Assembly (NCBI RefSeq): GCF_023208195.1 | Contig: NZ_CP060034.1 | Coordinates: 3,162,001-3,226,000 of the forward strand | DNA from: Nocardioides sp. InS609-2 | Lineage (GTDB): Bacteria; Actinomycetota; Actinomycetes; Propionibacteriales; Nocardioidaceae | DNA: 64,000 bases | Reading direction: 5' to 3' | Part shown: one piece after another, positions 1-64,000 of the stretch | How positions within the stretch are numbered: position 1 is the first letter of the stretch | Layout: every line of letters starts with the position of its first letter | The notes under the pieces: model-generated | Told to the model about the DNA's origin: nothing | Database searches by the model: none | The model's input: the letters and a program-made list of their open reading frames with translations, nothing else | Program-made: the position numbers and the translations under genes

Positions 1-54
1 ACCGCGCCGACCCCGCCGTCGTCTCTTCCACTGAGGACCAAGGAAAGGATCTCG

Positions 55-597
55 GTGGACAAGGACGCAGACTTCGTCGAGTTCGTGCAGGCGCGCTCGT
101 CGGCCCTGCTGCGGACCGCGACCCTGCTGACGGCCGGTGACCGGCATGCGGCAGAAGATCTCGTGCAGGGGGCCCTCGCCAAGGCGTACGTCGCGTGGTG
201 GCGGATCCGCAGGCAAGGAGCGCAGGAGGCCTACGTCCGCACGACGATGACGCGGGCCGCGATCGACCGCACCCGTGGTCGGGCCCGCCGGCCCGAGGTG
301 CTCGTCGACGAGGTGCCCGAGACGACGCATCGCCCAGCCGGCGCGGCAGATGTCGTTGGGGATCGCCAAGCCGTGTGGCAGCTGCTCGCCTCGCTGTCAC
401 CACGGCAGCGGACGGTCTTGGTGCTGCGCTACTACGAGGACCTCTCCGAGGCCGAGATCGCCCGGACGCTCGGTTGCAGCCAGGGCTCGGTCAAGGCCCA
501 TGCGTCGCGGGGCATCGCGGCGCTGCGCACGGCCATTCAGGCCGACGAGGACGTGAAGGAGGAGACACGATGGACACCCAGCTCGAGGAACGCATGA
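55..597 (+). CDS. SigE-family ECF RNA polymerase sigma factor
   Basis: The 180-aa protein has sigma region 2 at about residues 10-80 and a sigma-70 region 4 helix-turn-helix at about 105-160 (SPRQRTVLVLRYYEDLSEAE, then IARTLGCSQGSVKAH). It is the size of the short actinobacterial SigE-type factors that direct core polymerase to stress or envelope promoters. It starts at GTG 55, with a purine-rich ribosome site (AAGGAAAGG) at 40-48. The gene overlaps the next one by 28 bp (570-597), so the two are probably translated together, and the downstream membrane protein is the obvious candidate regulator. The target promoters cannot be read from the sequence. Confidence 0.9.
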   Translation: MDKDADFVEFVQARSSALLRTATLLTAGDRHAAEDLVQGALAKAYVAWWRIRRQGAQEAYVRTTMTRAAIDRTRGRARRPEVLVDEVPETTHRPAGAADVVGDRQAVWQLLASLSPRQRTVLVLRYYEDLSEAEIARTLGCSQGSVKAHASRGIAALRTAIQADEDVKEETRWTPSSRNA

Positions 598-1829
598 AGC
601 GCGACCTCTTCAACGTGACCCGCGCGGTCGAGGCACCTGTCGGGTTCGCCCACGAGGCATTGCGGTTGGGGCGCCAACGGCGCCGGCGTCGTACCGGGAC
701 GTTGATCGCCTGCGGCGCGGTCGCGGCGTTCACTGGTGCGATGCTCGTGCCGGCGCTCGGCTCCGAAGGTGGACGACGGATTGCCAGCGACCCGGCGTCG
801 AAGGTGCCGTCCGCACAGCTGGAGTGGGCACGTTCCCTGCCGCAAGGGCCGATGCCTGCCCTGCCGATGTGGACCGACGACGGACTCAGGGACGGCGAGA
901 CCCGGGTCGTCGTGGACGGCCGGGTCGACACGGCCCGCCCCGCACAGCGGGTGGTGGGTGGCTGGCTGGTCATGCTGCGCACCGATGCCCCCGAGCTGGC
1001 GCCTGCGGTTCTGTCCGCGGACGGAGCGCTACGCCCGCTCGCGCCGTACCCGGACGAGGTGAACGGCGGCACTGGCGTCGCCTTCGTCTCGCCAGACGGG
1101 CGGGAAGTGGCCTACGGCAATCGCGTCGTCGACGTCGTGACCGACGACCTCACCGATATCCCGCACGACCCCTTGCTGCTCGAACGCCCGAGTCTGAAGT
1201 ATGCGAACTCGCTGGTCATCGCCGGCTGGAGCGACGAGGGTCTCGTCTACTCAGGGGTTCCCACGAGTGAGGGGATGGGCACCGAGTGGCTGCTGCGCCC
1301 TGACGGCTCCACGGTCCGGCTCGGGGCTCCCGGCAGCGATGTGCGCTCTAGTGCCGGCGGCACGGCAGGTCTCGCGATGACCTACGACTATGGCGAGAAG
1401 CAGAACACGTGCACCACGTCGTACGCGTTGCGCGACGCGAAGTGGTTGAAGGGTGCGACCGGTTGCCTGGGGCGCTACCTGGGCGAGTCGCTGGACCTCT
1501 CGCCCGACGGTCGCTGGCTGTTGACCGACGACCTTCCGGAGCTCTGGGACGTCCAGAACGGCGAGTGGACGTCGTTCGACGCTCCGGGCGACGTGCTGGC
1601 CGATGACCACTTCGAGTGGCTGGGCGCCGCTGGCTGGGAGAGCGACGACGCGCTCCTCATTCCCCTGAACGACGGAGAGACCGCCGGGAAGCAGACCATC
1701 CAGGTCGTGCGGTGCACGGTCAGTACTGGTGCCTGCGAGAAGGCGGGCACCAAGGTCCAGCTGACCCTGGCCCCGGACGCGGATCCGATGTTCGGCCCCG
1801 CCCCCGTCATCAGCTTCGGGAACTACTGA
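570..1829 (+). CDS. Single-pass membrane protein, putative partner of the sigma factor
   Basis: This 419-aa protein has a short cytoplasmic N-terminus, one hydrophobic segment at about residues 45-65 (TLIACGAVAAFTGAMLVPAL) after an Arg-rich stretch, and a large C-terminal part. That part shows weak beta-propeller-like repeats (SPDGREVAYG, SPDGRWLL), as in WD40/TolB-type sensor domains. ATG 570 was chosen because it follows GAAGGAGG and lies inside the 3' end of the sigma gene. The reading frame stays open upstream to 195, but that part is composition bias. The layout is typical of an anti-sigma or sensor protein encoded with a SigE factor, although no zinc-binding anti-sigma motif is visible. 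Function is inferred from context. Confidence 0.8.
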   Translation: MDTQLEERMKRDLFNVTRAVEAPVGFAHEALRLGRQRRRRRTGTLIACGAVAAFTGAMLVPALGSEGGRRIASDPASKVPSAQLEWARSLPQGPMPALPMWTDDGLRDGETRVVVDGRVDTARPAQRVVGGWLVMLRTDAPELAPAVLSADGALRPLAPYPDEVNGGTGVAFVSPDGREVAYGNRVVDVVTDDLTDIPHDPLLLERPSLKYANSLVIAGWSDEGLVYSGVPTSEGMGTEWLLRPDGSTVRLGAPGSDVRSSAGGTAGLAMTYDYGEKQNTCTTSYALRDAKWLKGATGCLGRYLGESLDLSPDGRWLLTDDLPELWDVQNGEWTSFDAPGDVLADDHFEWLGAAGWESDDALLIPLNDGETAGKQTIQVVRCTVSTGACEKAGTKVQLTLAPDADPMFGPAPVISFGNY

Positions 1830-1835
1830 CTCAGC

Positions 1836-2525
1836 TCAGAAGCGGCGCCACCAGACGTTGACCGCGTAGTCGACGTCGGTGCCCTCGTGAGCGGCCAGGA
1901 GCTCGTCGGCCAGCGCGGGCGTGAACTCGATGCGTACGACGCTCTCGAGGTCGGCCCGGGTCTCGAACCGCCAGCCCATGTCGACGGCGAGGCGGGTCCA
2001 GCCGTGCGTCGACCAGAACCGCTCGACCTCGTCGGGGTCGATCATCGGGTAGCCGCGCCGGAACCAGCCCCCGAAGGTCGAGCGCCGCGCGTCGTTGTCG
2101 ATCACGAAGGCGGTGCCGCCGCGACGTACGACCCGGTCGAGCTCGGCCAGCCCGGGCTCGCAGCCGGGGCCGAAGAAGTAGGCCCAGCGCGCCTGCGCGA
2201 CGTCGACGCTGGCGTCGGGCAGCGGAATGGCCTCGGCCAGGCCGGACATGACAGTGACGTTCTCCAGCCTGCGTGTACGACGGCGGGCCAGCCCCACGAG
2301 GTCGGGGTGCGGCTCGATGCCGACGACGCGCTGCGCCGTACCAGCCCAGAGGGGCAGGTGGAACCCGGTGCCGCAGCCGAGGTCGAGCAAGTCACGCCCG
2401 GCCCAGTCCGTCACCGAATGCATCGCGTCGAGGATGAGGCCGTGCGGGTCTGCGGCGCGGTTCTCGAGCTCGTACGTCGCCGTGTGGTGCCAGATGTTGG
2501 GGCTCGGGATGGCCCCGTCGAGCAT
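1836..2525 (-). CDS. Class I SAM-dependent methyltransferase
   Basis: The 229-aa protein carries the SAM-binding motif LLDLGCGTGFHLPLWAG at about residues 48-64. The acidic motif II follows (VVGIEPHPD), then a SGLAEAIPLPDASVD segment typical of Methyltransf_11 proteins. The substrate is unknown. ATG 2525 was chosen because it forms an ATGA overlap with the stop of the upstream VOC gene, which puts the two genes in one transcript. The 41 residues upstream in frame are Arg/Pro-rich and are not considered coding. The gene converges on the sigma-factor partner with a 6-bp gap at 1830-1835. Confidence 0.88.
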   Translation of the reverse strand: MLDGAIPSPNIWHHTATYELENRAADPHGLILDAMHSVTDWAGRDLLDLGCGTGFHLPLWAGTAQRVVGIEPHPDLVGLARRRTRRLENVTVMSGLAEAIPLPDASVDVAQARWAYFFGPGCEPGLAELDRVVRRGGTAFVIDNDARRSTFGGWFRRGYPMIDPDEVERFWSTHGWTRLAVDMGWRFETRADLESVVRIEFTPALADELLAAHEGTDVDYAVNVWWRRF

Positions 2526-3163
2526 CAGATGCGGACGAGACCCGAGGGGGTCTGGATCTGCGCGGCGATGATGCCGGGGGCGCCGTTCGGGGCGACCCAG
2601 TCGACCTTGACGTCCTCGAGCGGCTGCTCCACCGACTGGCCGAGCCACTCGCTGACCCGCTGGGAGTCACCGGCGATCTCGAGGCAGGCGAGGGAGTACT
2701 CACCGTCGGCGCCGTGGCCGGGGTGCAGCTCGGCGGGCACCTCCCAGTGGATGAAGAACGGCAGCTGCGGGTCGCTGATCAGGCCGTTGACGCCGATCTG
2801 CTTCCACAGCAGCTCGGTGCCGTCGGGGCGGTGCCGATTGCCCTTGACGGCTTCACGGCCGAGGCGTTGCTCCATCTCGTGGATGTCGTCGACCGACACA
2901 CACCAGCCGAGCCAGCCGCCACCGAGCAGTGAGCGCGCACGCACGGCCTGCCCGAACGGGGCCTTGTCGGAGGCGGGGTGGTCGAGGACCTCGACGATCT
3001 CGAGGTAGGTGCCCTCGGAGAGCGGCAGGGTCATGTTGCGAGTGCCGAAGCGCGGGTGGACTCCACCATCGGTGAAGTCCCTGCCGAGAAGTTCCCCCAG
3101 GCGCTGGGCGGTGCTGGCGAGGCCGTCGGGTCCGGCGGCGAACGAGAGGTGGTCCAGGCGCAT
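2525..3163 (-). CDS. VOC-superfamily (glyoxalase-like) protein
   Basis: The 212-aa protein starts MRLDHLSFAAG and contains GTRNMTLPLSEGTYLEIVEV at about residues 40-59. This is the His plus Glu pattern of a glyoxalase/bleomycin-resistance (VOC, Glyoxalase_3-like) fold, and a second repeat holds FIHWEVP. Such proteins bind a metal or a small ligand; the substrate here is not evident. ATG 3163 has no clear Shine-Dalgarno sequence, but on the minus strand a CAGAAT hexamer ends 6 nt upstream, matching the leaderless promoter pattern seen across the window. It is the first gene of a two-gene unit with the methyltransferase. Confidence 0.87.
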   Translation of the reverse strand: MRLDHLSFAAGPDGLASTAQRLGELLGRDFTDGGVHPRFGTRNMTLPLSEGTYLEIVEVLDHPASDKAPFGQAVRARSLLGGGWLGWCVSVDDIHEMEQRLGREAVKGNRHRPDGTELLWKQIGVNGLISDPQLPFFIHWEVPAELHPGHGADGEYSLACLEIAGDSQRVSEWLGQSVEQPLEDVKVDWVAPNGAPGIIAAQIQTPSGLVRI

Positions 3164-3240
3164 GACTGCATTCTGTTCCGCGTGGTCGGTCGCCTTGACA
3201 CTGGGGTCGGGTGTCTTGATGTCGAGAAGTCTCGGCGGGT

Positions 3241-3355
3241 TTTCTGTCGTGATACCCGGTCAGCTGGGGATCCCTTCGCTCTGCCGTAGTTGCGCAACGC
3301 ACTCAAACCGTGAGGAACGACGTCAAACCTCCGGTTGCTTCGTCCTCAGCGAGGG
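3241..3355 (+). repeat. Solitary copy (copy 1) of a ~100-bp palindrome-containing repeat
   Basis: The block starts TTTCTGTCGTGATACCCGGT and contains the palindromic core ACCCGGTCAGCTGGGG, then GTTGCGCAACGCACTCAA and GAGGAACGACG, and ends in CGAGGGT. The same modules occur in the same order at 40778-40882 and in reverse orientation at 41897-41988. This copy has no nuclease gene beside it. Its inner end runs over the stop codon (3346-3348) of the neighbouring Cys-rich gene. Boundaries are approximate because the copies are only about 65-70% identical by eye. Confidence 0.65.
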
Positions 3356-4107
3356 TCGGCGGGGTGGATCGCCAGCAGTGACCGGGACCGCAGGTGCGCC
3401 TCGCAGTGCCTCGCCAGCTCGGCGTACCCAGCCGGACCCATCAGCTCGGTCAGCTCGGGCTCGTTGGTGATGTACAGCGGCTCGGGCGCGACGTGCGCCT
3501 CGGTGTTGGCCGTGCAGTACCAGTCCAGGTCGTGCCCGCCCGGCCCCCAGCCACGCCGGTCGTACTCACCGATGCTGACCTCCGTGTACGACGTCTCGTC
3601 GGGCCGCTCGACCGTGCGGAACGTCCGCCGGATCGGCAGCTGCCAGCACACATCGGGCTTGGTCTCGAGCGGGTTGCGACCCTGCTCCAGCGCCAGCCCG
3701 TGCAGCGCGCAGCCGGCGCCGGTCGCGAAGTCGCTGCGGTTGTGGAAGACGCAGCCGTTCTGCCCGTCGACCTCGATGGCCAGGGTCTTGCGGTCGCCGT
3801 CGTCGTCGACCTCGACCCAGTCGGACTTCTTGACCTTCCGGCCGGGGTGGAACTGCCACTGCTCGGGCGTCAGCTGGGCGACGTACCCGGCGACCCGCTT
3901 CTCGTCGGCCTTGTCGGAGAAGTGCGCGCCGAGCGTGCAGCAGCCGGTGTCGGGCGAACCCTCGTAGATGCCCTGGCAGCCCTGCCCGAAGATGCACATG
4001 TAGCTCGACGTCAGCCACGTCAGGTCGCACCGGAACGTCTGGGAATCGTCAGCCGGATCGGCGAACTCGACGAAGGCGCGCGGGAAGACTGGATCCACTT
4101 CAGGCAC
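3346..4107 (-). CDS. Conserved Cys-rich protein, possible metal-cluster protein
   Basis: The 253-aa protein of unknown function is rich in cysteines: [15 protein letters not shown] spacing near residues 37-45, GCCTLGAHF near 55-63, then further Cys at about 118, 132 and 152. This pattern suggests a metal or Fe-S-binding fold of the DUF3109/YkgJ-like kind; that assignment is from memory and uncertain. GTG 4107 was chosen because TAGGTT ends exactly 6 nt upstream on the minus strand, a leaderless promoter signature. The gene diverges from ppx, and its 3' end overlaps the solitary repeat at 3241-3355. Confidence 0.8.
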
Positions 4108-4112
4108 TACGT

Positions 4113-4134
4113 CAACCTAGCGTCCATTAGGTTG
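4113..4134. promoter_or_regulatory. Symmetrical divergent leaderless promoters
   Basis: A 7-bp inverted repeat, CAACCTA (4113-4119) and TAGGTTG (4128-4134), lies between two divergent start codons. Read outward, each arm gives TAGGTT followed by exactly 6 nt and then the start: GGACCC-ATG at 4140 on plus, GACGTA-GTG at 4107 on minus. Both hexamers fit the TANNNT -10 element of leaderless actinobacterial promoters. The two -10 boxes are only 8 bp apart. Confidence 0.7.
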
Positions 4135-4139
4135 GACCC

Positions 4140-5072
4140 ATGCGCCTGGGCGTCCTCGACATCGGCTCCAACACGGGGCATCTGCTCGTGGTCGATGCCC
4201 ACCGCGGCGCAGCCCCGCTCCCGGCGTACTCCCACAAGCAGCCGCTGCGGCTGGCCGAGCACCTCGACGCCGCCGGTGCCGTCACGACCGAGGGCATCGA
4301 CGCGCTGACCGGCTTCACGGCCGAGGCGATGTCGGTCGCCGAGGACAAGGGCTGCGAGGAGATGCTCGCCTTCGCCACTTCCGCGGTGCGCGATGCCGTC
4401 AACTCCGACGAAGTGCTCGCCCATGTCGCCGACCGCACCGGCACCGTCATCGAGGTGCTGTCCGGCGAGGACGAAGCGCGGCTGACCTTCCTCGCCGTAC
4501 GCCGCTGGTTCGGGTGGTCGGCCGGCCGGCTGGCCGTCTTCGACATCGGTGGCGGGTCGCTCGAGATCGCCGGCGGCACCAACGAGAACCCCGACGTCGC
4601 CTGGTCGCTGCCGCTGGGTGCAGCACGGCTGGCCCGCCAGTGGTTCGGGAGTGCGACGCCCGACGATGACGCCATCCGCCGGCTGCGGAGGCAGATCCGC
4701 GCCGACATCGCCCGCGACGCCGGGCACTTGCTGCGTGCCGGCCGGCCCGATCGAGCGGCCGCGACGTCGAAGACCTTCCGCTCCCTGGCACGCATCTGCG
4801 GGGCCGCGTCTTCAGGCGAAGGCCCGTTGGTCGCGCGCAGTCTGCCTGCTGCCGCGCTGGCCGAGTGGATCCCGAAGCTGAGGGCGATGCCGCCCGCCGA
4901 GCTTGCTGACCTGCCTGGCGTCTCGCCTAGCCGCGCCCATCAGATCGTGCCCGGCGCACTCGTCGCGGAGGCCGTCATGGACATCTTCGACCTCGGCGAG
5001 CTGGAGATCTGCCCCTGGGCGCTGCGCGAGGGCGTGATCCTCGAACGCCTCGACCAGATCAGGGTCCCGTGA
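4140..5072 (+). CDS. ppx: Ppx/GppA family exopolyphosphatase
   Basis: The 310-aa protein belongs to the ASKHA-fold Ppx/GppA phosphatases, which remove phosphate from polyphosphate or pppGpp. It starts [20 protein letters not shown] (phosphate 1 loop). [12 protein letters not shown] and the phosphate 2 loop [14 protein letters not shown] follow at about residues 80-92 and 137-150. At about 310 residues it is the short, catalytic-core form, without the C-terminal HD-like domain of E. coli PPX. The ATG is placed by the leaderless TAGGTT-N6 signal. The next gene overlaps by 4 bp (GTGA), and the pair resembles the M. tuberculosis Rv0496 neighbourhood. Confidence 0.92.
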
Positions 5073-5872
5073 CCGTCTCCATCAGCCTCTCGACCGCCTC
5101 GGTCTACCCCGAGTCGACGGCGCACGCCTTCGGGTACGCCGCCTCCCTCGGCTATGACGCGATCGAGGTGATGGTCGGCATCGACTCGCTCTCGCAGCAG
5201 AAGACCGCGGTCGGCCAGCTCTCCGAGCACCACGGCCTGCCCGTCGTCGCGGTGCACGCACCCTGCCTGCTGTTCACCCAACGGGTCTGGGGCACCGAAC
5301 CCTGGGGCAAGCTGGAACGCTCCGCCGAGATGGCGGCCGAGCTCGGCGCCTCGACGGTCGTCGTACACCCGCCGTTTCGCTGGCAGAAGGAGTACGCCGC
5401 CGGCTTCGTCGACGGCATCGCTGCCCTGGAGGTGTCGACGGGCATCGCCTTCGCAGTCGAGAACATGTACCCGTGGCGTGCCTCCTCGCGACCGCGCGTC
5501 TCGAAGGCGATGGAGATGTACGTCCCCGGCTGGGACCCCTCCGAGGAGTCCTACGCCCACATGACCCTCGACCTCTCCCACGCCTCCATCGCCGGCTCCG
5601 ACGTGATCGCGATGGCCGACCGGATGGGCAAGCGGCTGAAGCACGTGCACCTCACCGACGGCGTCGGCACGGCGAAGGACGAGCACCTCGTGCCCGGCCG
5701 CGGCACCACCGGCGCCGCCGACTTCCTCGCCCACCTGGCCGCGGCCCGTTTCGACGGCCAGATCGTGGTCGAGATCAACACCCGCCGCTGCACCACCCGA
5801 GCCGAACGCGAGGCTGACCTGCGCGAGTCCCTCGAGTTCGCCCGCGCGCACTTCGCGGTCCCCGCCCGGTAG
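5069..5872 (+). CDS. Sugar phosphate isomerase/epimerase (AP endonuclease 2-like TIM barrel)
   Basis: This 267-aa TIM-barrel protein of the xylose isomerase-like/AP_endonuc_2 family has a metal-site Glu in FAVENMYPW near residue 130. [23 protein letters not shown] and VVEINTR follow, giving the usual E, H/D, H and E metal ligands. The substrate is unknown. It starts at GTG 5069, inside the ppx stop codon. Both genes are therefore expected on one transcript. It ends just before the large inverted repeat at 5891-5963. Confidence 0.85.
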
Positions 5873-5890
5873 CGGCAGTTTTCGTCAACC

Positions 5891-5963
5891 AACGGACCAA
5901 TGGGGCTGGGCGCCGGCTGCCTTCACGCCTGGCCCAGCGCTCCGGAGCGCCTATTGGTCCGTT
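5891..5963. repeat. Nested inverted repeat in the isomerase-TetR intergenic region
   Basis: Perfect 11-bp arms AACGGACCAAT (5891-5901) and ATTGGTCCGTT (5953-5963) enclose a second pair, GCTGGGC (5905-5911) and GCCCAGC (5932-5938). A perfect 14-bp palindrome GCGCTCCGGAGCGC lies at 5937-5950. It sits 18 bp after the isomerase stop and 68 bp before the TetR start. It could act as an mRNA 3' structure, as a TetR operator region, or as a small MITE-like element; no T-tract follows it. Confidence 0.6.
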
Positions 5964-6031
5964 CAGTGACGTGGACGGTTCAGTGCCGAGCGTCGGCCTG
6001 GCCTCGAGCACGTCGGCGTACTCTCGTCGCC

Positions 6032-6634
6032 ATGCCAGCTCGCGCTCGACCCGCGTCGAGGGGCCGTCGCCCGGGCGCCCCCGACACCCGCGCCGCGGTG
6101 CTGAAAGCGGCGCAGGCGTCGTTCGCCGAGAAGGGTTTCCGGGGTACGACGATCCGCGGCGTCGCCACGGGCGCCGGCGTCGATCCGGCGCTGGTGCACC
6201 ACTACTTCGGCACCAAGGACGACCTGTTCCTGGCCGCGCTCGAGATACCCATCGACCCCCGGGTCGTCGTGGCACCTGTCGTTGCCGGCGGACCCGACGG
6301 CGCGGCCGAGCGGTTCCTCACCGCGTTCCTCTCGGTGTGGGACGACCCGGAGGTGCGGCCCTCATTGCTGGCGGTGGCGAGAGCGGTGATGGATCCCGCG
6401 GGGCACCGGTTGCTGAGTGACGGCTTCTTGCCAGTCGTCATCGAACCCATCGGGGTGGCGCTCGGCATCGACCGGCCTGAGCACCGGATGTCGCTGGTGG
6501 CCAGCCAGGTGATCGGGCTGATCCTGATGCGCTACGTGCTGCAGGTCGAGCCGCTCGCATCGATGAGCGGAGAGCAGGTGGTGGCGACGTACGCCCCGAC
6601 GATCCAGCGCTACCTCACGGGCCCCCTGCCCTGA
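6032..6634 (+). CDS. TetR/AcrR family transcriptional regulator
   Basis: The 200-aa protein has an Arg-rich N-terminus and a TetR N-terminal HTH at about residues 19-65 (AAVLKAAQASFAEKGFRGTT...GVDPALVHHYFGTKDDLF). A variable ligand-binding C-terminal domain follows. ATG 6032 was chosen because TACTCT ends 7 nt upstream (leaderless pattern); the 44 residues upstream in frame are translation of the inverted-repeat region. Likely targets are its own gene or the ABC exporter beginning at 7243, whose start codon lies in a near-perfect palindrome. The link is by proximity only. Confidence 0.88.
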   Translation: MPARARPASRGRRPGAPDTRAAVLKAAQASFAEKGFRGTTIRGVATGAGVDPALVHHYFGTKDDLFLAALEIPIDPRVVVAPVVAGGPDGAAERFLTAFLSVWDDPEVRPSLLAVARAVMDPAGHRLLSDGFLPVVIEPIGVALGIDRPEHRMSLVASQVIGLILMRYVLQVEPLASMSGEQVVATYAPTIQRYLTGPLP

Positions 6635-6640
6635 CGATCC

Positions 6641-7153
6641 TCAGTCGAGCTGCGGCACCCGCAGCTTCCACCCCACCCTGATGACGTCTGGGTCGTCGAT
6701 CCGCGGATTTGCGGCGACGATGTGGGCAACGGTCGCCTTCGTGAACGGACGGAGCTGGCGGCGGATCGACGAGAGCGTGTCGCCGCGGACCACGCGGTAG
6801 AGCAACCAGCCACGCAGGCCCGGGAACACGATGACCGGCACCTCGACGAGGTCGAATCCCGGTGCCGGTCCCTCGTCGGGGAGCCCGGGGTTGTCGCCGA
6901 ACGCCTGGAGGGTGACGGTCGTGCCGTTGCGGGGTGGGGACGCCATCTCCAGCGTTGCGCTGAACTCGCCGATCCCGGTCATCCCACCGGCCGACTGGGC
7001 CGAGCCGGTGGCGAGCTCGAGGCCGCGGGAGTCGAGGACGCGCAACCCGATCGTGCCCTCGAAGCCCGCACCGACGCCCGCGACCACGAACCCGCGGCCG
7101 ACGAGCTGGTTCTTGACAGGCTGGTGGACCTTCACCTGAGTGACGATCGGCAT
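6641..7153 (-). CDS. Gmad2 immunoglobulin-like plus LysM domain protein
   Basis: The 170-aa protein has two parts. Residues about 5-90 resemble the Gmad2 immunoglobulin-like domain (VKNQLVGRGFVVAGVGAGFE, a beta-rich Gly pattern). Residues about 118-168 are a LysM peptidoglycan-binding domain (YRVVRGDTLSSIRRQL ... ANPRIDDPDVIRVGWKL). There is no signal peptide at the chosen start, so the route outside the cell, if it is exported, is unclear. A GGGAGG ribosome site precedes ATG 7153 on the minus strand. It converges on the TetR gene with a 6-bp gap and diverges from the ABC exporter. Confidence 0.85.
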   Translation of the reverse strand: MPIVTQVKVHQPVKNQLVGRGFVVAGVGAGFEGTIGLRVLDSRGLELATGSAQSAGGMTGIGEFSATLEMASPPRNGTTVTLQAFGDNPGLPDEGPAPGFDLVEVPVIVFPGLRGWLLYRVVRGDTLSSIRRQLRPFTKATVAHIVAANPRIDDPDVIRVGWKLRVPQLD

Positions 7154-7229
7154 CGCGCCCTCCCGGAGTGTGGTGGAGATCCCAGCATGCTCCGGACCGC
7201 GCCCCCTTGCCAGACCCTGGCACGCAGCG

Positions 7230-7251
7230 CATAATTCAACACATGATGAAT
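7230..7251 (+). promoter_or_regulatory. -10 box and palindromic operator over the ABC exporter start codon
   Basis: CATAAT (7230-7235) ends 7 nt before ATG 7243 and fits a leaderless -10 element. Overlapping it and the start codon is an imperfect palindrome, ATTCAACA (7234-7241), CA, TGATGAAT (7244-7251), with 7 of 8 positions symmetrical. A protein bound there would block both transcription initiation and the start codon. The nearby TetR (6032-6634) is a candidate ligand, but this is inferred. Confidence 0.5.
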
Positions 7252-7950
7252 AACGTCATCGAAGTACACGACCTGCTCGTCGTCCGCAGCGGCCGTGACG
7301 TACTCCCCGGCATCTCCCTCGACGTCACCCCCGGTGTGACCGGCCTGCTCGGCCCGAGCGGCTGCGGCAAGTCGACGCTGATGCGCTCGATCGTCGGCGT
7401 GCAGCAGGTCCGCAGCGGGACCGTCACCATCCTCGGCACGCCCGCCGGGGACAGCACGCTGCGCGACCGCGTCGGCTACGTCACCCAGGCCGCCAGCGTG
7501 TACGACGACCTCTCGATCGCCGAGAACCTCCGCTTCTTCGCCCGGGTGCTGGGCATCGGCACGGCCGGGATCGACGATGCGATCGGCGCCGTCGACCTGG
7601 CCGGCCACCGCGACCAGACCGTCGGCACGCTCAGCGGAGGCCAGCGGTCGAGGGCCAGCCTCGCGGTCGCGCTGCTCGGCAAGCCCGACGTGCTCGTCCT
7701 CGACGAACCAACCGTCGGCCTCGACCCGGTGCTTCGCCGCGACCTGTGGGCGCTCTTCCACCGCCTCGCCGACGCCGGCACCGCGGTGCTCGTGTCGAGC
7801 CACGTCATGGACGAGGCCGACCGCTGCGACCGGCTGCTGCTGATGCGCGACGGCCAGATCATCGCCGACGGCACACCTGCGGAGATCAAGCAACGGTCCG
7901 GCTCCGACGACATCGAGGCCGCGTTCCTGAAAATTGTGGAGGCGGCATGA
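7243..7950 (+). CDS. ABC transporter ATP-binding protein (drug/lipid exporter type)
   Basis: The 235-aa nucleotide-binding protein has Walker A GPSGCGKST (about residues 39-47), Q-loop VTQAAS, signature LSGGQRS (about 132-138), Walker B VLVLDEPTVGLDP and switch His in VSSH. It energises the membrane protein encoded next. The CCMV/DrrA-like architecture suggests export. Two adjacent ATG codons (7243 and 7246) could start it; the first is preceded by the CATAAT-N7 leaderless signal. It overlaps the permease gene by 4 bp (ATGA). Confidence 0.93.
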   Translation: MMNNVIEVHDLLVVRSGRDVLPGISLDVTPGVTGLLGPSGCGKSTLMRSIVGVQQVRSGTVTILGTPAGDSTLRDRVGYVTQAASVYDDLSIAENLRFFARVLGIGTAGIDDAIGAVDLAGHRDQTVGTLSGGQRSRASLAVALLGKPDVLVLDEPTVGLDPVLRRDLWALFHRLADAGTAVLVSSHVMDEADRCDRLLLMRDGQIIADGTPAEIKQRSGSDDIEAAFLKIVEAA

Positions 7951-8684
7951 ACCCCCGGATCACTCTCGCCGTAGCCGGCCGGGTACTCACCCAGATCCGG
8001 CGCGACCACCGCACCCTCGCGATGCTCGTCGTGCTCCCGACGCTGCTGATGACCCTGTTGTGGTGGATGTTCAACGACACCCCGGGCGGCACGTTCAGCC
8101 GGGTGGGTCCGGGCCTGCTCGCCCTCTTCCCCTTCATCGTGATGTTCCTCGTCACCAGCGTCACGACCCTGCGCGAACGTTCCAGCGGCACCCTCGAACG
8201 CCTCCTCGCGATGCCGATGGGGCGCCTCGACTTCCTCCTCGGCTTTGCCGTGGCATTCGGGCTGGTCGCCGCGGTCCAGTCGGCCCTCGCGGTCGGCGTC
8301 AGCGTCGGGCTGCTCGGGCTCGACATCACCGGCCCGGTCTGGCTGCTCACCACCGTGGCCGTCGCAGACGCGGTGCTCGGCACGGCGCTGGGTCTGTTCG
8401 TCAGCGCGTTCGCGCAGACGGAGTTCCAGGCGGTGCAGTTCATGCCGGCGGTCGTGGTGCCGCAGATCCTGCTGTGCGGGCTGTTCGTCCCGCGGCCCCA
8501 GCTGCCCGACGTACTCGAGACGATCAGCGACGTCCTGCCCCTTTCGTATGCCGTCGACGCGATGCAGCACCTGGTGTCGAGTGCGAGCTCCGGCGAGGTG
8601 TGGCAGGACGTCGCGATCGTCGCGTGCTTCGCGGTCGCCGGCCTTGGCCTTGGTGCTGTCACCTTGCGGAGACGTACGGCGTAA
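7947..8684 (+). CDS. ABC-2 type transporter permease
   Basis: The 245-aa membrane protein has six predicted hydrophobic segments, with the conserved ABC-2 region TLRERSSGTLERLLAMPMGRLDFLLGF near residues 72-97 (coupling region after TM2). It forms an exporter with the ATPase encoded immediately upstream. ATG 7947 overlaps the ATPase stop. The substrate is not determinable; DrrB/YhhJ-like pairs often export drugs or lipids. The stop codon TAA at 8682-8684 also appears to be part of the -10 box of the next gene. Confidence 0.92.
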   Translation: MNPRITLAVAGRVLTQIRRDHRTLAMLVVLPTLLMTLLWWMFNDTPGGTFSRVGPGLLALFPFIVMFLVTSVTTLRERSSGTLERLLAMPMGRLDFLLGFAVAFGLVAAVQSALAVGVSVGLLGLDITGPVWLLTTVAVADAVLGTALGLFVSAFAQTEFQAVQFMPAVVVPQILLCGLFVPRPQLPDVLETISDVLPLSYAVDAMQHLVSSASSGEVWQDVAIVACFAVAGLGLGAVTLRRRTA

Positions 8685-8687
8685 TCT
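8682..8687 (+). promoter_or_regulatory. Leaderless -10 box for proline dehydrogenase
   Basis: TAATCT ends 7 nt before ATG 8695 and matches TANNNT. Its first three bases are the stop codon of the ABC permease, so the proline dehydrogenase promoter is embedded in the end of the preceding gene. No Shine-Dalgarno sequence is present. Confidence 0.5.
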
Positions 8688-8694
8688 CCTGTGC

Positions 8695-9630
8695 ATGTCG
8701 TTGCTCCGTCAGCCGATCCTGCTGCTCGCCCGGTCGGAACAGGTCAAGAAGCTCATCTCCACGATGCCCGTCTCGTCCGGCATCGTGGCCAGCTACGTCC
8801 CCGGTGAGAGCACCGGGTCGGCGGCCGACGCGACAGCGGGGCTCGTCGAGGACGGCCTCACCGCGACGCTCGACTTCCTCGGCGAGGACGTGCTCGACGC
8901 CGGGCAGGCCGACGCGACCGTGGCGGCGTACAAGGACCTTCTCGAGCAGCTCGCCGCGCGCGGTCTGTCGCGCAAGGCCGAGGTCAGCGTGAAGCTGTCG
9001 GCGGTGGGTCAGTTCCTGCCCGACAGCGGCCACAAGATCGCCCTCGAGAACGCCCGCGCCATCTGCCGGGCGGCCCGCAACGCCGGCACCACGGTCACCC
9101 TCGACATGGAGGACCACAAGACCACCGACTCGACGCTGCAGATCCTCCGCGAGCTGCGCAAGGACTTCCCCGAGACCGGTGCCGTGCTGCAGGCCTCGCT
9201 CTTCCGCACCGAGGCCGACTGCAAGGCGCTGGCCTACGAGGGCTCGCGGGTGCGGCTGTGCAAGGGCGCCTACCTCGAGCCCGAGGAGGTCGCGTTCCAG
9301 TCGCGCGTCGAGATCGACAAGTCCTACGTGCGCTGCCTCAAGGTCCTGCTGGCCGGCGACGGCTACCCGATGATCGCCACCCACGACCCGCGGATGGTGC
9401 AGATCGGGTCCAGCCTCGCCAGCCGCTACGGCCGTGCCCAGGGCACCTACGAGTTCCAGATGCTCTACGGGATCCGTCCCGAGGAGCAGAAGCGGCTGGC
9501 CGAGAGCGGCGAGACCGTGCGCGTCTACATCCCCTACGGCACCGAGTGGTACGGCTACCTCATGCGTCGCCTGGCCGAGAAGCCGCAGAATCTCGCCATG
9601 TTCGTCCGCTCCCTGGTCTCGAAGAAGTAG
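8695..9630 (+). CDS. Proline dehydrogenase (monofunctional PutA-type)
   Basis: The 311-aa FAD-dependent TIM barrel oxidises proline to delta-1-pyrroline-5-carboxylate. Diagnostic segments are SVKLSAVG, TVTLDMEDHKTTDSTL, QASLFRTEADC, VRLCKGAYLEP and the C-terminal YGTEWYGYLMRRLAEKPQN, where the Arg residues bind proline carboxylate. It is the short monofunctional form; P5C dehydrogenase must be encoded elsewhere. ATG 8695 is supported by the TAATCT-N7 signal. The longer upstream open frame overlaps the permease and is rejected. The gene for the opposite reaction, proC, follows 4 bp after its stop. Confidence 0.93.
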   Translation: MSLLRQPILLLARSEQVKKLISTMPVSSGIVASYVPGESTGSAADATAGLVEDGLTATLDFLGEDVLDAGQADATVAAYKDLLEQLAARGLSRKAEVSVKLSAVGQFLPDSGHKIALENARAICRAARNAGTTVTLDMEDHKTTDSTLQILRELRKDFPETGAVLQASLFRTEADCKALAYEGSRVRLCKGAYLEPEEVAFQSRVEIDKSYVRCLKVLLAGDGYPMIATHDPRMVQIGSSLASRYGRAQGTYEFQMLYGIRPEEQKRLAESGETVRVYIPYGTEWYGYLMRRLAEKPQNLAMFVRSLVSKK

Positions 9631-9634
9631 TCCG

Positions 9635-10438
9635 ATGACCCAGACCGCGATCCTCGGCGCCGGAGTGATGGGCGAGACCCTGCTTTCCGGTCTCGTCCGG
9701 GCCGGCCGTCGCGTCGACAACCTGCTCGTCGGCGAGAAGCGACCCGACCGGGCCCGCGAGCTCGAGGAGCGCTACGGCGTCGCCGTCGTCAGCAACCGCG
9801 AAGCCGCCAGCAAGGCCGAGACCCTCGCTCTCGTCGTGAAGCCGCAGGACATGGGCGACCTGCTCGCCGAGATCGCGCCCGAGCTGCGCCCCGGCCAGCT
9901 CATCGTCTCGCTCGCGGCCGGCATCACCACGGCGTTCATCGAGGCGCGCGTGCCCGACGGCGTGGCCGTCGTACGCGTCATGCCCAACACTCCGGCGCTC
10001 GTCGACGAGGGCATGGCCGCCATCTCGCCCGGCTCGCACTGCGACGACGCGCACCTGGTCGAGGCGGAGTCGCTGATGGCGTCGTGCGGCAAGGTGCTGC
10101 GCGTCCCCGAGAAGCAGATGGACGCGGTCACCGCGATCTCCGGCTCCGGCCCGGCCTACATCTTCTACGTCGTCGAGTCCATGATCGAGGCCGGCGTGCA
10201 CCTCGGCCTGCCCCGTGCGACCTCGACCGAGCTCGTCGTACAGACCCTGGTCGGCTCGGCCGTCATGCTCCGCGAGACCGGCACCCACCCGACGGTGCTG
10301 CGTGAGCAGGTCACGTCGCCAGCGGGCACCACCGCCGCAGCGCTGCGCGAGCTGGAGAGCCATCGGGTGCGGGCGGCGTTCCTCGCTGCGATGGAGGCCG
10401 CGCGCGATCGCTCACGGGCGTTGGCCGAGGGCATCTAG
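9635..10438 (+). CDS. proC: Pyrroline-5-carboxylate reductase
   Basis: The 267-aa protein has an N-terminal Rossmann motif ILGAGVMGETLLSGL (about residues 5-19) and conserved RVMPNTPALVDEGM (about 115-128). The P5C-reductase signature GSGPAYIFYVVE...GVHLGLPRATS follows at about 168-195. It makes proline from P5C with NAD(P)H. ATG 9635 lies 4 nt after the proline dehydrogenase stop and is preceded by GAAGAAG, so the two opposing enzymes are likely co-transcribed. Confidence 0.94.
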   Translation: MTQTAILGAGVMGETLLSGLVRAGRRVDNLLVGEKRPDRARELEERYGVAVVSNREAASKAETLALVVKPQDMGDLLAEIAPELRPGQLIVSLAAGITTAFIEARVPDGVAVVRVMPNTPALVDEGMAAISPGSHCDDAHLVEAESLMASCGKVLRVPEKQMDAVTAISGSGPAYIFYVVESMIEAGVHLGLPRATSTELVVQTLVGSAVMLRETGTHPTVLREQVTSPAGTTAAALRELESHRVRAAFLAAMEAARDRSRALAEGI

Positions 10439-10485
10439 CCCGGACTCGTACGGCTCGGGAACCAGTCCAGTGCCATGCTGGCTAG

Positions 10486-11211
10486 ATGACGACCGCGACC
10501 CGGCCCGACGTTCGCTTCTGGTTCGACCCGACCTGTCCGTTCGCGTGGATGACCAGCAAGTGGGTCCGGCTGGTGCAGGAGCAACGCGCGTACGACGTCG
10601 AGTGGCGGTTCATCTCACTGCGGCTGATCAACAAGGACGTCGACTACGACGCGCACTTCCCGCCGGAGTACGAAGCCGGGCACACCTTCGGCCTCCGCCT
10701 GCTGCGGGCCTGCGCCCATGTGCGCGACGAGCACGGTCCGGAGGCAGTGGCCCGGCTCTACGAGGCGCTGGGCACTCGCATTTTCGAGACTGAGGGAGCA
10801 CCGGGGCGGGACGCCGCGGATGCCGCTGCCATCCTCACCGACGCCCTCGCCGAGGTGGGCCTGCCGGCAGACCTGGTGCAACACCTCGACGACCAGAGCC
10901 GCGACGACCAGATCCAGGCCGAGACCGACGAGGCGTTCGCGCTGACGGGCAAGGACGTCGGCACGCCCATCCTCCACATCGCGCCGCCCGAGGGTGCGGC
11001 GTTCTTCGGCCCGGTCATCAGCCGGCTCCCCACGCCCGAGCAGGCAGGCGAGCTGTGGGACCACGTCGTCGGCCTGGCGACGTTCCCGGGCTTCGCCGAG
11101 CTCAAGCGCAGTCTGCGCGAACAGCCGCAGCTGCCGTCCTTCGGCGTCTCGCCGGGAGAGACCGGGGTGCAGGAGGACTGGCACGCCGGCAGCCGGCGCC
11201 AGAAGAAGTAG
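10486..11211 (+). CDS. DsbA-family protein, mycothiol-dependent nitroreductase (Rv2466c-like)
   Basis: The 241-aa thioredoxin-fold protein starts with FWFDPTCPFAWMTSKW at about residues 11-26. The single active-site Cys in CPFAW and the alpha-helical insertion match the DsbA/2-hydroxychromene isomerase-like group that includes mycobacterial Rv2466c. The usual CPWC is replaced by CPFA, so the resolving Cys is missing and a monothiol mechanism with mycothiol is likely. ATG 10486 has CATGCT ending 6 nt upstream. The gene stands alone between proC and the convergent stress-protein gene. Confidence 0.85.
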   Translation: MTTATRPDVRFWFDPTCPFAWMTSKWVRLVQEQRAYDVEWRFISLRLINKDVDYDAHFPPEYEAGHTFGLRLLRACAHVRDEHGPEAVARLYEALGTRIFETEGAPGRDAADAAAILTDALAEVGLPADLVQHLDDQSRDDQIQAETDEAFALTGKDVGTPILHIAPPEGAAFFGPVISRLPTPEQAGELWDHVVGLATFPGFAELKRSLREQPQLPSFGVSPGETGVQEDWHAGSRRQKK

Positions 11212-11217
11212 CTGCCG

Positions 11218-11718
11218 CTAGCTCGCGTATGGGTCGGGCAGCAGCCCGGGCTCGGCAGCCAGGATCTCGCGCGCCTGCTCGCGGTGCTTGTGCTCGACCA
11301 GCACCTCGTAGCGCGTGGCCACCACAGCCTTGACCGAGGAGAAGTCGCGCTGCCCGCGGGTCGCGGCGTAGCCGAGGATCGCCCAGATCGCGCCGAAGAG
11401 CAGGCCCGCGAGCGCCGTCGAGATCAGCATCGCCAGCACGTTGCCGTCGACGAAGACCGCGAAGAGCAGTCCGACGAATGCGCCGAGCCAGAGCCCGGAC
11501 AGTGCGCCGAGCGTTGCCACCCGGCTGTAGGTGAGCCGGCCCGTGATGCGCTCGATCTGCTTGAGCTCGGTGCCTACGATCATGCAGTTCTCGACCGGGA
11601 ACTCCTTGTCGGAGAGGTGGTCGACCGCCTTCTGCGCCTCGGCGTACGTCGCGTAGACGGCGAGCGACTGCGGGAACTCCAGCCGCAGCGCCGACGGGTT
11701 GACCTGTGGGGTGCTCAT
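11218..11718 (-). CDS. General stress protein 17M-like membrane protein
   Basis: The 166-aa protein has an N-terminal cytoplasmic domain (SLAVYATYAEAQKAVDHLSDKEFPVENCMIVG) typical of the YflT/GSP17M family. Two transmembrane segments follow at about residues 70-90 and 95-117, rich in Gly/Ala/Leu. The function of the family is poorly known and linked to general stress. ATG 11718 forms an ATGA overlap with the stop of the HAD phosphatase gene, so it is the last gene of the five-gene minus-strand operon starting at 13923. Confidence 0.85.
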   Translation of the reverse strand: MSTPQVNPSALRLEFPQSLAVYATYAEAQKAVDHLSDKEFPVENCMIVGTELKQIERITGRLTYSRVATLGALSGLWLGAFVGLLFAVFVDGNVLAMLISTALAGLLFGAIWAILGYAATRGQRDFSSVKAVVATRYEVLVEHKHREQAREILAAEPGLLPDPYAS

Positions 11719-12407
11719 GTCTCCAGTCTGGCACCGGCACACACATCGAGGTCGTCGAGCGACCTGATCCTGGTGTGCTCTGTGTCGGGGTGTCGATCCC
11801 GCCGATCGAGGAGTACGCCGGCCAGGCCGGCCGCGATCGCACCCTCGACGTCGTCGGTGACCGAGTCGCCGACCATCACCGCCTCGGAGGGCGCGACCCC
11901 CAGCCGGGCGCAGCTGCCGAGGAACGGGCGCGGGTCGGGCTTGCCGAGCGGGAACTGGTCGGAGGTGAACAACGCGTCGACCTCATTGCTGAGCCCGACC
12001 AGCTCGAGCTTGAGCGTCTGGTGCTCGTGGTCGCCGTTGGTCAGGACCGTGGCAAGCAGCCCCGCCGCGCGCACGCGACGCAGGGTCCGGACCGAGTCGG
12101 GGAAACAGGCCCACGCGGGTACGTAGAGGTCGAGGTAGGCGTCGAACTCACGGTCGGCCACGGCGTCGTCGCGCAGGTCGAGGTGCGGCAGGAACTCGCG
12201 CACTCGGGCCCGACGCTGCTCCTCGAACGTGGCCAGACGCTGCTGGTAGCGCGCGTAGTGGGGATTGGAGATCTCGGACCAGCGACGCGCCAGGTCGTCG
12301 TCCTCGCCGGCGGCGCCGCGGTCTCGACCCCATGCGATGGCGGCCGTCCGGGCGGCCGAGCTCTGGTCGACAAGGGTGTCGTCGAGGTCGAAGATCACGG
12401 CTCGCAT
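11715..12407 (-). CDS. HAD family hydrolase
   Basis: The 230-aa HAD phosphatase starts MRAVIFDLDDTLVDQ (motif I, nucleophile Asp8). Motif II is TVLTNGDHEHQ, motif III Lys is in LGKPDPRPF, and motif IV is VMVGDSVTDDVEGA. The cap-1 region resembles YjjG/PhnX-like phosphatases; the substrate is unknown. It starts 8 bp after the TetR stop and overlaps the following stress-protein gene by 4 bp. The long upstream open frame is composition bias. Confidence 0.9.
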   Translation of the reverse strand: MRAVIFDLDDTLVDQSSAARTAAIAWGRDRGAAGEDDDLARRWSEISNPHYARYQQRLATFEEQRRARVREFLPHLDLRDDAVADREFDAYLDLYVPAWACFPDSVRTLRRVRAAGLLATVLTNGDHEHQTLKLELVGLSNEVDALFTSDQFPLGKPDPRPFLGSCARLGVAPSEAVMVGDSVTDDVEGAIAAGLAGVLLDRRDRHPDTEHTRIRSLDDLDVCAGARLET

Positions 12408-12415
12408 GCGAGGGG

Positions 12416-13111
12416 TCAGACCTTCCGCAGCGTCGCCAGCAGCCCGATGAGGTCGTCCACCACACCGCGTACGACGGGCAGTCGCGAGAGCCGGACCAGC
12501 CGGTCGAGCATCGGGACGATCCGTTCGACGAGCAGCCGGGTGCGTCGCTGGCGCTCGCTCGCGTCGTACACCCAGAACAGCACGATGCCCATCTGCGCGA
12601 GCCACAGCAGCTCGGGCAGCTCGGCGCGCAGGGCCGGCGCGAGCTTGACGTCGGAGCCGTCGACGAGCGTGCGGAAGAGTTCGATGCTCGCGTCGCGGGC
12701 CGAAGCCGACTCGGGGCTGAACGGCGAGAGCGGGCTCGCGGGGTCGGCGGCGTTGCGGAAGAACTGCCCGGCGAACTCGTGGTTGGGCTCGGCCACCTCG
12801 AGCCAGCTGGTCAGCACGCCGGCGAGCCGGGGCGCGAAGGCAGACTCGCGAGCCAGTACGTCGGCCGCGGCGGCCGCGTGCGCGACCTGCATCTGGTCGT
12901 AGAACGCCTGGATCAGGTGTTCCTTCGAGCCGAAGTAGTAGTAGGCGTTGCCCAAGGAGACGCCGGCGTCGCTGGCGATCGAGCGCATCGTGGTCTTGTC
13001 GTAGCCCTGGCTGCGGAAGAGCCGCAGCGCCGAGTCGACGATCGCGCCGCGGGTCTGCTCAGCCTTGGGCGATCGGGCGGCAGGTTCCGGCACAGCGTTC
13101 AGGGTAGTCAC
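12416..13111 (-). CDS. TetR family regulator, likely autoregulator of its operon
   Basis: The 231-aa protein has an N-terminal TetR DNA-binding domain at about residues 17-65 (AIVDSALRLFRSQGYDKTTM ... GVSLGNAYYYFGSKEHLIQAF). A helical C-terminal domain with a Trp-rich segment (LLWLAQMGIVLFWVYD) follows. The start at GTG 13111 overlaps the preceding gene by 53 bp. GGGAGG abuts that GTG, so the true start is slightly uncertain, but the HTH itself begins near 13063 and much of the overlap is real. It is the third gene behind a promoter carrying two perfect TTGAAC-N2-GTTCAA palindromes, the likely operators. Confidence 0.9.
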   Translation of the reverse strand: MTTLNAVPEPAARSPKAEQTRGAIVDSALRLFRSQGYDKTTMRSIASDAGVSLGNAYYYFGSKEHLIQAFYDQMQVAHAAAAADVLARESAFAPRLAGVLTSWLEVAEPNHEFAGQFFRNAADPASPLSPFSPESASARDASIELFRTLVDGSDVKLAPALRAELPELLWLAQMGIVLFWVYDASERQRRTRLLVERIVPMLDRLVRLSRLPVVRGVVDDLIGLLATLRKV

Positions 13112-13487
13112 CTCCCACAGCCGGGCTACTGCCGAGCAGCGACCGCAGTCCGGCAGCGGAGTACGCCGCGCCGCGGGCCAGCGGCAGCCAGCGCGGGGTG
13201 GACAGCCGCTCGGCCAGCCCGCGGTGCGCCCGGGTCGCCCAGAGACACATCACCCAGGCGTGCTCGTGCGTCCACACCGAGCCGTCGCCGCCGACCACCG
13301 TGATCTCCTCGAGCGTGCGCGCGTGGTCGAGCGACGGGAACCGCCGCCTGGCCTCGTCCGAGCCGGCCGCGACCAGGTCGAGGGGCACGATCAGTGCCTG
13401 CGTCATCAGCCAGCCACGGAAGCGCGTGCAGAGCGGGCAGTCGGCGTCGTACAGGACGGTCAGCCCCTCGACGCGGCGCTCAGGCAC
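13059..13487 (-). CDS. DCC-family (DUF393) thiol-disulfide oxidoreductase-like protein
   Basis: The 142-aa protein starts with LTVLYDADCPLCTRFRGWL, the Asp-x-x-Cys-x-x-Cys motif that defines the DCC/DUF393 family. A redox role is assumed from the CPLC pair, but substrates are unknown. Its N-terminus overlaps the upstream membrane-protein gene by 8 bp and its C-terminus overlaps the TetR gene by 53 bp. It is therefore the second gene of the TetR-regulated unit. Confidence 0.83.
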   Translation of the reverse strand: MPERRVEGLTVLYDADCPLCTRFRGWLMTQALIVPLDLVAAGSDEARRRFPSLDHARTLEEITVVGGDGSVWTHEHAWVMCLWATRAHRGLAERLSTPRWLPLARGAAYSAAGLRSLLGSSPAVGGDYPERCAGTCRPIAQG

Positions 13488-13923
13488 GGCCCGGCGCGGG
13501 GTAGGCGGCGCCGTACTGCTGCGCCGGGGGCAGGTAGCCCTGCGGCGCGACCGGGGCGCTGCGCAGCGACTCCATCCGGCTGCGGCGACGGATCGCGTTG
13601 AAGACGTAGACGTAGACGTTGACGAAGTGGAGTGCGCCGAGGGTCAGCGTCACGACGCCGACCTTGACGCTGAGCGTCTCCACCAGCCCGCCGAGGTCGG
13701 GGACGGGTGCGTCGATCCGCAGGTAGAGGCTGACGAAGCCGAGGTTCAGCAGGTAGAAGCCGACCACCAGCAGCGTGTTCACGGCCTCGGCGAGGGTGTC
13801 GTTGCCCGCGAAGACGTCGGCGAGGAAGACCTTGCCGTGCCGCGACAGGGTGCGCGCGACCCACACGACGAGCGGGATGGTCACGGCGAGGTAGGCGAGG
13901 TAGGCGCCGACGGTCCAGTCCAT
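13480..13923 (-). CDS. Four-helix integral membrane protein of unknown function
   Basis: The 147-aa protein has hydrophobic segments at about residues 5-23, 44-64 and 80-103, ending in a Tyr/Pro/Gln-rich cytoplasmic tail (PPAQQYGAAYPAPG). No family was recognised with confidence. ATG 13923 was chosen over an upstream ATG at 13986 because GGAG lies 8 nt upstream on the minus strand. The longer start would also fall within the operator region. It is the first gene of the operon that also encodes DUF393, TetR, HAD and stress proteins. Confidence 0.78.
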   Translation of the reverse strand: MDWTVGAYLAYLAVTIPLVVWVARTLSRHGKVFLADVFAGNDTLAEAVNTLLVVGFYLLNLGFVSLYLRIDAPVPDLGGLVETLSVKVGVVTLTLGALHFVNVYVYVFNAIRRRSRMESLRSAPVAPQGYLPPAQQYGAAYPAPGRA

Positions 13924-13945
13924 GGTTGAGCTCCGTTTCTCATTG

Positions 13946-13959
13946 TTGAACGTGTTCAA
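13946..13959. promoter_or_regulatory. Palindromic operator O1
   Basis: TTGAACGTGTTCAA is a perfect 6-2-6 inverted repeat. It lies 23 bp upstream of ATG 13923 and about 10-23 nt downstream of the predicted transcription start. Its arms are identical to those of O2, 44 bp away centre to centre (about four helical turns). It is the probable binding site of the TetR protein encoded in this operon. Confidence 0.75.
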
Positions 13960-13974
13960 TTTCTTGTGGTCCAA

Positions 13975-14003
13975 ACTGTAGGCCATCTTTTGAACATGTT
14001 CAA
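13975..14003 (-). promoter_or_regulatory. Promoter of the five-gene operon with operator O2 over the -35 box
   Basis: On the minus strand TTGAAC (14003-13998) is separated by 17 nt from TACAGT (13980-13975), giving a good -35/-10 pair for the gene at 13923. The -35 hexamer is the first half of TTGAACATGTTCAA (13990-14003), a perfect palindrome with the same arms as O1. A repressor on O2 would therefore occlude the -35 element. Confidence 0.72.
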
Positions 14004-14325
14004 TTCACCCGGCGGCTCTGGTTCGTGGGCTGTCTCCGACGGGTTGAGGAAAACAAGCAGCCGTTGGACGGGTGCCGTTCAGGCAGGTGGGCCGCCGGCG
14101 TTGGCATCGCCGCGACCACGCAGAGCAGTTGGCAGGCACGGGCGCTCATCGCACACCATCGACTCTGACTCATTCGCACTCAGGCTGGACCCTCCCCATG
14201 CCACGCGCGGGAGGCGGAGCAAGGGGCTGTTCGAACCGACTGTCAGCGCGCGACGAATAGACGGGCTTGACCAGGCAGTCTCGAGCCACAACGCCCCGGC
14301 TCGACTGGCGTTCCTTCCGAGCCGC
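14004..14325. other. Intergenic region without a recognised gene
   Basis: These 322 bp separate the SGNH hydrolase stop from the operator region. No plausible coding frame with a ribosome site, no tRNA and no clear rho-independent terminator was seen. A GGTTCGAAC sequence on the minus strand near 14234-14242 recalls a tRNA T-loop, but no cloverleaf can be drawn. Confidence 0.5.
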
Positions 14326-16581
14326 TCAGGCTTCGACGTCGCCCGCGGAGAGCTCCTCGTCGCGGCGTCGGGCGGCTTCGCTTCGGCGCCACCCGAAGAA
14401 CGCGACAGAGCCGACCCACGCGATGAGGAGCACCAGGGCGACCGGGATGCCCCACAGCAGGACGGCTGCCGCGGCGGAGCGAGCGGCCCAGTTCTCGCTT
14501 TGCGCCTTGCACCCGTCGTCACCTTCAATGTCGAAGGTCCAGCACTTCCCGGCCACGTTCGTGTCCTTCTCCGACACCGGGGGAAGGCGGTCGGGGTTGA
14601 TGCGGTCCTTGACCTTCACGAGCTTGTCCAGGCCGCCGGCTGTTTCGAGCCAGCGTTGGAACGCGACGTGGAGGGCGGCGTGGCCACGCTCGTTCGGGTG
14701 GAGGCTGTTGTGGTGCCACTGGGTCGGGTTGAACCGTTGCCCGGCGAGGCCACCGACGGAACGGAGGCCGATGAAGTTCAGGCCGGGCCGGCCGTTGTTG
14801 TCCGGGTCGCACAGCCGCAGGTCGCTGTCGGTCAGGGCGGTGGTGGTGTTCTCCACGACGTAGAAGCCGTAGTCGCGGGCGGCGGCCCTGATGCGGTCGT
14901 TGAGCTTGGTGAGGAAGTCGCCGATGAACTGGACGTCGCCTTCCGACAAGTCTGCTTCAGGGCACGGTGCGTTGTCCGCGTCGATCGGGGATGGGTAGGG
15001 CACGACCGCAACGGGTGACTCCGCGAATGTAGAGGCGACCTCTTCGTAGGTCTGCCGGAGCCGGTTCTCGACCCGGTCGAGGTTCCCGTCGCTCCACAGT
15101 CGTTCCGGCTCGGGGTCGTTGCAGTCTCCGGGTGCCAGGCAGGTGAGGCCGATGGAGGCGAACCCGGCGTCGTTCCCTCCGATGGACAGCACGACCAGGG
15201 CCGGTTCGGGGATGTGCGGCGCGATGAGGTCGTACGCCTCGAGCTGGGTGAGTTCTTCACCGGTAGCCGGCGCCGGGGCCGGCTTCTGCGGGAACCCGAT
15301 GGTGCGCCGGATGTTGTAGGTGTCGGCGCCCGAGCAGGCCAGGAAGACCACCCCGTCGAACGGCGGTTGGGATCCGGCCAGGGGAGCCCAGGCGGTCCTG
15401 GCGCGTCGGCACTCGTTCGCGTCGCCTTCGTCGGTGCCGACGATGAACGTGCCGGCGCCTTCACCGGACATGTAGGAGTCTCCGAGCGAGACGAGCACCT
15501 GGTTGCCCTCGGCGGCTGGTGGTGCCGGGAGCTCCTTGTCCTGGCGGGGGGTGAGCCCCATGAGGGCGACGACGGCGAGGACGACGGCGATGTCCGCGAG
15601 CGTGAAGGAGGCCAGCGCGAAGATGAGGAGCAGCAGGCCGGCCATGCCCAGGACTGCGACGGTGTTCCCGGTGACGAGCCGCACGGTGACGAGGCTGGCG
15701 ATCGCAATGACGCCGCCGATGAGCATGGCGAGGATGCGACGGTCCGCGCCGTTGACGGTGAAGTGCCGGATGGCGTGCTCGGACATCAGGCTGGCGACCC
15801 ACGGGAACGCGAAGACGGCCACCGCGACAAGCGGGGCCGCGACCCAGTTCAGGTCGCGTCCCAGCAGCAGTAGCCCGGCGGCGAACACGGCGCCGACGAG
15901 GAGCAGGGTGACGGTGAGCGCCTTGAAGGAGGCGCGGACTTTCCGAAGGCGCCAGCGCAGCCCCTTCCCGGGGCCGGGTTCGTCGTCGATGAGGGCACGG
16001 TTGCGGGCGAGGGTGTACCCGAGGATGAAGTACACGCCCAGGATGCCGGCGAGGTAGAAGGTGCTGGGCCGCAGTTTCCAGCTCTCAGGCACCGGGGGGT
16101 GGACGAGATCGTAGAGGAGCCCGGCACCGATGACGACGACCACGACGAGGAGGGCCCACTTCACGAACGTGAAGGTCGGGGCGGTGAGCTGCCCTGCCAG
16201 CGATTCGGCGTACTGCTCGCGCACCCACAGCGTGGCGATGGCGACGTAGACGACGAACACCGCCAGGACCACCACGCGCGGTGTCTGTGCTTGTGCGAAG
16301 AAGAGGAGGGCGACCAGGGCGATGACGAACGCGATGGTCGGCCGGACATGCTGCGCGTCGGCCGCAACCACAGAGGCTGCTTCGTCGAGGGGCGCAGCGG
16401 CCGGCGGCGAGGGCGGCGGGGGTGGCTCGCCCGTCCCTCCGGGAGTCCCCACAGGACCGGGAACTGCCTGGGTCGCGTCAGCGGTCTGGGCGTCTGCGTC
16501 TGCGTCGGCGCGGTGCTTGCCGGACTCCGCTGGCGACGTCTTGCTGCGCGGCTGGTGGGGGACGGGGACCGACTCGAACAT
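14326..16581 (-). CDS. Polytopic membrane protein with an SGNH/GDSL hydrolase domain
   Basis: The 751-aa protein has a disordered Pro/Ala-rich N-terminus (1-75) and about nine or ten hydrophobic helices between residues 82 and 345. An extracellular SGNH hydrolase domain follows at about 360-665, and a final helix lies near 700-725 with a short basic tail. Catalytic blocks are GDSYMSGEG (Ser369), IGGND (468-471) and SLHPNERGH near 640 with the His/Asp pair. The extra loops hold Cys residues, suggesting disulphides outside the cell. Similar fused proteins act on acyl or acetyl groups of lipids or envelope polymers; the substrate is unknown. It starts at ATG 16581 with an upstream G-rich ribosome site. 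Confidence 0.85.
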   Translation of the reverse strand: MFESVPVPHQPRSKTSPAESGKHRADADADAQTADATQAVPGPVGTPGGTGEPPPPPSPPAAAPLDEAASVVAADAQHVRPTIAFVIALVALLFFAQAQTPRVVVLAVFVVYVAIATLWVREQYAESLAGQLTAPTFTFVKWALLVVVVVIGAGLLYDLVHPPVPESWKLRPSTFYLAGILGVYFILGYTLARNRALIDDEPGPGKGLRWRLRKVRASFKALTVTLLLVGAVFAAGLLLLGRDLNWVAAPLVAVAVFAFPWVASLMSEHAIRHFTVNGADRRILAMLIGGVIAIASLVTVRLVTGNTVAVLGMAGLLLLIFALASFTLADIAVVLAVVALMGLTPRQDKELPAPPAAEGNQVLVSLGDSYMSGEGAGTFIVGTDEGDANECRRARTAWAPLAGSQPPFDGVVFLACSGADTYNIRRTIGFPQKPAPAPATGEELTQLEAYDLIAPHIPEPALVVLSIGGNDAGFASIGLTCLAPGDCNDPEPERLWSDGNLDRVENRLRQTYEEVASTFAESPVAVVPYPSPIDADNAPCPEADLSEGDVQFIGDFLTKLNDRIRAAARDYGFYVVENTTTALTDSDLRLCDPDNNGRPGLNFIGLRSVGGLAGQRFNPTQWHHNSLHPNERGHAALHVAFQRWLETAGGLDKLVKVKDRINPDRLPPVSEKDTNVAGKCWTFDIEGDDGCKAQSENWAARSAAAAVLLWGIPVALVLLIAWVGSVAFFGWRRSEAARRRDEELSAGDVEA

Positions 16582-16752
16582 CGGCGCCCCCGAACGAGTT
16601 GTGGTGCCCGACCTCCCAACGGGTCGAGTGTGGCCTGAAACTAGCGGCGTACCGGGGCCAGCGCATGACCACTTCTGGGGGTGTGCGGATGGTGCGTGTC
16701 CAGGTCGCTGCCGCAGCGCGGGCCTCGTCGAGTTCGCGCGCGACCACCGACG

Positions 16753-17703
<951 letters not shown>

Positions 17704-17754
17704 GAGGTTCTCCGTGGGTGTGTGCGCCCGCGGAGACCTGCTGCCGAAATGACG

Positions 17755-17778
17755 ACAGGCCGCCCGTGGGCGGCCTGT
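17755..17778 (-). terminator. Attenuator terminator hairpin of trpS
   Basis: ACAGGCCGCCC and GGGCGGCCTGT form a perfect 11-bp stem with a 2-nt loop (or 10 bp with a 4-nt loop). On the minus strand it lies between the leader peptide and trpS. The following bases (CGTCATTTC) give only a weak U-tract, as is common in GC-rich actinobacteria. Confidence 0.8.
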
Positions 17779-17797
17779 TCGATGGGTGTGCTCGAAG

Positions 17798-17822
17798 GGT
17801 GGTCCGCCTCAGGCGGCCCACC
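17798..17822 (-). promoter_or_regulatory. Leader hairpin containing the Trp codons
   Basis: On the minus strand GGTGG-G-CCGCC, loop TGA, GGCGG-A-CCACC forms a 10-bp interrupted stem. The two Trp codons and the stop of the leader peptide are in its 5' arm and loop. Its 3' arm (GGCGG) could instead pair with the GCCGCCC of the terminator. A ribosome stalled at the Trp codons would thus change the fold, the logic of classical attenuation. Confidence 0.72.
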
Positions 17823-17847
17823 ACAGCTGGATCGAGGTGTTCGGCAC
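17809..17847 (-). CDS. Trp leader peptide (two adjacent Trp codons)
   Basis: The 12-codon frame reads MPNTSIQLWWAA followed by TGA, starting at GTG 17847. Two consecutive TGG codons sit just before the stop, directly ahead of the mutually exclusive hairpins and trpS. The start is a GTG without a strong ribosome site; GGTGG lies further upstream. Role: the ribosome stalls here when charged tRNA-Trp is scarce, allowing read-through into trpS. Confidence 0.8.
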   Translation of the reverse strand: MPNTSIQLWWAA

Positions 17848-17894
17848 GAGTCCATTGAACCACCTTGCGGTGACTGCGGAGTAGCCTCGCGGCC

Positions 17895-19079
17895 ATGGTG
17901 GACTGTCCCGGACCGGCAAGCGTGGTCTTCGACAAGACCCTGACCGAATACAACTTCGGACCCTCTCACCCGATGTCGCCGCTGCGGGTCGACCTGACGA
18001 TGCGGCTGGCCGAGGAGCTCGGGGTGCTCGAGCACCTCGACGTCGTGCCCGCGCCGATGGCCGACGAGGACCTCATCGCCACGGTGCACAGCCGTGACTT
18101 CATCGATGCCGTCACGCGGTGCGGCACGACGCCGGGCGCCGAAGACCTCGACCATGGCCTCGGCACCGAGGACGACCCGGTCTTCGAGGGCATGCACGTG
18201 GCCGCCGCGCACGTCGTCGGCGCCACCGTCGAGGCATTCCGGCAGGTGTGGAGTGGTGAGTCCCTGCACAGCGCCAACATCGCCGGGGGCCTGCATCATG
18301 CGATGGCCGACAAGGCCAGTGGCTTCTGCATCTACAACGACATCGCGGTCGGCATCCAGTGGCTGCTCGACCAGGGCGTCGAGCGGGTCGCGTACGTCGA
18401 CGTCGACGTGCACCACGGCGACGGGGTCGAGGTGCTCTTCTACAACGACCCGCGGGTGCTGACGATCTCGCTGCACGAGACGGGCCAGATGCTGTTCCCC
18501 GGCACCGGGTTCCCCAACGACACCGGCGGTCCGGACGCGGAAGGCACGGCGGTCAACGTCGCCCTCCCGCCGGGCACTGCAGACGGTGGCTGGCTGCGCG
18601 CCTTCCATGCCGTCGTACCCCAGGTGCTGCGCGAGTTCGACCCCCAGGTCCTGGTCACCCAGCACGGCTGCGACTCGCACATGGAGGACCCGCTCGCCCA
18701 CCTGATGCTGTCCGTCGACGGCCAGCGGGCGGCGTACCTCGCCCTGCACGAGCTCGCCCACGAGATCTGCGGCGGCAAGTGGGTCGTCACCGGTGGCGGT
18801 GGCTACGCCATCGTCGAGGTCGTGCCGCGCGCGTGGACCCACCTGCTTGCGATCGTCGGTGGCCGGCCGCTGGACCCCGAGACGCTGACACCGCCCATGT
18901 GGCGGGAGTACGTCGACACCATGATCGGACGTACGCCCCCGCACCGGCTGACCGACGGCCGGACTCCCGCCTGGCGCGACTGGAGCGAGGGCTACGACCC
19001 CGAGACCTGGCTGGACCGGGCCATCCACGCCACCCGGACTGCCGTCTTCCCCTTGCACGGGCTGGACCCGTTTCCCTAG
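17895..19079 (+). CDS. acuC: AcuC-type histone deacetylase-family protein
   Basis: The 394-aa arginase/deacetylase-fold zinc hydrolase is expected to remove acetyl groups from protein lysines; the family's model member is AcuC acting on acetyl-CoA synthetase. Active-site motifs are GGLHHAMADKASGFCIYND (about residues 130-148), VDVDVHHGDGVEVLF with the zinc-ligand Asp/His, SLHETGQMLFPGTG, QHGCDSH and TGGGGY. ATG 17895 has TAGCCT ending 7 nt upstream (leaderless). It diverges from the trpS leader, and its transcript probably ends at the hairpin 19122-19137. Confidence 0.9.
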   Translation: MVDCPGPASVVFDKTLTEYNFGPSHPMSPLRVDLTMRLAEELGVLEHLDVVPAPMADEDLIATVHSRDFIDAVTRCGTTPGAEDLDHGLGTEDDPVFEGMHVAAAHVVGATVEAFRQVWSGESLHSANIAGGLHHAMADKASGFCIYNDIAVGIQWLLDQGVERVAYVDVDVHHGDGVEVLFYNDPRVLTISLHETGQMLFPGTGFPNDTGGPDAEGTAVNVALPPGTADGGWLRAFHAVVPQVLREFDPQVLVTQHGCDSHMEDPLAHLMLSVDGQRAAYLALHELAHEICGGKWVVTGGGGYAIVEVVPRAWTHLLAIVGGRPLDPETLTPPMWREYVDTMIGRTPPHRLTDGRTPAWRDWSEGYDPETWLDRAIHATRTAVFPLHGLDPFP

Positions 19080-19121
19080 GCTGGCCGGCGACGCGGGGCC
19101 GCCGCTCGGGGCATGGACTGG

Positions 19122-19137
19122 TGGCCCATACGGGCCA
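19122..19137 (+). terminator. Probable terminator after acuC
   Basis: TGGCCC-ATAC-GGGCCA forms a 6-bp stem with a 4-nt loop, followed by TTTG, 43 bp after the acuC stop. It is short but well placed between acuC and the HTH gene promoter. Confidence 0.5.
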
Positions 19138-19286
19138 TTTGCAATGCGACACGCCGGAGCAACTCAAGTTTCTTCAGTCACACCCTTCCCCCGGGTCACT
19201 CCAGGCCCTAGTCTCACCAATGCGCCACGTTTGTGACACCGGTGGGGAAGCCGGTGCCGTGCCGCCAGCGAGGATCGGTGCACACC

Positions 19287-19484
19287 ATGGCTGCAGCGGA
19301 CATGTCAGGCGTCAAGTTTCTGACCATTGCCGAAGTCGCTTCGATGATGAGGGTCTCGAAGATGACTGTTTACCGTCTCGTGCACAACGGCGAGCTCCCT
19401 GCCGTGCGCGTGGGTCGTTCCTTCCGGGTCACCGAGGAAGACGTCAACGAGTACCTCCACAAGAGCTTCTTCAACGCCGGCTGA
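19287..19484 (+). CDS. Small excisionase-type helix-turn-helix DNA-binding protein
   Basis: The 65-aa protein contains a MerR/excisionase-like HTH at about residues 10-58 (FLTIAEVASMMRVSKMTVYRL ... PAVRVGRSFRVTEEDVNEYL, quoted in parts). It corresponds by position and sequence style to the small HTH protein found beside the 33-aa basic protein in many actinobacteria (Rv0500A-like). ATG 19287 was chosen; ATG 19302 (MSGVKF) is an alternative. A TAGTCT at 19207-19212 could be its -10 box, giving a leader of roughly 70 nt. The target is unknown. Confidence 0.85.
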   Translation: MAAADMSGVKFLTIAEVASMMRVSKMTVYRLVHNGELPAVRVGRSFRVTEEDVNEYLHKSFFNAG

Positions 19485-19616
19485 CCCCCTCGATCGTGAC
19501 CTCCGGTCCGGCAGCGCCGAGACCGGATTCTCTGCCCTGACCCACGGCAAGTAGGCTGTGCTGGTCGGTCTGGTCTCCTGTCCGACCGCCACACACTTTT
19601 GCTGAAAGGTTTACCC

Positions 19617-19718
19617 GTGGGTTCTGTTATCAAGAAGCGGCGCAAGCGCATGGCCAAGAAGAAGCACCGCAAGCTCCTGAAGAAGACGCGCGTGCAGCGT
19701 CGCAAGCTCGGCAAGTAA
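19617..19718 (+). CDS. 33-aa basic AURKAIP1/COX24-domain ribosome-associated protein
   Basis: The tiny, extremely Lys/Arg-rich protein starts [19 protein letters not shown] and ends RRKLGK. This sequence is almost invariant in actinobacteria (Rv0500B type) and belongs to the AURKAIP1/COX24 domain family, related to a small ribosomal-subunit protein. The start is GTG 19617 with GAAAGG 8 nt upstream, and the stop is TAA 19716-19718. A TAGGCT at 19552-19557 may be the -10 box of this gene. It is short but certain by conservation. Confidence 0.92.
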
Positions 19719-19730
19719 GCCTGCCCGATC

Positions 19731-20714
19731 ATGGGGCGGGTCGTTCTGGTCACGGGAGTCTCCCGCGACATCGGTCGACGCTTCGCGCGTGCGGCCGCGG
19801 CCGACCCCTCCATTGATCGCGTCATCGGCGTGGACGTCGTCCCGCCGCGGGGTGACATCGGCGCCGTCTCCTTCGTGCGCGCCGACATCCGCAACCCCGT
19901 CATCGCGAAGGTCATCGCCAAGGAAGACGTCGACACCGTCGTCCACATGAGCGTGATCGCGACCCCCGGCACCGCCGGGGGCCGCAACACGATGAAGGAG
20001 CTCAACGTCATCGGGACGATGCAGCTCCTGGCGGCCTGCCAGGCCGCGCCGGGCGTACGCCGTCTCGTGGTGAAGTCGACGACCACCGTCTACGGCGCGA
20101 GCAGCCGCGATCCGGCGATGTTCACCGAGGACATGGGACCCAAGCAGCTGCCCCGCTCGGGTTATGCCAAGGACGTCTACGAGATCGAGGGCTACGTCCG
20201 CGGGTTCGCCCGCCGCCGCCCCGATGTCGCGGTGACGATGCTCCGCGCGGCCAACGTGATCGGCCCGCACGTCGTCAGCCCGATCACCTCCTACTTCCGG
20301 CTGCCGTTCGTGCCGACCGTGCTCGGCTACGACCCGCGGCTCCAGTTCCTGCACGAGGACGACCTGCTCTCGGTGCTCGGCCATGCGGCCACCGGCGACG
20401 TCAGCGGCACCTTCAACGTCGCGGGCGACGGCGTACTCATGCTGTCCCAGGCGCTGCGCCGCCTCGAGAAGCCGAGCGTGCCGCTGCCCGCCTTCGCCGT
20501 CGGTCGCACCGGCAGCGTGCTGCGATCGGCGCGGCTGGCCGACTTCTCACCCGAGCAGATCGGCTTCCTGACGTTCGGTCGGGGCGTCGACACCACCCGG
20601 ATGCGTTCGGAGCTCGGCTTCACGCCGGGCTTCACCACCGAAGAGGCCTTCGCCGACTTCGGCGTCTCTCTGGGCGCGTCCCGGCGCACCGCGAGGGGGG
20701 TCGTCAGTGCCTGA
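19731..20714 (+). CDS. NAD-dependent epimerase/dehydratase (Rv0501-like)
   Basis: The 327-aa extended SDR protein has an N-terminal VVLVTGVSRDIGRRFARAA nucleotide loop, which deviates from GxxGxxG. The catalytic region KSTTTVYGA plus SGYAKDVYEIEGY gives a YxxxD in place of YxxxK (SGYAKD), so the active site may be altered. It is encoded 12 bp after the 33-aa gene and overlaps the acyltransferase gene by 8 bp, as in the Rv0501-Rv0502 pair. The sugar-nucleotide or lipid substrate is unknown. Confidence 0.85.
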   Translation: MGRVVLVTGVSRDIGRRFARAAAADPSIDRVIGVDVVPPRGDIGAVSFVRADIRNPVIAKVIAKEDVDTVVHMSVIATPGTAGGRNTMKELNVIGTMQLLAACQAAPGVRRLVVKSTTTVYGASSRDPAMFTEDMGPKQLPRSGYAKDVYEIEGYVRGFARRRPDVAVTMLRAANVIGPHVVSPITSYFRLPFVPTVLGYDPRLQFLHEDDLLSVLGHAATGDVSGTFNVAGDGVLMLSQALRRLEKPSVPLPAFAVGRTGSVLRSARLADFSPEQIGFLTFGRGVDTTRMRSELGFTPGFTTEEAFADFGVSLGASRRTARGVVSA

Positions 20715-21843
20715 GTCCGACGCGCAGATCATCCCGATCGGCACCTCTGGCCGTCCCGGCCGCGGCACCGGCAGGTCCAAGCCGTCGTCGGCCGCCCGAA
20801 GCCTGGCCCCGACGAAGAAGAAGGCGCCGGCCAAGCCAGCTCCCGAGCCGGCCGCCGTGAAATCCGCGCCCGCCCCGAAGTCAGCACCGCCCGCGGCAGC
20901 CGCCCCCGTCACCAGTGCGACGACCGCAACCGACCGCCACCCGATGGCCGGCATCCCAGTCACCGACTGGCTCTCCGCGTTCCAGCAGGCAGCCGTCGAG
21001 CTCTTCGACGACCAGTGGGAGCGCCGGCTGGCCGAGTTCATGGCGTTCCTGCGCCGCCGGCTCGAAGGCGGCTACGCCGTCGACGAGTACGGCTTCGACC
21101 AGGAGGTCACCGAGCGCTTCTTCCTGGCAGCCCTGCGACCGATCGCCGAGAAGTGGTTCCGCATCGAGGTGCGCGGCATCGAGAACATCCCCACCGAGGG
21201 CGGCGCGCTGGTGGTCTCCAACCACTCCGGCACCGTCCCGGTCGACGGCCTGATGACGATGTCCACCATCCACGACCGCACCGGCCGCTTCCTGCGCCCG
21301 CTCGGCGCCGACCTGGTCTTCAAGATGCCGCTGGTGAGCAGCCTGGCCCGCAAGGCCGGCGCAACCCTCGCCTGCAACGAGGACGCCGAGCGGATGCTCA
21401 CCAACGGCGAGCTCGTCGGCGTGTGGCCCGAAGGGTTCAAGGGCATCGGCAAGCCGTGGTCGGATCGTTACAAGCTCCAGCGGTTCGGCCGTGGCGGGTT
21501 CGTCTCGGCGGCCCTACGCACCGGCGTACCCATCGTCCCGCTCTCGGTCGTCGGCGCCGAGGAGATCTACCCGCTCGTCGGCAACATCCCGTCGCTGGCG
21601 CGGCTGCTGGGCGTGCCCTACCTCCCGATCACGCCGCTGTTCCCGTGGCTCGGCCCGATCGGGATGGTGCCGCTGCCGTCGAAGTGGCTGATGGAGTTCG
21701 GCGAGCCCATCCGCACCGACTCCTACGCTGCGACCGAGGCCGAGGACCCGATGCTCGTCTTCAACGTCACCGACCAGGTGCGCGAGACGATCCAGCAGAC
21801 GCTCTACACGTTGCTGCTCGACCGCCAGTCGGTCTTCCGCTGA
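20707..21843 (+). CDS. Lysophospholipid acyltransferase (PlsC-like)
   Basis: The 378-aa protein has an Ala/Pro/Lys-rich disordered N-terminus of about 80 residues. The acyltransferase core follows: VVSNHSGTVPVDG (NHx4-5D-type motif, about residues 169-181), the FLRPLGADLVF region and GVWPEGFKGIGKPW (EG motif), then VPIVPLSVVGAEE. It probably transfers fatty acyl chains to glycerophospholipid or a related acceptor at the membrane. GTG 20707 overlaps the upstream epimerase. It converges on the DUF5667 gene with a 10-bp gap. Confidence 0.88.
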   Translation: MPESDAQIIPIGTSGRPGRGTGRSKPSSAARSLAPTKKKAPAKPAPEPAAVKSAPAPKSAPPAAAAPVTSATTATDRHPMAGIPVTDWLSAFQQAAVELFDDQWERRLAEFMAFLRRRLEGGYAVDEYGFDQEVTERFFLAALRPIAEKWFRIEVRGIENIPTEGGALVVSNHSGTVPVDGLMTMSTIHDRTGRFLRPLGADLVFKMPLVSSLARKAGATLACNEDAERMLTNGELVGVWPEGFKGIGKPWSDRYKLQRFGRGGFVSAALRTGVPIVPLSVVGAEEIYPLVGNIPSLARLLGVPYLPITPLFPWLGPIGMVPLPSKWLMEFGEPIRTDSYAATEAEDPMLVFNVTDQVRETIQQTLYTLLLDRQSVFR

Positions 21844-21853
21844 CAGCTGCTGA

Positions 21854-23080
21854 TCAGGGGTTGGTCAGGCCGCCCGTGAGGCCACCAACGGTGCCGATCG
21901 TGCCATCGACCACCTCGGCGGTGTCCTTGACGACGTCCTCGACCCCGACGACCACGCCCCCGACGACACCACGGTCGGTCGCGGTGGCGCCGGTCAGGGT
22001 GCCGGTGATCGTGTCGATGACATCGGTCGCGGTCTTGGTGGTGTCCTTGCCGATGTCCGGGTCGGGCTTCTTCGTGGGCGGCAGCGTCGGCGGCTCAGGG
22101 ACGGGCACGGGCACGGTGTCGATCACGTCATCGGTGCCGCCCGTGTCGTTGCCCTTGCCGTGACCCTTCGTGCTGTCCCCGGGCAGGTTGGTAGGTGTCG
22201 GCAGCTCGATGCCCGGCAGCGACGCCGGAATCGTCACCGCCGTCGAGATGCCGGCCGAGGCCAGCACAGAGGGCATCTCGGTGACACCCGCGCCGGCGCA
22301 GGTCGGGCATGCGGCGTTGGCCCGGGCGTCGTACGCCGCCACGGTGCGCGCGGCGTGCAACAGCTCGTCGCGGGCGCCGTCGGGCAGGGTGCCCTCGAGT
22401 CGCGCGAGCATCGTCATGCTCTCGCCGGTGAAGTCGCGCAGCTCGGTGATCGAACCCTCGCGGCCGGTGCGCCGGTAGTCGTCGAGCAGTAGCTCGGCCG
22501 CCTGGCCAGCCTGGTCGGAGAAGGTGTCGAGCGTGCCGGGCAGCGCCGCGATGCCGGCGGCGGAGCCCTCGCGCGCCAGCTGGTCGATCTCGTCGAGCCG
22601 GCCGGAGGCGTTGGCCAGAAGCATGGATGCCTTGGCGCCGTCGCTGGTGGAGACGTCGGTGCGGACGTTCTCGATGGCCCGCTTGACGGGATAGAGCGTC
22701 TGGCCCGGCAGTGCTCCCTGGGCAGCGACCGCCACCGAGGCGGTGGCACCGATGAGCGCAGCCCCGCCGAGCACGGTCGCGAGACGGCGCTCGCGGCGGC
22801 GCGCTGTCGGGTCGCTGGGCGTCAGGCGAAGACGGGCCTCGGCGGCGGTGTCGACGGTCACGAGCACGGAGTCGGCCTCGACCATCAGCCGCGCGCGCAG
22901 GTCGGTGAGGTAGTCAGCACGCGGTGCGGGCGGGGCGACCGCCTGCAGCTGGCTGACCAGGTCGAGCAACGGAGCGAGGGCGGCGGCGTCGCTCCGCGAC
23001 AGGCTCGAGAGGACGAGGCCCCCCGACAACCCGCTCTCGAACTCTGCAGCCTGTCGACGCGCAGTGAAGACTGGAGTCAT
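21854..23080 (-). CDS. DUF5667 membrane protein, putative partner of the BldN-like sigma factor
   Basis: The 408-aa protein has a cytoplasmic N-terminus of about 100 residues and one transmembrane helix at about 104-124 (TVLGGAALIGATASVAVAAQG). An extracytoplasmic DUF5667 helical domain (LPGQTLYPVKRAIENVR ... LLLDDYR) follows, with a CPTC motif near 262-265 and a long Pro/Thr/Gly/Val-rich tail. The topology and position behind the sigma gene suggest an anti-sigma or signal-receiving role like RsbN, but no zinc motif is seen. ATG 23080 overlaps the stop of the 44-aa gene (ATGA). Confidence 0.85.
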   Translation of the reverse strand: MTPVFTARRQAAEFESGLSGGLVLSSLSRSDAAALAPLLDLVSQLQAVAPPAPRADYLTDLRARLMVEADSVLVTVDTAAEARLRLTPSDPTARRRERRLATVLGGAALIGATASVAVAAQGALPGQTLYPVKRAIENVRTDVSTSDGAKASMLLANASGRLDEIDQLAREGSAAGIAALPGTLDTFSDQAGQAAELLLDDYRRTGREGSITELRDFTGESMTMLARLEGTLPDGARDELLHAARTVAAYDARANAACPTCAGAGVTEMPSVLASAGISTAVTIPASLPGIELPTPTNLPGDSTKGHGKGNDTGGTDDVIDTVPVPVPEPPTLPPTKKPDPDIGKDTTKTATDVIDTITGTLTGATATDRGVVGGVVVGVEDVVKDTAEVVDGTIGTVGGLTGGLTNP

Positions 23081-23211
23081 CGCCGCCGTCCTTGCTGATC
23101 CGTCTGGCTTCCGGCCCCATCACCGGAAAGCGCCTTTGACCGATCCAACGATGCGCGGACGAGAGAGGTTACGGCGGCGGGGGCAGACATCTGGACCATT
23201 TCCTGCATCAT
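23077..23211 (-). CDS. 44-aa protein translationally coupled on both sides
   Basis: The 44-codon frame starts MMQEMVQMSAPAAV and ends QGRRR. Its ATG (23211) overlaps the TGA of the BldN-like gene, and its TGA (23077-23079) overlaps the ATG of the DUF5667 gene. Both joins are ATGA. It fills exactly the gap between two otherwise separated operon members, which would be hard to explain by chance. The middle (residues 10-28, VTSLVRASLDRSKAL) could form an amphipathic helix and the end is basic. No homologue is recalled; it could be a small regulator of the sigma factor or only a coupling device. Confidence 0.6.
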   Translation of the reverse strand: MMQEMVQMSAPAAVTSLVRASLDRSKALSGDGAGSQTDQQGRRR

Positions 23212-23978
23212 GACCGCACCCCCTCGGGCAGCCGCTTGGCGAGGTTGCGTACGCCGCGCAGCTGGAGCTGCTTGATGGCGCCGTCGCTGCGCTTGAGGAT
23301 CGCGGCGGTCTCGGCGATCGAGAGTCCCTGGAGGAACCGCATGACCAGGCAGTCGCGCTGCTCGTCGGGCAGGTCCTTGAGGGCGACCAGCAGGATCTCG
23401 TTGGTGAGCTCGGCGAGCACCTCGTCCTCGGGGCCCTCGGTCGAGTCGTCGTGGGCCGCCATGTCGTCGGTGGTCATCTCGAGGCGGGTGCGGCCGGCCT
23501 TGAAGTGATCGGTGGCGAGGTTGCGCGCGATGGTCATCAGCCAGGCGCCGAAGTCCTTGCCCTGCCACCGGAAGTTGTTCATGCTCCGCAGCGCGCGGAA
23601 GAAGGTCTCCGACGCGAGGTCTTCGGCCAGGGTGGCCGAGCGGGTGCGGTAGTAGAGGAAGCGGTAGACCGAGCCGTGGTAGTGGTCGAAGAGGAGGCCG
23701 AACGCCTCCTTGTCGCCGGTGCGGGCCAGCTCGACCAGGGCGATCAGCCGGGTGCGATCGGCCTCGGACTCCTCGGAGGAGGTGGCCAGGTCGGCATCGC
23801 CGAAGTCGCCGGGGCCACCGCCACCGGCCGGGACGATCGTGTCGCGGTCGGACGGCGTTGTCGCCTCGGCGTACAGGATGGAGGGGCCGGTGGGGGAGAG
23901 CTGCGGGGTCCTCAGGGCAGCGAGAACGGAGGATCTGAGCACATCGAGACCGCGCGCAAGATCGTCCTCTCCCAGCAT
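23208..23978 (-). CDS. BldN-like ECF sigma factor with N-terminal extension
   Basis: The 256-aa protein has about 80 residues before sigma region 2 (LIALVELARTGDKEAF...YRFLYYRTRSATLAEDLASE), and region 4 is at about 190-245 (LPDEQRDCLVMRFLQGLSIAETAAIL). The extension is Gly/Thr/Ser-rich and acidic. From memory, S. coelicolor BldN is made as a pro-sigma factor with a similar extension and lies near hemA, rex and acuC, so this is a likely orthologue. A GGGAGG site lies 10 nt before ATG 23978. Processing of the extension is inferred only. Confidence 0.85.
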   Translation of the reverse strand: MLGEDDLARGLDVLRSSVLAALRTPQLSPTGPSILYAEATTPSDRDTIVPAGGGGPGDFGDADLATSSEESEADRTRLIALVELARTGDKEAFGLLFDHYHGSVYRFLYYRTRSATLAEDLASETFFRALRSMNNFRWQGKDFGAWLMTIARNLATDHFKAGRTRLEMTTDDMAAHDDSTEGPEDEVLAELTNEILLVALKDLPDEQRDCLVMRFLQGLSIAETAAILKRSDGAIKQLQLRGVRNLAKRLPEGVRS

Positions 23979-24078
23979 CCTGAATGCCCTCCCAGACGAC
24001 CCATCCCCCGGGGCCTACTCAAGAGTAGGTCTGGACGGGCACGTTGTGAACCCGTTCGGGAGAGATAGCCGCGCCGTC

Positions 24079-24969
24079 TCAGGAGTGGTCGCGCCACCCC
24101 TTGATCGCCAGGCCGGCCGCGACCGTGCCGCTCGCGGCGCCGGCGAGGGCGGCGGCCATCAGTCCGGCGCGGGCCGCCTTGCGGCCGGTGCGGTAGTCGC
24201 GGATGCGCCAGCCCTGCTCCCGGGCGTGTGCGCGCAGCCGGAAGTCGGGGTTGATGGCGACCGGGTCGCCGACCATCGAGAGCATCGGCAGGTCGTTGAC
24301 GGAGTCGGAGTACGCCGAGCAGCGGGACAGGTCCAGCCCTTCGCGCGCGGCCAGCGCCTTGATCGCCTCGGCCTTTGCCGGCCCGTGCAGCATCTCGCCC
24401 ACGAGGCGGCCGGTGTAGACGCCGTTCTCGTGCTCGGCGACTGTGCCCATCGCGCCGGTGAGGCCGAGGCGCCGGGCGATCGTGGTGGCGATCTCGATCG
24501 GTGCGGCGGTCACCAACCACACCCGCTGGCCCTGGTCGAGGTGCAGCTGGGCCAGGGCCCGGGTGCCGGGCCAGATGCGGTGCGCCATCGCCTCGTCGAA
24601 GATCTCCTCGCCGAGCTCCTCGAGCTCGGCGACGGTGTGGCCGGCGATGAAGCTGAGCGCCGAGCTGCGTGCCTCGGCGACGTGCTCGGGGTCCTCGACC
24701 CCGACGATGCGGAAGTAGGCCTGCTTCCACGCGGCGCCGAGGATCTCACGGGTCGTGAAGAACTCGCGGCGGTGCAGGCCCCGGGCGAGGTGGAAGATGC
24801 TGGCGCCCTGCATGACGGTGTTGTCGACGTCGAAGAATGCCGCGCTGCCCGCGTCGGCCGGGTGGTCGAGCGCTGCTTCGACCTCGGCGGCGGCGGCCGC
24901 TGCCTCGCCGGCGAGGGTCGAACGGCGCTGCAGGTTGGGCGCGCGCCGGGGCTTCTCGGGCGGGGTCAC
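24079..24969 (-). CDS. HAD-IB family phosphatase (SerB1-like)
   Basis: The 296-aa HAD hydrolase has motif [16 protein letters not shown] (about residues 43-57), motif II WLVTAAP, Lys in GPAKAEAI and motif [13 protein letters not shown]. The cap is that of the IB subfamily (SerB/PGP-like). A C-terminal hydrophobic segment (about 268-288, [21 protein letters not shown]) suggests membrane anchoring. Family members include phosphoserine phosphatase homologues; the true substrate is uncertain. GTG 24969 has TAGGCT ending 6 nt upstream on the minus strand (leaderless). It diverges from the acyl-CoA ligase gene. Confidence 0.87.
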
Positions 24970-25022
24970 GGCATCAGCCTAGAGGCAGTTCGAGGGGTCG
25001 ACGCGTGTGGAAGTATCTCCTC

Positions 25023-26573
25023 ATGTCGCGCATCACTGACGTCTCCGAGCTGGTGGCCATCGCCGCCGACGAGAGTCCCGAACGGCTGGCTGTCGTCGAG
25101 GCCGGTGGGCGGTCGCTCACGTGGCTCGCCCTCGAGGACGAGGTGGCCCGGCTGGCCACGGGTCTGGGTCACATTGGAGCGCTTGCCGGACACCGGGTGA
25201 TGGTCGTGATGGGCAACCGTCTCGAGTTCGTGACCTCCTATCTCGGCGTGCTGCGGGCCCAGGCGGTCGCCGTACCCGTGAATCCGAAGTCGACCGCCGA
25301 CGAGATCGAGCGGATGCTCGCCGACTCCGGCGCCCGCGTGGTGATCGCCGACGGCGATACCGGCGCAGTAGTGCGTGAAGCCGTGTCCCGGCTGGGTTCC
25401 GCGCCTCGCGTCGTGCTGGTGGGTGCTCCGGCTGCCGACGGTGAGATGCCCTACGACGACGTGCTGGCGCCCGAGGCCCGGCCGGTGCCGCCGCTGCTCG
25501 ACCCCGAGAAGCTCGCCGCCCTGCTCTACACCAGCGGCACCTCCGGCCGACCGCGCGGCGCGATGCTCACGCACCGCGCGCTGCTGGCCAACATCGACCA
25601 GGTCGCGCAGGTCGAGCCGCCGATGATCCACGGCGACGACGTAGTGCTGGGCGTGCTGCCGCTGTTCCACGTCTACGGGCTCAACGCCGTGCTCGGCGGA
25701 GTGCTCCGGCATCGGGCGAAGCTGCTGCTGGTCGACCGGTTCGACTCCCAGGGCACCCTCGACCTTATCGACGACGAGGCGATCTCCGTCGTGCCCGTGG
25801 CGCCGCCCGTCTTCGCCCACTGGCTGCCGGTCGAGCACCTCGCGGAGCGGCTCGGACCCGTGCGCCTGATGCTGTCGGGCTCGGCCCCGCTGGCTCCGCA
25901 GGTGATCGAGGAGTTCACCCGGGTCTCGGGCATCGAGGTCCACCAGGGCTACGGCCTCACCGAGGCCGCGCCGGTGGTGACGAGCACGCTGTGCAGCGAG
26001 GTGTCGCAGGTCGGCTCGGTCGGGGCGGCGCTGCCCGGCATCGAGATCCGGCTGGTCGACGAGCGGGGTGCGACCCCGTCGGGCGAGGACCCGGGCGAGA
26101 TCTCCATCCGCGGCGACAACCTCTTCAGCGGTTACTGGCCCGACGGCGCGGGCGGTCCCGACGCCGATGGCTGGTGGGCCACGGGCGATGTCGGGTTCCT
26201 CGACGCGTCCGGTGACCTGTTCCTGGTCGACCGCATCAAGGAGCTGGTGATCGTCTCCGGCTTCAACGTCTACCCGTCGGAGGTCGAGGACGTCATCCGC
26301 GAGCTGGCCACCGTCGCCGACGTCGCGGTGATCGGCGCTCCCGACGGCGTCACCGGAGAAGCCGTCGTCGCCTACGTCGTCCCGTCACCGAAGTCGTCGC
26401 CCGCTGACCTCGGTGAGGCGGTCCGCGCCCACGTCGGCACGCGCCTGGCCCGCTTCAAACAGCCGGCCCGCATCGAGGTCGTCGACGAGCTCCCGCTGAC
26501 GGTCACCGGCAAGGTGCAGAAGGGCAGGCTGCGCGGTCTCGAACGCCGCCGCGCGCTAGGCCTGCTCGAATGA
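25023..26573 (+). CDS. AMP-dependent acyl-CoA synthetase/ligase
   Basis: The 516-aa ANL-family adenylating enzyme activates a carboxylic acid with ATP and CoA. It has the P-loop LLYTSGTSGRPRGAMLTH (about residues 161-178) and QGYGLTEAAPVV (A5), then WWATGDVGFLD (A7), RIKELVIVSGFNVYPSEVE (A8) and the catalytic Lys in LTVTGKVQKGRL (A10). Medium or long-chain fatty acid is the likely substrate, but specificity cannot be read. ATG 25023 has AAGTAT ending 6 nt upstream. It overlaps the glutaredoxin gene by 4 bp. Confidence 0.9.
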   Translation: MSRITDVSELVAIAADESPERLAVVEAGGRSLTWLALEDEVARLATGLGHIGALAGHRVMVVMGNRLEFVTSYLGVLRAQAVAVPVNPKSTADEIERMLADSGARVVIADGDTGAVVREAVSRLGSAPRVVLVGAPAADGEMPYDDVLAPEARPVPPLLDPEKLAALLYTSGTSGRPRGAMLTHRALLANIDQVAQVEPPMIHGDDVVLGVLPLFHVYGLNAVLGGVLRHRAKLLLVDRFDSQGTLDLIDDEAISVVPVAPPVFAHWLPVEHLAERLGPVRLMLSGSAPLAPQVIEEFTRVSGIEVHQGYGLTEAAPVVTSTLCSEVSQVGSVGAALPGIEIRLVDERGATPSGEDPGEISIRGDNLFSGYWPDGAGGPDADGWWATGDVGFLDASGDLFLVDRIKELVIVSGFNVYPSEVEDVIRELATVADVAVIGAPDGVTGEAVVAYVVPSPKSSPADLGEAVRAHVGTRLARFKQPARIEVVDELPLTVTGKVQKGRLRGLERRRALGLLE

Positions 26574-26818
26574 CTGCGCGCGTCACCCTCTACGGCCGCG
26601 CCGGCTGCCACCTCTGTGACGAGGCGCGGACGGTCATCGCCGCCGTGTGCGAGGAGCTCGGCGAGGAGTACGCCGAGGTCGACATCGACACCGACCCGGC
26701 ACTGGTGGACCGCTTCGGCGAGGAGGTCCCGGTGACGTTCGTAGACGGCCGCCAGCACGACTTCTGGCGCGTCGACCCCGCTCGTCTTCGCGCTGCGCTG
26801 GCCGCCGACTCGACATAG
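26570..26818 (+). CDS. Glutaredoxin-family protein
   Basis: The 82-aa thioredoxin-fold protein has the redox motif CHLC at residues 13-16 (TLYGRAGCHLCDEARTVI), a cis-Pro in EVPVTFVDG and DIDTDPALVDRFG. It belongs to the DUF836/glutaredoxin-like group (Rv0508-like). It starts with an ATGA overlap on the ligase gene and precedes the rex-hem operon, so a thiol-redox role near redox-sensing Rex fits the context. Partners are unknown. Confidence 0.9.
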   Translation: MTARVTLYGRAGCHLCDEARTVIAAVCEELGEEYAEVDIDTDPALVDRFGEEVPVTFVDGRQHDFWRVDPARLRAALAADST

Positions 26819-26852
26819 CCGCGTGGGGCTTGTCACATGCCGGCCGCTCAGT

Positions 26853-26881
26853 TTGTTCTCGCGTTCACAAACTCCTACAGT
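26853..26881 (+). promoter_or_regulatory. rex promoter with a Rex operator
   Basis: TTGTTC (26853-26858), a 17-nt spacer and TACAGT (26876-26881) form a standard promoter. The 18-bp window TTGTTCTCGCGTTCACAA (26853-26870) has a perfect right half-site (TTCACAA) and a degenerate left half of the Rex consensus TTGTGAA-N4-TTCACAA. It overlaps the -35 box and spacer. Autoregulation of rex, and through it hemA, is expected. Confidence 0.65.
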
Positions 26882-26948
26882 GATCTGGCCGACCGACCTG
26901 AAACGGACCGTCGTAGTCCGGGATCGGCCTGCTGGAAAGAAGCACCCA

Positions 26949-27620
26949 GTGAGCGCACGGAACTCTGCCGACCCGGCCCGGGACATTCCCGAGGCCACGG
27001 TTGCGCGTCTCCCGATCTACCTCCGCGCCCTGACCACGCTCGTCGACGGCGGCACGGCCACCTGCTCCAGTGAGGAGCTCGCCCACGCCACCGGCGTCAA
27101 CAGCGCCAAGCTGCGGAAGGACCTCTCCTACCTCGGGTCCTACGGCACCCGTGGTGTCGGGTACGACGTGGAGTACCTCCGCTATCAGATCGCCCGCGAG
27201 ATCGGGGTTACCCAGGACTGGCCCGTGGTCATCGTCGGCATCGGCAACCTCGGCCACGCGCTGGCCAACTACTCCGGCTTCCGCAGCCGTGGCTTCCGGG
27301 TCGTGGCCCTGCTCGACGCCGACCCCGAGCGCCACCAGGAAGTCGTCGCCGGAGTCGACGTACGCCCGTTCGACGACCTCGAGCAGATCGTCGCGGACCA
27401 GGGCGTTGCCATCGGCGTGATCGCCACCCCCGCTGTCGCCGCCCAGGACGTCGCCGACCGGATGGTCGGGGCCGGCATCACCAGCATCCTCAACTTCGCA
27501 CCGAGCGTGATCGCGGTGCCCGACGGCGTCGACGTACGCAAGGTCGATCTCTCCATCGAGCTGCAGATCCTCGCCTACCACGAGCAGCGCAAGTCATCGG
27601 CCGCCGAGGTGATCGCATGA
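26949..27620 (+). CDS. rex: Redox-sensing transcriptional repressor Rex
   Basis: The 223-aa protein has a winged-helix domain at about residues 12-85 (ATVARLPIYLRALTTL ... GVNSAKLRKDLSYLGSYGTRGVGYDV). A Rossmann NADH-binding domain follows (VVIVGIGNLGHALANY, about 94-109) and ends in LSIELQILAYHEQ. Rex represses respiratory and heme genes when the NADH/NAD+ ratio is low and is released by NADH. GTG 26949 has GAAAGAAG upstream. It overlaps hemA by 4 bp, so rex and the hem genes share the promoter at 26853-26881. Confidence 0.95.
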   Translation: MSARNSADPARDIPEATVARLPIYLRALTTLVDGGTATCSSEELAHATGVNSAKLRKDLSYLGSYGTRGVGYDVEYLRYQIAREIGVTQDWPVVIVGIGNLGHALANYSGFRSRGFRVVALLDADPERHQEVVAGVDVRPFDDLEQIVADQGVAIGVIATPAVAAQDVADRMVGAGITSILNFAPSVIAVPDGVDVRKVDLSIELQILAYHEQRKSSAAEVIA

Positions 27621-28927
27621 GCGTCCTCGTTGTCGGCATCTCGCACAAGACCGCGCCGGTCGCGCTGCTGGAGCGTCTCGCGCTCGATGCCGACGGCGCC
27701 CGCAAGTTGGCGATCGACGCCGCGGCGAGCGACCACGTCACCGAGGCCGCGGTCATCGCAACCTGCAACCGGCTGGAGATCTACGCCGAGGTCGACCGTT
27801 TCCACGGCAGCGTCGAGGAGGTCAGCCGGCTCATCGTCGAGCGCGCCGACGAGCCGGCCGAGTCGCTGGTGCCGCACCTCTACGTCCACTACGACGACGG
27901 TGCCGTCTCCCACCTCTTCCACGTCGCCGCTGGCCTCGACTCGATGGTCGTCGGCGAGGGCCAGATCCTCGGCCAGGCCCGCGACGCCCTGCGGGCGGGC
28001 CAAGAGCTCGGCACTCTCGGCCCGGCGCTCAACCTCCTCTTCCAGCAGGCCCTGCGTGTCGGCAAGCGCACCCATGCGGAGACCGACATCGACGGCGCCG
28101 CACCCTCCCTGGTGACCGCGGCGCTCGACCACGCCACCGGTGAGCGCGGCGGCATCGCCGGCGCGCGCGTCGTCATCGTCGGCGCCGGAGCCATGGCCTC
28201 GCTCGCCACCGCCACGGTGTCGCGTTTGGGCGCCGCCTCGGTCACCGTCGTCAACCGGTCGTCCGAGAAGGCCGACCGGCTCGCCCTCGAGTACGCCGCC
28301 CGGTCGCTGCCGCTGGAGTCACTGCCCGGCGCGCTGCCCGAGGCCGACGTGCTCATCACCTGCACCGGCGCCGCCGGGCTGCTCGTGACTCGGGCGATGA
28401 TCGACGCCGCCCGTGGTGACCGCACCGAGCCGCTCGAGATCGTCGACCTGGCCCTGCCGCACGACGTCGACCCGGCCGTCGCCGAGCTGCCGGGAGTCCG
28501 CCTCACCGACCTGGCGATGCTCGCCGAGCAGTTGCGCGACGTACCCGCCGCCAAGGACGTCGCCGGGGTCCGCGCGATCGTCGCGCAGGAGATCTCGGCG
28601 TTCCTGTCGGCCCGCCGCCAGTCGCAGGTCACGCCGACCGTCGTCGCGCTGCGCTCGATGGCGACCGGGGTCGTCGACTCCGAGATGGCCCGCCTCGACG
28701 CCCGGCGGCCCGGCCTCGACGCCGCCACCCGCGCGGAGGTCCTGCACACGCTGCGCCGGGTCGCCGACAAGCTGCTCCACCAGCCGACAGTGCGGGTCAA
28801 GGAGCTGGCCAACGAGACGGGTGCCGTGTCGTACGCCGCGGCGCTGGCCGAGCTCTTCTCGCTCGACCCCGAGGCGGTCGACGCCGTGACCCGGGCCGCC
28901 GTCAACCCAGCGGAGGAGAAGCGATGA
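27617..28927 (+). CDS. hemA: Glutamyl-tRNA reductase
   Basis: The 436-aa protein is the first enzyme of C5-pathway tetrapyrrole synthesis, reducing glutamyl-tRNA to glutamate-1-semialdehyde with NADPH. Seen: N-terminal GISHKTAPVALLERL, catalytic Cys50 in AVIATCNRLEIYAE, HLFHVAAGLDSMVVGEGQI, the Rossmann motif VVIVGAGAMASL (about 190-201) and a C-terminal dimerisation helix. Its ATG lies in the rex stop (ATGA), and it overlaps hemC by 4 bp. Confidence 0.96.
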   Translation: MSVLVVGISHKTAPVALLERLALDADGARKLAIDAAASDHVTEAAVIATCNRLEIYAEVDRFHGSVEEVSRLIVERADEPAESLVPHLYVHYDDGAVSHLFHVAAGLDSMVVGEGQILGQARDALRAGQELGTLGPALNLLFQQALRVGKRTHAETDIDGAAPSLVTAALDHATGERGGIAGARVVIVGAGAMASLATATVSRLGAASVTVVNRSSEKADRLALEYAARSLPLESLPGALPEADVLITCTGAAGLLVTRAMIDAARGDRTEPLEIVDLALPHDVDPAVAELPGVRLTDLAMLAEQLRDVPAAKDVAGVRAIVAQEISAFLSARRQSQVTPTVVALRSMATGVVDSEMARLDARRPGLDAATRAEVLHTLRRVADKLLHQPTVRVKELANETGAVSYAAALAELFSLDPEAVDAVTRAAVNPAEEKR

Positions 28928-29886
28928 CCGCGCCACTGCGCCTCGGGACCCGCGCCTCTGCCCTGGCCACCACCCAGTCCGGCCTCGTGGCGACGATGAT
29001 CCGCGAGCGACTCGGCCGTGAGGTCGAGCTCGTCGAGGTCAGCACCGAAGGCGACCGCAGCAGTGCCCCGCTGGCCCAGCTCGGTGGCACCGGCGTCTTC
29101 GTGAGCGCCCTGCGCGACGCGCTGCTCGGCGGCCAGGTCGACATCGCGGTGCACTCGCTCAAGGACCTGCCGACGACCCCCGCAGACGGCATCACGCTGG
29201 TCGCCGTACCCCCTCGCGAGGACCCGCGCGACGTCGTCATCGCCCGCGACGGGCTCACCCTCGGCGAGCTCCCACCCGGCGCCCGGGTCGGCACCGGCAG
29301 CCCGCGTCGCGCCGCCCAGATCGGTGCGCTGGGCCTGGGTCTCGACGTCGTCGGCATCCGCGGCAACGTCGACACCCGCATCCGCAAGGTGGCCGAAGGT
29401 GAGTACGACGCGGTCCTCCTGGCTCGCGCCGGGCTCGCCCGTCTGGGCCGGCTCGACGAGGTCACCGAGTTGCTCGATCCGCTCCAGATGTTGCCCGCTC
29501 CGGGCCAGGGTGCGCTCGCCATCGAATGCCGCAGCGACGCCGCCGAATTGGTGGAAGCGCTCGCGACGTTGGACGATCGCCCCACGAGGGTTGCCATCGA
29601 GGCCGAGCGGGCCGTGCTGGCGACACTCGAGGCCGGGTGCTCCGCACCGCTGGGAGCACTGGCCGAGGTCGTCGAAGGCGAAGACGGCGACGAGTTGTGG
29701 ATCAGGGCGATTGCCCTGACCCTCGACGGCGGGTGGTCGGTGCGGATGAGCGCGACCGGTGCGCCCGACGACGCCGTGGGCGTCGGAACCCGGCTGGCGA
29801 GCGAAATGCTTGCCGACGGAGCAGCAGACCTGATGTCACCAGAAGCTCCGCAAGAAGTAGGGCCACCAGCATTGAATGCACAGTGA
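28924..29886 (+). CDS. hemC: Hydroxymethylbilane synthase (porphobilinogen deaminase)
   Basis: The 320-aa enzyme polymerises four porphobilinogens. The catalytic Asp81 is in VHSLKDLPT. Substrate Arg residues are in GTGSPRRAAQ and IRGNVDTRIRK. The dipyrromethane cofactor is attached at Cys239 in LEAGCSAPLGA. The length is typical. It starts with an ATGA overlap on hemA, and the next gene starts 13 bp after its stop, in the order hemA-hemC-hemD-hemB. Confidence 0.96.
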   Translation: MTAPLRLGTRASALATTQSGLVATMIRERLGREVELVEVSTEGDRSSAPLAQLGGTGVFVSALRDALLGGQVDIAVHSLKDLPTTPADGITLVAVPPREDPRDVVIARDGLTLGELPPGARVGTGSPRRAAQIGALGLGLDVVGIRGNVDTRIRKVAEGEYDAVLLARAGLARLGRLDEVTELLDPLQMLPAPGQGALAIECRSDAAELVEALATLDDRPTRVAIEAERAVLATLEAGCSAPLGALAEVVEGEDGDELWIRAIALTLDGGWSVRMSATGAPDDAVGVGTRLASEMLADGAADLMSPEAPQEVGPPALNAQ

Positions 29887-29899
29887 GGAAGCAGCGCGC

Positions 29900-31576
29900 A
29901 TGACTCGAGGCAAGACCACCGCTCCCGCCAGTACCGCCACGGTTCGAGGCTGGGTGTCGTTCGTCGGCAGTGGCCCCGGTGACCCCGGTCTGTTGACGGT
30001 CCGCGCCGTCGAGCTCCTGCGCGAGGCCGAGGTGGTCGTCACCGAGGCACCCGAGCACGAGCAGCTGGTGCGCACCCTCCTGGGGCTCCCCGCCCCGGTC
30101 GAGACCGACGGCGAGACCGAGATCGAGATCGAGGCCGCGGCCGGACCCGAGTTCGTCGACGGCGGCTTCGGCGACGACGGTCAGCCGCTCACCCACGCCA
30201 ACCGCTCGAAGGTCGTCGTCAAGTACGGCAAGAAGGCCCGCGTGGTGCGCCTGATGACCGGCGACCCGTTCCTCTACGCCTCCGGTCCCGAAGAGGCGCA
30301 GGCCTGCGTCAAGGCCGGCATCGGCTTCGAGATCGTGCCCGGCGTCTCCTCCGTGGCGGCCGTCCCGGCGTACGCCGGCATCCCGCTGACCACCAAGACC
30401 AACCGCGAGGTCGCCGTGGTGACCTGCGGCGGCAACGTCGACTGGAGCCTGTACGCCGACGACCGCACCCTGGTGCTGCTGTCGGGCGTCGGCTCGATCG
30501 GCGAGACCGCCGGCGCCCTGGTCGCGGCCGGGCGTTCGCCGCAGACGCCGGTCGCAGTGACCCGCGTGGGCACCACCACCGAGCAGGCCACCCTGGTGTC
30601 CACCCTCGAGCAGGTGGCCGCCGACGTCCGCGCCGCCCGCGTCGCGCCGCCCGCCATCATCGTGGTCGGCGACGTCGTCGACCTGCGCGAGACGCTGTCG
30701 TGGTTCGAGACCAAGCCGCTCTTCGGCTGGCGCGTGCTCGTGCCCCGCACCAAGGAGCAGGCCGGCACCGTCTCCAGCCGCCTGCGTGGCTACGGCGCGG
30801 TGCCGGAGGAGGTCCCGACCATCTCGGTCGAGCCGCCCCGCAACCCGCTTCAGATGGACAAGGCCGTGCGCGGCCTGGTCGAGGGCCGCTACGAGTGGAT
30901 CGCCTTCACGTCCGTCAACGCCGTCAAGGCCGTGCGCGAGAAGTTCGAGGAGTACGGCCTAGACGCCCGCGCCTTCTCCGGACTCAAGATCGCCGCCGTC
31001 GGTGACAAGACCGCCGAGGCCATCGCTGCCTGGGGCCTGCGTGCCGACCTGGTGCCGTCGGGCGAGCAGTCCGCTGCCGGCCTGCTGGCCGACTGGCCCG
31101 AGTACGACGACGTGCTCGACCCCATCAACCGGGTGTTCCTGCCGCGCGCCGACATCGCCACCGAGACTCTCGTCGCCGGCCTGATCGACCTTGGCTGGGA
31201 GTGCGACGACGTCACCGCCTACCGCACGGTGCGGGCCACCCCGCCGCCGGCGCCGACCCGCGACGCGATCAAGACCGGCAAGTTCGACGCCGTCGTCTTC
31301 ACCTCGTCCAGCACGGTGCGCAACCTGGTCGGCATCGCCGGAAAGCCGCACCCGTCGACGATCATCGCGGTCATCGGGCCGGCCACCGCCAAGACGGCCG
31401 AGGAGCACGGCCTGCGGGTCGACGTACTCGCTCCGCACCCCGACGTGCACGAGCTCGTGGACGCGCTCGCCGACTTCGGTGCCGCGCGTCGCCTCGCGAT
31501 GCTCGACGCCGGTCAGCCGGTCACCAAGCCGTCCGAGCGCAAGCCCTCGGGTCGCCGGAAGGTCAGCTCGAAGTAG
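29900..31576 (+). CDS. hemD: Fused uroporphyrinogen-III C-methyltransferase/uroporphyrinogen-III synthase
   Basis: The 558-aa bifunctional protein has an N-terminal SAM methyltransferase of the CobA/CysG family (about residues 18-260: [56 protein letters not shown]). A C-terminal HemD domain follows (about 270-530: [41 protein letters not shown]). It thus sits at the branch from heme toward siroheme/cobalamin. ATG 29900 was chosen because GAGGAAG lies 8 nt upstream. An ATG at 29876 inside hemC is the alternative. Confidence 0.92.
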
Positions 31577-32592
31577 TGGCCGCGACCGGGGGTGCGCCCG
31601 TATTCGAGCCGGACATCTCCGGCCCGATCATTCGACCGCGCCGGCTGCGCCGCACTCCGTCGCTGCGTCGGCTGGTCGCCGAGACCTCGCTGGAGGCGCG
31701 CCAGCTGGTGCTGCCGATGTTCGTGCGTGAGGGGCTCGACGAGCCGCGCGAGATCAGCTCGATGCCGGGCGTCGTGCAGCACACCCGCAGCTCGCTGTTG
31801 AAGGCCGCCGCCGAGGCGGCCGAGCTGGGGCTGGGCGGGGTGATGCTGTTCGGCATCCCAGAGCACAAGGACGCCACCGGGTCGGGTGCCATCGACCCCA
31901 CGGGCGTGCTCAACCTGGCCATCACCGACGTCGTCGCCGAGGTCGGTGACGGGCTGACGGTGATGAGCGACCTGTGCCTCGACGAGTTCACCGACCACGG
32001 CCACTGCGGCCTGCTCAGCGTCGACGGCCAGGTCGACAACGACCGGACGCTCGAGGCGTACGCGCAGATGGCGATCGCGCAGGCCAACGCCGGCGTCGAC
32101 ATGGTCGGGCCCAGCGGCATGATGGACGGCCAGGTCAAGGTCGTGCGCTCCGCCCTCGACAGCGTGGAGCACTCCGACGTCTCGATCCTGGCCTACTCCG
32201 CCAAGTACGCCTCGGCGTTCTTCGGCCCCTTCCGCGAGGCCATCGGCTCCTCGCTCGACGGCGACCGCCGCACCTACCAGCAGGACCCCGCCAACGCCGT
32301 CGAGGGCGTCCGTGAGGCGCTTCTCGACGTCGCCGAGGGTGCCGACATCGTCATGGTGAAGCCGGCCCTGGCCTACCTCGACGTCGTACGACGAGTGCGC
32401 GATGCGGTGGACGTGCCGGTCGCCGCGTACAACATCTCCGGCGAGTACGCCATGGTCGAGGCGGCTGCCGCCAACGGCTGGATCGACCGCGAGGCCGCGA
32501 TCTTGGAGACGCTCACCTCGATCCGGCGGGCCGGCGCTGATGTGGTGCTGACGTACTGGGCGGCCGAAGCCGCTCGCCTGCTCGCCCGCTGA
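31576..32592 (+). CDS. hemB: Delta-aminolevulinic acid dehydratase (porphobilinogen synthase)
   Basis: The 338-aa enzyme condenses two aminolevulinates to porphobilinogen. Schiff-base lysines are in [13 protein letters not shown] and [12 protein letters not shown]. The metal-site segment reads [15 protein letters not shown], keeping the first and third Cys of the zinc-type CxC...C triad but with Asp at the second position. GTG 31576 overlaps the hemD stop (TAGTG) and gives a protein of the usual length. It is the last gene of the rex-hem operon; the following 374 bp are a convergent non-coding region. Confidence 0.94.
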
Positions 32593-32966
32593 CCGCGACA
32601 CACCAAGTGGCCCACGATCGGTCCGGCGGCGCACGCAGACACGGCGGGGGCTAAAAGCGCGCCGTGGCGCCGCGCAACGGCGAAGTACCAAAGCCTGCCC
32701 CACCGCGGCGACACGGCACGCCTGTCCCCCGCCGTGTGTGCGGGAGCGGCCGGGCAGCGACCGGGGGCCAGCGCCCGGCGAGATCCCTCGGAGGTCGAGG
32801 TGTACGGAAACCTGCCGGGGTTTCGACGCGCTCGTGCGACCTCGTTCCTCGGTGGCGTCGCTTGCTCTACCTGGCTGAGCCCACGCACCGACCTCGTGCC
32901 TCGGTCGGTGCTGCTCAGCTCACGACGCGCTCGTGCGACCTCGTGCCTCGGTCGGCGCTGCTCAGC
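32593..32966. other. Convergent non-coding region with repeats
   Basis: This 374-bp gap lies between hemB and the oppositely oriented transglycosylase. Its first half holds short GC-rich inverted segments (for example CCGGGGGCCAGCGCCCGG-like pairing near 32759-32778), but no T-tract terminator is obvious. Its second half (32819-32966) is made of imperfect direct repeats listed separately. No supported coding frame was found. Confidence 0.55.
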
Positions 32967-32967
32967 T
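32819..32967. repeat. Imperfect direct repeats between hemB and the transglycosylase
   Basis: CGACGCGCTCGTGCGACCTC occurs at about 32824 and again at about 32922. GACCTCGTGCCTCGGTCGG followed by GCTGCTCAGCTCA occurs at about 32890 and 32938. The first unit begins GGTTTCGA and resembles the reverse complement of the dispersed GGTTGAG/GGTCGAG repeats at 53460 and 58388. The last unit runs up to the stop codon of the transglycosylase. Confidence 0.65.
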
Positions 32968-34169
32968 CAGGGATTGAGCAGGTTGTTGATGCAGTTGTTG
33001 AGCTGGGTGACCTGGAGCACCGTGATGCCCGACGCGATGCACTGGGCCTGCGCCTCGGCGTACGTCAGGACCGGGCCGACCGTGGGCACCGCGACGGTGG
33101 GCAGCTCGGTCGGCAGGATCGTCGGCAGGCGGGTGGGGACGGAGGTCGTGGGCCCTGCGGTCGGCACCTTGGTGGGGTCCTTGGTGGGGTCCTTCGTCGG
33201 CGCGACCGTCGGGACCTTGGTGGGGTCGGCGGTCGGCGTCGGCGTGGACGTGTCGTCGTCGCCACCGTCATCGCCCTTGCCCTTCCCCTTGCCGTCGCCC
33301 TTGCCGCCACGATTGTCGCCCGTGCCGGTAGGGCCGGTGGTGTCGGGCAGGAAGACGCGGGCCGAGGTCGTCGTGTTGGGCACCGAGAGGTAGTCGCCAT
33401 CGATGTAGGCGTTCATGATCGACAGCACGAGGTCGACGTAGTCGTTGCTGTGGTTGTAGCGGTAGACGCTGGCGCGCTGGCCGGCCTCACCGGAGAGGTC
33501 CTCGTCGCCCGAGCACAGGTAGACCCCGGTCGCGAGCGCAGCGTCGTCGATGTCCTGCGGGTTGCGCTTGCCGTCGCTGTCGCCGTCGACCCCGACGACT
33601 GCCCAGGTGGACGGGATGAACTGCATCGGGCCGACTGCGCGGTCGAACGTCGTGTCGTTGTCGAGCTGGCCGGCGTCGGTGTCGGTGATCTTCTGGGTGT
33701 TGGTCTTGCCGTTGAGCGGCACGCCGTAGATGCCGGGCTGGGCCAGGCCGTTGTCGTCGAGGACGTTGCCGGCGTAGCGGCCGTGGTCGGACTCGACGCG
33801 ACCGATCGCGGCGATCAGCTGCCACGGCACCTGGCAGCCCTGGTCGGCGGAGTTGATGACGGCTTCGGCGCGCTGGTAGGCGGCCAGCGCGGCGGCCGGG
33901 ATGCCGCTGGGGGAGGCCGAGGCCACCACGCTCTGGGCGCTGCTGCTGCCGATGCCGGGGGCGACGATGCCGGGGACCGACACGCTGGCCGGCGCCTCGA
34001 TGGCCTGAGAGGGCACGGTGGTGCCGTCGGGAAGGGTGGTGACATCTCCGTCGGCGGAGGCGGTGCCCGCGCCGACTCCGGCCAGGCTCGCGGTCCACGC
34101 AGCCGACAGCAGCGCCAGCGGCACGATGGCCGTGGCCTTCTGGATTCGTCCGAAGCGTGGTGCAGACAT
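32967..34169 (-). CDS. Secreted lytic transglycosylase with Pro/Thr-rich tail
   Basis: The 400-aa protein has a signal peptide ([20 protein letters not shown] ... GTASA, about residues 1-39). A lytic murein transglycosylase domain lies at about 90-260, with catalytic Glu in [15 protein letters not shown] and [22 protein letters not shown] low-complexity Asp/Lys/Gly segment and a PT-repeat region ([20 protein letters not shown]) follow, then a C-terminal segment with two Cys residues. It cleaves peptidoglycan glycan strands outside the cell. The PT repeat is a probable wall-spanning linker. A GAGGGAG ribosome site precedes ATG 34169 on the minus strand. Confidence 0.88.
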
Positions 34170-34404
34170 GTCGCGCGCTCTCCCTCGTGGTGCTGATCAT
34201 CCCCGCCACCGCCCTGCCGAAGCGGGGGCGATGGTGATCCAACGAATGGTGTCACACGGAGTTACGTTTGAGACGGTCTGCCCGCTCACGTATGACGCCA
34301 AACGCCCGGACCCGTTGTTCGCCGTCCGTGTCGAATGTAGGCCGGGTAGGGCGGCGCGTCCACCCGTCGTCTCGCCGGGTTGGGTGCTACGAGACAATGA
34401 CCGG

Positions 34405-35733
<1,329 letters not shown>

Positions 35734-35735
35734 AC

Positions 35736-36419
35736 GTGACGCAGGAGAAGACGATCGTCCACCTGCTCCGTCACGGTGAGGTGCACAACCCCGAAGGCGT
35801 GCTCTACGGGCGTCGCCCGGGCTTTCACCTGTCCGAGCTGGGCCACACGATGGCGCAGCGCATCGCCGACTCGATCGGTGACCGCGACATCGTGCACCTG
35901 CGCGTCTCGCCGCTCGAGCGCGCGCAGGAGACCGCCGCGCCGCTCTCCGAACGGCGCGGGCTGAGCATCGTCACCGACGACCGCGTCATCGAGTCGGTCA
36001 ACCGCTTCGAGGGCATCAACTTCGGTCGGGGCGCACTGACGATCATCAAGCGGCCGCGGCTGTGGCGGCACCTCTACAACCCGCTGAAGCCGTCGTGGGG
36101 CGAGCCGTACGACGTGATGGCGTCCCGGATGATGGCCGCCGTGCGCGACGCCCGCGACGACGCGCGCGGCCACGAGGCGGTGATCGTGTCGCACCAGCTG
36201 CCGATCTGGACGACGCGGCTGCACGTCGAGAAGCGGTCGTACCTGCACCACCCCAAGAACCGCGAGTGCACCCTCTGCTCGCTGACGTCGCTGCACTTCA
36301 CCGGTGAAACGCTCTCCCAGGTGAGCTACTCCGAGCCGGCCGGTGACCTGATCCCGGTCAAGGACAAGTCGGCGCCGTTCTCTGCCGGCGGCGCGCCCGA
36401 TCCGAAGCGACCGTCGTGA
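35736..36419 (+). CDS. Histidine phosphatase (phosphoglycerate mutase-like) protein
   Basis: The 227-aa protein has the RHG motif VHLLRHGEVHNPEGVLYGR (His14 catalytic) and the second-half VIVSHQLPIWTTRL. It belongs to histidine phosphatase branch 1, as Rv0525 does in the equivalent place. The substrate is not known and a glycolytic mutase role is unlikely. GTG 35736 has GGAAGG upstream. It overlaps the ResA-like gene by 4 bp (GTGA). Confidence 0.9.
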   Translation: MTQEKTIVHLLRHGEVHNPEGVLYGRRPGFHLSELGHTMAQRIADSIGDRDIVHLRVSPLERAQETAAPLSERRGLSIVTDDRVIESVNRFEGINFGRGALTIIKRPRLWRHLYNPLKPSWGEPYDVMASRMMAAVRDARDDARGHEAVIVSHQLPIWTTRLHVEKRSYLHHPKNRECTLCSLTSLHFTGETLSQVSYSEPAGDLIPVKDKSAPFSAGGAPDPKRPS

Positions 36420-36979
36420 CCCGCCTCGTCACCCTGCTGCTGGGCGGCCTGCTCGTGCTGACCGGCTGCAACTCGATGTCGGGCACCGGCGACAAGGGCT
36501 ACGTCACCGGTGACGGTCGCGTCGAGCAGGTCGATCCCACCGATCGCGACGACCCGATCAACCTCCGCGGCGAAGACCTCGACGGCAACCCGGTCGACCT
36601 GGCGGACCAGCGTGGTCAGGTCGTCGTCATCAACGTATGGGGCTCGTGGTGCCCGCCGTGCCGGGCCGAGATGCCCGACCTGGTCGCGGCCGCCAACGAG
36701 TCCGGCAACGCCGCGTCGTACCTCGGGATCAACATCCGGGACGCGTCGGCCGATCAGTCGAAGGCCTTCGTGCGCAACTTCGAGGTGCCCTTCCCGTCGA
36801 TCTACTCCCCGGACGGCAAGGCGCTGCTCGCCTTCTACGGCACGCTGACTCCACGGTCGATCCCGTCGACTGTCGTGCTCGACCGCAAGGGGCGCGTCGC
36901 GGCCTCGATCATCGGCTCGATCCCGTCGACCCAGACGCTGACCGACCTCGTCGACGAGGTGGCCGCCGAAGATGGGTGA
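36416..36979 (+). CDS. ResA/TlpA-like thioredoxin lipoprotein
   Basis: The 187-aa lipoprotein has lipobox LTGC with Cys18 as lipid anchor. The TlpA/AhpC-type thioredoxin domain carries WCPPC (Cys79, Cys82) in VVVINVWGSWCPPCRAEMPD and a cis-Pro segment TPRSIPSTVVLD. It probably reduces the CXXCH disulphide of apocytochrome c outside the membrane, receiving electrons from the CcdA protein encoded next. GTG 36416 overlaps the upstream gene, and the end overlaps ccdA by 8 bp. Confidence 0.92.
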   Translation: MTRLVTLLLGGLLVLTGCNSMSGTGDKGYVTGDGRVEQVDPTDRDDPINLRGEDLDGNPVDLADQRGQVVVINVWGSWCPPCRAEMPDLVAAANESGNAASYLGINIRDASADQSKAFVRNFEVPFPSIYSPDGKALLAFYGTLTPRSIPSTVVLDRKGRVAASIIGSIPSTQTLTDLVDEVAAEDG

Positions 36980-37733
36980 CTGGTTCCGAGAACAGGCCTT
37001 CTCCGGATCCCTGGTCCTGGCGCTTCCGGTCGCGCTCGTCGCCGGTCTCATCTCGTTCTTCTCGCCGTGTGTGATCCCGCTGCTGCCCGGCTACCTCTCC
37101 TACGCGACCGGCCTCTCGGGCGCCGACCTGGCCTCGGGTGAGGCCGGCCAGCACCGGGGCCGGATGCTGCTCGGCTCGGTGCTCTTCGTGCTCGGCTTCT
37201 CGGCGGTGTTCGTCGTGATCGGCACGCTGTCGGGGGCTCTCGGCTACTGGCTGATCGACTACCAGCGCGAGATCACAGTGGTGCTGGGCTCGCTGACGAT
37301 CGTGCTGGGGCTGGCGTTCGCGGGCCTGGTGCCGTGGCTCCAGCGCGACTGGCGCATCCACCAGGTGCCGGCGGTCGGTCTGGCCGCCGCACCCCTGCTC
37401 GGCGTGCTGTTCGGCCTCGGCTGGACGCCCTGCATCGGCCCGACGCTGGGCGCCATCAGCACGCTGTCGATCAACGAGGCCACCGCAGGCCGGGGCGCAC
37501 TCCTGTCCGGGGTCTACGCGCTGGGTCTCGGGTTGCCGTTCATCGTCGCGGGGCTGGCCTACCGGCGCGCGCTCGGCGCGTTTGCCTGGGTACGTCGCCA
37601 CCAGGTGTGGGTGATGCGCGTCGGCGGGCTGATGTTGGTCGCCGTCGGGATCCTGCTGGTCAGTGGGCTGTGGGACGACATGGTGACCTGGCTGCAGATC
37701 AACCTCATCCTCGGCACGGAGGCGCCCGTATGA
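36972..37733 (+). CDS. ccdA: CcdA-type cytochrome c biogenesis/thiol-transport protein
   Basis: The 253-aa membrane protein has six helices. The two conserved Cys-Pro motifs are FFSPCVIPLLPGYLSY (about residues 29-44) and GWTPCIGPTLGA (about 148-159), the redox pair that carries electrons across the membrane. It is expected to keep ResA reduced. It starts inside the ResA-like gene and overlaps resB by 4 bp. Confidence 0.94.
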   Translation: MGDWFREQAFSGSLVLALPVALVAGLISFFSPCVIPLLPGYLSYATGLSGADLASGEAGQHRGRMLLGSVLFVLGFSAVFVVIGTLSGALGYWLIDYQREITVVLGSLTIVLGLAFAGLVPWLQRDWRIHQVPAVGLAAAPLLGVLFGLGWTPCIGPTLGAISTLSINEATAGRGALLSGVYALGLGLPFIVAGLAYRRALGAFAWVRRHQVWVMRVGGLMLVAVGILLVSGLWDDMVTWLQINLILGTEAPV

Positions 37734-39277
37734 GCGAGCCCGAGCTGACCCGGCGCTCCGGCGAGCTGACCCTGCGCGAGATGGCGCGCTGGTCGTGGCG
37801 GCAGCTCACCTCCATGCGGACCGCGCTGATCCTGCTGCTGCTTCTCGCGCTGGCGGCCGTGCCGGGCTCCGTCATCCCGCAGTCGGACGTCGACTCGCTG
37901 AAGACCTCGAACTGGCAGGACGCGCACCCGAAGCTGACCCCGATCTACGAGAAGCTCGGGCTCTTCTCTGTCTACGACTCCCCGTGGTTCGCCGCGATCT
38001 ACCTGCTGCTGATGATCTCGCTGGTCGGCTGCATCATCCCGCGCACCTTCGTCTACTGGCGGGCCATGGGTGCCCGCCCCCCTCAAGCGCCCCGGCGGCT
38101 CGACCGGCTGCCGCACCACGCGTCGTACACGACGACCGAGGGGGTGGACGACGTGCTCGCGCGGGCGGCGAAGGTGCTGCGCAAGCGGCGCTTCCGGGTC
38201 GACACGACGGCGAGCACGGTGGCCGCGGAGCGTGGGTTCCTGCGCGAGGCAGGCAACCTGGTCTTCCACATCTCGGTCGTCGTGGTGCTGGTGGGCTTCG
38301 GGGTGGGCAGCCTGTTCGGCTACAAGGGCGGCACGATCGTCGTGGTCGGCAGCAGCTTCTCCAACGACGTACGCAGCTATGACGACTTCCTGCCGGGCAG
38401 CCTGTTCCAGCAGAAGTGGATGGAGCCGTTCTCGTTCGACGTGACCGACTTCGACGTCAACTGGCTGACCAGCGGGCCGCGCAAGGGGATGGCGCAGAAG
38501 TTCGTCTCGCACCTGAACTATCGCGAGTCGCCCGACGCTCCGGAGAGGTCCTACGGCCTCAAGGTCAACCACCCGCTGACCATCGGCTCCACCGAGGTCT
38601 TCCTGATCGGGCACGGTTATGCGCCGGTCATCACGATCACCGACGGCGACGGCAACGTCACCTACAGCGGACCTACTGTGTTTCTCCCGACCGACCAGAC
38701 CTTCGAGTCGTTCGGGGTGGTGAAGGCGCCCGATGCGCAGCCGACCCAGATCGGTCTGGAGGGCCAGCTCTACCCGACGTTCGCGTTCGCGCCGGGCAAG
38801 CAGGGCGGCCCCTACTCCGCGTTCGGCCAGGACCTCGACCCGCTGCTGTCGATGCAGGTCTACACCGGCGACCTGGGCATGGACACCGGAGCAGGGCAGT
38901 CGATCTACGTGCTCGACAAGGCCAACGCGAAGCTCGTCACCAAGGCCGACGGGTCGATGCTCCGGCTCGACATGCGCATCGGCGACACCGTGAAGCTGCC
39001 GGGCGGTGCCGGGTCGGTGAAGTTCGAGAGCCTCGAGCGCTGGAACAAGATCCAGATCAGTCGTACCCCGGGCAAGCTGGTCGCCCTCTCCGGAGTCAGC
39101 CTCGCGCTGCTCGGCCTGCTGGGTTCGCTGTTCATCCGGCCGCGGCGGGTGTGGATTCGTGTCCGTCGCGAGGAAGAGCAGACACTTGTCGAGCTCGGTG
39201 GCCTCGACCGCAGCGACGGTGGCGACGTCGCGGAGGAGCTCACCGAGATCATGGAAGCCATCAAGGAGGACGTGTGA
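37730..39277 (+). CDS. resB: ResB/Ccs1 cytochrome c heme-ligation component
   Basis: The 515-aa protein has transmembrane helices near residues 32-48, 84-103 and 180-200 and a final one near 440-460. Between the last two lies a large extracytoplasmic domain, typical of ResB (System II heme ligase with CcsB/ResC). A conserved His is in FHISVVVVLVGFG. ATG 37730 overlaps the ccdA stop. The long upstream frame within ccdA is rejected. It overlaps ccsB by 4 bp. Confidence 0.94.
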   Translation: MSEPELTRRSGELTLREMARWSWRQLTSMRTALILLLLLALAAVPGSVIPQSDVDSLKTSNWQDAHPKLTPIYEKLGLFSVYDSPWFAAIYLLLMISLVGCIIPRTFVYWRAMGARPPQAPRRLDRLPHHASYTTTEGVDDVLARAAKVLRKRRFRVDTTASTVAAERGFLREAGNLVFHISVVVVLVGFGVGSLFGYKGGTIVVVGSSFSNDVRSYDDFLPGSLFQQKWMEPFSFDVTDFDVNWLTSGPRKGMAQKFVSHLNYRESPDAPERSYGLKVNHPLTIGSTEVFLIGHGYAPVITITDGDGNVTYSGPTVFLPTDQTFESFGVVKAPDAQPTQIGLEGQLYPTFAFAPGKQGGPYSAFGQDLDPLLSMQVYTGDLGMDTGAGQSIYVLDKANAKLVTKADGSMLRLDMRIGDTVKLPGGAGSVKFESLERWNKIQISRTPGKLVALSGVSLALLGLLGSLFIRPRRVWIRVRREEEQTLVELGGLDRSDGGDVAEELTEIMEAIKEDV

Positions 39278-40224
39278 GCGACCAGTCGTGGGAGACCCTC
39301 AGCAACCAGGCTGTCGCCGTCGCCGGGGCGGTCTACTTCCTCGCGTTCTTGTGCCACCTCGGTCAATGGGCGTCGCTGCGCAAGCTGCCCGCCGACACCG
39401 AGGTCGAGACCGGGCGGACCGCGATGCTCGGGCGGCTCGGCGTACTCCTCACCGTCATTGCCGTGGCTGTGCACTTCGTCGGGCTCGTCGGCCGGGGCAT
39501 GGCCGCCGACCCCAACCGGGTGCCCTGGGGCAACATGTACGAGTTCACGGTCGCGGGCTGCTTCTTCGTCGCGCTGTTCTACCTGGCGTTCTACCGCCGG
39601 TTCGGGCTCGACTGGATGGCGCCGATCGTCACCGGCTTCGTGATCGCGGTGCTGATGGCGGCCGTGCTGTGGCTCTACGACCCCGTCGCGCCGCTCACCG
39701 AGGCGCTCAACTCGACGTGGCTGGTCATCCACGTGGTGTCCGCGGTCATCGCGACCGGCGCGTTCACCCTCGGCGGCATCGCCTCACTGCTCTACCTGCT
39801 GAAGTCACGCGGCAACCGAGCCGAGAAGACCACGGGCTACCTCGCGCGGGTGCCCGACCTGCGCGGGCTCGACCGGATCTCCTACCGGATGCACGCGTTC
39901 GGCTTCCCGGTGTGGACGTTCGCCGCGCTGATCACCGGCCCGATCTGGGCGCACCAGGCGTGGAGCTCCTACTGGAACTGGGACCCCAAGGAGGTCTGGG
40001 CGTTCATCACCTGGGTCGTCTACGCGGCGTACCTCCACGCCCGTACCACCGCCGGCTGGCGCGGCCGGAAGGCGGCGTGGCTGGCGATGCTGGGGCTGGC
40101 GACGCTGTGGTTCAACTTCATCGGGATCAACTTCTTCTCGACGACGTCGCAGCACTCCTACGCCGAGAGCGCTGCGCCTCTGCACAGCGCGGTCGATCAG
40201 GTGGAGTCCGGCTCGTCCTTCTGA
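39274..40224 (+). CDS. ccsB: CcsB/CcsA (ResC) heme export and ligation protein
   Basis: The 316-aa polytopic protein has the WWD-like heme-handling motif WSSYWNWDPKEVWAFITW at about residues 227-244 and conserved His residues in HLGQWAS, WLVIHVVSAV and LHARTTAGW. With ResB it exports heme and attaches it to apocytochrome c. GTG 39274 overlaps the resB stop. Its last 28 bp overlap the 3' end of the convergent small membrane-protein gene. Confidence 0.95.
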   Translation: MSDQSWETLSNQAVAVAGAVYFLAFLCHLGQWASLRKLPADTEVETGRTAMLGRLGVLLTVIAVAVHFVGLVGRGMAADPNRVPWGNMYEFTVAGCFFVALFYLAFYRRFGLDWMAPIVTGFVIAVLMAAVLWLYDPVAPLTEALNSTWLVIHVVSAVIATGAFTLGGIASLLYLLKSRGNRAEKTTGYLARVPDLRGLDRISYRMHAFGFPVWTFAALITGPIWAHQAWSSYWNWDPKEVWAFITWVVYAAYLHARTTAGWRGRKAAWLAMLGLATLWFNFIGINFFSTTSQHSYAESAAPLHSAVDQVESGSSF

Positions 40225-40415
40225 CGCTTCTTGCGGTTCTTGCGGTCGAGATCACGCAGGAAGTCCGGGTCGTCGTCAGGCGACGAAGGCCGCTGCGGCT
40301 TGCGCGGCTTCTGGGGGCGCTGCGGCATTCCCTGCACGCCTCGCCGCTCGATCACCCGGACGAGCAGGTAGACCAGGAGAGCGAAGATGAAGACGACCAG
40401 CAGGAACTTCAGCAC
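40197..40415 (-). CDS. Small single-pass membrane protein
   Basis: The 72-aa protein has one N-terminal transmembrane helix (LLVVFIFALLVYLLVRVI, about residues 5-22). A highly charged, Pro/Lys/Arg/Asp-rich cytoplasmic tail follows (PQKPRKPQRPSSPDDDPDF). No function is known. GTG 40415 is supported by TACATT ending 6 nt upstream on the minus strand. Its 3' end overlaps ccsB by 28 bp on the opposite strand. Confidence 0.7.
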   Translation of the reverse strand: MLKFLLVVFIFALLVYLLVRVIERRGVQGMPQRPQKPRKPQRPSSPDDDPDFLRDLDRKNRKKRQKDEPDST

Positions 40416-40502
40416 CTCACCAATGTATGCCGTGTCTGGTGAGGGCGCTCATGTCTTGTCCTCCCGATTTTTCTGGCTTGGGATCACGCCTAGGCTGGAC
40501 GG

Positions 40503-40769
40503 GTGAAAGAGTTCGTCGTCTACACCGCCCTGCGCCTCGTCCTGTTCGTTGCGTCCCTGCTCATCGTGATCGGTGTCTGGGCGCTCGTGGCCGGCACGGA
40601 CAGCGTCCACTCCATCTGGTCGGTGGTGCTGGCCTTCATGCTGTCCGGCGTCGCGTCGTACTTCCTGCTCAACCGCCAGCGCGAGGCCTTTGCCCAGCGG
40701 GTCGAGGGGCGGGCGCGCCGGGCGACCGCTGCCTTCGACCAGCGGCGTGGGGGCGAGGACTCGGAGTAG
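40503..40769 (+). CDS. DUF4229 small membrane protein
   Basis: The 88-aa protein has two helices (about residues 8-28 and 36-56) and a basic/acidic C-terminal tail (FLLNRQREAFAQRVEGRARR), matching the DUF4229 family common in actinobacteria. Function is unknown. GTG 40503 has TAGGCT (40491-40496) ending exactly 6 nt upstream and no Shine-Dalgarno sequence, so a leaderless mRNA is likely. It ends just before the left repeat of the nuclease-gene element. Confidence 0.85.
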   Translation: MKEFVVYTALRLVLFVASLLIVIGVWALVAGTDSVHSIWSVVLAFMLSGVASYFLLNRQREAFAQRVEGRARRATAAFDQRRGGEDSE

Positions 40770-40777
40770 GGGGTCGC

Positions 40778-40882
40778 TGGTTTGCAGTGATACCCGGTCA
40801 GCCGGGTGTCACGTCGGCTCGGCGTCGTTGCAACGCACACGCAGCGCGAGGAGCGACGCCGCAGTTCGCCGTTGACGAGGGT
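40778..40882 (+). repeat. Left inverted-repeat arm (copy 2)
   Basis: The arm contains GTGATACCCGGTCAGCCGGG (from 40787), whose 9-bp stem GATACCCGG/CCGGGTGTC has loop TCAG. TCACGTCG, CGTTGCAACG (40826-40835) and GAGCGACGCCG follow, then GACGAGGGT. The module order equals copy 1 at 3241-3355 and is reversed in copy 3. Confidence 0.7.
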
Positions 40883-40889
40883 TATCCAC
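40881..40889 (+). promoter_or_regulatory. Perfect DnaA-box-like 9-mer
   Basis: TTATCCACA matches the DnaA-box consensus exactly, at the inner edge of the left repeat and 53 bp before the nuclease-like gene. It is a single box without a cluster, so it is not evidence of an origin. It may be part of the element. Confidence 0.5.
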
Positions 40890-40941
40890 AGGCGGCGGAA
40901 CGGCGAGTGCAAGGGCTGGCGGTGCCGGGCAATGTCATGTC

Positions 40942-41895
40942 ATGGCAATCGCGAATGAGTACATCGACCTGCACGGCGTCGTCTTCCTTCGACGCGAAGC
41001 GATGGCAGAAGGCTACAGCGACCGGGCGATAGCGGCCCAAGTGAAGTCGGAAGAGTGGCATCGCGTCCGTCGTGGTGCCTACTGCTCGGGCGCGCTGTGG
41101 GGGTCGCTGTCGCGCGCTGATCAGCACCGTGTCCTGGCGCGCGCCGTGCTACGCACAGCGCATCCGACGTCGGTCCTCAGCCATCAGTCGGCTGCAATCG
41201 AGCACGGTGCGCCAGTGTGGGGCGTCCCACTCAACCAGGTGCACCTCACGCGCACCGACGGGAAGGCTGGGAGACGAGAAGCGGGTCTCGTCCATCACCG
41301 TGGGGCACTGCCCCAGGAGCATGTCGTCACGCTCAACGGCGTACCCGTCACCTCGGCTACCAGGGTCGCGGTGGAGGTGACGACCGTTGCCTCCGTGGAA
41401 TCAGCTCTGGTCACGGTCAACGGCCTGCTGCATGCCAAGGCGACGACACAGCAGGCGATATCGGCGCTCGTCAATGACTTCCGCTTCTGGCCCCACAGTC
41501 TCGCCGCCGATCTCGTCATGCGGCTGGCGGACCACCGGATCGAGTCGCCGGGGGAGAGCCGGTTCCTCTACCTGTGCTGGAACCAGCACCTGCCACGCCC
41601 GAAGCCCCAGGTCTGGGTATACGAAGCAGGCCGTCGCGTGGCTCGCCTCGACTTCGCGTGGCCAGAGTACGGCGTCTTCGTGGAGTTCGACGGTCGTGAG
41701 AAGTACGTGCGTTTCCGCCGTGAGGGCGAGACACTCGACCAGTTCCTGATGCGCGAGAAGAAGCGCGAGGAACGTGTGTGTCTGCTGACTGGCTGGGTGT
41801 GCATCCGCATCAGCTGGGCTGATCTGTCGCAACCCGAGGTGACGGCGAGGCGAATCCGGCGCCTGCTCGCGCGTCGTAAGCCGAAGGAGGCGTGA
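40942..41895 (+). CDS. AbiEi-like N-terminal domain plus DUF559/Vsr-like nuclease domain protein
   Basis: In this 317-aa protein, residues about 10-60 form a winged-helix of the type IV toxin-antitoxin AbiEi N-terminal kind (FLRREAMAEGYSDRAIAAQV ... WHRVRRGAY). The middle resembles AbiEi_4 (VLSHQSAAIEHGAPVWG). The C-terminus (about 200-305) has ESRFLYLCW and VARLDFAWPEYGVFVEFDG, the E...D-x(n)-ExD pattern of the DUF559/very-short-patch-repair nuclease fold. No AbiEii toxin gene is adjacent. CAATGT ends 6 nt before ATG 40942. The gene is alone between inverted repeats. Confidence 0.8.
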   Translation: MAIANEYIDLHGVVFLRREAMAEGYSDRAIAAQVKSEEWHRVRRGAYCSGALWGSLSRADQHRVLARAVLRTAHPTSVLSHQSAAIEHGAPVWGVPLNQVHLTRTDGKAGRREAGLVHHRGALPQEHVVTLNGVPVTSATRVAVEVTTVASVESALVTVNGLLHAKATTQQAISALVNDFRFWPHSLAADLVMRLADHRIESPGESRFLYLCWNQHLPRPKPQVWVYEAGRRVARLDFAWPEYGVFVEFDGREKYVRFRREGETLDQFLMREKKREERVCLLTGWVCIRISWADLSQPEVTARRIRRLLARRKPKEA

Positions 41896-41896
41896 G

Positions 41897-41988
41897 GCCG
41901 ACCTTCGGCGTCGTTCCACTCGCCCTGGTGTCGTTGCAACGCACTCAAGGCGACGTGATACCCGGTCAGCCGGGTGTCCCGACAGAAA
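41897..41988 (-). repeat. Right inverted-repeat arm (copy 3)
   Basis: Read on the minus strand the arm runs TTTCTGTCGGGACACCCGGC, then GGGTATCACGTCG, CGTTGCAACG and GGAACGACGCCG. It matches copies 1 and 2 module for module. The outermost TTTCTGTCG (41980-41988) is also present at the outer end of copy 1 but poorly kept in copy 2. It starts immediately after the stop of the nuclease-like gene. Confidence 0.7.
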
Positions 41989-42008
41989 GCGGCAGTCGCA
42001 ACCGCCCC

Positions 42009-42881
42009 TCAGGGCACCAGCAGGAACACCACCACGAGCCCGGCCCACCACAGCTGGGCGAGGCCGGTCTGGGCAAGGACGGGGATGAGGCCGGGGCCGC
42101 TGGCGCCACGGAGTACGGCGCGGGTCGGCGGGGTCGCGACGACGAGGAAGGCCAGCGCGCCGAGCACCCACCAGGTGGTCGCGGCGGCGATGGCGACGAT
42201 CGCGAACGCGGCGGCGAGCACGAGGAGCAGGTAGAGGTAGCGGGAGCGCTGCTCGCCGATGCGGACGGCGAGCGTGCGCTTCCCTGACTCCACATCGGTG
42301 TGGATGTCGCGCAGGTTGTTGGCCACCAGGATCGCGCAGGCGAGCGCGCCGACGCCGATGCCGGCGTACAGGGCGGGCCACTGCCAGGACTCGGTCTGGA
42401 CGTACGTCGTACCGACCACCGCGACCAGGCCGAAGAAGACGAACACCATGACCTCGCCGAGGCCGAGGTAGCCGTAGGGCTTCGACCCGCCGGTGTAGAA
42501 CCACGCCGCCACGATGCAGATCAGCCCGACGGCGACCAGCCACCAGGCCGTTGTCGCAGCGAGCACGAGCCCGGCGACCGCTGCGACACCGAACGCGAGG
42601 AACGCCGCCGCCTTCACGGCGCGCGGAGTCGCCGTCGCAGACCCGACCAGCCGCATCGGCCCCACCCGCGCGTCGTCGGTGCCGCGGATGCCGTCGGAGT
42701 AGTCGTTGGCGTAGTTGACGCCCACCTGCAGCGCCAGGCTGACCGCCAGCGCGAGCAGCGCCTTCCACCACACCAGCCCGTCGGCGTACGTCGCGACGCC
42801 GGTGCCCGCGAGCACGGGAGCGATGGCGGCGGGCAGGGTGCGCGGGCGCGCCCCGGCGATCCAGTCGGCGGTGGTGGTCAC
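42009..42881 (-). CDS. menA: 1,4-dihydroxy-2-naphthoate polyprenyltransferase
   Basis: The 290-aa UbiA-family membrane enzyme attaches the prenyl tail in menaquinone synthesis. The first Asp-rich motif is [15 protein letters not shown] (about residues 57-71) and the second is [16 protein letters not shown] (about 184-199); eight or nine helices are apparent. GTG 42881 was chosen because relatives begin a few residues before [17 protein letters not shown] at 42893, directly after the MFS stop, is the alternative. It follows the MFS gene on the same strand and converges on the repeat arm. Confidence 0.93.
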
Positions 42882-42893
42882 CCGGGTATCCAA

Positions 42894-44153
42894 TCAGGCG
42901 GGCGCGGCCGTGCTCTCGCGGGACAGGTATCGCCCGGCCGCGTGGGCCGACGGGTGGATGCCGACGGTCGCGAGCACGACGATGCCCGCGATCACGAGCC
43001 AGCCCGGCGTGCCCCACTCCATGGCGAGGTACGTGTACAGCGCGGGCGCCCAGACCGAGCCGGCGGTGTAGCCGAGGCTGGACGCGCCGGCGTACTCGCC
43101 GCGCTTCTGGGGATCGGACAGCTCCGCCTGCAGACCCCACGCGCCGGCCGACTGGAAGAGCTCGGCACCGGTGACGGTGACGTGCCCGACCCAGACGAGC
43201 ACGATCGTGATCCAGCCGACGGTGTCGTGGGTGACCAGCACGATCAGGCACGACGCGACGAAGAACAGCGAGCTGATGCGGCTGGCCCGCAGCGCGCCGG
43301 GCACCGTGTCGGCACCGCGCGCGGCCGCGACCTGGAGGAGTACGGCGAGCACCGTGTTGGTGGCGAACAGCCACGCCAGCAGCACCCGCGGCGCATCGGT
43401 CTCCTCGACCAGCCACAACGGGATCACCACATTGAGCAGCACCTGGTTGGTGCCCAGGACACCGTCGAAGAAGCTCATCGCGAGGAAGCCCTTGTTGCGC
43501 AGCGCGCCGGTCTTCATGGCCTCCTCGGCCGGGGCGGCGACCTCCACCTCTGCGTGCTGCGCGTCCGGCAGCCGCGAGATGAGGAAGCCGTTGAGGCCGA
43601 GGATCACCGCTGTCAGCACGGGTACGGCGCGGATCACCGCGTCGCTGTCGAGCGCGAGCGCGAGGCCGCCGAAGAGTGCGCCCACCGTGAAGCCGATGTT
43701 GAGCGCGCTCCGCATGAACGCCATCGACCGCACCCGCTCCTCGCGGGTGAAGACGTCGAGCGTGTAGGCCTGCCGGCCCGCGTGCCCGAGTCCGCCGACG
43801 ATCTCGAGCAGGACGAGAGTGCCGACGAAGGCCGCGAAACCGCCGATCCAGGGCCAGACCAGGTAGAGCAGCGCCTCACCCAGCGCCGCCAGCGCCCACG
43901 CCTGCTTGGGGCCGATCCGGTCGGCGAACTTGCCCAGCGGTACGGCGAAGAAGAAGCTCGTGAGTCCCGCGATCGTGATGCCGAGGCCGACCTGCGCCGC
44001 CGAGAGCCCCACGATCTGGGTGAAGAAGACCGCGCTGCCCGTAAGGAATGTGCCCTCGCCGAACGCGAAGAGCACCGACTGGAAACTGAGCCGGCGGGCG
44101 AGGGGGCTCGGCGGCAGCATCCGCTCCACCCATCCCGGAAGTCGTGAGGTCAT
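42894..44153 (-). CDS. MFS transporter
   Basis: The 419-aa protein has about 12 hydrophobic helices and the MFS loop 2-3 motif GKFADRIGPKQAW (about residues 69-81). Substrate is unknown; its position between menA and menE does not by itself link it to menaquinone. ATG 44153 was chosen over longer upstream frames that would run into menE on the opposite strand. It diverges from menE with a 37-bp gap and is followed by menA, probably in one transcript. Confidence 0.9.
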   Translation of the reverse strand: MTSRLPGWVERMLPPSPLARRLSFQSVLFAFGEGTFLTGSAVFFTQIVGLSAAQVGLGITIAGLTSFFFAVPLGKFADRIGPKQAWALAALGEALLYLVWPWIGGFAAFVGTLVLLEIVGGLGHAGRQAYTLDVFTREERVRSMAFMRSALNIGFTVGALFGGLALALDSDAVIRAVPVLTAVILGLNGFLISRLPDAQHAEVEVAAPAEEAMKTGALRNKGFLAMSFFDGVLGTNQVLLNVVIPLWLVEETDAPRVLLAWLFATNTVLAVLLQVAAARGADTVPGALRASRISSLFFVASCLIVLVTHDTVGWITIVLVWVGHVTVTGAELFQSAGAWGLQAELSDPQKRGEYAGASSLGYTAGSVWAPALYTYLAMEWGTPGWLVIAGIVVLATVGIHPSAHAAGRYLSRESTAAPA

Positions 44154-44190
44154 CGCCGACGATTCTCCCACTGCGACTAGCGTGCGTCGC

Positions 44191-45189
44191 GTGAGTTTCC
44201 TGCGGCCGCCCGACGACCCGGTTGCTGCCGTCGACGCGTTGGCGCAGTGGCTGCACGCCGACGATCCCGACCGGTTGCTCATCACCACGTCGGGCTCGAC
44301 CGGGGTCCCCAAGCGTGTGGTGCTGACGCGCGACGCCGTACTCGCCTCGGCCACTGCATCCGCCCGCCGGCTCGGCCACACCGGCCGCTGGGCGTTGGCC
44401 CTGCCCTCGTCGTACGTCGCGGGGGTTCAGGTCGTCGTGCGCTCGCTAGTCGCCGGCCACGAGCCGGTGCTCGACGGGTGGGGCGACGCGGAGTTCACCT
44501 CACTCGTGCCCACCCAGCTGCACCGGTTGCTCGACTCTCCCGACGACGTTGCCGTCCTGCGCGCGATGCACACGATCCTGCTCGGCGGCGGCCCGATCGA
44601 CCCGGCGCTGCGAGCCCGCGCCGAGGACGCAGGTCTGCACCTCGTCGCGACGTACGGCGCGAGCGAGACCGCGGGCGGTTGTGTGTACGACGGTCTGCCG
44701 CTCGACGGCGTCGCGCTGACGCTCGGCGCCGACGCGCGGATCCGGATCGGCGGGCCCACCCTCTTCTCCGGGTACGACGGCGACCCCGAGCTGACGGCGC
44801 AGACGCTCGTCGACGGGTGGTACCTCACCAGCGACGCCGGTCGCCTCGACGAGGACGGCCACCTCCAGGTGCTCGGCCGCCTCGACGACGTGGTCATCAG
44901 TGGGGGAGTCAATGTGCCGCTGCCCGTCGTGGCGGCCCGGCTCCGCATGCACCCGGACGTCGGGGCCGGCGAGGTGCTCGGCATCGAGGACCCCGAGTGG
45001 GGGCAGCGGGTGGTGGCGTTCGTCTCGGGCAGGCTCACACTCGACGAGGCCCGCGACTGGGTGTCCGCCGAGCACCCGCGCGCGTGGGCGCCCCGGCAGG
45101 TCGTCGTGCTCGATGAGCTGCCGTTGCTCGTCAACGGCAAGGTCGACCGCGTCGCCCTGAGGCAACTAGCGCTGAAGGGGCTGGCATGA
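44191..45189 (+). CDS. menE: o-Succinylbenzoate-CoA ligase (short MenE)
   Basis: The 332-aa ANL-family enzyme carries LLITTSGSTGVPKRVVLTRD (about residues 28-47), TYGASETAGGCVYDG, WYLTSDAGRLDEDGHLQV and the catalytic Lys in LPLLVNGKVDRVAL. It lacks about 150 N-terminal residues of typical acyl-CoA ligases, as is usual for actinobacterial MenE. It activates o-succinylbenzoate with CoA. GTG 44191 has TAGCGT ending 7 nt upstream. It overlaps menC by 4 bp. Confidence 0.92.
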   Translation: MSFLRPPDDPVAAVDALAQWLHADDPDRLLITTSGSTGVPKRVVLTRDAVLASATASARRLGHTGRWALALPSSYVAGVQVVVRSLVAGHEPVLDGWGDAEFTSLVPTQLHRLLDSPDDVAVLRAMHTILLGGGPIDPALRARAEDAGLHLVATYGASETAGGCVYDGLPLDGVALTLGADARIRIGGPTLFSGYDGDPELTAQTLVDGWYLTSDAGRLDEDGHLQVLGRLDDVVISGGVNVPLPVVAARLRMHPDVGAGEVLGIEDPEWGQRVVAFVSGRLTLDEARDWVSAEHPRAWAPRQVVVLDELPLLVNGKVDRVALRQLALKGLA

Positions 45190-46136
45190 ACGTCTTCTCG
45201 ATCCCGATGCGCACCCGGTTCCGCGGCATCACCGTGCGCGAGGGCGTGCTGCTGCGCGGCGAGAGCGGGTGGGGAGAGTGGAGCCCGTTCCTGGAGTACC
45301 CGCCCGAGGTCGCCGAGCCGTGGCTGCGCTGTGCCGAGGAGGCCGCCGCCGGCGACTGGCCGGTGCCGTTGCGCGACCGGGTGCCGGTCAACGTCACCGT
45401 CCCGGCCGTCGACGCCGAGCGTGCTCATCAGATCGTGATCGCCGGCGGCTGCACCACTGCCAAGGTCAAGGTCGCCGAGCCCGGCCAGACCCTCGCCGAC
45501 GATCAGGCTCGCGTCGAAGCTGTGCGCGACGCCCTCGGCCCGACCGGCCTGATCCGCATCGACGTCAACGGGCTCTGGTCGCTCGACGAGGCCGTGTCGT
45601 CGATCCCCGTGCTGGATCGGGCTGCCGGTGGTCTCGAGTACGTCGAGCAGCCGTGCGCCGAGGTCGAGGACCTGGCCCGCGTACGCCGCCGCGTCGACGT
45701 GCCCATCGCCGCGGACGAGTCGATCCGGGGCGCCGAGGACCCCTATCGGGTGCGCGACCTCGAGGCCGCCGACATCGCCGTACTCAAGGTGCAACCGCTC
45801 GGCGGGGTGCGCGCGTGCCTGCGGATCGCCGAGGACATCGGCCTCCCGGTCGTCGTCTCGTCGGCTCTCGAGACGTCGGTCGGCATCGCCGCCGGCGTCG
45901 CCCTGGCCGCCGCCTTGCCGAGTCTCGACCACGCGTGCGGGCTCGCGACGGTGCAGCTCTTCCACGACGACGTGGTGGTCGACCCGCTGTTGCCGCTGAA
46001 TGGCTGGCTCCCGGTCACGGTCCCGGTGGTCGACGAGGAAGCCCTCGCCCGCCTCGCCGCCGAACCCGAACGGGTGGCGCACTGGGAGCGCCGCCTCCGC
46101 GAGGTGCGCGGCGTACGGCAGGATCGCCACTCGTGA
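45186..46136 (+). CDS. menC: o-Succinylbenzoate synthase
   Basis: The 316-aa enolase-superfamily enzyme dehydrates SHCHC to o-succinylbenzoate. Seen: the KxK base in TTAKVKVAE, metal ligands Asp in IDVNGLW, Glu in VEQPC and Asp in IAADESIRG, and the second Lys in AVLKVQPLGG. It starts with ATGA overlap on menE and its stop overlaps the menD GTG. menB, which acts on the product of MenE, is not in the window. Confidence 0.93.
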   Translation: MNVFSIPMRTRFRGITVREGVLLRGESGWGEWSPFLEYPPEVAEPWLRCAEEAAAGDWPVPLRDRVPVNVTVPAVDAERAHQIVIAGGCTTAKVKVAEPGQTLADDQARVEAVRDALGPTGLIRIDVNGLWSLDEAVSSIPVLDRAAGGLEYVEQPCAEVEDLARVRRRVDVPIAADESIRGAEDPYRVRDLEAADIAVLKVQPLGGVRACLRIAEDIGLPVVVSSALETSVGIAAGVALAAALPSLDHACGLATVQLFHDDVVVDPLLPLNGWLPVTVPVVDEEALARLAAEPERVAHWERRLREVRGVRQDRHS

Positions 46137-47719
46137 CCAACGCCTCGACCGACCTCGCCCGCGGCATCGTCGCCCGCCTCGTCGCGGCCGGAGTCACCGA
46201 CGTCGTGGTTGCGCCAGGCTCGCGCAACGCGCCGGTGTCGTTCGCTGCGTACGCCGCCGCCGAGGCCGGCCGGATCCGGCTGCACTCCCGGCTCGACGAA
46301 CGCTCGGCCGCCTTTCTCGCCCTCGGCCTGACGAAGGTCGGCGCCCGCGCGGCAGTTGTGTGTACGTCGGGTACGGCCGTCGCCAACCTCCACCCGGCGG
46401 TGCTCGAGGCCGCGCACGCGGCGGTCGGCCTGGTCGTGGTCACCGCGGACCGCCCGGCGCGGCTGCGCGGCACCAACGCCAACCAGACCACCGACCAGGT
46501 GGGCGTCTTCGGACCGCTGGTGGCGACTCAGGACCTGGCCACCGACGAAATCGAGCTCGTCGCCAACGGGCCAACCCACCTGAACGTGCAGCTCGACGAC
46601 CCGTTGCTGCCCGATGACGACGAGCTCGGTTGGCTGCCCGACGCGCCGCCGACTCGCGAACGCCGGTGGCCGAAGTACGGCGACGGCACACCCATCCGGC
46701 CCGGACCCCTTACCGTCGTGGTGGCCGGTGACGACGCCGGACCTCCCGCGCGGGTGCTGGCGGAACGGGCCGGCTGGCCGCTGTTCGCCGAGCCGTCGAG
46801 CGGCTCGCGCACCGGCGATAGCGCCTTGCGCTGCTACCGGTTGCTGCTCGACGGCGACCTCGCCAGCCGCATCGGGCGCGTCGTCGTCTACGGCCACCCG
46901 ACCCTCTCCCGCCCGATCACCCAGTTGCTGGGACGCCCGGACATCGAGGTCTGGGCGCAGCGGGCGGCGGGAATGTGGGCGGAGCGGCCGTTCGACGTGG
47001 ACGTCGAGTTCGACATGCTGGCCTGCGAGCCGGGGGAGTCCGGGTGGATCGACGAGTGGCACGCCGCCGACGCCTCGGTCGCCGCCCAGCTCGACGCGCT
47101 GCTCGCCACCGAGCCCGACCTCACGCCGTACGAAGTGGCCGGTGCCGTGGCGAATGCGCTGCCTCCGGGCGGACTGCTCGTCGTCGGCGCCTCCAGTCCG
47201 ATCCGCGACCTCGATCTGATGGTGCCGAGGTACGAGGTGGGCGCCCGCCGCAAGGTGATCGCCAACCGCGGCCTCGCCGGCATCGACGGCACCGTCTCCA
47301 CGGCGATCGGTGCTGCCCTCGGCCGCTCGTCGGAGCGGACCTTCGCGCTGATGGGAGACGTGACGTTCCTGCACGATGCCGGCGGACTGGTGATGGGCCC
47401 GGCCGAGACACGACCCGACCTCACCATCGTGGTAGTCAACGACGACGGCGGCTCCATCTTCGCGATGCTCGAGCAGGGCGACCCGTCGTACTCCCGTGCC
47501 TACGACCGTCTCTTCGGCACCCCGCACCACGTCGACCTGGCCGCCCTGTGCGCGGCCACCCGGACCCCGCACTGGCGGGTCGAGTCGCTGCCCGAGCTCG
47601 AGCAGGCCCTGGCCTCGCCCAACGGTGGGGTCGAGGTCGTGGAGGTGCGGGTACGCCGCGACAATCGCCGTGACCTCGACGCCAGGATCCGCGCGCTGGT
47701 GCCAGACTCGCCTGAGTGA
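46133..47719 (+). CDS. menD: SEPHCHC synthase (MenD)
   Basis: The 528-aa thiamine-diphosphate enzyme joins 2-oxoglutarate to isochorismate. Seen: VVVAPGSRNAPVSFAAY (about residues 22-38), HSRLDERSAAFLALGL with the catalytic Glu, CTSGTAVANLHPAV, and the ThDP motif FALMGDVTFLHDAGGL ... VVVNDDGGSIF. GTG 46133 overlaps the menC stop. The longer upstream frame through menC is not coding. It overlaps the GrpB gene by 4 bp. Confidence 0.94.
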   Translation: MTNASTDLARGIVARLVAAGVTDVVVAPGSRNAPVSFAAYAAAEAGRIRLHSRLDERSAAFLALGLTKVGARAAVVCTSGTAVANLHPAVLEAAHAAVGLVVVTADRPARLRGTNANQTTDQVGVFGPLVATQDLATDEIELVANGPTHLNVQLDDPLLPDDDELGWLPDAPPTRERRWPKYGDGTPIRPGPLTVVVAGDDAGPPARVLAERAGWPLFAEPSSGSRTGDSALRCYRLLLDGDLASRIGRVVVYGHPTLSRPITQLLGRPDIEVWAQRAAGMWAERPFDVDVEFDMLACEPGESGWIDEWHAADASVAAQLDALLATEPDLTPYEVAGAVANALPPGGLLVVGASSPIRDLDLMVPRYEVGARRKVIANRGLAGIDGTVSTAIGAALGRSSERTFALMGDVTFLHDAGGLVMGPAETRPDLTIVVVNDDGGSIFAMLEQGDPSYSRAYDRLFGTPHHVDLAALCAATRTPHWRVESLPELEQALASPNGGVEVVEVRVRRDNRRDLDARIRALVPDSPE

Positions 47720-48297
47720 CCACTGCCAGGATCGTCATCCAGCCGTACGACGAGAGCTGGCCGGCCGAGTTCGCAGGCGTTGAGAGGCTCCTGCGTGACG
47801 CCTTGGGCGATGCCGCCGTCCGCATCGACCACATCGGCTCCACCTCGGTGCCGGGCCTGGCTGCCAAGGACGTCATCGACGTCCAGGTCAGCGTCGGCGA
47901 CCTCGACGACCCGCGCCTCGTGCCCGCCTTCGAACAGCTCGGGGCCACGTCGACAGACATCGCGACCGACCACGTGCCTCCCGGCGGCGACCCGGATCCC
48001 GCGGAGTGGGAGAAGCGCTACTTCCGCGCGCCGGCGTCGTGGCGGCCGACGCACCTGCACGTGCGCGCGACCGGTCGGGCCAACCAGCGCTACGCCCTGC
48101 TCTTCTGCGACTACCTGCGCCACTCGCGGGTGGCCGCCGAGGCCTACGCCCAGGTGAAGGCGGCCCTGGCGCGGCTGCGCCCCGAAGACGTGGACGCCTA
48201 CTACGCCGTCAAGGATCCGGTATGCGACCTGGTCATGGACGCAGCCGAGCGCTGGGCGGCCGACGTCGGGTGGTCGCCGCCGGCGGCGGGATCCTGA
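47716..48297 (+). CDS. GrpB family (UPF0157) protein
   Basis: The 193-aa protein belongs to the GrpB/UPF0157 nucleotidyltransferase-fold family: VIQPYDESWPAEF, RIDHIGSTSVPGLAAKDVIDVQVSV and HLHVRATGRANQRYALLFCDYLR are diagnostic. No activity is established for the family as far as I recall. GTG 47716 overlaps the menD stop, so it is probably the last gene of the menE-menC-menD transcript. Confidence 0.9.
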   Translation: MTTARIVIQPYDESWPAEFAGVERLLRDALGDAAVRIDHIGSTSVPGLAAKDVIDVQVSVGDLDDPRLVPAFEQLGATSTDIATDHVPPGGDPDPAEWEKRYFRAPASWRPTHLHVRATGRANQRYALLFCDYLRHSRVAAEAYAQVKAALARLRPEDVDAYYAVKDPVCDLVMDAAERWAADVGWSPPAAGS

Positions 48298-48322
48298 GCA
48301 GGAAGGCCGATCCCAGTCCCAG

Positions 48323-48351
48323 GGTCACAGTGTCAAGTGACACGAGTGACC
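48323..48351. promoter_or_regulatory. Nested palindrome between grpB-like gene and mtnP
   Basis: GGTCAC (48323-48328) and GTGACC (48346-48351) enclose GTGTCA-AG-TGACAC (48330-48343), giving 12 paired positions with one offset. No T-tract follows, so it may be an operator for the mtnP unit or an mRNA end structure rather than a terminator. Confidence 0.5.
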
Positions 48352-48432
48352 TAGCGAGGCCACGAGCCCTCGGATGACGCTGCGCGTGTCCCATCCGTCG
48401 TCGGCGGAGAGCAGGGCTGGCAGAGTGGCCGC

Positions 48433-49251
48433 GTGAACGCACCCATCCAGCGCGCCGACATCGCCGTCATCGGCGGCACCGGCTTCTACTCCTTCCTCGA
48501 CGAGCCCAGCGAGCACCGCATCGAGACGCCGTACGGCGACCCGTCGGCGTCGGTGGCGATCGGGACCGTGGCCGGCCGCAGCGTGGCGTTCCTGCCGCGG
48601 CACGGGTCGCACCACCAGTACCCGCCGCACGCGATCAACTACCGCGCGAACATGTGGGCGCTGCGCTCGCTCGGCGTCCGCCAGGTGCTCGCGCCGTGTG
48701 CCGTCGGCGGACTCGGTGCGCGCGTCGAGCCGGGCGACATCCTCGTGCCCGACCAGCTCGTCGACCGCACCCACCGCCGCGTCTCGTCGTACGTCGAGAC
48801 CGGCGCTGTCCACCTGCCGTTCGCCGATCCCTACTGCCCGGGTGTCAGCGCCGCGGTGACCGGCGCCGATGCCGGCATCACCGGCGGCGGGGCGATGGTC
48901 GTTGTCGAGGGTCCGCGGTTCTCCACCCGCGCGGAGTCGCGCTACTACGCCGCTCAGGGTTGGGACCTGATCAACATGACCGGTGCGCCTGAGGCGATGC
49001 TGGCCCGCGAGATGCGCCAGTGCTACGCCGCGATCGCGCTGGTGACCGACATGGACGCCGGCGCCGAGTCGGGCGAGGGCGTCGGCCAGGAAGAGGTCTT
49101 TGCGATGTTCAAGCAGAACCTCGACAGGCTCGGCGGCATCCTGCGCACCGCAATCGAGGCGCTGCCCGACCCCGACGGCTGCACCTGCTCCACCTGGGCA
49201 GACGACGTCGAGCTCACCTACACGGTGCCCAGTGACGGGCGCAGCCTGTGA
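48433..49251 (+). CDS. mtnP: S-methyl-5'-thioadenosine phosphorylase
   Basis: The 272-aa PNP-family enzyme phosphorolyses methylthioadenosine to adenine and methylthioribose-1-phosphate. Motifs: IAVIGGTGFYSFLD, FLPRHGSHHQYPPHAINYRANMWALRSLG, VVVEGPRFSTRAESRYY and INMTGAPEAMLAREM. Other 6-oxopurine or modified nucleosides are possible substrates in this family. GTG 48433 has CAGAGT ending 6 nt upstream. It overlaps the epimerase gene by 4 bp, as Rv0535-Rv0536 do. Confidence 0.92.
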   Translation: MNAPIQRADIAVIGGTGFYSFLDEPSEHRIETPYGDPSASVAIGTVAGRSVAFLPRHGSHHQYPPHAINYRANMWALRSLGVRQVLAPCAVGGLGARVEPGDILVPDQLVDRTHRRVSSYVETGAVHLPFADPYCPGVSAAVTGADAGITGGGAMVVVEGPRFSTRAESRYYAAQGWDLINMTGAPEAMLAREMRQCYAAIALVTDMDAGAESGEGVGQEEVFAMFKQNLDRLGGILRTAIEALPDPDGCTCSTWADDVELTYTVPSDGRSL

Positions 49252-50300
49252 AGGTCCTGCTGACCGGCTCCGCAGGGTTCATCGGCTCCGTGATCGGCGC
49301 CCAGCTGTCCGCGGCCGGCGACGAGGTCGTGCCCGTCGACATCATGCTGGCCAACGCCCACGGCAGCGCCGAGGCCCCGGAGGGCACGCACACCCTCGAC
49401 GTACGAGACGCTGCCACCTCCGGCGAGTGGGCCGCCCTGCTGCACGGCGTCGACGTCGTCTGCCACCAGTCCGCGCTCGTGGGTGCGGGCGTCGCCGTGT
49501 CCGACCTGCCGGAGTACGCCGCCCACAACGACCTCGGCACCGCCGCCCTGATGGCAGCGATGCACGAAGCCGGTGTCGGCCGGCTGGTCGTGGCGTCGTC
49601 GATGGTGGTCTACGGCGAGGGCCGCTACGCCTGCCCGACCCATGGCGCCCAGGTGCCCGGGCCGCGCGCGGTCGCCGCCCTCGACGGTGGGGACTTCGAG
49701 AACCACTGTTCGGTCTGCGGCGAGCCGTTGACCTGGGAGCTGGTCGACGAGGACGCCCGCCTCGACCCGCGCAGCACGTACGCCGCGAGCAAGCTGGCCC
49801 AGGAGCACTACGCGTCCGCGTGGGTCCGGCAGGCCGGGGCGGCCGCTGTCGCGCTGAGATACCACAACGTCTACGGGCCCGGAATGCCCAAGGACACGCC
49901 GTACTCCGGAGTCGCGGCGATGTTCCGCTCCTCGCTCGAACGTGGCGAGGCGCCGCAGGTCTACGAGGACGGCGGGCAGATGCGCGACTTCGTGCACGTC
50001 CGCGACGTGGCCCGGGCCAACGTGCTGGCGCTGCGTGCAGTTGTCGAGGCCGACGACTCGACGTACGCCGCCTACAACGTCTGCTCCGGACAGCCCGTGT
50101 CGATCCTCGACGTGGCCCGGCAGGTCGCAGTGGGCACCGGTCACGCTATCGAGCCGGAGGTCACCGGCGGCTACCGGCTCGGCGACGTACGGCACATCGT
50201 GGCGTCGCCCTCGTTGGCCGCGGCTGAACTGGGCTTCACCGCCGAGGTGAGCCCGGAGGACGGTCTGCGGGAGTTCGCGACCGCGCCGCTGCGGGCGTAG
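49248..50300 (+). CDS. NAD-dependent sugar-nucleotide epimerase/dehydratase with Cys insertion
   Basis: The 350-aa extended SDR protein has the Rossmann loop LLTGSAGFIGSVIG (residues 4-17). The catalytic Ser is in VVASSMVVYGEG, and YAASK (Tyr178/Lys182) follows. An insertion at about 127-160 holds CPTHG (Cys129, His132) and CSVCGEP (Cys154, Cys157), a likely zinc knuckle. This recalls dTDP-rhamnose 4-epimerase-like proteins, but the sugar is not known. GTG 49248 lies in the mtnP stop. It converges on the minus-strand operon. Confidence 0.88.
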   Translation: MKVLLTGSAGFIGSVIGAQLSAAGDEVVPVDIMLANAHGSAEAPEGTHTLDVRDAATSGEWAALLHGVDVVCHQSALVGAGVAVSDLPEYAAHNDLGTAALMAAMHEAGVGRLVVASSMVVYGEGRYACPTHGAQVPGPRAVAALDGGDFENHCSVCGEPLTWELVDEDARLDPRSTYAASKLAQEHYASAWVRQAGAAAVALRYHNVYGPGMPKDTPYSGVAAMFRSSLERGEAPQVYEDGGQMRDFVHVRDVARANVLALRAVVEADDSTYAAYNVCSGQPVSILDVARQVAVGTGHAIEPEVTGGYRLGDVRHIVASPSLAAAELGFTAEVSPEDGLREFATAPLRA

Positions 50301-50310
50301 GCGAGACCGA

Positions 50311-51630
50311 TCACCAGCTCGTGTAGAGCAGGTGCTGCACCAACAGCGCGGTGGCGAGCTGCAACGCGAGCCCCCATCGCCGCCAGACTGAGGGAAGGAC
50401 GGCGAGGGTCAGGGTCAGGTACGGGATGAACGGCAGCCAGATCCGCTCGACCTCCGACTTCGACATCCCCGACAGGTCGGCGGCGGCGATCACCACCAGG
50501 GCGACGCCGGCGAGCAGGACGCCCGCCCGGTCCGTACGACGCCAGCGCGAGGCAGCGTGCGCGAGCCCGGCGCCGAGCAGTGGACCGCCAGAGATCAGCA
50601 GCGCCCCGAAGTTGCCCCAGACCCAGTAGGCCTGCGGGCGATCGGCGGCGACGCCTTCCCGGTAGCGCTCGACCAGCACCGGGTAGGCCTCCCACCAGGC
50701 GAACCCCGCGAGCGCGAACGCGGCTGTCACGATGAGAGCGGCAAGCAGGGCAGGCAGCAGCGGCCGCCACGACCGGCCCAGCAGCAGCACAGACACTGCC
50801 AACAGGCCGAGAAGAGGCAGGCCGTAGGACAGAAACATGCACAACCCGAGCAGTAGTCCGCCGACCACCGACCACAGGCCGAATCGCCACCCCGACGCAC
50901 CGGTCGCGTAGGCCAGTGCGGCCAGCCCCCAAGCCGCTACGGCAGCGAACATCGCGTCCGCCGAGACGGCCATGAAGACGGCGGAGGGCGTGAACACCAG
51001 GAACGGTGCGGCTTTCCGAGCCGTCGCCTCGGCGCCCAGGGTGCGCAGCGTGGACATCACCGCCAGCGAGGTGGTGGCCGCAATGGCCGTGACGACCAGC
51101 CCGGCCGAGAGGTCACCACCGAGCCCGATGCGCACCAGTCCGACGAAGAACAGCAGCACCCCCGGCGGGTGACCGGCGACGTGCGTGACCCAGTTGTCGT
51201 CGGTTCCGTAGGAGATGCGATCGGTGAACGTGCTCAGCATCAACGCGATGTCGTCGGTCGCCCGCGCCGTCTCGAGGTACTCGAACGGGTTGCCCAGCGC
51301 CCGCGAGATGCCGTCTGGCCCATCGACCCACGCCAGCGCGAGCAGCCACGCCAGCCCCGCGACGTACGACGCGAGAAGCAGGCGCCGCCACGACAACCGC
51401 TCGGCCAGCCGTGGAGCCCACCACCACGCGGCCGCGGCGAGCAGCACCGCTACGACGCTCATCGGGGCGAACGTCGGATGCCAGAAGCCGTGCAGGGGCG
51501 GGAACTCGACCTGGTCGTCGCGCCGGGTGACGACGTCCCAGCCGAAGAGGGCCGGGATCGCCATCGAGGCCGCGACGACGACGAGCCCGATCATCAGCCC
51601 GGTGAGGGCTGCCCGATGACGAGCGACCAT
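50311..51630 (-). CDS. Polytopic membrane protein, probable lipid-linked glycosyltransferase-like
   Basis: The 439-aa protein has about ten to twelve helices. Short charged loops include YGTDDNWVTHVAGHPPGVLLFFVGLV (quoted in part), reminiscent of GT-C fold or ArnT/PMT-like proteins, where an Asp-rich loop and HPPG segments recur. It corresponds in position to Rv0541c. ATG 51630 starts 5 nt after the histidine kinase stop, and it is the last gene of the eight-gene operon. The activity is not proven. Confidence 0.8.
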   Translation of the reverse strand: MVARHRAALTGLMIGLVVVAASMAIPALFGWDVVTRRDDQVEFPPLHGFWHPTFAPMSVVAVLLAAAAWWWAPRLAERLSWRRLLLASYVAGLAWLLALAWVDGPDGISRALGNPFEYLETARATDDIALMLSTFTDRISYGTDDNWVTHVAGHPPGVLLFFVGLVRIGLGGDLSAGLVVTAIAATTSLAVMSTLRTLGAEATARKAAPFLVFTPSAVFMAVSADAMFAAVAAWGLAALAYATGASGWRFGLWSVVGGLLLGLCMFLSYGLPLLGLLAVSVLLLGRSWRPLLPALLAALIVTAAFALAGFAWWEAYPVLVERYREGVAADRPQAYWVWGNFGALLISGGPLLGAGLAHAASRWRRTDRAGVLLAGVALVVIAAADLSGMSKSEVERIWLPFIPYLTLTLAVLPSVWRRWGLALQLATALLVQHLLYTSW

Positions 51631-51635
51631 CGTGC

Positions 51636-52766
51636 TCAGGCCGGCAGCCGGACGAGGAACCGGCAGCCCGGCACGCCGGGCTCGTTGACGACCTCGACGA
51701 CACCGCGGTGGGCCTCGACGATGCCCTTCACGATCGCCAGCCCCAGGCCGGCGCGGGCGGTGTGGGCGTCGGCCGGGTCGGGTTCCGGAGTGCGGGCGGC
51801 GGCGCCGCGCCAGGCCACGTCGAACACCCGCGTGAGGTCCTCCTCGAGGATGCCTCCACAGCCGTCGGTGACGCTGAGCTCGACACCGCCCGCGACCGCG
51901 CGACCGGTGACCTGGACGACTCCGTTGGCGGGCGTGTGCCGGATGCCGTTCATCAGCAGGTTGGCCAGCACGCGGGAGAGTCCTTCGGGATCGGCGAGCA
52001 CCTGGAGGCCGTAGTCGACATTGCCTCCGAGGCGTACGCCGCGGGCTCGCGCCACCGGATCGGCACCGGCCAGCGCCTCGCTGACCAGGTCGCCCAGCGC
52101 GACCTCCTGTGGCGTTATCGTGAACACCCCGGCGTGCAGGCGCGACAGCTCGAAGAGGTCGTCGACCATACGCACCATCCGATCGACCTCGGCACGGATC
52201 TGGCGGTGGTAGCGCGCCGGGTCGGGCGCCATCCCGTCCTCGAGCGCCTCGGTCATCGCGCGCATCCCGGCCAGCGGCGTGCGCAGGTCGTGGCTCACCC
52301 ACGACACCAGCTCACGACGCGAGCTCTCCAGCCGCGTCTCCCGGGCGCGCGACTCGTCGAGCCGCGCCACCGTGGTGGCCAGCTCGGCCGACAGCTCCTG
52401 GAACTCACGTGGCCCGGTCGACGGCCGGGCCGCCACGCCGGTGCCGACGCGACGTACTTCCTCCTGCAGTCCGCGCGACCAGCGCACCAGCGCCGCGCCC
52501 AGCGCGAACGCCACCAGGAACGAGCTCGCTGCTGCGGCGATGGTGACGATCGTGACCACTTTGAGGTCGTGCGGCATGAGCAGCATCCGCTGCGCCACGG
52601 CCAGCACCCCGGCGAGCACCGACAGCACCGACACCGCAGCCACCAGACCGAGCTGCCACCGGACCGACGCGGTGCGCAGCAGCCAGCCGACGACCAATCC
52701 CAGCGCGCCGATGGCGACGGCGGCCATCAGGGCCACCACCAGGATCTCGAACTGATCGCCGTTCAT
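51636..52766 (-). CDS. Two-component sensor histidine kinase
   Basis: The 376-aa kinase has transmembrane helices near residues 8-29, 40-58 and 70-94. A linker/coiled-coil follows at about 120-150, then the H-box LVSWVSHDLRTPLAGM with phospho-acceptor His159. N-box NLLMNGIRHTPANG, G1 VTDGCGGI and G2 AGLGLAIVKGIVEAHRG complete the ATPase domain. The extracytoplasmic loops are very short, so it may sense a membrane signal. ATG 52766 overlaps the regulator stop (ATGA). Confidence 0.93.
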   Translation of the reverse strand: MNGDQFEILVVALMAAVAIGALGLVVGWLLRTASVRWQLGLVAAVSVLSVLAGVLAVAQRMLLMPHDLKVVTIVTIAAAASSFLVAFALGAALVRWSRGLQEEVRRVGTGVAARPSTGPREFQELSAELATTVARLDESRARETRLESSRRELVSWVSHDLRTPLAGMRAMTEALEDGMAPDPARYHRQIRAEVDRMVRMVDDLFELSRLHAGVFTITPQEVALGDLVSEALAGADPVARARGVRLGGNVDYGLQVLADPEGLSRVLANLLMNGIRHTPANGVVQVTGRAVAGGVELSVTDGCGGILEEDLTRVFDVAWRGAAARTPEPDPADAHTARAGLGLAIVKGIVEAHRGVVEVVNEPGVPGCRFLVRLPA

Positions 52767-53440
52767 GCGTTCTCCCATCGGTAGCCCACGCCCCACACGG
52801 TCACCAGTCGCACCGGACTGGTGGGGTCGGACTCCACCTTCTCCCGGAGCCTCCGGACGTGCACGGTCACCGTCGACTGGTCGCCCACGGTCCAACCCCA
52901 GACCTCGCGCAGCAGCTCGTCGCGCGAGTAGGCCCGGCCCGGGTGTGCGACCAGGTGGCACAGCAGGTCGAACTCACGACCCGTCAGCGGGAGTACGACG
53001 CCGTCCAGCCTGGCCTCGTGGCGCGCGGCGTCGATGACCAGGTCGCCATCGGTCAGCAGCACCGGCCCCTCTGGTGCGCTGCCGGCGCGACGCAGGATCG
53101 AGTCGACGCGCAGCACCAGCTCGCGGGGGCTGAACGGCTTGGTGATGTAATCGTCGGCGCCCAGCTCGAGCCCGATCACGCGGTCCTGCTCGTTGCCCAG
53201 CGCGGTCAGCATCACGATCGGCACGTCGCCCGCCCGGCGCAGCCGCCGGCACACCTCGAGGCCGTCGATGCCGGGCATCATCAGGTCGAGCACCACCAGG
53301 TCGGCAGGCGTCTTCTCCATGATCTCGAGCGCGGTCAGGCCGTCGGCCGCCTCGGTCACGTCGTGCCCGGCCGCACGCAGGTAGGAGACCACCACCTCGC
53401 GCACCGTCACGTCGTCCTCGACGACCAGCATCCGCGGCAT
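52763..53440 (-). CDS. OmpR-family response regulator
   Basis: The 225-aa protein has a receiver domain (MLVVEDDVTVREV, phospho-acceptor Asp52 in LVVLDLMMPG, Lys in ITKPFSPRELV). A C-terminal winged helix carries LPLTGREFDLLCHLVAHPGRAYSRDELL and TVTVHVRRLREKVE. It pairs with the kinase encoded next. ATG 53440 was chosen. A TTG two codons upstream (53446), which overlaps the preceding stop and has AAGG upstream, is equally possible. Confidence 0.93.
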   Translation of the reverse strand: MPRMLVVEDDVTVREVVVSYLRAAGHDVTEAADGLTALEIMEKTPADLVVLDLMMPGIDGLEVCRRLRRAGDVPIVMLTALGNEQDRVIGLELGADDYITKPFSPRELVLRVDSILRRAGSAPEGPVLLTDGDLVIDAARHEARLDGVVLPLTGREFDLLCHLVAHPGRAYSRDELLREVWGWTVGDQSTVTVHVRRLREKVESDPTSPVRLVTVWGVGYRWENA

Positions 53441-53442
53441 CC

Positions 53443-53880
53443 TCAAGCCTTGTCCCGTCGGTTGAGGTGCGAGCGAAACGAGCCTCGAAACCAGCCTCTA
53501 AACCAGGGCAAGGCAAGCGCGCCGAGCACCAGCACCGCGAACACCACCCACCCGACAATGTAGTTTCGGTCGAGCAGCGTCGCGTTGTCGGCCCTCGCAC
53601 CGAAGCGCCCGAGCACCGGCACCGCAGCGACCGTCACAGTCCCGATCACGATCAGCGCGATCGTGGCCGGTCGACGGAGAGACATGGGCAGCAGCCGGCT
53701 GCCCACCAGGCCCAGCGCGATCACCACGCCCGACAGCAGCACGTCGTGCAGCAGCACCCCCGCCACGAACCACACCGCGACACTGCGCAGCTGGTCGAAG
53801 TCCTGGCGCGACAGCAGCAACCACGCGCCATACACACCGACGAGGGTGCCGAGGCCGATCAGCGCCAGTCGGGTCCTCAT
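53443..53880 (-). CDS. Small four-helix membrane protein, C-terminus encoded by a dispersed repeat
   Basis: The 145-aa protein has helices at about residues 6-24, 38-58, 76-94 and 103-125. It lies directly after the molybdoprotein gene (ATGA overlap) and so may assist that complex; no family was recognised. Its last residues (RGSFRSHLNRRDKA) are translated from the repeat at 53460-53492, suggesting that the original end was altered by repeat insertion. Confidence 0.75.
   Translation of the reverse strand: MRTRLALIGLGTLVGVYGAWLLLSRQDFDQLRSVAVWFVAGVLLHDVLLSGVVIALGLVGSRLLPMSLRRPATIALIVIGTVTVAAVPVLGRFGARADNATLLDRNYIVGWVVFAVLVLGALALPWFRGWFRGSFRSHLNRRDKA
53460..53492. repeat. Dispersed GGTTGAG...AACC repeat inside a gene end
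   Basis: The 33-bp sequence begins GGTTGAGGTGCGAGCG, continues AAACGAGC and ends CTCGAAACC. It is the same type as the 35-bp repeat at 58388-58422. It is quasi-palindromic (GGTT...AACC, CGAGCG...). It encodes the C-terminal tail of the membrane protein at 53443-53880. Confidence 0.65.
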
Positions 53881-55037
53881 GCGAAGACCTCCAGCCGGGT
53901 GACCCACTTCGTCTGGAGCACCCCGGGCCGGTTGGGCGCGATCAGGCGGCACGGGAAGCCGTGGTCGATGGCCAGGGTCTCGCCGTTGAGCGTGAGGGCG
54001 AGCAGGGTGCGGTCGTCGCGGGCGAAGTTGTCCTGCAGCGTCGTGATCCGGAACGGCCCCGACTCCTGCAGCGACTCGACGCGTACGTCGCCCGCCGGCG
54101 CCTCGACGAGGTCGAGCAGGTCGCGCATCCGCACGCCCGTCCACGAGCCGCTGGCGCTCCAGCCCTCCACGCAGGCGATCGGCAGGATCTCGCTGTGCTG
54201 GGGCAGGGCGAGCAGGTCGTCGCGGGTCAGTGACACCGAGCGGTCGCCGTACGCGATCTCCAGCCGGTACGACGCGCTGGTGGCGCTGGCGGTCACCTTG
54301 GCCGAAACGGCCGACTTGTTGATCGGGATGCCAGCGGGCCCGTCACCGGACCGCACCCCGAAGACCGAGACGTCCCGCAGCAGCGGCACGGTGCTGCCGA
54401 CGGACGCGACCACAGCGATGCCGCTGGCGAGCCACGTCGTGCGCAGCAGACCCCGTCGGGACACGGCTCCTTCGTTGACGGCGGTCGGCCGGTCGTGACG
54501 GGTCTCGTCGACGTCGCCGGCCAGCACGTCGCGGATGATCGGCAGCTTGACCGCGATGTGCACGACGAGCGAGCCGATCGCAATCCACGCGACGGCGTAG
54601 TGGGTGGCGCGGAAGGAGAACCCCCACGGGTACCACTGCGACGCGTTCATCAGCCCCGTCGTGAGCATGAAGATGCCCGCCGCGACGAGCACGCCGATCG
54701 AGGCGCGTTCGAGGCCGTGGAGGAGCAGCCGGCGCGCGTCACGCAGCGGCGGGCGCTCGAAGAACTTCGGCAGCACGCTCCACAGCTTGACCAGCAGCAG
54801 CGGGATCGCGGCGGTGCCGGTGGTCACGTGCAGCCCCTGGGTGACGCGGTAGCCCCACGACGGGCTGGCTGGGAACGGCACCGGCTGGGTGGGGTTCTGG
54901 GCGTAGTGGCTGATCAGTCCGGTGAGGAAGCAGATGCCGAAGCAGATGCCGAGCCACAGCCCGACCCGCGCGGCGACGTGGGGGCTGCGCAGCCGCGAGG
55001 TGAAGTGCTCCGGGGCGGGGACCAGTGGGGTTTTCAC
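53877..55037 (-). CDS. Cytochrome b-like membrane domain fused to a molybdopterin oxidoreductase domain
   Basis: In this 386-aa protein, four helices at about residues 24-44, 68-88, 112-130 and 146-166 hold His44, His70, His146 and His160, as in b-type cytochrome membrane domains. After the cytoplasmic loop comes SRRGLLRT (193-200), a twin-arginine-like motif, then a fifth helix (201-220). A sulfite-oxidase-fold Mo-cofactor domain (about 235-386) follows, with molybdenum-ligand Cys289 in IACVEGWSASGSWTGV. An internal Tat signal could export the folded Mo domain. GTG 55037 overlaps the methyltransferase stop. Confidence 0.87.
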   Translation of the reverse strand: MKTPLVPAPEHFTSRLRSPHVAARVGLWLGICFGICFLTGLISHYAQNPTQPVPFPASPSWGYRVTQGLHVTTGTAAIPLLLVKLWSVLPKFFERPPLRDARRLLLHGLERASIGVLVAAGIFMLTTGLMNASQWYPWGFSFRATHYAVAWIAIGSLVVHIAVKLPIIRDVLAGDVDETRHDRPTAVNEGAVSRRGLLRTTWLASGIAVVASVGSTVPLLRDVSVFGVRSGDGPAGIPINKSAVSAKVTASATSASYRLEIAYGDRSVSLTRDDLLALPQHSEILPIACVEGWSASGSWTGVRMRDLLDLVEAPAGDVRVESLQESGPFRITTLQDNFARDDRTLLALTLNGETLAIDHGFPCRLIAPNRPGVLQTKWVTRLEVFA

Positions 55038-55672
55038 ACCGCCCCCTGGAGTACGGCGACCCAGCGTCGCTCACCGATTCGCTCGACCGAGGCGACGGCC
55101 AGCCCGGCCTCGGCGGCGGTGGCCTCGATGGAGTCGACGCCAACGACCGACCATTTGAACGGTCGGCTGCGCTGCTCGCCGGTCTGCAGCGCGGCCCAGT
55201 GGGTGCTGGCGAGGACACCGGGCCGGGCCACCTCGACGACCACGCGCCCGCGCGGGTCGATGACGTTGCTCAGCCGGTGCAGCAGGGCGACCGGGTCGCC
55301 GCCGATGCCGACGTTGCCGTCGGCGAGGAGTGCGGACTCCCATCGGCCCTCGCCGGGCAGCTCGTCGAACACGTCGCGGAGCATCGCAGCTCCGCCGCGC
55401 TCACGGGTCTGGCCGACCGCCTCGTGCACCACGTCGATGCCCAGGACGACATGGCCGCGATTGGCGAGCTCGGCGGTCATCCGGCCGGGGCCGCAGCCGA
55501 CGTCGAGCGTCGGCCCGATGCACAGGTCGAGCATCCGGTGGTCGTTGACGTCGGCAGGCTGGGTCCACTCGCCGACGGGCAGCGCGACCGGCTCGTCCCC
55601 GACCCGGACGACGTGCGTCTGCTCGCCCCGCAGGGCCAGCGCGAAGACGGTGGAGAACGGCACCTCGTTCAT
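55034..55672 (-). CDS. Class I SAM-dependent methyltransferase
   Basis: The 212-aa protein has motif I PTLDVGCGPGRMTAELANRGH (quoted in part; about residues 54-70), then VLGIDVVHEAVGQ and LLADGNVGIGGDPVALL. The substrate is unknown. Both ends overlap neighbours by 4 bp: its ATG (55672) lies in the stop of the DUF2064 gene and its stop lies in the GTG of the molybdoprotein gene. It therefore belongs to the same transcript. Confidence 0.87.
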   Translation of the reverse strand: MNEVPFSTVFALALRGEQTHVVRVGDEPVALPVGEWTQPADVNDHRMLDLCIGPTLDVGCGPGRMTAELANRGHVVLGIDVVHEAVGQTRERGGAAMLRDVFDELPGEGRWESALLADGNVGIGGDPVALLHRLSNVIDPRGRVVVEVARPGVLASTHWAALQTGEQRSRPFKWSVVGVDSIEATAAEAGLAVASVERIGERRWVAVLQGAV

Positions 55673-56301
55673 CGGTCACCCCAGGCTCGTGCGAAGTGGC
55701 TGTCGGGGATCTCGGCGGCGACCCGGCGGGCGTCGTCGAGGCTGTCGACGTCGAGCAGGCTGCCCGCTTCGCCGACGGTGTGACCGGCAGCGCGCAGGGC
55801 GGCCACGGTGTCCTGGCAGGTGGTCGGAGTCGACATGGGTACGCCGGCGAGAGCGCGCGCCACGTTGGGGTCGGTGCGGCCGAGTGCCCACCAGCCGCCG
55901 TCCTCGGCGGGGCCGACGACGGCGTCGTGGTCGGCCAGTCCGTCGACGACCGCGGTCAGTGCGGCGACCGTGACCTGGGGCGTGTCCATGCCGATCTGCA
56001 CGACCGCGCCGGGGCCGGCGTCGAGGTGCGCGTTGACCAGGCGTTCGGCGAACCCGTCGCCGCGCTGCACGGTGACGTCCCAGCCAACGAGCAGGTCGCG
56101 CAGCTCGTCGGCGCGCTCCCCGTCGACGAGGTTGCCGGCCAGGGCGAGGTGTCGCTCCGCGCCGGAGAGGTTGCACGTCTCGATGGTGTCGGCCAGCGCG
56201 GCAGCTGCCACGTCGGCAGCCACGTCGTGCCCGATGTGCTGGCCCAGCCGGGTCTTGGCCTGGCCCGGCACGGGTGCCTTGGCCACGAGCAGGATCTTCA
56301 T
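55669..56301 (-). CDS. DUF2064/TIGR04282-type glycosyltransferase
   Basis: The 210-aa GT-A-like protein starts MKILLVAKAPVPGQAKTRLG and contains VQIGMDTPQVT (DxD-like) and GPAEDGGWWALG, all signatures of the DUF2064/TIGR04282 family. It matches Rv0540 in position. The family is often paired with a GT2 enzyme, as here. Acceptor and sugar are unknown. ATG 56301 overlaps the GT2 stop (ATGA). Confidence 0.88.
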   Translation of the reverse strand: MKILLVAKAPVPGQAKTRLGQHIGHDVAADVAAAALADTIETCNLSGAERHLALAGNLVDGERADELRDLLVGWDVTVQRGDGFAERLVNAHLDAGPGAVVQIGMDTPQVTVAALTAVVDGLADHDAVVGPAEDGGWWALGRTDPNVARALAGVPMSTPTTCQDTVAALRAAGHTVGEAGSLLDVDSLDDARRVAAEIPDSHFARAWGDR

Positions 56302-56957
56302 CGCTGCAGCACCTTCCAGAAGTCGCGTGCGGTGCGGGCGGTGCCGCTCACCGATCCGGAAACCTTCGACCGCGTGCCCTCGGCGCGCGGGTGATAGCTG
56401 ACGTCGCGCTCCACGAAGCGCCAGCCGGCGAGCGTGGCCTTCTGCAGCAGCTCGACCGGGTAACCGAACCGCCGATCCTGTACGTCGAGTGCCAGCAGCG
56501 CCTCGCGTCGGCACACGCGCATCGGGGCGATGTCGGATGCGTCCATCTGGATGCGACGGCGCAGCCACGCGACGATGATCGTGTTGCCGACGCGCGCGTG
56601 CCACGGCCAGACACCCGCAGAGACCGGGCGGCGCCGGCCGACCGCGATGTCGGCCCGGCCTTCCGCGACGTCGGCCACCATCGGCACCAGCTCGTCGGGG
56701 TCGAACGACCCGTCGCCGTCCATGAAGGCCACGTAGTCGGCGGTGGCCGCGAGCAGCCCGGCGTGCACGGCCGCGCCGTACCCGGGTCGCGACTCGGTGA
56801 CCACCAGCGCACCCAGCTCGCGGGCGACCTCAGCCGTGTCGTCGCTGGACCCGTTGTCGACAACGATCACCGAGAACCCAGCCGGCACCCTCGGCAGCAG
56901 CGCGCGCAGCGCCGGACCCTCGTCGCGGCAGGGGAGGATCAGGTCGGTGGAGGTCAC
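56298..56957 (-). CDS. Family 2 glycosyltransferase (dolichyl-phosphate sugar synthase-like)
   Basis: The 219-aa GT-A enzyme has LILPCRDEGPALRALL, VIVVDNGSSDDTAEVA, GYGAAVHAGLLAA and the DxD motif in VAFMDGDGSFDPDEL (about residues 76-90). It has no membrane helices and corresponds to Rv0539. It probably transfers a nucleotide sugar to a polyprenyl phosphate. GTG 56957 has TAGGTT ending 6 nt upstream and no ribosome site. It is the first gene of the eight-gene unit that ends at 50311. Confidence 0.88.
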   Translation of the reverse strand: MTSTDLILPCRDEGPALRALLPRVPAGFSVIVVDNGSSDDTAEVARELGALVVTESRPGYGAAVHAGLLAATADYVAFMDGDGSFDPDELVPMVADVAEGRADIAVGRRRPVSAGVWPWHARVGNTIIVAWLRRRIQMDASDIAPMRVCRREALLALDVQDRRFGYPVELLQKATLAGWRFVERDVSYHPRAEGTRSKVSGSVSGTARTARDFWKVLQR

Positions 56958-56963
56958 GCCCCC

Positions 56964-56969
56964 AACCTA
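56964..56969 (-). promoter_or_regulatory. Leaderless -10 box of the eight-gene operon
   Basis: On the minus strand TAGGTT is followed by GGGGGC and then GTG 56957, the same TAGGTT-N6-start arrangement as at 4113-4134. No other clear promoter was seen upstream of the downstream overlapping genes. Confidence 0.6.
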
Positions 56970-57052
56970 GATGCCGGCGACCAGCGTAGTGGCCGGGAAC
57001 CCTTACGAAGCCATGACGACATGATCTCCGGATGTCTGGGCATCATGGCCCC

Positions 57053-57418
57053 ATGACCGAAACCGGCTCCCCGTCCCTCTCCTCCACCCCTGGCGTGATC
57101 CCGTACGTCGAGTGGCACACCGGCCCGCGGCGTACTCTCACCGTCGGCCTGACCACCGGCAACTCGGTGGTCGGGAAGAAGTACCGGCCGATCGTCAGCG
57201 TCGACGGCCGGCAGTACGTCGTGGTGTGGGGGCCGGTGACGTTCGAGGCGCCGGCCGACCGCAACGTGCACCTCAGCGTGCACCTCGAGGGCGACATCGT
57301 CGGCCAGGTGGCCTCGCTCCTGCTGCCCCCGTCGGGCCAGGACCTGCGCTTCAGATACGAGACGCACTACAACACGGGCGTCGGCACGCTGACGCCCGAC
57401 CCTGGTCCGCAAGCGTGA
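57053..57418 (+). CDS. Conserved small protein of unknown function
   Basis: The 121-aa, probably soluble and beta-rich protein has Gly/Val/Arg pattern segments (RRTLTVGLTTGNSVVGKKYRP, quoted in part) and NVHLSVHLEGDIVGQVASLL. No family was recognised. ATG 57053 has CATCAT ending 6 nt upstream and is preferred to an ATG 7 codons earlier. It diverges from the glycosyltransferase operon and precedes the AraC-like gene by 37 bp. Confidence 0.72.
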   Translation: MTETGSPSLSSTPGVIPYVEWHTGPRRTLTVGLTTGNSVVGKKYRPIVSVDGRQYVVVWGPVTFEAPADRNVHLSVHLEGDIVGQVASLLLPPSGQDLRFRYETHYNTGVGTLTPDPGPQA

Positions 57419-57455
57419 TCAAGACGGCTCGCGCGGGAGCCGACATCCTCGTGCC

Positions 57456-58397
57456 ATGAGCGTTGCCACCGACACCTTCGCCGGGTTCGTTGACCACCTG
57501 ACCGAGGCGCTCTCCTCGACCGGGACCGACGAAGACGCGGCGACCGCGTCGGGCGACGAATGGGCCGCTCGACTGGGTTTCTCGCGGTTCCACTTCGACC
57601 GGATGATCCGCTCGGTCGCGGGAGAGCCGCCGGCGGCGTTCCGCCGGCGCATCCTCCTCGAGCGGGCGGCGTACCGGATGATCACCACCTCCGCGCCCCT
57701 GATCGACATCGCCGTCGAGGCGGGCTACGGATCGCACGAGGCGTTCACGCGGGCGTTCACCAAGGTGTACACCGTGCCGCCGGCGACGTGGCGCAAGAGG
57801 CCGGGACACATCCAGATCGAGGCACCGAGCGATGTCCACTTCCATCCACCCGGCAGCCTGCGGCTGCCCGCGCGAGACGAGGTCACTGCCATGGAACTGA
57901 TGACGAAGATGGTCGAGCACCACATCTGGCTGACGGGCGAGATGATCCGGCTGGCCGAGCGCCTCACCGACGAGCAGCTCGACGAGCCGATCGCGGTGAG
58001 CGTCGACGACGACGAGCAGACGATCCGCTCGCTGCTGTCGCGGCTGGTCGGCCAGATGGGCATGTGGAACGCCGCGATGGCGACCCGTGACTACGACTGG
58101 TCGGTCGAGGAGCACGAGTCGCTCTCGTCGCTGCGGCAGCGGCTCGCCGACGAAGGACCGGCGTACCTCGCCCACGTGCACGAGGTCGTCGACGCAGCGC
58201 GGCTCGACGACACGTTCGTCGACGCGCTGTGCGAGCCCGCGACGGTCTTCACGTACGGCGGGATGATCGCGCACGTCCTCACCTTCGCCGCCCATCGCCG
58301 CACGCTCGTGGTGCTGGCCTTCGGCAAGCACGGGGTCGGCGAGCTCGGCTGGGGAGATCCGATGCTCTGGGTGGCCGAACGTTCGTCGGTCGAGTAG
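57456..58397 (+). CDS. AraC-type HTH regulator fused to a DinB-like domain
   Basis: In this 313-aa protein, residues about 15-115 are an AraC/XylS double HTH (FSRFHFDRMIRSVAGEPPAAF ... YGSHEAFTRAFTKVYTVPPATW, quoted in parts). Residues about 145-300 resemble a DinB/DUF664 four-helix bundle (MELMTKMVEHHIWLTGEMI, MIAHVLTFAAHRRTLVV) with His residues suited to metal binding. The combination suggests a sensor-regulator. CATCCT ends 6 nt before ATG 57456. The stop codon TAG lies within the dispersed repeat 58388-58422. Confidence 0.85.
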   Translation: MSVATDTFAGFVDHLTEALSSTGTDEDAATASGDEWAARLGFSRFHFDRMIRSVAGEPPAAFRRRILLERAAYRMITTSAPLIDIAVEAGYGSHEAFTRAFTKVYTVPPATWRKRPGHIQIEAPSDVHFHPPGSLRLPARDEVTAMELMTKMVEHHIWLTGEMIRLAERLTDEQLDEPIAVSVDDDEQTIRSLLSRLVGQMGMWNAAMATRDYDWSVEEHESLSSLRQRLADEGPAYLAHVHEVVDAARLDDTFVDALCEPATVFTYGGMIAHVLTFAAHRRTLVVLAFGKHGVGELGWGDPMLWVAERSSVE

Positions 58398-58422
58398 CGA
58401 GCGCAGCGAGCGTATCGAGACC
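58388..58422. repeat. Dispersed GGTCGAGTAGCGAGCG... repeat supplying a stop codon
   Basis: This 35-bp quasi-palindrome begins GGTCGAGTAGCGAGCGCAG and ends CGTATCGAGACC. It is similar to 53460-53492 and to the first unit at 32819. Its TAG is the stop of the AraC/DinB gene. The type is familiar as an intergenic repeat in nocardioform actinobacteria (from memory). Confidence 0.7.
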
Positions 58423-58450
58423 CCCGCTGGTCGTCCGTCACACTGGACCC

Positions 58451-60310
58451 GTGGAAATCGCCTTCCTGCTGGTGGCCCTTGCCGTCGTCGTCCTGACCGG
58501 GACGGCGGTCGCGAGCCGACTCTCGCTGCCGGCACCCCTACTGCTGATCGCGGTGGGCGTCGCGGGCTCCTACCTGCCGATGCTGCCGGAGATCCAGCTC
58601 GGCCACGAGGTCGTGCTGCTGGGGTTGCTGCCGCCGTTGCTCTACGCCGCCGCCGTACAGACGTCTCTCGTCGACTTCAACGCCAACCGCCGGGCGATCA
58701 CGCTGCTCTCGGTCGGGCTGGTGGTCTTCACGACGGTCGGCGTCGCCGTGCTCGTCCACTCGCTCCTGCCCGACGTGAGCTGGTGGGCCGCGTTCGCGAT
58801 CGGGGCGGTCGTCGCGCCGCCCGACGCGGTGGCCGCGACGGCGATCGGCCGCAGCATCGGCCTGCCGCGCCGGATCGTCACGATCCTCGAGGGCGAGTCG
58901 CTGATGAACGACGCGACGGCCCTGGTCGCCTTGCGTACCGCCATCGCGGCGGGAACCGGCGGCGTCACGGCTTTCGAGGTGGGCGGGGACTTCGTCATCG
59001 CGGCTGTCGGCGGCGCCGCCATCGGCATCCTGCTCTTCATCGTGGTCGCGCGGGTACGCAAGCGGGTCGAGGACCCGGTGCTCGACACCGCCATCTCGTT
59101 CGTGGTGCCGTTCGCCGCCTACATCAGCGCCGAGCGGGTGCACGCCTCCGGCGTCATCGCGGTGGTGGTCGCGGGCCTGCTGCTGGGCCACAAGGCGCCG
59201 ATCATCCAGACCGCGCAGAGCCGGATCGCCGAGCGGATGAACTGGCGCACCGTCGCCTTCATGCTCGAGAACGCCGTGTTCCTGCTCATCGGCCTGCAGG
59301 CCCGCTGGATCTTCGAGGACGTCGACGCCGGCGGGGTTGGGTGGGGTCGCGTGGCCCTGATCTGCGGTACGACGCTGGCCGCCGTGATCGTGCTGCGGCT
59401 GGCCTGGGTCTTTCCCGCGCGCTACCTGCTCGTGCGTCCCGGCGCCGACCGCGACGGCAACCGGCCGCCGTGGACCTACACGTTCATCCTCGGCTGGGCC
59501 GGCATGCGCGGCGTCGTGACACTGGCCGCGGCCTTCGTCATCCCGGACGATGTCGAGCACCGCGAGGTGCTGCTCATCGTCGCGTTCACGGTGGTGGCCG
59601 GCACGCTGTTCATCCAGGGCCTCTCGCTGCCCTGGCTGGCCAGGCGACTCAACGTCCCCCCGCCCGATCCCGCCTCCGACGCGCTGGCCCGCGCGACGCT
59701 GCTGCAGCAGGCGTCCAAGGCCGGCTTCGAGAAGCTCGAGGAGCTCGAGTACGACGACCCGCACGAGGTCATCGCGCTGATCCGCCAGCGCGTCGACCAG
59801 CGCAACTTCGCCGCGTGGGAACGACTCTCGACCATGGCCGAGACGGAGACACCGAGCGAGCTCTACGCCCGGGTGCGCCTGGAGATGATCGACGCCGAGC
59901 GAGCGCGGGTGCTGGAGATCCGATCCGGCGGCACGGTCGCCTCGGAGGTGGTCTCGGAGGTCTTGTCGATGCTCGACATCGAGGAGTCGATGCTCGACGT
60001 CGCCACCGAGTCCCGCAACGAGCTCAAGGGCGCGCAGGGCGGCGGCATCCACTCCGAGGAGTGCCCCGAGCTATCGGCGTACCAACCCGCCGAGACCGAG
60101 CCCTCGCCCGTGTGCGCCCAGTGTCTCGCCGACGGCGCGACGTGGGTCGCGCTGCGCCAGTGCCTGGAATGCGGCCAGATCGGGTGCTGCGACTCCTCGC
60201 CCGCCCAGCACGCCACCGGTCACTTCCACCAGACCCGCCACCCGGTGATGCAGACCGCCGAGCGCGGCGAGAACTGGCGCTGGTGCTACGTGCACCACCA
60301 GACGGCGTAA
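58451..60310 (+). CDS. CPA1 Na+/H+ antiporter with C-terminal UBP-type zinc finger
   Basis: The 619-aa protein has about 12 helices of the NhaP/CPA1 type over residues 1-410. These include the ion-site segment VVAPPDAVAATAIGRSIG and ILEGESLMNDATALV. A cytoplasmic helical domain lies at about 420-530. The last 85 residues form a UBP-type zinc finger with Cys/His in PVCAQC, LRQCLECGQIGCCDSS and HATGHFHQTRHPV. It exchanges Na+ or K+ for H+. GTG 58451 has CACACT ending 6 nt upstream. The longer upstream frame runs through the repeat and is rejected. Confidence 0.9.
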   Translation: MEIAFLLVALAVVVLTGTAVASRLSLPAPLLLIAVGVAGSYLPMLPEIQLGHEVVLLGLLPPLLYAAAVQTSLVDFNANRRAITLLSVGLVVFTTVGVAVLVHSLLPDVSWWAAFAIGAVVAPPDAVAATAIGRSIGLPRRIVTILEGESLMNDATALVALRTAIAAGTGGVTAFEVGGDFVIAAVGGAAIGILLFIVVARVRKRVEDPVLDTAISFVVPFAAYISAERVHASGVIAVVVAGLLLGHKAPIIQTAQSRIAERMNWRTVAFMLENAVFLLIGLQARWIFEDVDAGGVGWGRVALICGTTLAAVIVLRLAWVFPARYLLVRPGADRDGNRPPWTYTFILGWAGMRGVVTLAAAFVIPDDVEHREVLLIVAFTVVAGTLFIQGLSLPWLARRLNVPPPDPASDALARATLLQQASKAGFEKLEELEYDDPHEVIALIRQRVDQRNFAAWERLSTMAETETPSELYARVRLEMIDAERARVLEIRSGGTVASEVVSEVLSMLDIEESMLDVATESRNELKGAQGGGIHSEECPELSAYQPAETEPSPVCAQCLADGATWVALRQCLECGQIGCCDSSPAQHATGHFHQTRHPVMQTAERGENWRWCYVHHQTA

Positions 60311-60366
60311 CCAAGCGGGAGCCTTGCGTCGGACAGACCTCCTGCTGCTGCGCCTAGGGTGCTGCG

Positions 60367-60870
60367 ATGCCTGAGCACGTCCCCACCTCGCCCCGCCTGA
60401 CCTTCCGGCGGATGCACGCCGGCGACCTCGACGAGATGGCCCAGTTGCTGGGCGATCCAGCCGTGATGACCTTCTACCCGCACCCCAAGACCCGGGACGA
60501 AACGGCGGACTGGATCCGCTGGAACGAGGACAACTACGCCCGGGACGGCTTCGGGCTGTGGATCCTTCACGACGCCGACGGCGGCTTCGTCGGTGACTGT
60601 GGGCTGACTTGGCAGAGCGTGGACGGCGAGCAACACCTCGAGATCGGTTACCACGTGCTGCCCGCGCGCCAGGGCGAAGGGCTCGCCACCGAGGCGGCCA
60701 CCGCGTGCCGTGACTTCGCGCGGTCGCGCGGCGTCGACTGGCTGATCGCGATTACGAACCCCGACAACGTCCCGTCACAGCGGGTGGCGGAGAAGGTCGG
60801 TCTCTCCGTCTGGAAGCGGACGGTCGCCGACAGCGGAGTGCCGATCCACGTGCTCGCGACTGAGCTCTGA
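60367..60870 (+). CDS. GNAT family N-acetyltransferase (RimJ/RimL-like)
   Basis: The 167-aa protein of the Acetyltransf_3 type starts RLTFRRMHAGDLDEMAQLLGD and has the acetyl-CoA-binding segment YHVLPARQGEGLATEAATACRDFA (quoted in part), then NVPSQRVAEKVG. The substrate is unknown. ATG 60367 is preceded by TAGGGT ending exactly 6 nt upstream. It converges on the lipoprotein gene with a 2-bp gap. Confidence 0.9.
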   Translation: MPEHVPTSPRLTFRRMHAGDLDEMAQLLGDPAVMTFYPHPKTRDETADWIRWNEDNYARDGFGLWILHDADGGFVGDCGLTWQSVDGEQHLEIGYHVLPARQGEGLATEAATACRDFARSRGVDWLIAITNPDNVPSQRVAEKVGLSVWKRTVADSGVPIHVLATEL

Positions 60871-60872
60871 CC

Positions 60873-61490
60873 TCAGCCGATGGCCGGTGCCTCCATGAAG
60901 AGCTCGCCGTTGTCCGCCGGGGTGACGGAGCCGCCCGGGCTCAGCTCCACGACGACCGGGAGTTCCTCGGACTCGTCGGGTAGCTCGATCGTGGTCGTGC
61001 CGTCGGTTGCGTCCACCAGTGCGACGGTGAAGTTGAACGGCAGCTCGATGCGCGAGTCCTCCACCAAGATCTCCACATCGACGAGGCCTGAGTCATCGTC
61101 CGCGAGCGGAGCCAGGAGGTCGGGGTCGCTGATGTGGAGGGCGAACCTCCCGTCCTCGCCCGCCGACGCATACGCAACGGGCGGGAGCGTGAACTCTTCG
61201 CCGTCCGCTGCGTCGGTCATGGCGGGCCAGCCCAGGACAACGAGCCTGACGTCGGCGGCGGGCGCCCCGGACGCGTCTACGACCCGTCCCTCGGCGAGAA
61301 TGGGCGTCGTCAGCTGTGCGGAGTCCGTGAGGTGAGCCAGTTCCTGGTCCGTGTGCACCAGCCGGGCTGTGCTGGAGCTCGCTTTCCCAGTGGCGCTGGC
61401 CGGTGCCGCCGTCTCGGCGCCACACGACACCGCCGTACTGCCCAACAGGATCAACGTCAGCGCCGTACCCGCAACTGCCTGACTCGTCAT
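60873..61490 (-). CDS. Putative lipoprotein with a beta-sandwich domain
   Basis: The 205-aa protein has a signal sequence and possible lipobox (MTSQAVAGTALTLILLGSTA then VSCGAE, Cys23), so it is probably a lipoprotein, although the -3 residue is Ala. Residues about 60-190 look like a carboxypeptidase-regulatory/Cna-B-like beta sandwich (GRVVDASGAPAADVRLVVLG). No function is known. ATG 61490 was chosen after a G-rich site; the longer upstream frame is not coding. Confidence 0.78.
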   Translation of the reverse strand: MTSQAVAGTALTLILLGSTAVSCGAETAAPASATGKASSSTARLVHTDQELAHLTDSAQLTTPILAEGRVVDASGAPAADVRLVVLGWPAMTDAADGEEFTLPPVAYASAGEDGRFALHISDPDLLAPLADDDSGLVDVEILVEDSRIELPFNFTVALVDATDGTTTIELPDESEELPVVVELSPGGSVTPADNGELFMEAPAIG

Positions 61491-61626
61491 GACCGTCCCC
61501 CGTGAAGTCCGATAGTGGCTGCCGCAACGTAGCAGCGCGAACGGAACGACACAGGGCAAATGCAGCATCGCGCCGCACCCGAAGGTACGACGCGATGTGC
61601 GGATGTTGCGAAGGCTGAGCCGGGGC

Positions 61627-62802
61627 TCAGGACTGCCAGATGCGCACCCAGTCGACGTACGAGTGCTGGGGGAGCTTCTTGTCGCTGCCGATGTTCGGGA
61701 TCTCGTAGTCCGAGCTGAGCAGGGACAGGATCGGGAACTCGGGCTGGTTGGAGATGCCCTTGGTGCTGCGGTAGCTCTCCTTGCCGTCAATGCGGAAGAT
61801 GTAGGCGCGGGGCGTCCACTCGACCGAGAAGACGTGGTACGCCTTGTACCAGGCGTCCCTCTTGTTGGCGAGGAAGCGGTCGGAGTCCTTGAGCCAGTCA
61901 CCGGTCTTGACGAGCTTGTTCTTGCTGTCGCGGTGGTAGGTGAAGCTGGTGAGGCCGCCCTTGGCAGCACCCTTGCCGAAGTACTCGATGACGTCGATCT
62001 CCGCGCCACCCGGCTCGTCGGAGTCGGGCTGCAGCCAGAAGCTGGCGTGCTGGCCGCGCATCTGCTGGAACTTCATGCGAGCGGCTGCGACGCCGTACTT
62101 GAAGGAGACCTTGTCCTCGGTGGCGATGTGGCCGTTGAGGCGGTAGGCGTACTTGCCGAGGACCCTGCCGTCCTGCTTCGCGGTGCACAGGTCGGACCGG
62201 TAGGGGTCCTTGATGACGCTGAGCCGGACGGAGCCGCCGCCGACGTTGACTGCCTCGGGGCCACCCTTCGAGCAGGCGCGGAATCCCTCGGTGTTGTAGT
62301 CGGGGATGCGGTGCTTCCACTGGTCGCTGAGCGTGGAGCCGCTGAACTCGTCGGTGTACATCGGGTCGAGCCACTTCTCGTTGCTCACGGACTTGCTCGT
62401 GACCTTGCCGACCTTGGCGCGGAGCTCGACGGCCTTGCCGCTGCGAGTCGCGGCGGTGGTGAACTCGGCGAGACCCTTGCGGTCGGTGAAGGCCTTGCCG
62501 GCCTTCTTCCAGGCCGATCCCGACTTGACCTGCAGCAGGACCTTGGAGCCCGTGCGCGCGCCCCTCACCTTGACGGCGACGGCGGCCTTGGCCGAGTTGG
62601 GGTTCGAGACCTTCTTGCCGTACTGCGAGATCTGCGGCAGCACCTGGATCGAGATGCGGGTCTTGGCCTTTGTGACCTGGGCCTTGGTGGGCAGAGACGA
62701 GGCAGAGACCTGCGTCTCGGAGTTGGCTTGGGAGGCCAGGAGCAGAGAGGCGGGCATCAACAATGCGGCCATGCTCCCGACGATGAGTCGGCGTCCAGAC
62801 AT
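61627..62802 (-). CDS. Secreted glycoside hydrolase family 16 protein
   Basis: The 391-aa protein has a signal peptide (about residues 1-27) and an Ig-like/Lys-rich domain (about 45-135). The GH16 jelly roll (about 145-391) carries the catalytic EIDVIE (Glu268, Asp270, Glu273) and WLQPD / WTPRAYIFRIDG. The enzyme should cleave beta-1,3 or beta-1,4 glucans or galactans, and the exact polymer is unclear. CAGGA precedes ATG 62802. The 137-bp gap upstream holds no recognised element. Confidence 0.88.
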   Translation of the reverse strand: MSGRRLIVGSMAALLMPASLLLASQANSETQVSASSLPTKAQVTKAKTRISIQVLPQISQYGKKVSNPNSAKAAVAVKVRGARTGSKVLLQVKSGSAWKKAGKAFTDRKGLAEFTTAATRSGKAVELRAKVGKVTSKSVSNEKWLDPMYTDEFSGSTLSDQWKHRIPDYNTEGFRACSKGGPEAVNVGGGSVRLSVIKDPYRSDLCTAKQDGRVLGKYAYRLNGHIATEDKVSFKYGVAAARMKFQQMRGQHASFWLQPDSDEPGGAEIDVIEYFGKGAAKGGLTSFTYHRDSKNKLVKTGDWLKDSDRFLANKRDAWYKAYHVFSVEWTPRAYIFRIDGKESYRSTKGISNQPEFPILSLLSSDYEIPNIGSDKKLPQHSYVDWVRIWQS

Positions 62803-62939
62803 GAATGAGTCCTGTTCGGGCGTTGGGTGTGGGTCAAGCCGCCAGCCCCAAGAACGGTGGCGGCGACGCATCCACCATAGCCGGCGAGTCGGAATCCCAT
62901 TGCTTTGGTCGTCGTTGCGCGAGGCGTCCGTCCGATCGG

Positions 62940-63455
62940 TCAGGCGCGCACCGGATGGTCGACCCGACGCACCATGCGGATCTCCCACACATCGAGCTCG
63001 TCGTACTTCTTGCGCGCCCCGTCCCGCTCGAATCCGTGCCGGGCGTAGAAGTCACGGGCCCGCTCGTTGTCCTCCAGCACCCACAGCGACGCGGACTCGC
63101 CGCGCAGCTCCTCGGCGAGCAGCAGGCGCCCGACACCGCTTCCCCACTCGGCCTCGGCGACGTACAACGCGTAGAGCTCGCGCGGCGTCGGTAGGTCGTC
63201 GTCTCGGCCCGGTCCCGAGGCGGCGAAGCCGATCGGTACGCCGTCGCGCACCGCGATCAGCCGCTTGCGGCCGTTCTCGATCTGGGTCCGCCAGTTGTCC
63301 TCGGACCGCTTCAGGTCGAGCTGGGCCTCGAGCAGTTCTCCGTCGACGATGGGGGAGTAGGCCTCACGCCAGCACTGCTGGTGGAGCAGGGCGAGCGCGG
63401 CCACGTCGTCGAGCGTCGCGAGGCGCAGGCTGACGCCGGGCGGAGGAATGAGCAC
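62940..63455 (-). CDS. GNAT family N-acetyltransferase
   Basis: The 171-aa protein of the Acetyltransf_1 type has VSLRLATLDDVAALALLHQQCW (quoted in part) and the acetyl-CoA loop ALYVAEAEWGSGVGRLLLAEEL, then WVLEDNERARDFYARHGFE. The substrate is unknown. GTG 63455 was chosen because CAGACT ends 6 nt upstream. An ATG at 63473, which overlaps the divergent gene's ATG, is the alternative. Confidence 0.88.
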   Translation of the reverse strand: MLIPPPGVSLRLATLDDVAALALLHQQCWREAYSPIVDGELLEAQLDLKRSEDNWRTQIENGRKRLIAVRDGVPIGFAASGPGRDDDLPTPRELYALYVAEAEWGSGVGRLLLAEELRGESASLWVLEDNERARDFYARHGFERDGARKKYDELDVWEIRMVRRVDHPVRA

Positions 63456-63471
63456 GCGCCTAGTCTGGAGC

Positions 63472-64000
63472 ATGCGGATCATCAAGTTCGGCCACTCCTG
63501 TGTGCGCCTCGAGTACGGCGGCCGCTCGCTGGTGCTGGATCCCGGAGTGTTCACCGCGGCCGGTGCGACCGACGGCGCCGACGGAGTGCTCATCACCCAC
63601 GAGCACCCCGACCACTACCTGCCCGACCACCTCCGCGCGTGCGATGCGCCGATCTTCACGATCGACGCGGTGGCGGCGCGGATCCGGGAGGACGCCCCCG
63701 ACCTGCTCGAGCGGGTGACCGTCGTGTCACCCGATGAGCGGTTCGAGGTGGCAGGTGTGCCGGTCCGTGCGGTCGGCGAGCTGCACGCGGTGATCCATCC
63801 CGACCTGCCGCGCTTCTTCAACTCCGGCTACGTGCTGACGCTCGGCGACCAGCGCGTCTATCACCCCGGCGACGCGCTGACGCCGCCCGACGAGGACGTC
63901 GACGTGCTGTGCGCGCCGATCTGTGCGCCGTGGCAGAAGGTCTCCGAGGCGATCGACTTCGCCCTCGCAGTCGGGGCGCCGCGCAACCTGGCCATCCACG
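63472..64000 (+). CDS. MBL-fold metallo-hydrolase (partial, cut by window end)
   Basis: 176 codons are visible, open to the last base without a stop. MRIIKFGHSCVRLEYGG, the metal-binding HEHPDHYLPDHL and later VYHPGDALTPPDEDVDVLCAP match the UlaG/YtkL-like metallo-beta-lactamase fold. TAGTCT ends 5 nt before ATG 63472, which diverges from the GNAT gene with a 16-bp gap. The C-terminus lies outside the window. Confidence 0.87.
   Translation, partial: MRIIKFGHSCVRLEYGGRSLVLDPGVFTAAGATDGADGVLITHEHPDHYLPDHLRACDAPIFTIDAVAARIREDAPDLLERVTVVSPDERFEVAGVPVRAVGELHAVIHPDLPRFFNSGYVLTLGDQRVYHPGDALTPPDEDVDVLCAPICAPWQKVSEAIDFALAVGAPRNLAIH

Follow-up and report, generated by a model that had tools for sequence, protein, structure and literature searches.

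What is a single nuclease-like gene doing between two inverted copies of a ~90-bp repeat, and do gene and repeat form one system? The original prediction placed three copies of this repeat in the window (the whole stretch of DNA analysed here, 64 kb) and likened the arrangement to REP elements spread by RAYT transposases. All three copies lie where they had been placed and were confirmed by covariance-model matches, whose coordinates take in a few flanking columns. Copies 2 and 3 are indeed inverted and bracket only one gene; copy 3 stands as an inverted flank, with its position corrected so that it reaches the stop codon of the gene. The locus and the solo copy comprise the following features.

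3247..3338, + strand: repeat copy 1, solo and degenerate (69.4 bits, folding z -0.58), intergenic by a crude gene caller
40503..40769, + strand: left neighbour, encoding a DUF4229 protein
40785..40874, + strand: repeat copy 2, the upstream flank (model match 93.3 bits, folding z -2.49)
40942..41895, + strand: gene for a protein of 317 aa with an AbiEi-antitoxin-like N-terminal half and a Vsr/homing-endonuclease-like C-terminal half
41650..41703, + strand: codons of the putative catalytic residues D237, E248, D250 and K254, from conservation in 28 aligned homologs
41893..41982, - strand: repeat copy 3, the inverted downstream flank (91.4 bits, folding z -3.25)
42009..42893, - strand: right neighbour, convergent, encoding a UbiA-family prenyltransferase that we take to be MenA

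Copy 2 consists of a hairpin, GATACCCGG-TCAG-CCGGGTGTC, followed by a second hairpin around GTTGCAAC. The identity of copies 2 and 3, put at ~70% by eye, was measured as 68% across ~82 bp; copies 2 and 1 share 71% and copies 3 and 1 59%, and shuffled copies reach a mean of 48% and a maximum of 57% (200 shuffles). An Rfam search of the 64-kb window returned no match. Allowing up to two mismatches, the 4.52-Mb host genome contains 18 occurrences of the 18-bp hairpin core (reversed control, 0). After reading of the sites, two occurrences (L017 and L018) were set aside as chance matches and 16 were judged real, 13 full-length and three hairpin-only. Of these 16, the crude gene caller places 12 in intergenic DNA and flags one (L016) inside a frame; the other three run into frame ends, by ~60 bp (L001), 3 bp (L009) and 10 bp (L015). 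The stem is followed by CGTC in 12 of the 13 full-length copies. With 150 of 6855 first-look candidates scored, the covariance model (R1) found no full-length copy in the host genome beyond the 13 used for building it; of its 31 weaker matches, 18 coincide with the 16 known sites, frequently on the opposite strand, and 13 fall elsewhere (E 0.005-0.065), two of them adjoining the host's 51%-identical paralog. The hairpin-only copies (L010, L011 and L016) adjoin another hairpin-like module, recognised by eye (AGAAGCAC...GTGCTTCT-like), which suggests mosaic repeats.

Members of the protein family are currently named AbiEi antitoxins or very-short-patch-repair endonucleases. In the host protein, the AbiEi-like half spans residues 11-197 and is putatively DNA-binding, and the Vsr/homing-endonuclease-like half spans residues ~200-314. 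The nuclease-like C-terminus that had been proposed is upheld by structure comparison, in which the predicted model shows a Vsr/I-Bth0305I-like fold, placing it in the Vsr-like nuclease superfamily, and has a homing endonuclease as its best match. The DUF559 label has to be dropped: Pfam identified only the AbiEi_4 helix-turn-helix in the host protein, with no match to DUF559 (PF04480), and among nine proteins scanned the DUF559 model matched only two distant host paralogs, L022 (20.1 bits; cut-off 20.6) and L023 (23.4 bits). E248, D250 and K254 are invariant in the 28 aligned homologs and D237 is present in at least 90% of them, a pattern from which we infer that the four residues are catalytic. 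A relaxed motif search, which passes over some proteins owing to its spacing limits, detected the nuclease-like motif in 68 of 73 proteins from the genus and 48 of 56 from outside it. Searches with the protein yielded no match in PHROGs, only AbaSI among PDB sequences (E 0.4) and no Y1 (HUH) match; the host genome has no Y1_Tnp match (5 of 14 control genomes do). The AbiEii nucleotidyltransferase toxin is absent from the immediate neighbours (DUF4229 and UbiA). None of 73 sampled frames contains an inner stop codon; in-frame stops were seen in two other homolog matches in a search of 196 genomes and in one from a further search. With dN/dS of 0.08-0.32 in 11 chosen pairs, the gene is under purifying selection. 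In one genome (G055), the gene that belongs to the dispersed repeat type (L261) has an in-frame TGA, as if recently lost.

The protein clade (E <= 1e-30) is found in 160 of 196 Nocardioides genomes, with one to five matches each. We sampled 73 homologous loci: five host homologs, 29 further top-scoring matches with loci and 39 retrieved by their position. An inverted repeat scoring at least 41 between the 320-bp flanks is present at 68 of them, a sample that is not fully blind because several of the by-place loci were chosen near a hairpin. The corresponding null of 600 shuffles has a mean of 20 and a maximum of 39, and controls from the same genus gave 0 of 30 for menA, 1 of 29 for PAP2 and 0 of 78 for same-length windows shifted by 1300 bp. 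The five loci without clear flanking repeats are L138, L139, L143 and the two paralogs L022 and L023. The original prediction suggested checking for an association with AbiEi/DUF559 genes at large; it holds for this subfamily and fails for the DUF559-like paralogs, and since these repeat-less genes alone match DUF559, the link seems specific to the subfamily. With few exceptions, the downstream repeat begins no more than ~40 bp from the stop codon, and the upstream repeat ends 69-184 bp ahead of the aligned start. Whole elements occupy conserved loci in many species, so the gene itself appears to move rarely. A second, distant protein clade, comprising a host paralog (L021, G000:C1:2306366-2307247) and L254, L265 and L271, has different flanking repeats (ends like TGTAACGCGG...CCGCGTTACA) that different species share.

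Repeat types track the protein lineage, not the genome. The comparison of 31 loci includes 15 pairs of homologs that share a genome (43-82% identical); the repeats of 14 pairs are unrelated (scores of at most 28), the exception being a pair with a repeat score of 69 and proteins 82% identical. Between genomes, the median repeat score is 73 at protein identities of at least 70% and 21 below 60%; because a gene and its flanks are linked, such shared divergence alone is no proof of interaction. Judged by eye, the types are built alike: one hairpin, in many cases CCCCGG-NNNN-CCGGGG, then another that frequently has a TGCA centre, and one arm present a third time. For one type, represented by 31 copies, 26 proposed pairs are formed in 90% of the cells, whereas sliding lowers this to 25-42%; six of the pairs vary on both sides. 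The covariation score was reached by 2 of 500 shuffles, whereas the pair numbers were reached by 366 and the pair types by 393, so support for the structure as such is modest. Neither the repeat alignments nor the list of repeat types contains a conserved GTAG at the foot of the stem.

Copies away from the gene are numerous. A generic hairpin pattern matches 3781 times in the 196 genomes, against 14 for its control. The median number of hairpins is 15 in genomes with the protein and 2 in those without it (Mann-Whitney p = 5e-7, a value that is too small because the genomes are related); 10 of the 36 protein-less genomes nonetheless have at least 10. Some copies form inverted doublets with a spacing of 62 or 84 bp, which were scored in the list for one genome (G162) and in head pairs outside the genus rather than genome-wide; in that list, 16 of 20 places make up eight pairs 62 bp apart. 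Solo copies, one of which the original prediction had noted, mostly match the gene of their own genome: for 54 of 67 sampled dispersed copies from seven genomes, the best match in a pool of 30 loci is the gene flank of the same genome or its sister species (G012 and G022 counted as one). This was so for 12 of 14 copies in the host, 20 of 20 in G012 and G022, 10 of 10 in G162, 6 of 6 in G047 (one being the gene's own flank), 4 of 8 in G055 and 2 of 9 in G057. The 13 misses are two hairpin-only host copies and 11 copies from G055 and G057, for which no cognate gene was found there. In a wider pool of ~76 loci, where G047, G055 and G162 were represented without their second genes, the host's own gene ranks top for 10 of 14 copies and that of G012/G022 for 18 of 20; one host copy (L014) is outranked because its chromosomal surroundings match the loci of other genomes. 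Against a repeat-spreading role we count the sampled copies for which no matching gene was found in their genome (7 of 9 in G057, 4 of 8 in G055), the eight hairpins of G045, whose only homolog is distant, the lower own-gene counts in the wider pool, the loci without clear repeats (L138, L139 and L143, and 8 of 55 outside the genus) and the rare movement of the gene itself.

The comparison with REP and RAYT is apt. PMC3116915, PMC3733652 and PMC8266576 describe RAYT systems as a low-copy gene flanked by inverted palindromes, with lineage-specific repeats, several gene-repeat pairs per genome and many extragenic copies, some of them inverted doublets of fixed spacing. The low-copy gene, inverted palindromic flanks, lineage-specific repeats, multiple gene-repeat pairs per genome and doublets of REP/REPIN with RAYT (TnpA-REP), REPtrons and TIRtrons all recur here, the dispersed copies being many and mostly extragenic (gene position was judged at the 16 host sites) and the doublets corresponding to REPINs; repeats orphaned where the gene is missing have counterparts there too, according to these sources. 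Unlike RAYTs, however, the present protein and the host genome have no HUH/Y1 match and the repeats no conserved GTAG tag, and unlike REPs each repeat forms a double hairpin spanning 80-90 bp. With a REP-like signature but no Y1 match, the system would work like RAYT/REPIN without being a member. For a REP super-family with a CGTC tag, PMC3733652 reports no dedicated transposase; those repeats are likewise dispersed palindromes and the host copies share their tag (12 of 13), whereas other lineages of the present family lack it. The main text of PMC3733652 contains none of the words 'Actinobacteria', 'Actinomycetales' and 'Nocardioides'. Other close known systems include TnsA of Tn7. Unlike the AbiE type IV toxin-antitoxin system, the locus has no toxin neighbour, an added nuclease-like domain and dispersed flanking repeats; unlike Vsr and I-Bth0305I, the protein has an EFDGxxKY motif, a joined AbiEi-like half and its own repeat family.

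Relatives differ in occupancy, a check proposed with the original prediction, both at the menA site and at a PAP2 site. Among the 30 genomes nearest at the menA site, the host included, 28 are without the gene within 1.5 kb, and it is present in the host and G100. In one relative (L173), a GNAT/SCP2-type gene lies between DUF4229 and menA; it is missing there in the host, whose window holds the element in its place (40770-42008). A homolog with a different repeat type (L145 in G049, 2053-3006) sits in the menA-ccs neighbourhood too, but across the DUF4229 position from there, and may have arrived independently. The PAP2 site is represented in the host by copy L014, downstream of a PAP2 gene. 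Of its 30 nearest genomes, eight have a whole element, seven a lone repeat and five an empty site (9 to 26 bp); six have other or unassigned sequence (G005, G017, G086, G128, G140 and G141), and four mislocated sites were left out (G021, G075, G127 and G167). In six of the seven, the lone repeat best matches the flank of that genome's own gene elsewhere. Own and next scores are 97 and 60 in the host, 91 and 58 in G100, 94 and 56 in G076, and 70 and 58 in G177; the own score is 118 in G121 and 110 in G116, the latter tied with a sister type, and in G178 a relative's type (80) exceeds its own (53). These own-type repeats imply that different types entered the same intergenic site in different species. 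We rejected the idea that they are leftovers of a lost whole element, both on account of these six matches and because recombination between inverted repeats inverts the intervening DNA and does not delete it. The G100 repeat calls for caution here: its hairpin core is GATATC, like that of the whole elements at this site, although taken in full it best matches its own gene. Boundaries compared by eye at one site revealed no evident target duplication, and that neither a target duplication nor an excision product was seen we also count against repeat spreading. An unrelated repeat of ~60-70 bp (GCGTCATGCGAACC...GGGATGACG-like) lies at this same site downstream of PAP2 in G141 (L367), G017 (L348) and G076 (L349), in tandem in two of them.

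Sequence comparison supports an association of gene and repeat and a past spread of the repeat. Our preferred reading, to which we give a probability of about 0.6, is a repeat-spreading system of two parts that would operate in the manner of RAYT/REPIN with an unrelated enzyme. It would bring together what the sequences document: the architecture, the matching of copies to cognate genes, their dispersal, the variable occupancy, the purifying selection and the predicted fold. The simplest reading is that the nuclease would itself move the repeats. A low-copy chromosomal gene would encode the protein, which presumably binds and cleaves DNA: the AbiEi-like half would recognise the lineage-specific double hairpin of ~80-90 bp and the Vsr-like half would cut or nick it. 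The flanking inverted copies would be the protein's own cognate sites, and solo copies and inverted doublets would be non-autonomous forms spread in trans to intergenic sites, often directly after stop codons. As a guess at the detailed route, an extruded hairpin might be nicked and copied in during replication or repair.

Lone copies at one site, mostly of each species' own type, point to insertion, and they argue against a chromosomal regulator or nuclease that binds the repeats for autoregulation, terminator or mRNA-end function or chromosome organisation, the repeats being spread by another enzyme or by replication slippage and the flanking pair kept for gene control. AbiEi antitoxins bind inverted repeats in their own promoters, the host copies lie mostly at gene ends, and the gene is under purifying selection at conserved loci, all of which suits such a regulator; yet promoter operators need neither an inverted copy directly past the stop codon nor 296 head-motif matches in one genome, and the nuclease-like motif is conserved. 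We regard this explanation as unlikely. A conventional, compact insertion sequence bounded by 90-bp terminal inverted repeats, now mostly immobile and with MITEs as its solo copies, would fit the ~1.2-kb unit with one gene, the inverted ends and the short species-specific derivatives. It is improbable, given one to five matches in each of 160 protein-bearing genomes, same-genome pairs that are far from a near-identical multicopy set (43-82% identity in 15 pairs), ends that are double hairpins and the lack of an evident target duplication at the one site compared. Slighter still is the chance of a homing or addiction element, in which sites lacking the repeat would be cut by a Vsr/I-Bth0305I-like nuclease and acquire the element through repair. 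That one site has both occupied and empty alleles, and that the predicted model best matches a homing endonuclease, would agree with it, but homing targets one homologous site, and a genome here has tens to hundreds of repeat matches.

A literature search, with most subscription papers and preprints outside its scope, returned nothing linking an AbiEi-like/Vsr-like protein family with repeats. To our knowledge, RAYTs are the only dedicated enzymes for REP-like repeats, and we know of no relationship between the present family and RAYTs or other known transposases; on that ground we count the system as a new kind, although anyone who takes the repeats rather than the enzyme as defining would call it a variant. 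An unrelated nuclease-like family that bears a RAYT-type genomic signature would, if the preferred reading is true, give the so-called AbiEi antitoxins and very-short-patch-repair endonucleases a testable function and offer many natural protein-repeat pairs for studying how nucleases recognise hairpins.

The protein is encoded in 105 of 296 sampled genomes of the host's class, in 54 of 114 genera. Of 56 loci taken outside the genus, one was too short; flanking inverted repeats scoring above the maximum of 550 shuffles are present at 47 of the remaining 55, eight being without them, and protein identity there is only 28-45%. The predicted flanking of the gene family by paired inverted copies is therefore far above chance both in the genus (68/73) and beyond it (47/55). 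Recurrence with different repeats in related bacteria suggests an unrecognised route by which small DNA repeats spread. At about even odds, we propose that an AbiEi-like/Vsr-like nuclease which reads its own double-hairpin repeat and copies it into intergenic DNA defines a class of repeat-mobilising systems that is widespread in this actinobacterial class and has no kinship with described transposases; many orphan 'AbiEi antitoxin' annotations would thereby be accounted for. The repeat of one family frequently begins with AATGATCACGTTCA. With at most one mismatch, this 14-mer has up to 296 matches per genome (one control match in 28 genomes); the two Nocardioides searched have no match, and several genomes of the family itself have few matches or none. 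Among copies whose own genome's gene flank was among the sequences, the best match is the own gene in eight of nine judged genomes; G236 is the miss, G315 is close (43 vs 41), and G214, G324, G384 and G392 were left out, all their matches being below 40 and taken as chance. In G351, six repeat matches lie 100-132 bp from the starts of contigs C3, C10, C19, C24, C26 and C27, as if near-identical copies had broken the assembly.
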